Assembly: GCA_937873665.1 (NCBI GenBank)
Contig: CALMYW010000214.1
Location: 1 to 8,031 of the forward strand
Direction of reading: 5' to 3'
DNA from: an uncultured Sphingorhabdus sp.
Lineage (GTDB): Bacteria > Pseudomonadota > Alphaproteobacteria > Sphingomonadales > Sphingomonadaceae
Length of the DNA stretch: 8,031 bases
In this document: piece after piece, positions 1 to 8,031 of the stretch
Numbering within the stretch: the first letter of the stretch is position 1
How the letters are laid out: every line of letters begins with the position of its first letter
Position numbers and translations under genes: made by a program
The notes under the pieces: model-generated
The model's database searches: none
The model's input: only the letters and a program-made list of their open reading frames with translations
What the model was told of the DNA's origin: nothing

Positions 1-207
1 CTCTTTGCCGAAGAGATCGGCGAAAGCCAGCCAACGCCAGAGGAATTGTTGGCCGCGCGGGCGCGATCATTCGTCACCAGCCAGCAAAACAGCCGGGACC
101 GCGCAGCCCGGAACTGGTGGCAGGCGCGGGCGGAACTTCGCGCGATTCCAGACGTGATCCTGTTGCAAGATGACGGCACCGATCTGGTTGAACGCTTGTT
201 CGACTAA
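1..207 (+). CDS. Hypothetical protein, C-terminal fragment
   Basis: The frame is open from the first base of the window to a TAA stop, giving 68 residues; the start lies outside the window. The fragment is charged, rich in Glu, Arg and Ala, with a probable helical stretch (LLAARARSF, then a segment containing NWWQARAEL) and an acidic tail ending VERLFD. I do not recognise a family. Codon choice is GC-rich at third positions and a strong hairpin follows the stop within 15 bases, both consistent with a real gene end. It lies on the same strand as the toxin-antitoxin pair but is separated from it by about 200 bases and two terminator-like hairpins, so it is probably an independent transcription unit. 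Confidence 0.6.
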   Translation, partial: LFAEEIGESQPTPEELLAARARSFVTSQQNSRDRAARNWWQARAELRAIPDVILLQDDGTDLVERLFD

Positions 208-221
208 CCGGCGCCGGCATT

Positions 222-260
222 GGCCCCCGGCATAGAGGGCCGCGCCCTCATACCGGGGCC
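222..260 (+). terminator. Two-tier GC-rich hairpin after the first gene
   Basis: An inner perfect stem GAGGGC/GCCCTC (235-240 with 244-249, loop CGC) is continued, after a small internal loop, by an outer stem CCCCGG/CCGGGG (225-230 with 253-258). It sits 15 bases after the stop of the partial gene. No T-run follows directly, so it may act with the next hairpin or may mainly stabilise the 3' end. Confidence 0.45.
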
Positions 261-263
261 CAG

Positions 264-293
264 CCCGCTAATCGCGAGCGGGGGTTGATTTCT
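264..293 (+). terminator. Second hairpin followed by a T-rich stretch
   Basis: A perfect 6-bp stem CCCGCT/AGCGGG (264-269 with 277-282, 7-base loop) is followed by a T-rich stretch at 285-293. This is the better intrinsic-terminator candidate of the two hairpins, although the T-run is interrupted. It would insulate the toxin-antitoxin unit from the upstream gene. Confidence 0.45.
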
Positions 294-300
294 CATATTC

Positions 301-315
301 CGTAGATTACGTAGA
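301..315 (+). repeat. Direct repeat CGTAGA-TTA-CGTAGA upstream of the antitoxin
   Basis: CGTAGA occurs twice with 3 bases between (301-306 and 310-315), about 95 bases before the antitoxin start. Toxin-antitoxin operons are usually autoregulated through repeated sites near their promoter, so this is a candidate operator. No good -35/-10 pair was found here, so the role is speculative. Confidence 0.25.
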
Positions 316-409
316 GTGAAGATTCTCAGTAAAAGAATTTTGCGGGCAGTTGTTATGTCTGGCTGTGGTGGCCGGATGCACTGACCAGGTAACGGTTGAT
401 GAGGGAATC

Positions 410-676
410 ATGGAACTACCAATCGAGAAGGTCACTTCCAGCGAAGTGTCGAAGCGCTTCGGCTTCTACTATGATGAGGCCATGACGCACGCGATCGCGG
501 TCGAGCGCAACGGCGCCGCGCGCGTCGTGATGTTGCCAGCGTCCGAGTATGAACGCCTCGCGCGCCTCGACCACATCGCTGTTACGCCCGAGGAACTGAG
601 TGATGAAGCTACCCGCAGCCTCCGGACCGCACAAGCGCGGCCCGAAGCAATCCGCCTCAACGAGCTCATGGACTGA
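410..676 (+). CDS. Phd/YefM-family antitoxin
   Basis: 88 residues. The N-terminal half has the Phd/YefM pattern: a short beta segment and helix (KVTSSEVSKRFGFYYDEAM), then a strand with a basic residue before small residues (AIAVERNGAARVVML), then the hallmark ASEYERLARLD helix around residues 44-53. This domain dimerises and binds operator DNA; the disordered C-terminal part (about 60-88) would wrap and neutralise the toxin. The frame continues upstream to a TTG at 350, but the family starts at the ATG at 410, preceded by a GAGGG ribosome site (401-405). The last 74 bases overlap the next gene, implying coupled translation. Phd-type antitoxins more often pair with Doc or YoeB toxins; here the neighbour is PemK-like. 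Confidence 0.85.
   Translation: MELPIEKVTSSEVSKRFGFYYDEAMTHAIAVERNGAARVVMLPASEYERLARLDHIAVTPEELSDEATRSLRTAQARPEAIRLNELMD
590..595 (+). promoter_or_regulatory. Ribosome binding site that fixes the toxin start
   Basis: GAGGAA lies inside the antitoxin coding sequence, 7 bases before the ATG at 603. The toxin frame has no other plausible start before its conserved core, so this site supports initiation at 603 and the long overlap with the antitoxin. A GTG at 600 is in frame but too close to the site. Confidence 0.65.
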
Positions 677-1070
677 GCCGCAACCCACCGATGTCATCAG
701 CTATGTCTACCTCTGGCGTGCCGAGAAAGAGCGCGGGCTTGAGGATGGACGAAAGACAAGGCCTTGCCTTGTCTTGAGCACCTATAAGGCCCGGGGCCAG
801 CTCCGGGTCATCACGGCACCCATCACGACGAGGAATTACGATTCCAGCTTCACGCTCCCGATCCCGCCCCGGGTGACAGCCCATCTCGGACTGGACGATC
901 GTTCCCGGGTTGTGTGGAACGACCTCAACGAATTTGCATGGGTCGGTCCCGATGTCCGAGGCACAGTGGATGGCAGCCCCTTTATCGGGATCATGCCCGA
1001 AGCTCTGTGGCGCCGTGTCATCGACAATGTGATCAAACTCCGGATCGATCCCACCCATCGCTCGGAATAG
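603..1070 (+). CDS. PemK/MazF-family toxin
   Basis: 155 residues. The core resembles PemK/MazF growth inhibitors, ribosome-dependent or free mRNA endoribonucleases with an SH3-like barrel. A first strand (DVISYVYLW, residues 30-38) is followed by an acidic loop and the RKTRPCLVLS motif (50-59), matching the family's K-x-RP-x-x-V-x-S. Then come RVITAPITTR (68-77) and a strand VVWNDLNEFAW (103-113) near the usual substrate/antitoxin groove. About 25 residues precede the core, a basic extension (KRGPKQ) created by the start inside the antitoxin gene. The start at 603 is supported by a good ribosome site. Together with the upstream gene it forms a type II toxin-antitoxin unit, likely autoregulated. 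Whether the toxin is active cannot be told from sequence. Confidence 0.85.
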   Translation: MKLPAASGPHKRGPKQSASTSSWTEPQPTDVISYVYLWRAEKERGLEDGRKTRPCLVLSTYKARGQLRVITAPITTRNYDSSFTLPIPPRVTAHLGLDDRSRVVWNDLNEFAWVGPDVRGTVDGSPFIGIMPEALWRRVIDNVIKLRIDPTHRSE

Positions 1071-1264
1071 CGAACCGAAAAGCAGTGCCACGGTCCAATG
1101 CCGCGCATTAGCGAAGGCCGGGGAGTAGAACGGCACCGCATAGCTCGATCGCGAATCCACGCTCAATGCTCCAGCGGCAACGGATCGATTCCGGCATCGC
1201 CCATCTGTTGGTCGGTCCATCAGGGGGCGGCGGAGGGGCGCGTGACCCATCGCACCGCCTCTAA

Positions 1265-1296
1265 CACCGGTGCAAACACCAGCGCTTGCACCGGTG
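1265..1296. repeat. Perfect 11-bp inverted repeat, CACCGGTGCAA arms
   Basis: The left arm CACCGGTGCAA (1265-1275) is the exact reverse complement of the right arm TTGCACCGGTG (1286-1296), with 10 bases between. Each arm itself contains the palindrome CACCGGTG. It has no T-run, so it is more like a protein-binding or recombination site than a classical terminator. Confidence 0.6.
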
Positions 1297-1696
1297 CCAT
1301 CTCAGATTATCCGATCAATCCCGCAAGGCGCTCCCTAACGGAGGCGTACACCGGACGTGAGGTGTGGCGGACTTTGTCGCCCGGCGCGGACGCCATCGAA
1401 CCACCGGCGCTGGCAGGCCATGGGGCGGGCCCGATCCTGTTGAAAGCAGCACTCCGTTGCTGCGCGAAATCTGCCGCGAGTAACTCTGGTATCGGGAAGC
1501 CTGCCCGGCCAGCTCTTCGCCAAGCGCGGATGATTGCGTGGTCCTTGCCGGAGCTTATCGGTCCCCTCGTGACGGGTTATCCCCGCTCCTGAGCAAAATT
1601 CGAAGGCGTTGCCGGCGTCAAGGCTGCGCGCCGCGCTAGCCGCCTCCCCCTGATCTATAATTGCCAGGAGACATTGCCCTTCGAGCAAGATCCCGG

Positions 1697-1722
1697 GAAT
1701 ATCGCCGCAGCGCGGGATATTC
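1697..1722. repeat. Inverted repeat GAATATC/GATATTC
   Basis: Perfect 7-bp arms (1697-1703 and 1716-1722) flank 12 bases. The same place also reads as an imperfect direct repeat (GGGAATATCGCCG at 1695, GGGATATTCGCCG at 1714, 19-base period). Function unknown. Confidence 0.45.
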
Positions 1723-1750
1723 GCCGTGATGCAGCTCATATATAGCGGAA

Positions 1751-1783
1751 AGACCGGATGTTTGGAGGACTACCGGCCGGTCT
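1751..1783 (-). terminator. Possible hairpin downstream of the receptor gene
   Basis: AGACCGG (1751-1757) and CCGGTCT (1777-1783) are perfect inverted arms with a 19-base loop that itself overlaps the palindrome ACCGGCCGGT (1772-1781). Read on the minus strand, the stem ends in TCTTTCC, a weak pyrimidine tract. It lies about 115 bases beyond the receptor stop and could end that transcript, but the loop is long. Confidence 0.3.
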
Positions 1784-1798
1784 CATCATCTTTCCCGG

Positions 1799-1853
1799 TA
1801 CCGGCATCCCGCACAATCCCGCCGACAAGGCGAAGAAGCTAGGGATGCCGGTA
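1799..1853. repeat. Perfect 12-bp inverted repeat downstream of the receptor gene
   Basis: TACCGGCATCCC (1799-1810) is the exact reverse complement of GGGATGCCGGTA (1842-1853). The 31-base spacer contains a further small stem CGCC/GGCG. It begins 46 bases past the receptor stop, a suitable position for 3'-end stabilisation or termination, but no T-run follows on the minus strand. Confidence 0.5.
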
Positions 1854-1899
1854 TGGGATTCCGGAAGCACCCGGTCTGACAGCTTGCGCGCCACCCCGT

Positions 1900-4200
1900 T
1901 CAGAACTTCGCTTCCACCGTTACGCCATAGGTTCTCGACTCGGCGAGATGGAAATAGTCGTACCCGAGAGCGGAGATATCGAGGCCGGACGTCGCATAGG
2001 TGCGATTGAATAGGTTTTTGCCCCAGATTTGCGCTTTATATTTGCCGTCGCCAAAGCTGTACGAGGCTTGGGCGTTGACGAGGGCATAGCCTGGCTGGGC
2101 AATCCGCTGCGTGTTGAACAGGTCGAAATATTGCTTCGTATTGTAGCTTGCGTTGATACCGAGTGAGAGCTCGTCCGCTCCTTTCTTCAGGATCGTGAGG
2201 TCAGCAGCGGCGTTCAGGCTCCAGGTTGGGGCATTGGGCAGCCGGTTGCCAGCAAGGTCGGCGCCGGAGATGTTCCCGCGCCTGATCTCGGTGTGAAGGT
2301 AGCCGGCCCCGCCGCGCAGCGTCAGTACATCAAGCGGGCGCACGACCAGCTCGAGCTCCGCGCCGTAGATCTGCGACTTGGGTATGTTGACCAACGGTTG
2401 AAGCACACCGATCAGGCTGAGCGCTTGCTGATTCTTGTAGTTGTACAGGAAAACGGCCCCGTTGAGCGTCAGCCGCCGGTCCAGAAACTGGGTCTTAGCC
2501 CCGATTTCGAAGGCGTCCACGGTTTCCGGTTTGGCGATCGTCAACTCGTCGGGCGCGAAGAAGGCTTGAGAATTGAACGAGCTTCCGCGATAGCCGCGGC
2601 TGTAGCTCGCATAGAGGAGATGGTCGGGACTGAGCTTGAGATCGACGCCGACCTTGCCCGTCACGCTACCCTTGCTGAACCGCAGTGCCGTCGTCGCGTC
2701 GAAATTTCCGGGGTCGCCCGGAATCGTGTTAGCGACAGGCACGCCGTCGATCCCAATTGCCTGCGCTTTAAAGTCGCTGAGACGGCCCCGGTCCCATGTG
2801 TAGCGAAGGCCGCCGCGCAGCGTAACCAACTCGCCAAGCTCATACGTGAGGTCGGCATAGAGAGCCTTGCTGCTCTTCTTCTGCGCGAACTGGTTACGAT
2901 AGACGCACGCCGTGGAAAAATCGACGGCGCAGTCGTCGGCGTCGATGTTTCCGTCGCCATCGACATCGATATCGGTGAAGAATCGATATTCGGTGCTCGT
3001 GTCGAGTTTCTCGACATGGTAATAAGCGCCGAGAATGAAGTTCAGACCCGCACTAAAACTGCTTGCGATCCGCAGGTCCTGGGCGAACTGATGTCCTTTG
3101 GCCCGGATATCATTGTCGTTGACCTGGCGCGGGCTGCCCTCCGTGTCTTCGGGATTGTGGAGCTTGCCACGATCGTAGGAGGTGATCGATGTCAGGCGGA
3201 TATCATTGGCCAGATCCCAATTGGCGGTCAGAGCTGCACTGTTCGTGCGATGACGACGGCGCCGCGCATAGCTTGTTTCGATTTCGCGGCGTGTCAGGCC
3301 GGTCCTAAAATAGCTTTCCATGCCGAAAAGCTCGTAGACGCCGGCACCGATGCCGTCGGCGAGCGGTCGACCATAAATGCCATAGTTGAACGGATTGTCG
3401 AGGCTGGTGGACAGCCGCAGAACAAGCTCAAGATCGGGGGTCGGCTTCGTCCTGATCGTCCCGCGGATGGCATAGTTCCGAACCTGATTGAGGTCGGGCT
3501 CGCCAGGCACGCGGTTCTTGAACCAGCCGTCGCGCCGCGCGAATGTGAAGGCCAGTCGGGCAGCCGTCGTATCGCCCAGCGCGACGTTGAGCGCTCCATT
3601 GGCATCCATTCGGTTGTAGTTTCCATAGCCTAGCGACAGATAACCCTCATTCTCGAACTGCGGCAGGCGGCTGATGAAATTGACCGCGCCGCCCGTCGTG
3701 TTCTTTCCGTACAGCGTTCCCTGGGGGCCACGCAGGACTTCCAGCCGCTCGAGATCGTAGAGACCGATCGGAATGAACGGGAAGCTGCCTTTGTAGACCT
3801 CGTCGAAATAGGTCGCGACCGGGCTTTGCTGATTGACGCTGAAATCGGACATCGACACGCCGCGAAGCGAGAAAATGGGTATATTCTCGCCGAGAGTGCT
3901 GGTTGCCTGCAGATTGGGAACATTCGCCGAAAGTTCCGCCGCCGACGAGACATGATTGCTTGCCAGTGTGTCGCCGCCAATCGCCGTGATCGAGGCTGGC
4001 ACGGATTGAAGTCGCTGGCTTCTGTGCAGCGCCGTGACGACGATTTCATTCGCGTCGTTGCTCGCGGTGGGCTGATCGCTCTCGTCCTGCGCGGTCGCCG
4101 GTTCGTCAGCGGGCTGTGCCCCCGGCTGAGCGCTAGCCGATGAAACGACCAGCGCGCAGGCCGCGGCGGAGCCCATCCATATTAAACGGCTTAAAAACAT
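1900..4200 (-). CDS. TonB-dependent outer-membrane receptor
   Basis: 766 residues, normal for the family. A Sec signal peptide (residues 1-24, ending SSASA) is followed by a linker rich in acidic residues, Ala and Gln and the TonB-box-like EIVVTA (52-57). The plug domain (about 60-180) carries the signature around LRGPQGTLYGKNTTGGAVN (156-174). The rest is a 22-strand-type beta-barrel ending in aromatic F766, as usual for outer-membrane proteins. A periplasm-facing TonB link would drive active uptake of a substrate too large or too scarce for porins; the neighbours suggest an amine. An extracellular-loop candidate at 412-432 holds a canonical Ca-binding loop (D412, D414, D416, G417, I419, D420, D423) and two cysteines. 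The ribosome site GGGAGAG is 4 bases before ATG. It is the last gene of the cytochrome c-flavoprotein-receptor operon, 43 bases after the flavoprotein. Confidence 0.95.
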   Translation of the reverse strand: MFLSRLIWMGSAAACALVVSSASAQPGAQPADEPATAQDESDQPTASNDANEIVVTALHRSQRLQSVPASITAIGGDTLASNHVSSAAELSANVPNLQATSTLGENIPIFSLRGVSMSDFSVNQQSPVATYFDEVYKGSFPFIPIGLYDLERLEVLRGPQGTLYGKNTTGGAVNFISRLPQFENEGYLSLGYGNYNRMDANGALNVALGDTTAARLAFTFARRDGWFKNRVPGEPDLNQVRNYAIRGTIRTKPTPDLELVLRLSTSLDNPFNYGIYGRPLADGIGAGVYELFGMESYFRTGLTRREIETSYARRRRHRTNSAALTANWDLANDIRLTSITSYDRGKLHNPEDTEGSPRQVNDNDIRAKGHQFAQDLRIASSFSAGLNFILGAYYHVEKLDTSTEYRFFTDIDVDGDGNIDADDCAVDFSTACVYRNQFAQKKSSKALYADLTYELGELVTLRGGLRYTWDRGRLSDFKAQAIGIDGVPVANTIPGDPGNFDATTALRFSKGSVTGKVGVDLKLSPDHLLYASYSRGYRGSSFNSQAFFAPDELTIAKPETVDAFEIGAKTQFLDRRLTLNGAVFLYNYKNQQALSLIGVLQPLVNIPKSQIYGAELELVVRPLDVLTLRGGAGYLHTEIRRGNISGADLAGNRLPNAPTWSLNAAADLTILKKGADELSLGINASYNTKQYFDLFNTQRIAQPGYALVNAQASYSFGDGKYKAQIWGKNLFNRTYATSGLDISALGYDYFHLAESRTYGVTVEAKF

Positions 4201-4243
4201 AAAACTCTCCCATATATATAATATTTATAAATTTATTAGTCAG
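4201..4243 (-). promoter_or_regulatory. Very AT-rich leader and ribosome site of the receptor gene
   Basis: 35 of 43 bases are A or T, in sharp contrast with the coding DNA on either side. It ends in the strong ribosome site GGGAGAG (4205-4211), 4 bases before the receptor ATG. The AT-rich stretch should leave the site unstructured and favour independent, strong translation of the receptor. A promoter here is unlikely, because the best -10 candidate (4215-4220) would start transcription inside the ribosome site. Confidence 0.5.
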
Positions 4244-5707
4244 TTACTTTGTGTCCCCGAGCATTTTTGAGGCGTGGCGGGCGGCGATGATGCCCTGCTC
4301 GATGGCGCCATCGATGAAGCCGCGCCAGCCGTTGGCCCAGTCGGCGTTCGCGAAGAGCAGCCGGCCGGCCGGCGCCTGAAGCTCGGCGATCGCCGCCGAC
4401 AGCTGGCCGGGGCGCGACACGCCCCAAGTCCCCTTGGAATAGGGATCGACGTTCCATTCATAACCATAAGCGGCCACGACCTTGGCGTCGGGGACGAAGG
4501 CGCGCACCGCCGCCTGCACTGCATTGGTGTCGTTCATGTCGAGCGCATCTGCGCTCGGGCCGAATGCGATCAAATGGGTCTTGCCATCCTCGGCGCCTTC
4601 CCACAGCAAGAAGTTGATCGGCGCGTCGTCGCCGGGCCCCCAGCCCGAGAAATTTGCATATTCGCCTTCAAGCAGGATATGGGTTTTGGTGCCCTGTCCG
4701 GCATGGCGCTGCCGCGACGTCGCGAGCTTAACGGGGCTGAGCGCGGGCTCGAACGCGATGTCGGCCAGGATATTGAGCGGCGCGGCGCAGATGACGGCGT
4801 CTGCTTTGAGGATTTCCCCGCCCTCGGTAACCACCTCGACCGACGTCGAGAACTGGCGGATCGCGGCGACGGGTGTCGATAGCCGCACGTCGGCCGCCGC
4901 ATCGGCGGCAATGGCGTCAAGCAGGGTCTTGGTGCCGCCCGCGATGCGAAAGCGCCCCACCGCGTCATTCGTTACAGTCAGATTATACCCGGTCAGTGCG
5001 TACCAGCGCATCATGTCGATCCAGGATACTTCGCTTGCGGGTGCGTTGCCCCATGCAAGGATCATGGAATCGACGATTGGCCGCACATCGTCTGGCATCG
5101 GCGTCGCGTCGATTTTTTGCCGCAGCGAATAGGTGTCGGCCTTCATCCACGTGGCATCGGCAAGCGGCTCCGCAGGGCGCGGCATGATGGAATATCCGCC
5201 TTCGAAGAGATCAGAGACGGATTTCTCGAGCCGCGGCCATTGCTCGGCCGCAGTCGTTTCGTGGCGTCTACCCTGCTTGTCGAGATAGATGATCCGGTCG
5301 GCAACTGCGCCAGGCGTTTCGTCGAGCGCCACGCCGTAACGGCTGATCTCGGCCCAGACATGCGGCTGGAGCCAGTGGACCCAAGTCCCGCCGAAATCAA
5401 CCTGGTGGCCGGCAAAGTCGGAGGTGAAGGTGCGCCCGCCCAGCCGATTGCGCGCTTCGAGAAGCGTCACGCGAACGCCGCATTCGCGCAGTTCGCGCGC
5501 GGCGGTAACGCCGCAAAATCCGCCACCCACCACGATCACATGACGCTGCGATCCAGGAACAGGGGGCGCGGCGCGCGCCGATGCACTCGCCGCACCGCCG
5601 AGCAGCATCGATGCGGCGGCAAGGCCCAAGACTCCCCGTCGCGTCGGCGGCTCGGAGACCTTCTCGTGCCCCGGCCCCGGCAATCCACTCTTGTCGTGCG
5701 TATCCAT
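4244..5707 (-). CDS. Periplasmic flavin amine dehydrogenase/oxidase, NicA2-like
   Basis: 487 residues, FAD-dependent amine oxidase family: removes hydride from a C-N bond, giving an imine that hydrolyses. A Tat signal is visible: twin Arg at 23-24 (TRRGVLG), a hydrophobic run to about 40, and a cleavage site near ASARA (42-46). The dinucleotide fold follows: VVGGGFCG (59-66), the ribose-binding Glu84, and RLGGRTFTS (88-96). FGGTWVHWLQPHVWAE (105-120) closely resembles the matching stretch of Pseudomonas nicotine oxidoreductase NicA2 as I remember it. K341 fits the conserved flavin-facing Lys. The C-terminal FAD segment NADWANGWRGFIDGAIEQG (454-472) keeps an Asn (N459) where many amine oxidases have an aromatic cage residue, with W428 as the likely partner. 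Its start is 7 bases after the cytochrome c stop with only a weak ribosome site, implying coupled translation. Substrate unknown: nicotine-like, polyamine or another amine. Confidence 0.9.
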   Translation of the reverse strand: MDTHDKSGLPGPGHEKVSEPPTRRGVLGLAAASMLLGGAASASARAAPPVPGSQRHVIVVGGGFCGVTAARELRECGVRVTLLEARNRLGGRTFTSDFAGHQVDFGGTWVHWLQPHVWAEISRYGVALDETPGAVADRIIYLDKQGRRHETTAAEQWPRLEKSVSDLFEGGYSIMPRPAEPLADATWMKADTYSLRQKIDATPMPDDVRPIVDSMILAWGNAPASEVSWIDMMRWYALTGYNLTVTNDAVGRFRIAGGTKTLLDAIAADAAADVRLSTPVAAIRQFSTSVEVVTEGGEILKADAVICAAPLNILADIAFEPALSPVKLATSRQRHAGQGTKTHILLEGEYANFSGWGPGDDAPINFLLWEGAEDGKTHLIAFGPSADALDMNDTNAVQAAVRAFVPDAKVVAAYGYEWNVDPYSKGTWGVSRPGQLSAAIAELQAPAGRLLFANADWANGWRGFIDGAIEQGIIAARHASKMLGDTK

Positions 5708-5714
5708 CGTCAGA

Positions 5715-6170
5715 TTACTTTCTTGCTGGGCCGGAAGATGATGCGAGGAAAGCGATGATCGCCGCCCGGTCTTCCGCCTTCTTCAGGCCGGAGAAGGCCA
5801 TTCTCGTGCCGGGCGCAAATTTCTGAGGCGCCGCCAGAAACGCGTCGAGGCGTTCGCGCGTCCATTTGCCGCCGAGCTTCCGCATGGCGGGGGAATAGTT
5901 GAAGCCGGCCGCTATGCCCGGTGCCCGCCCGACCACGCCCCGAAGTGTGGGGCCGGTCATGTTGCGATTGCTATCGACCGCGTGGCACGCTGCGCAGCGG
6001 GCATACAGGACCTTCGCGTCGGGCCGATTGGCGGGCGTAGCGCGGGCAGCATTCTCGTCGACTAGAGCGATGCAGCCCAGCAGCAGTGCCGCTATTGGCG
6101 CAATCGCCAGCAATCGATTTTCCCGGTCGCACCGGGGATTCGCATGTCTGAATCCGAAGATGGTCACCAT
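5715..6170 (-). CDS. Class I cytochrome c, probable electron acceptor of the flavoprotein
   Basis: 151 residues. A basic N-terminus and a hydrophobic segment (about 19-35) form the export signal. The heme-binding CAACH motif is at 59-63, followed by GPTLRGVVGR (73-82), and the distal axial Met is M124 in the PGTRMAF context (120-126), so the layout is that of mitochondrial-type or c2/c550 cytochromes. The signal ends LLLGC (C33), a loose lipobox, so the protein could be membrane-anchored rather than soluble. The ATG at 6170 lies only 3 bases from GGGGAG (6174-6179); the in-frame GTG at 6167 has better spacing (6 bases) and may be the true start. It is the first gene of the operon. In Pseudomonas the NicA2 flavoprotein passes electrons to a cytochrome c (CycN) encoded beside it; the same gene pairing here suggests the same role. 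Confidence 0.92.
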   Translation of the reverse strand: MVTIFGFRHANPRCDRENRLLAIAPIAALLLGCIALVDENAARATPANRPDAKVLYARCAACHAVDSNRNMTGPTLRGVVGRAPGIAAGFNYSPAMRKLGGKWTRERLDAFLAAPQKFAPGTRMAFSGLKKAEDRAAIIAFLASSSGPARK

Positions 6171-6203
6171 TCTCTCCCCAATGACGACTCGCCAAAGCTT
6201 ATT

Positions 6204-6230
6204 ATTATACCGTCAACTGACAGTTTGCAA
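6204..6230 (-). promoter_or_regulatory. Promoter of the cytochrome c-flavoprotein-receptor operon
   Basis: On the minus strand a TTGCAA -35 box (6225-6230) and a perfect TATAAT -10 box (6204-6209) are separated by 15 bases. The spacer is short, but it is filled exactly by a dyad symmetric site (6210-6223). A transcript would start near 6197, about 27 bases before the cytochrome c start, a sensible leader length. Confidence 0.6.
6210..6223. promoter_or_regulatory. Operator 1, CCGTCA-AC-TGACAG
   Basis: An imperfect palindrome (one mismatch; flanking A/T at 6209 and 6224 extends it to 16 bases). It lies precisely between the -35 and -10 boxes of the minus-strand operon, the classic position for repression by a TetR-family dimer. 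It shares 12 of 14 bases with operator 2 in the same orientation. Confidence 0.6.
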
Positions 6231-6301
6231 TATCGGAGTTTTTCCATTGGATGCAGGTCAGGATTGGGGGATTACGCGTCAATGGCATCGATCTGGCATA
6301 G

Positions 6302-6315
6302 CCGTCATTTGACGG
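6302..6315. promoter_or_regulatory. Operator 2, CCGTCA-TT-TGACGG
   Basis: A perfect 6-bp dyad with a 2-base centre, 38 bases before the TetR gene ATG and 92 bases from operator 1. It lies just before AT-rich sequence (6317-6326) that could serve as the regulator's -10 region, so it fits autoregulation of the regulator-cupin operon. Confidence 0.6.
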
Positions 6316-6352
6316 TTGATTATATGAAGCTTCTTTGCCAAGGTCCGCACGC

Positions 6353-7051
6353 ATGAAGGTCGAAACCCTCGAATCTCGCACCAGCGACCAGCTGCCGGGC
6401 GAAATGGCCGTACAATGGTTGCTGGCAGACTTGCGCGCGCGACTGCCCTCGAGCCCGCGGAGAAAACCCGGCTCCAATTATGACAAGATATTGGTTGCAG
6501 CGCGCGATACGCTGAAAGACGTCGGATATGCGAGCTTTGCCCTCAGGGAAGTCGCGTCGCGGGCGCAGGTTCATTTGAAAACGCTGCAATATCATTTCAA
6601 GACAAAGGGAAGTCTGATCGAGGAGACGCTGAATTATTCACTCACTCGCCATTATTATGACTCCTATATTAGCCTGTTCAACTCGCTGCAGACGTCCAGT
6701 CATGAGGAACTGATCGAGGAAACGGTTCGATTCCTGGTGTTCGATGGAGCGCAAGGCGGCACATCCAGCTTCTTCTTCGACCTTTGGGCGATGGCGATGC
6801 GCGACGAAGACGCCAAGCTGGCGGTCGATCATTTTTACAGCCGCTACCGGCGCCTGATGGCGTGGCTGATATCCAATGCGAACCCCAAGATCGGCGGCCA
6901 AGCGGTGGAATTGCGGGCCGCGCTGATTATAGCCCAGATCGAGGGGCTGATGCTTTTCCTCAATCAGGACATGCCGAAACATGCCGAGCTTTCGAACCTC
7001 GCCGACGAGGCCGTTCGCGAGATCATGCGATGCATCCGGAGTCCGAAATGA
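6353..7051 (+). CDS. TetR-family transcriptional regulator
   Basis: 232 residues from the ATG at 6353, with AAGG 9 bases upstream; a TTG at 6335 is in frame but less likely. An N-terminal arm of about 40 residues, longer than in most TetR proteins, precedes the DNA-binding domain (about 43-95). The helix-turn-helix is VASRAQVHLKTLQYHFKTKGSLIEETL, with the typical Y-H-F-x-x-K-x-x-L pattern. The C-terminal part is all-helical, variable, and would bind the inducer and dimerise. It is divergent from the amine-oxidation operon across a 182-base region carrying two matching dyads, so it is the likely repressor of that operon and of itself. The inducer is probably the amine substrate or its product (inference). 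Confidence 0.92.
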   Translation: MKVETLESRTSDQLPGEMAVQWLLADLRARLPSSPRRKPGSNYDKILVAARDTLKDVGYASFALREVASRAQVHLKTLQYHFKTKGSLIEETLNYSLTRHYYDSYISLFNSLQTSSHEELIEETVRFLVFDGAQGGTSSFFFDLWAMAMRDEDAKLAVDHFYSRYRRLMAWLISNANPKIGGQAVELRAALIIAQIEGLMLFLNQDMPKHAELSNLADEAVREIMRCIRSPK

Positions 7052-7090
7052 GGATGGACGAGATATTATTGAAAGGACGGGAGCAGTGCC

Positions 7091-7606
7091 ATGAAGCAGT
7101 ACTTCAGATCATACCCATTACCGTGGCGTTCCTTCTACAAGGTACCGCTTGGAATGGCCGCCATCGTCTCCTTGGCCTGGCAGGGCGCGGGGGCCGCGGA
7201 GCCTGGAAAGGTCCTTCACCCCGTGGCTCTGAGCAAAGACGTTCTCGCCGGGAAGGGCCTAATCGATTTCGATCCATGGCCCAAAGCCATGCAGATCAAA
7301 CCGATCAAGTCGCACCGGTCGATCAGCTGGTTTGTGGGTGAAACGCTGACATCGATCATTTATGAGGCCGACGATGGCCTGCTGACTTTCACCGATTTGC
7401 CCTATGAAGAACATGTCCGGATTTTGCATGGGCGCGCGATCTTGACGTCGGTTGACGGACACAGACAGATTTTCGATCCGGGCGACGATTTCATCGTGCC
7501 TAAGGGATGGAGCGGGACCTGGCAATTGAGCGGTCAGTATCGCGAAATCGCGACATTCGAGACGCGTTCTCTCGATGCCGCCATGCAGCGATGGTTCGGC
7601 AAATAG
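7091..7606 (+). CDS. Exported cupin-domain protein (Cupin_3-like)
   Basis: 171 residues. A Sec-type signal is visible: basic start, hydrophobic VPLGMAAIVSLAW (18-30), then QGAGAA with cleavage near residue 35-36. One cupin domain follows (about 75-160): EEHVRILHGRAILTS (106-120), GHRQIFDPGDDFIVPKGWSGTW (123-144), resembling the Cupin_3/DUF861 family that includes (S)-ureidoglycine aminohydrolase and EutQ-like proteins. E107 and H108 are possible metal ligands, but the full cupin metal set is not obvious, so it may bind rather than catalyse. The ribosome site GGGAG (7079-7083) is 7 bases before ATG. It lies 39 bases after the TetR gene and is probably co-transcribed with it. Its export places it in the same compartment as the flavoprotein and cytochrome, suggesting a role on the imine or aldehyde product, or as a small-molecule binder. 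Confidence 0.88.
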   Translation: MKQYFRSYPLPWRSFYKVPLGMAAIVSLAWQGAGAAEPGKVLHPVALSKDVLAGKGLIDFDPWPKAMQIKPIKSHRSISWFVGETLTSIIYEADDGLLTFTDLPYEEHVRILHGRAILTSVDGHRQIFDPGDDFIVPKGWSGTWQLSGQYREIATFETRSLDAAMQRWFGK

Positions 7607-8031
7607 ACCTCGTTGCAGGATGGAGCGCTTTGCCGTCGGCTGCCGTCCTCACGCAAATCGCTTGAGCAGGAGGGTGCCAGCCCGTCTTATCATCTTCCGG
7701 GGGCTGCCGACGCTTGCCATATTGCGGGCAAGGGGCGGCACCTCGGCGTGCCCGGGAGGCCATTTCGAACGCGGCGCGAGCCGAGTTTGCCCACCATGAC
7801 ATCGCCCTGCCGCAGCCGAGGAGGCGCTTGCCTGAGAGCGGGTGCAGAATCTCTAGGACGCCTGCTGCTGATCGAGAAGCTCGCTCACGATCGCTCGCCG
7901 ACGTTAGCGGGCCATGGCGCCGCGGACATCGCTGCCCTTCCGAATGCTTGCAGGCGCCTCCTTTATTGGCTCATCGGCTCCGAGCGTGAACGTCCGCTAC
8001 GCTTCTTTCGCGTTCGAAAGCAGGCGGTCTC
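7607..8031. other. Right-edge region without a recognised gene
   Basis: 425 bases follow the cupin gene with no family I can name. A plus-strand frame from the ATG at 7796 stays open to the window end (about 78 codons, containing RRLLYWLIGSERERPLRFF), but it has no good ribosome site and no recognised motif, so it may be chance in GC-rich DNA. A small hairpin CTTGCC/GGCAAG (7713-7732) lacks a T-run. No clear terminator for the regulator-cupin transcript is visible. Confidence 0.5.

Follow-up and report, generated by a model that had tools for sequence, protein, structure and literature searches.

The locus described here raises the question of whether the uptake of an amine across the outer membrane, its oxidation and the transfer of its electrons to respiration are encoded together in one operon. 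It lies in a stretch of 8,031 bp from an uncultured Sphingorhabdus sp. (hereafter, the window), whose sequence differs from that of the assembly at 4 of 8,031 bases. ORF reading placed three open frames precisely at 1900-4200, 4244-5707 and 5715-6170, all on the minus strand, with Pfam matches above the curated cut-offs for, respectively, a TonB plug and barrel (PF07715 and PF00593), Amino_oxidase (PF01593; 184 bits) and Cytochrom_C (PF00034; 40 bits). In the direction of transcription, these frames are predicted to encode a class I monoheme cytochrome c of 151 amino acids (6170-5715), with a hydrophobic N-terminus and a single CxxCH, the haem-binding motif CAACH at 5982-5996 (minus strand); an FAD amine oxidoreductase (FAO) of 487 amino acids (5707-4244); and a TonB-dependent receptor (TBDR) of 766 amino acids (4200-1900), in which plug, barrel and TonB box are all present (Pfam; TonB-box pattern), the TonB-box-like IVVT lying at residue 53. 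Since only 7 bp separate the cytochrome gene from the FAO gene and 43 bp the FAO gene from the TBDR gene, the three likely form one transcription unit; frames, domain matches and gaps thus agree with the preliminary description, which had reported an apparent operon with the cytochrome directly upstream of the flavoprotein. Judged by eye from its N-terminus, the cytochrome would be exported by a Sec-type route, and it is presumed to be the electron acceptor of the FAO.

Transcribed divergently from this operon, on the plus strand, are genes for a TetR/BetI-type repressor (6353-7051, from ATG 6353, the open frame starting at TTG 6335; PF00440 and PF13977) and for a Cupin_3 protein with a signal-like N-terminus (7091-7606; PF05899). 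Two TetR-operator-like sites were observed between the divergent genes, an inverted repeat CCGTCAACTGACAG at 6210-6223 and a second copy, the perfect dyad CCGTCATTTGACGG, at 6302-6315; with a pattern picked after the sites had been seen and up to two mismatches allowed, the window contained six strand-matches against 1.2 expected, four of the six being these two sites. Cupin-like matches also occur at the FAO loci L049, L050, L051 and L066. The nearest relatives with gene context are Sphingomonadales records, in keeping with the probable sphingomonad origin proposed from the letters alone. The operon is mobile; the element adjoins conjugation genes, and a near-identical copy is present in an assembly of another genus.

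The FAO had been described as NicA2-like. Its best PDB matches by sequence were 7e7h and 7u6l, ranked above the NicA2 chains; we take 7u6l to be Pnao and 5ttj to be NicA2. A further entry in the match list, 7c4a, is NicA2 (PMC12224317). The FAO was 39.5% identical to Pnao over 428 amino acids and 32.9% identical to NicA2 over 414 amino acids. When the chains were checked against the residues given in PMC9396064, the Pnao residues and 10 of 11 NicA2 residues stood at their expected places, the exception being NicA2 ‘Trp434’, for which the chain letter is Gln; the NicA2 and Pnao rows entered the residue comparison without their N-termini. Asn462 and Trp364 of the NicA2 nicotine pocket are replaced in the window by Phe464 and Phe366, and Ser372, Trp220 and Asn224 of the Pnao pocket by Phe366, Met215 and Trp219. 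The protein is therefore a relative of NicA2 but not its direct orthologue, its identity to NicA2 being below that to Pnao and its pocket residues different. What it shares with the Pnao/NicA2/CycN system of Pseudomonas putida S16 is a Tat-type FAO adjoining a small cytochrome c, the catalytic lysine, the Tyr-Trp pair and a non-acidic position 86; it differs in its overall identity (39% and 33%), in its pocket (Met215, Trp219, Phe366) and in the inclusion of a TBDR in the operon.

It is already well documented that FAO-cytochrome c dehydrogenases occur widely (PMC12224317), and the two genetic features of clades 2 and 3 of these enzymes (Akram 2025, PMC12224317) are present in form in the window: a Tat-type signal, PTRRGVLG at residues 21-28 (motif only; twin-arginine pair Arg23-Arg24 encoded at 5636-5641, minus strand), and a class I cytochrome c gene 7 bp upstream with one CxxCH. 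The main text of that study does not contain the terms TonB or transporter, and the FAO of the window lies outside its assays and its tree. Comparison of the published cytochrome docking site revealed an acidic residue at position 86 in none of 17 cytochrome c-linked FAOs and in all 24 unlinked ones, where unlinked denotes the absence of a cytochrome c gene from the sequence stretch examined and 13 of the 24 rows are Actinomycetota. This residue marker is proposed here and is separate from the published definition of FAO cytochrome c dehydrogenases. Four independent pairs on starred branches all agree with the contrast, which gives a p value no better than 0.125 when kinship is taken into account. 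The counts were made without the FAO of HZN7 and without L080 and L081, whose cytochrome c gene is about 3 kb away, and L057, with one internal stop, yielded no usable piece for the alignment; L080 and L081 nevertheless fit the trend (Asn86, Tyr415). Position 415 was a weaker marker, with an aromatic residue also in 6 of the 24 unlinked rows. In the window, Asn, Phe, Ser and Tyr at positions 86, 93, 95 and 415 make up a Pnao/NicA2-like set. Grouping with ordinary oxygen-using oxidases, which the preliminary description had named as grounds against it, did not occur; the docking-site residues are of the cytochrome-linked and not of the unlinked type.

Conservation of gene order, set beforehand as the other computable check, gave a similar answer: cytochrome c, FAO and TBDR follow one another in three lineages. 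On the Sphingomonas plasmid pDS2 (strain DS-9), a single strand carries genes for a cupin, a cytochrome c (51% identical to that of the window), an FAO (58-62%), a TBDR (58%) and an aldehyde dehydrogenase (ALDH), the last of which is absent from the 19 kb contig of the window. In G010/G017, a cytochrome c and an FAO (59-62%) are followed by a TBDR of a different family, only 28% identical, with its position kept. The cytochrome c genes of DS-9 and G010/G017 were detected by a tblastn scan and are missed by gene calls based on the longest open frame. Among 14 sphingomonad FAO loci, 4 had no adjacent cytochrome c gene and 5 had no TBDR gene within 3 kb. FAO matches were present in 19 plasmid records, nine of which were taken into the comparison; this was made without H14, the second NdpB-labelled record. 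A single scan of viral contigs turned up no relative. Tomatine was dropped as a substrate lead, the main text of the TomTYG strain paper not containing the term ‘amine oxidase’.

Receptors of the same family, together with ALDH, also accompany operons for tryptophan tryptophylquinone (TTQ) amine dehydrogenases. In L083 and L084 the order is MauB-MauE-MauD-MauA-cytochrome c-cytochrome c-TBDR-ALDH with a divergent TetR gene, the TBDRs being 51% and 48% identical, respectively, to that of the window, and the top match of the L083 heavy chain is aromatic amine dehydrogenase. Across 81 Sphingomonadales genomes, 12 of 13 TTQ clusters contained a TBDR gene on the same strand (probability of at least 12 of 13 by chance, 3e-10 to 2e-8 under a rough model), while in seven non-sphingomonad TTQ clusters hand-picked from 31 plasmid records no TBDR gene lay closer than 6 kb to the light chain. 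The Sphingomonadales TTQ operons (L083, L084, PP1Y and Sphingopyxis YR583) thus resemble the window in combining cytochrome c with a TBDR of its family, assigned by tree for the first three and by 65% identity to L084 for YR583, and resemble DS-9 in their ALDH; they differ in having an unrelated two-subunit TTQ enzyme where the window has the FAO. Searches for MauA/MauB-type subunits on the side of the window gave no PF02975 match in G000 and no MauA or MauB match in its contig. TetR relatives adjoin FAO and TTQ clusters alike, and the ALDH of the DS-9 FAO operon is 75% identical to that of the L084 TTQ operon. The two gene sets co-locate in two loci. In YR583, a TTQ operon (cytochrome c, cytochrome c, TBDR, ALDH) starts 6.6 kb from the FAO gene, and in pDS2 the ALDH gene is followed on the same strand by a cut-off TTQ heavy-chain gene, represented by its first quarter (45% over 125 amino acids, E 9e-24), an identification that rests on tblastn, with no Pfam match for the fragment. 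Because two unrelated amine dehydrogenases share one frame, an amine is indicated as the cargo of the receptor, and the idea of uptake gains support from the related receptors of the TTQ operons.

Other cargoes and acceptors were weighed against this reading. Small amines might also pass through porins. TBDR cargo usually exceeds porin size, and the receptor could import a larger conjugate (an amide, sulfate or oligomer) that is cleaved in the periplasm, with the released amine oxidised afterwards. An amidase gene adjoining the receptor of the pNL2 TTQ cluster is consistent with such a route, as are the arylsulfatase genes that Cupriavidus HN-2 and Novosphingobium EMRT-2 carry in the vicinity of FAO or TTQ clusters, but the identified genes of the window, DS-9 and L083/L084 operons include no hydrolase, and we regard it as unlikely. 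A receptor for iron or haem, needed for instance by the cytochrome and placed here by chance or co-regulation, is suggested by the best NCBIfam model, TonB-siderophor, although its 169 bits fall below the cut-off of 223.5, and by PDB matches that are mostly siderophore or metallophore receptors. The family is also not exclusive to amine enzymes: in the starred receptor clade, built without the Root710 receptor, 4 of 9 rows (L085, L089, L090 and L091) had neither an FAO nor a TTQ gene along the stretch examined, one of them, the MM-1 pISP0 receptor, being placed between the window and DS-9 receptors. The recurrence of the TBDR gene across the TTQ clusters, and at a constant position in three FAO lineages, nevertheless makes iron or haem supply an improbable explanation.

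The least probable of the alternatives is that the FAO is an ordinary periplasmic oxidase using oxygen and that the cytochrome belongs elsewhere. Its relative in YR583 (47% identical), without an adjacent cytochrome c gene, reacts with oxygen at 2.7e3 M-1 s-1 (PMC12224317), and that of Root710 (61%) has none nearby, though the contig stops 1.1 kb past the gene. YR583 was counted as unlinked even with the two cytochrome c genes of its TTQ operon about 9 kb from the FAO gene. Both relatives, however, carry Asp86 and His415 where the window carries Asn and Tyr, and the cytochrome gene just upstream of the FAO gene is kept in DS-9 and G010/G017.

The reading we prefer, and consider probable from the sequence evidence, is that the operon is an envelope module in which an external amine is imported and oxidised in the periplasm, with electrons passing to the paired cytochrome. 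The TBDR would carry the amine, which is probably an aralkylamine or another aromatic amine, across the outer membrane, and the Tat-exported FAO would oxidise it to an imine or aldehyde, freeing its nitrogen. Several observations support a transfer in which the reduced flavin would pass single electrons, perhaps via Tyr416 and Trp418, to the cytochrome c and on to a terminal oxidase rather than to O2, and the TetR repressor would control the operon from the two operator-like sites. There is precedent for import of a lignin-derived aromatic by a sphingomonad TBDR: DdvT of Sphingobium SYK-6 is, as proposed for the receptor of the window, dedicated to a catabolic cluster and under the control of a repressor, but its cargo is a biphenyl and not an amine (PMC6874591).

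The preliminary description had suggested that the system could be new. The FAO-cytochrome c pairing itself is known (Akram 2025, PMC12224317; nicotine clusters, PMC7688666), and for the nicotine clusters drawn in the latter, a 2020 review, the Fig. 2 legend names genes for a TBDR and a cytochrome c, as in the window, along with 6-hydroxynicotine oxidase. The ndp cluster of Sphingomonas melonis TY differs from the window in encoding a complete nicotine pathway, and the section concerned leaves the receptor undiscussed (PMC7688666); the words TonB and cytochrome are absent from the main text of the original ndp paper (PMC5343071). What this analysis adds is the conserved order, the TTQ link and the position-86 contrast.

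We lean slightly towards accepting three propositions jointly: that a single sphingomonad frame of amine-import TBDR, cytochrome c, TetR and ALDH holds either a flavin or a TTQ dehydrogenase, that the receptors form a so far undescribed class of importers that bring amines across the outer membrane, and that an acidic or non-acidic position 86 would predict the use of oxygen or of cytochrome. The pDS2 locus, with its cut-off TTQ gene behind a flavin operon, may display the enzyme swap itself. If correct, the marker would be a simple residue cue to an FAO acceptor (O2 or cytochrome) that the discoverers of the cytochrome-linked enzymes call hard to predict from sequence (PMC12224317, Discussion). 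If the proposed module is real, amines would gain an energised outer-membrane route coupled to respiration, and a cargo would be suggested for a set of sphingomonad TBDRs without an assigned function.

The window (G000:C16:59-8089 in its own genome) contains three consecutive open frames on the minus strand, encoding a cytochrome c (6170-5715), an FAD amine oxidoreductase (FAO; 5707-4244) and a TonB-dependent receptor (TBDR; 4200-1900), all above the Pfam cut-offs and separated by 7 bp (cytochrome c/FAO) and 43 bp (FAO/TBDR). The preliminary description had placed these genes in one operon, and this is upheld: the unit is a real envelope amine-oxidation operon. Pfam analysis revealed that two genes are divergent from it, one for a TetR/BetI-type repressor and one for a Cupin_3 protein, and the gap separating the divergent units holds a pair of 14-bp inverted repeats, one at 6210-6223 and the other at 6302-6315 (92 bp apart). 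The cupin (7091-7606) has a signal-like N-terminus, and cupin-like matches were also obtained at the FAO loci L049, L050, L051 and L066. Near the operon, overlapping frames at 350-1070 (plus strand) match a Phd/YefM-type antitoxin and a PemK/MazF-type toxin (Pfam). Downstream of the operon, the contig (L048:8918-18963) encodes a TrwB-type coupling protein, a TrwC relaxase, a Tn3 transposase and a resolvase, and the operon is probably plasmid-borne. A 10,642 bp match with 3 mismatches to the window's contig was found in G1103:C200 (CALMZE01, titled MAG), a genome assigned to another genus, and possibly reflects recent transfer, or else mis-binning. At E 1e-60, matches occurred in 3/195 genomes of the window's genus including its own, the other two being 32-33% identical, and in 6/396, 6/397, 2/385 and 3/398 genomes of samples drawn at order, family, class and phylum level, which overlap and each count the own genome.

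Gene order was read in 14 sphingomonad FAO loci, each with a flank of 6 kb or more on one side (G000, G1103, DS-9, G010, G017, TomTYG72, TomTYG74, Root710, YR583, SupBloom, G286, G248, G1042 and pSH1), which are non-independent, with G000/G1103, G010/G017 and TomTYG72/74 being near copies. Cytochrome c was adjacent in 10/14 and a TBDR lay within 3 kb in 9/14, while the exact order cytochrome c-FAO-TBDR was found in five, near copies among them. In plasmid pDS2 of Sphingomonas DS-9, cupin, cytochrome c, FAO, TBDR and aldehyde dehydrogenase (ALDH) genes follow each other on one strand, flanked on both sides by identical 1.4-kb Mutator-type insertion sequence copies in opposite orientation. G010 and G017, of one genus, have all three genes with a TBDR of another receptor family, and in TomTYG72 and TomTYG74 the TBDR is divergent and cytochrome c downstream. 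Cytochrome c also adjoins the FAO in G410 (two places) and G470, where flanks are too short to judge the TBDR. In Stutzerimonas stutzeri (L014:5990-9395 and L016), NicA2-like and Pnao-like FAOs flank a cytochrome c, with an ALDH next. Against the suggestion that the pairing together with a receptor could be new, the FAO-cytochrome c pairing is already known (PMC12224317) and a TonB-dependent receptor and cytochrome c are among the genes listed for nicotine clusters in PMC7688666.

The FAO showed 39.5% identity to Pnao and 32.9% to NicA2, both from Pseudomonas putida S16; the earlier label "NicA2-like" thus needs refining, since Pnao is closer and the pocket residues differ from both. The enzyme retains the catalytic Lys341, Trp428 and the Tyr416-Trp418 pair. 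At the second cage position it has Phe464, matching Pnao, where NicA2 carries Asn462, and Met215, Trp219 and Phe366 occupy the pocket positions differing from both enzymes (residue roles after the accessible text of PMC9396064). These differences make nicotine and pseudooxynicotine improbable substrates, judging from sequence. In four cytochrome c-linked sphingomonad FAOs (L053, L054, L055 and L056), Thr replaces the flavin-N5 lysine (NicA2 Lys340).

Dehydrogenase activity has been shown for many of the FAOs that combine a Tat signal with a neighbouring cytochrome c, a character described as poorly predictable from sequence alone (Akram et al., 2025; PMC12224317). FAOs were classed by gene neighbourhood as linked (17, NicA2 and Pnao from the literature) or unlinked (24, with no cytochrome-like frame found within the stretch examined). 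A scan of 26 representatives by 2604 residue-by-column tests ranked Asp at NicA2 position 86 first (0/11 linked, 14/15 unlinked; Fisher p 1.6e-6), the sole unlinked representative lacking it being a mis-extracted row. Over all rows, position 86 was acidic in 0/17 linked and 24/24 unlinked FAOs and position 415 aromatic in 17/17 and 6/24, respectively, a kinship-aware count giving just 4 independent pairs, 4/4 in agreement. The corresponding Ser91 and Tyr422 of Pnao have been assigned to the docking site for the cytochrome CycN, where the oxidase LHNO has Glu and His (PMC9396064), and the marker is an extension of this pairwise remark already in print; a term search of the available text of PMC12224317 and PMC12272882 found no mention of docking-site residues under the terms used.

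The window FAO carries Asn and Tyr at positions 86 and 415. The Root710 FAO (Sphingomonas; L082:16602-17999), 61% identical to it and a member of the same six-row starred set, has Asp86 and His415; no cytochrome c was seen there on a contig ending 1.1 kb past the FAO, and this enzyme is a candidate for a natural oxidant switch. Asp and His also occur in the FAO of Sphingopyxis YR583, O2-reactive according to Akram (PMC12224317), and in that encoded by pShin-05, the nicotine plasmid of HZN7; by inferred gene assignment this last FAO is probably NctB. An Erythrobacter EhN03 FAO (P0024) has Asn86 and Tyr415. Another Erythrobacter FAO is slow with O2 despite having no adjacent cytochrome c (Akram, PMC12224317), so its partner may be a distant cytochrome.

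Among 147 genomes of the order, the closest relatives of the window TBDR were found in G003 (51%) and G145 (48-49%), in operons of MauB, MauE, MauD, MauA, two cytochromes c, TBDR and ALDH with a divergent TetR gene, MauE and MauD being assigned by place and appearance. The best PDB match of the G003 heavy chain was aromatic amine dehydrogenase, while the light chain matched one methylamine dehydrogenase chain slightly better (160.7 vs 158.7 bits). PF02975 was present in 13/81 Sphingomonadales genomes and 0/14 controls, and 12 of the 13 Sphingomonadales clusters for such TTQ amine dehydrogenases (G010 and G017 being near copies; exception, G060) had a same-strand TBDR, within 0.73 kb of the closest matched cluster gene (tblastn match ends, TetR and ALDH counted). 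A rough model with 60-80 TBDRs per 3.2-3.5 Mb puts the chance of at least 12 such clusters at 3e-10 to 2e-8; SYK-6 has 74 putative TBDR genes (PMC6874591). In seven non-sphingomonad TTQ clusters, hand-picked out of 31 plasmid records, the 6 kb to either side of the light chain showed no TBDR; one cluster gave a weak match 6.6 kb away. In the receptor tree, the window, DS-9, G003, G145 and PP1Y TBDRs share a 9-row starred clade. Its remaining four rows (G059, MM-1 pISP0, pNL2 and ES2-1) showed neither FAO nor TTQ genes across the stretches examined; a second receptor family is made up of 11 TTQ rows and 5 FAO rows, which group separately. In N. aromaticivorans pNL2 (L121), TBDR, cytochrome c and TTQ amine dehydrogenase genes lie immediately upstream of genes for the beta-ketoadipate and catechol pathways.

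FAO and TTQ genes also occur in one place. On pDS2, a TTQ heavy-chain gene reduced to its first quarter (L066:16690-17055; tblastn, 45% over 125 aa, E 9e-24; no Pfam match for this short piece) lies directly behind the ALDH of the FAO operon on the same strand, cut off where a repeated element starts (17049). In YR583, a TTQ operon (MauB, MauA, two cytochromes c, a TBDR 65% identical to that of the G145 locus L084, and ALDH, 64%), its heavy chain above the Pfam cut-off, starts 6.6 kb away from the FAO; between the two lie the FAO's own TBDR and a TetR gene. No MauA/MauB was found in 12 other stretches (L048, L078, L049, L050, L067, L125, L082, L013, L052, L053, L079 and L124).

Searches covering few subscription papers found none combining "TonB-dependent" with "aromatic amine dehydrogenase", joining TonB-dependent receptors, methylamine dehydrogenase and Novosphingobium, or joining TonB-dependent receptor, amine dehydrogenase, cytochrome c and Sphingo. 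Two papers, PMC7688666 and PMC8745256, came up when amine oxidase, periplasm, gene cluster and Sphingomonas were joined with TonB-dependent receptor, and a sphingomonad TBDR survey (PMC7142613) names amines once, with sulfonated aromatic amines as cargo. Within the literature searched, the link of this receptor to two unrelated amine dehydrogenases was not found in print. NCBIfam matches for the ALDH lay below the cut-offs, the top ones being aminobutyraldehyde and phenylacetaldehyde dehydrogenases. The ALDHs of the DS-9 FAO operon and the L084 TTQ operon share 75% identity over 467 aa, which suggests that both act on the same aldehyde.
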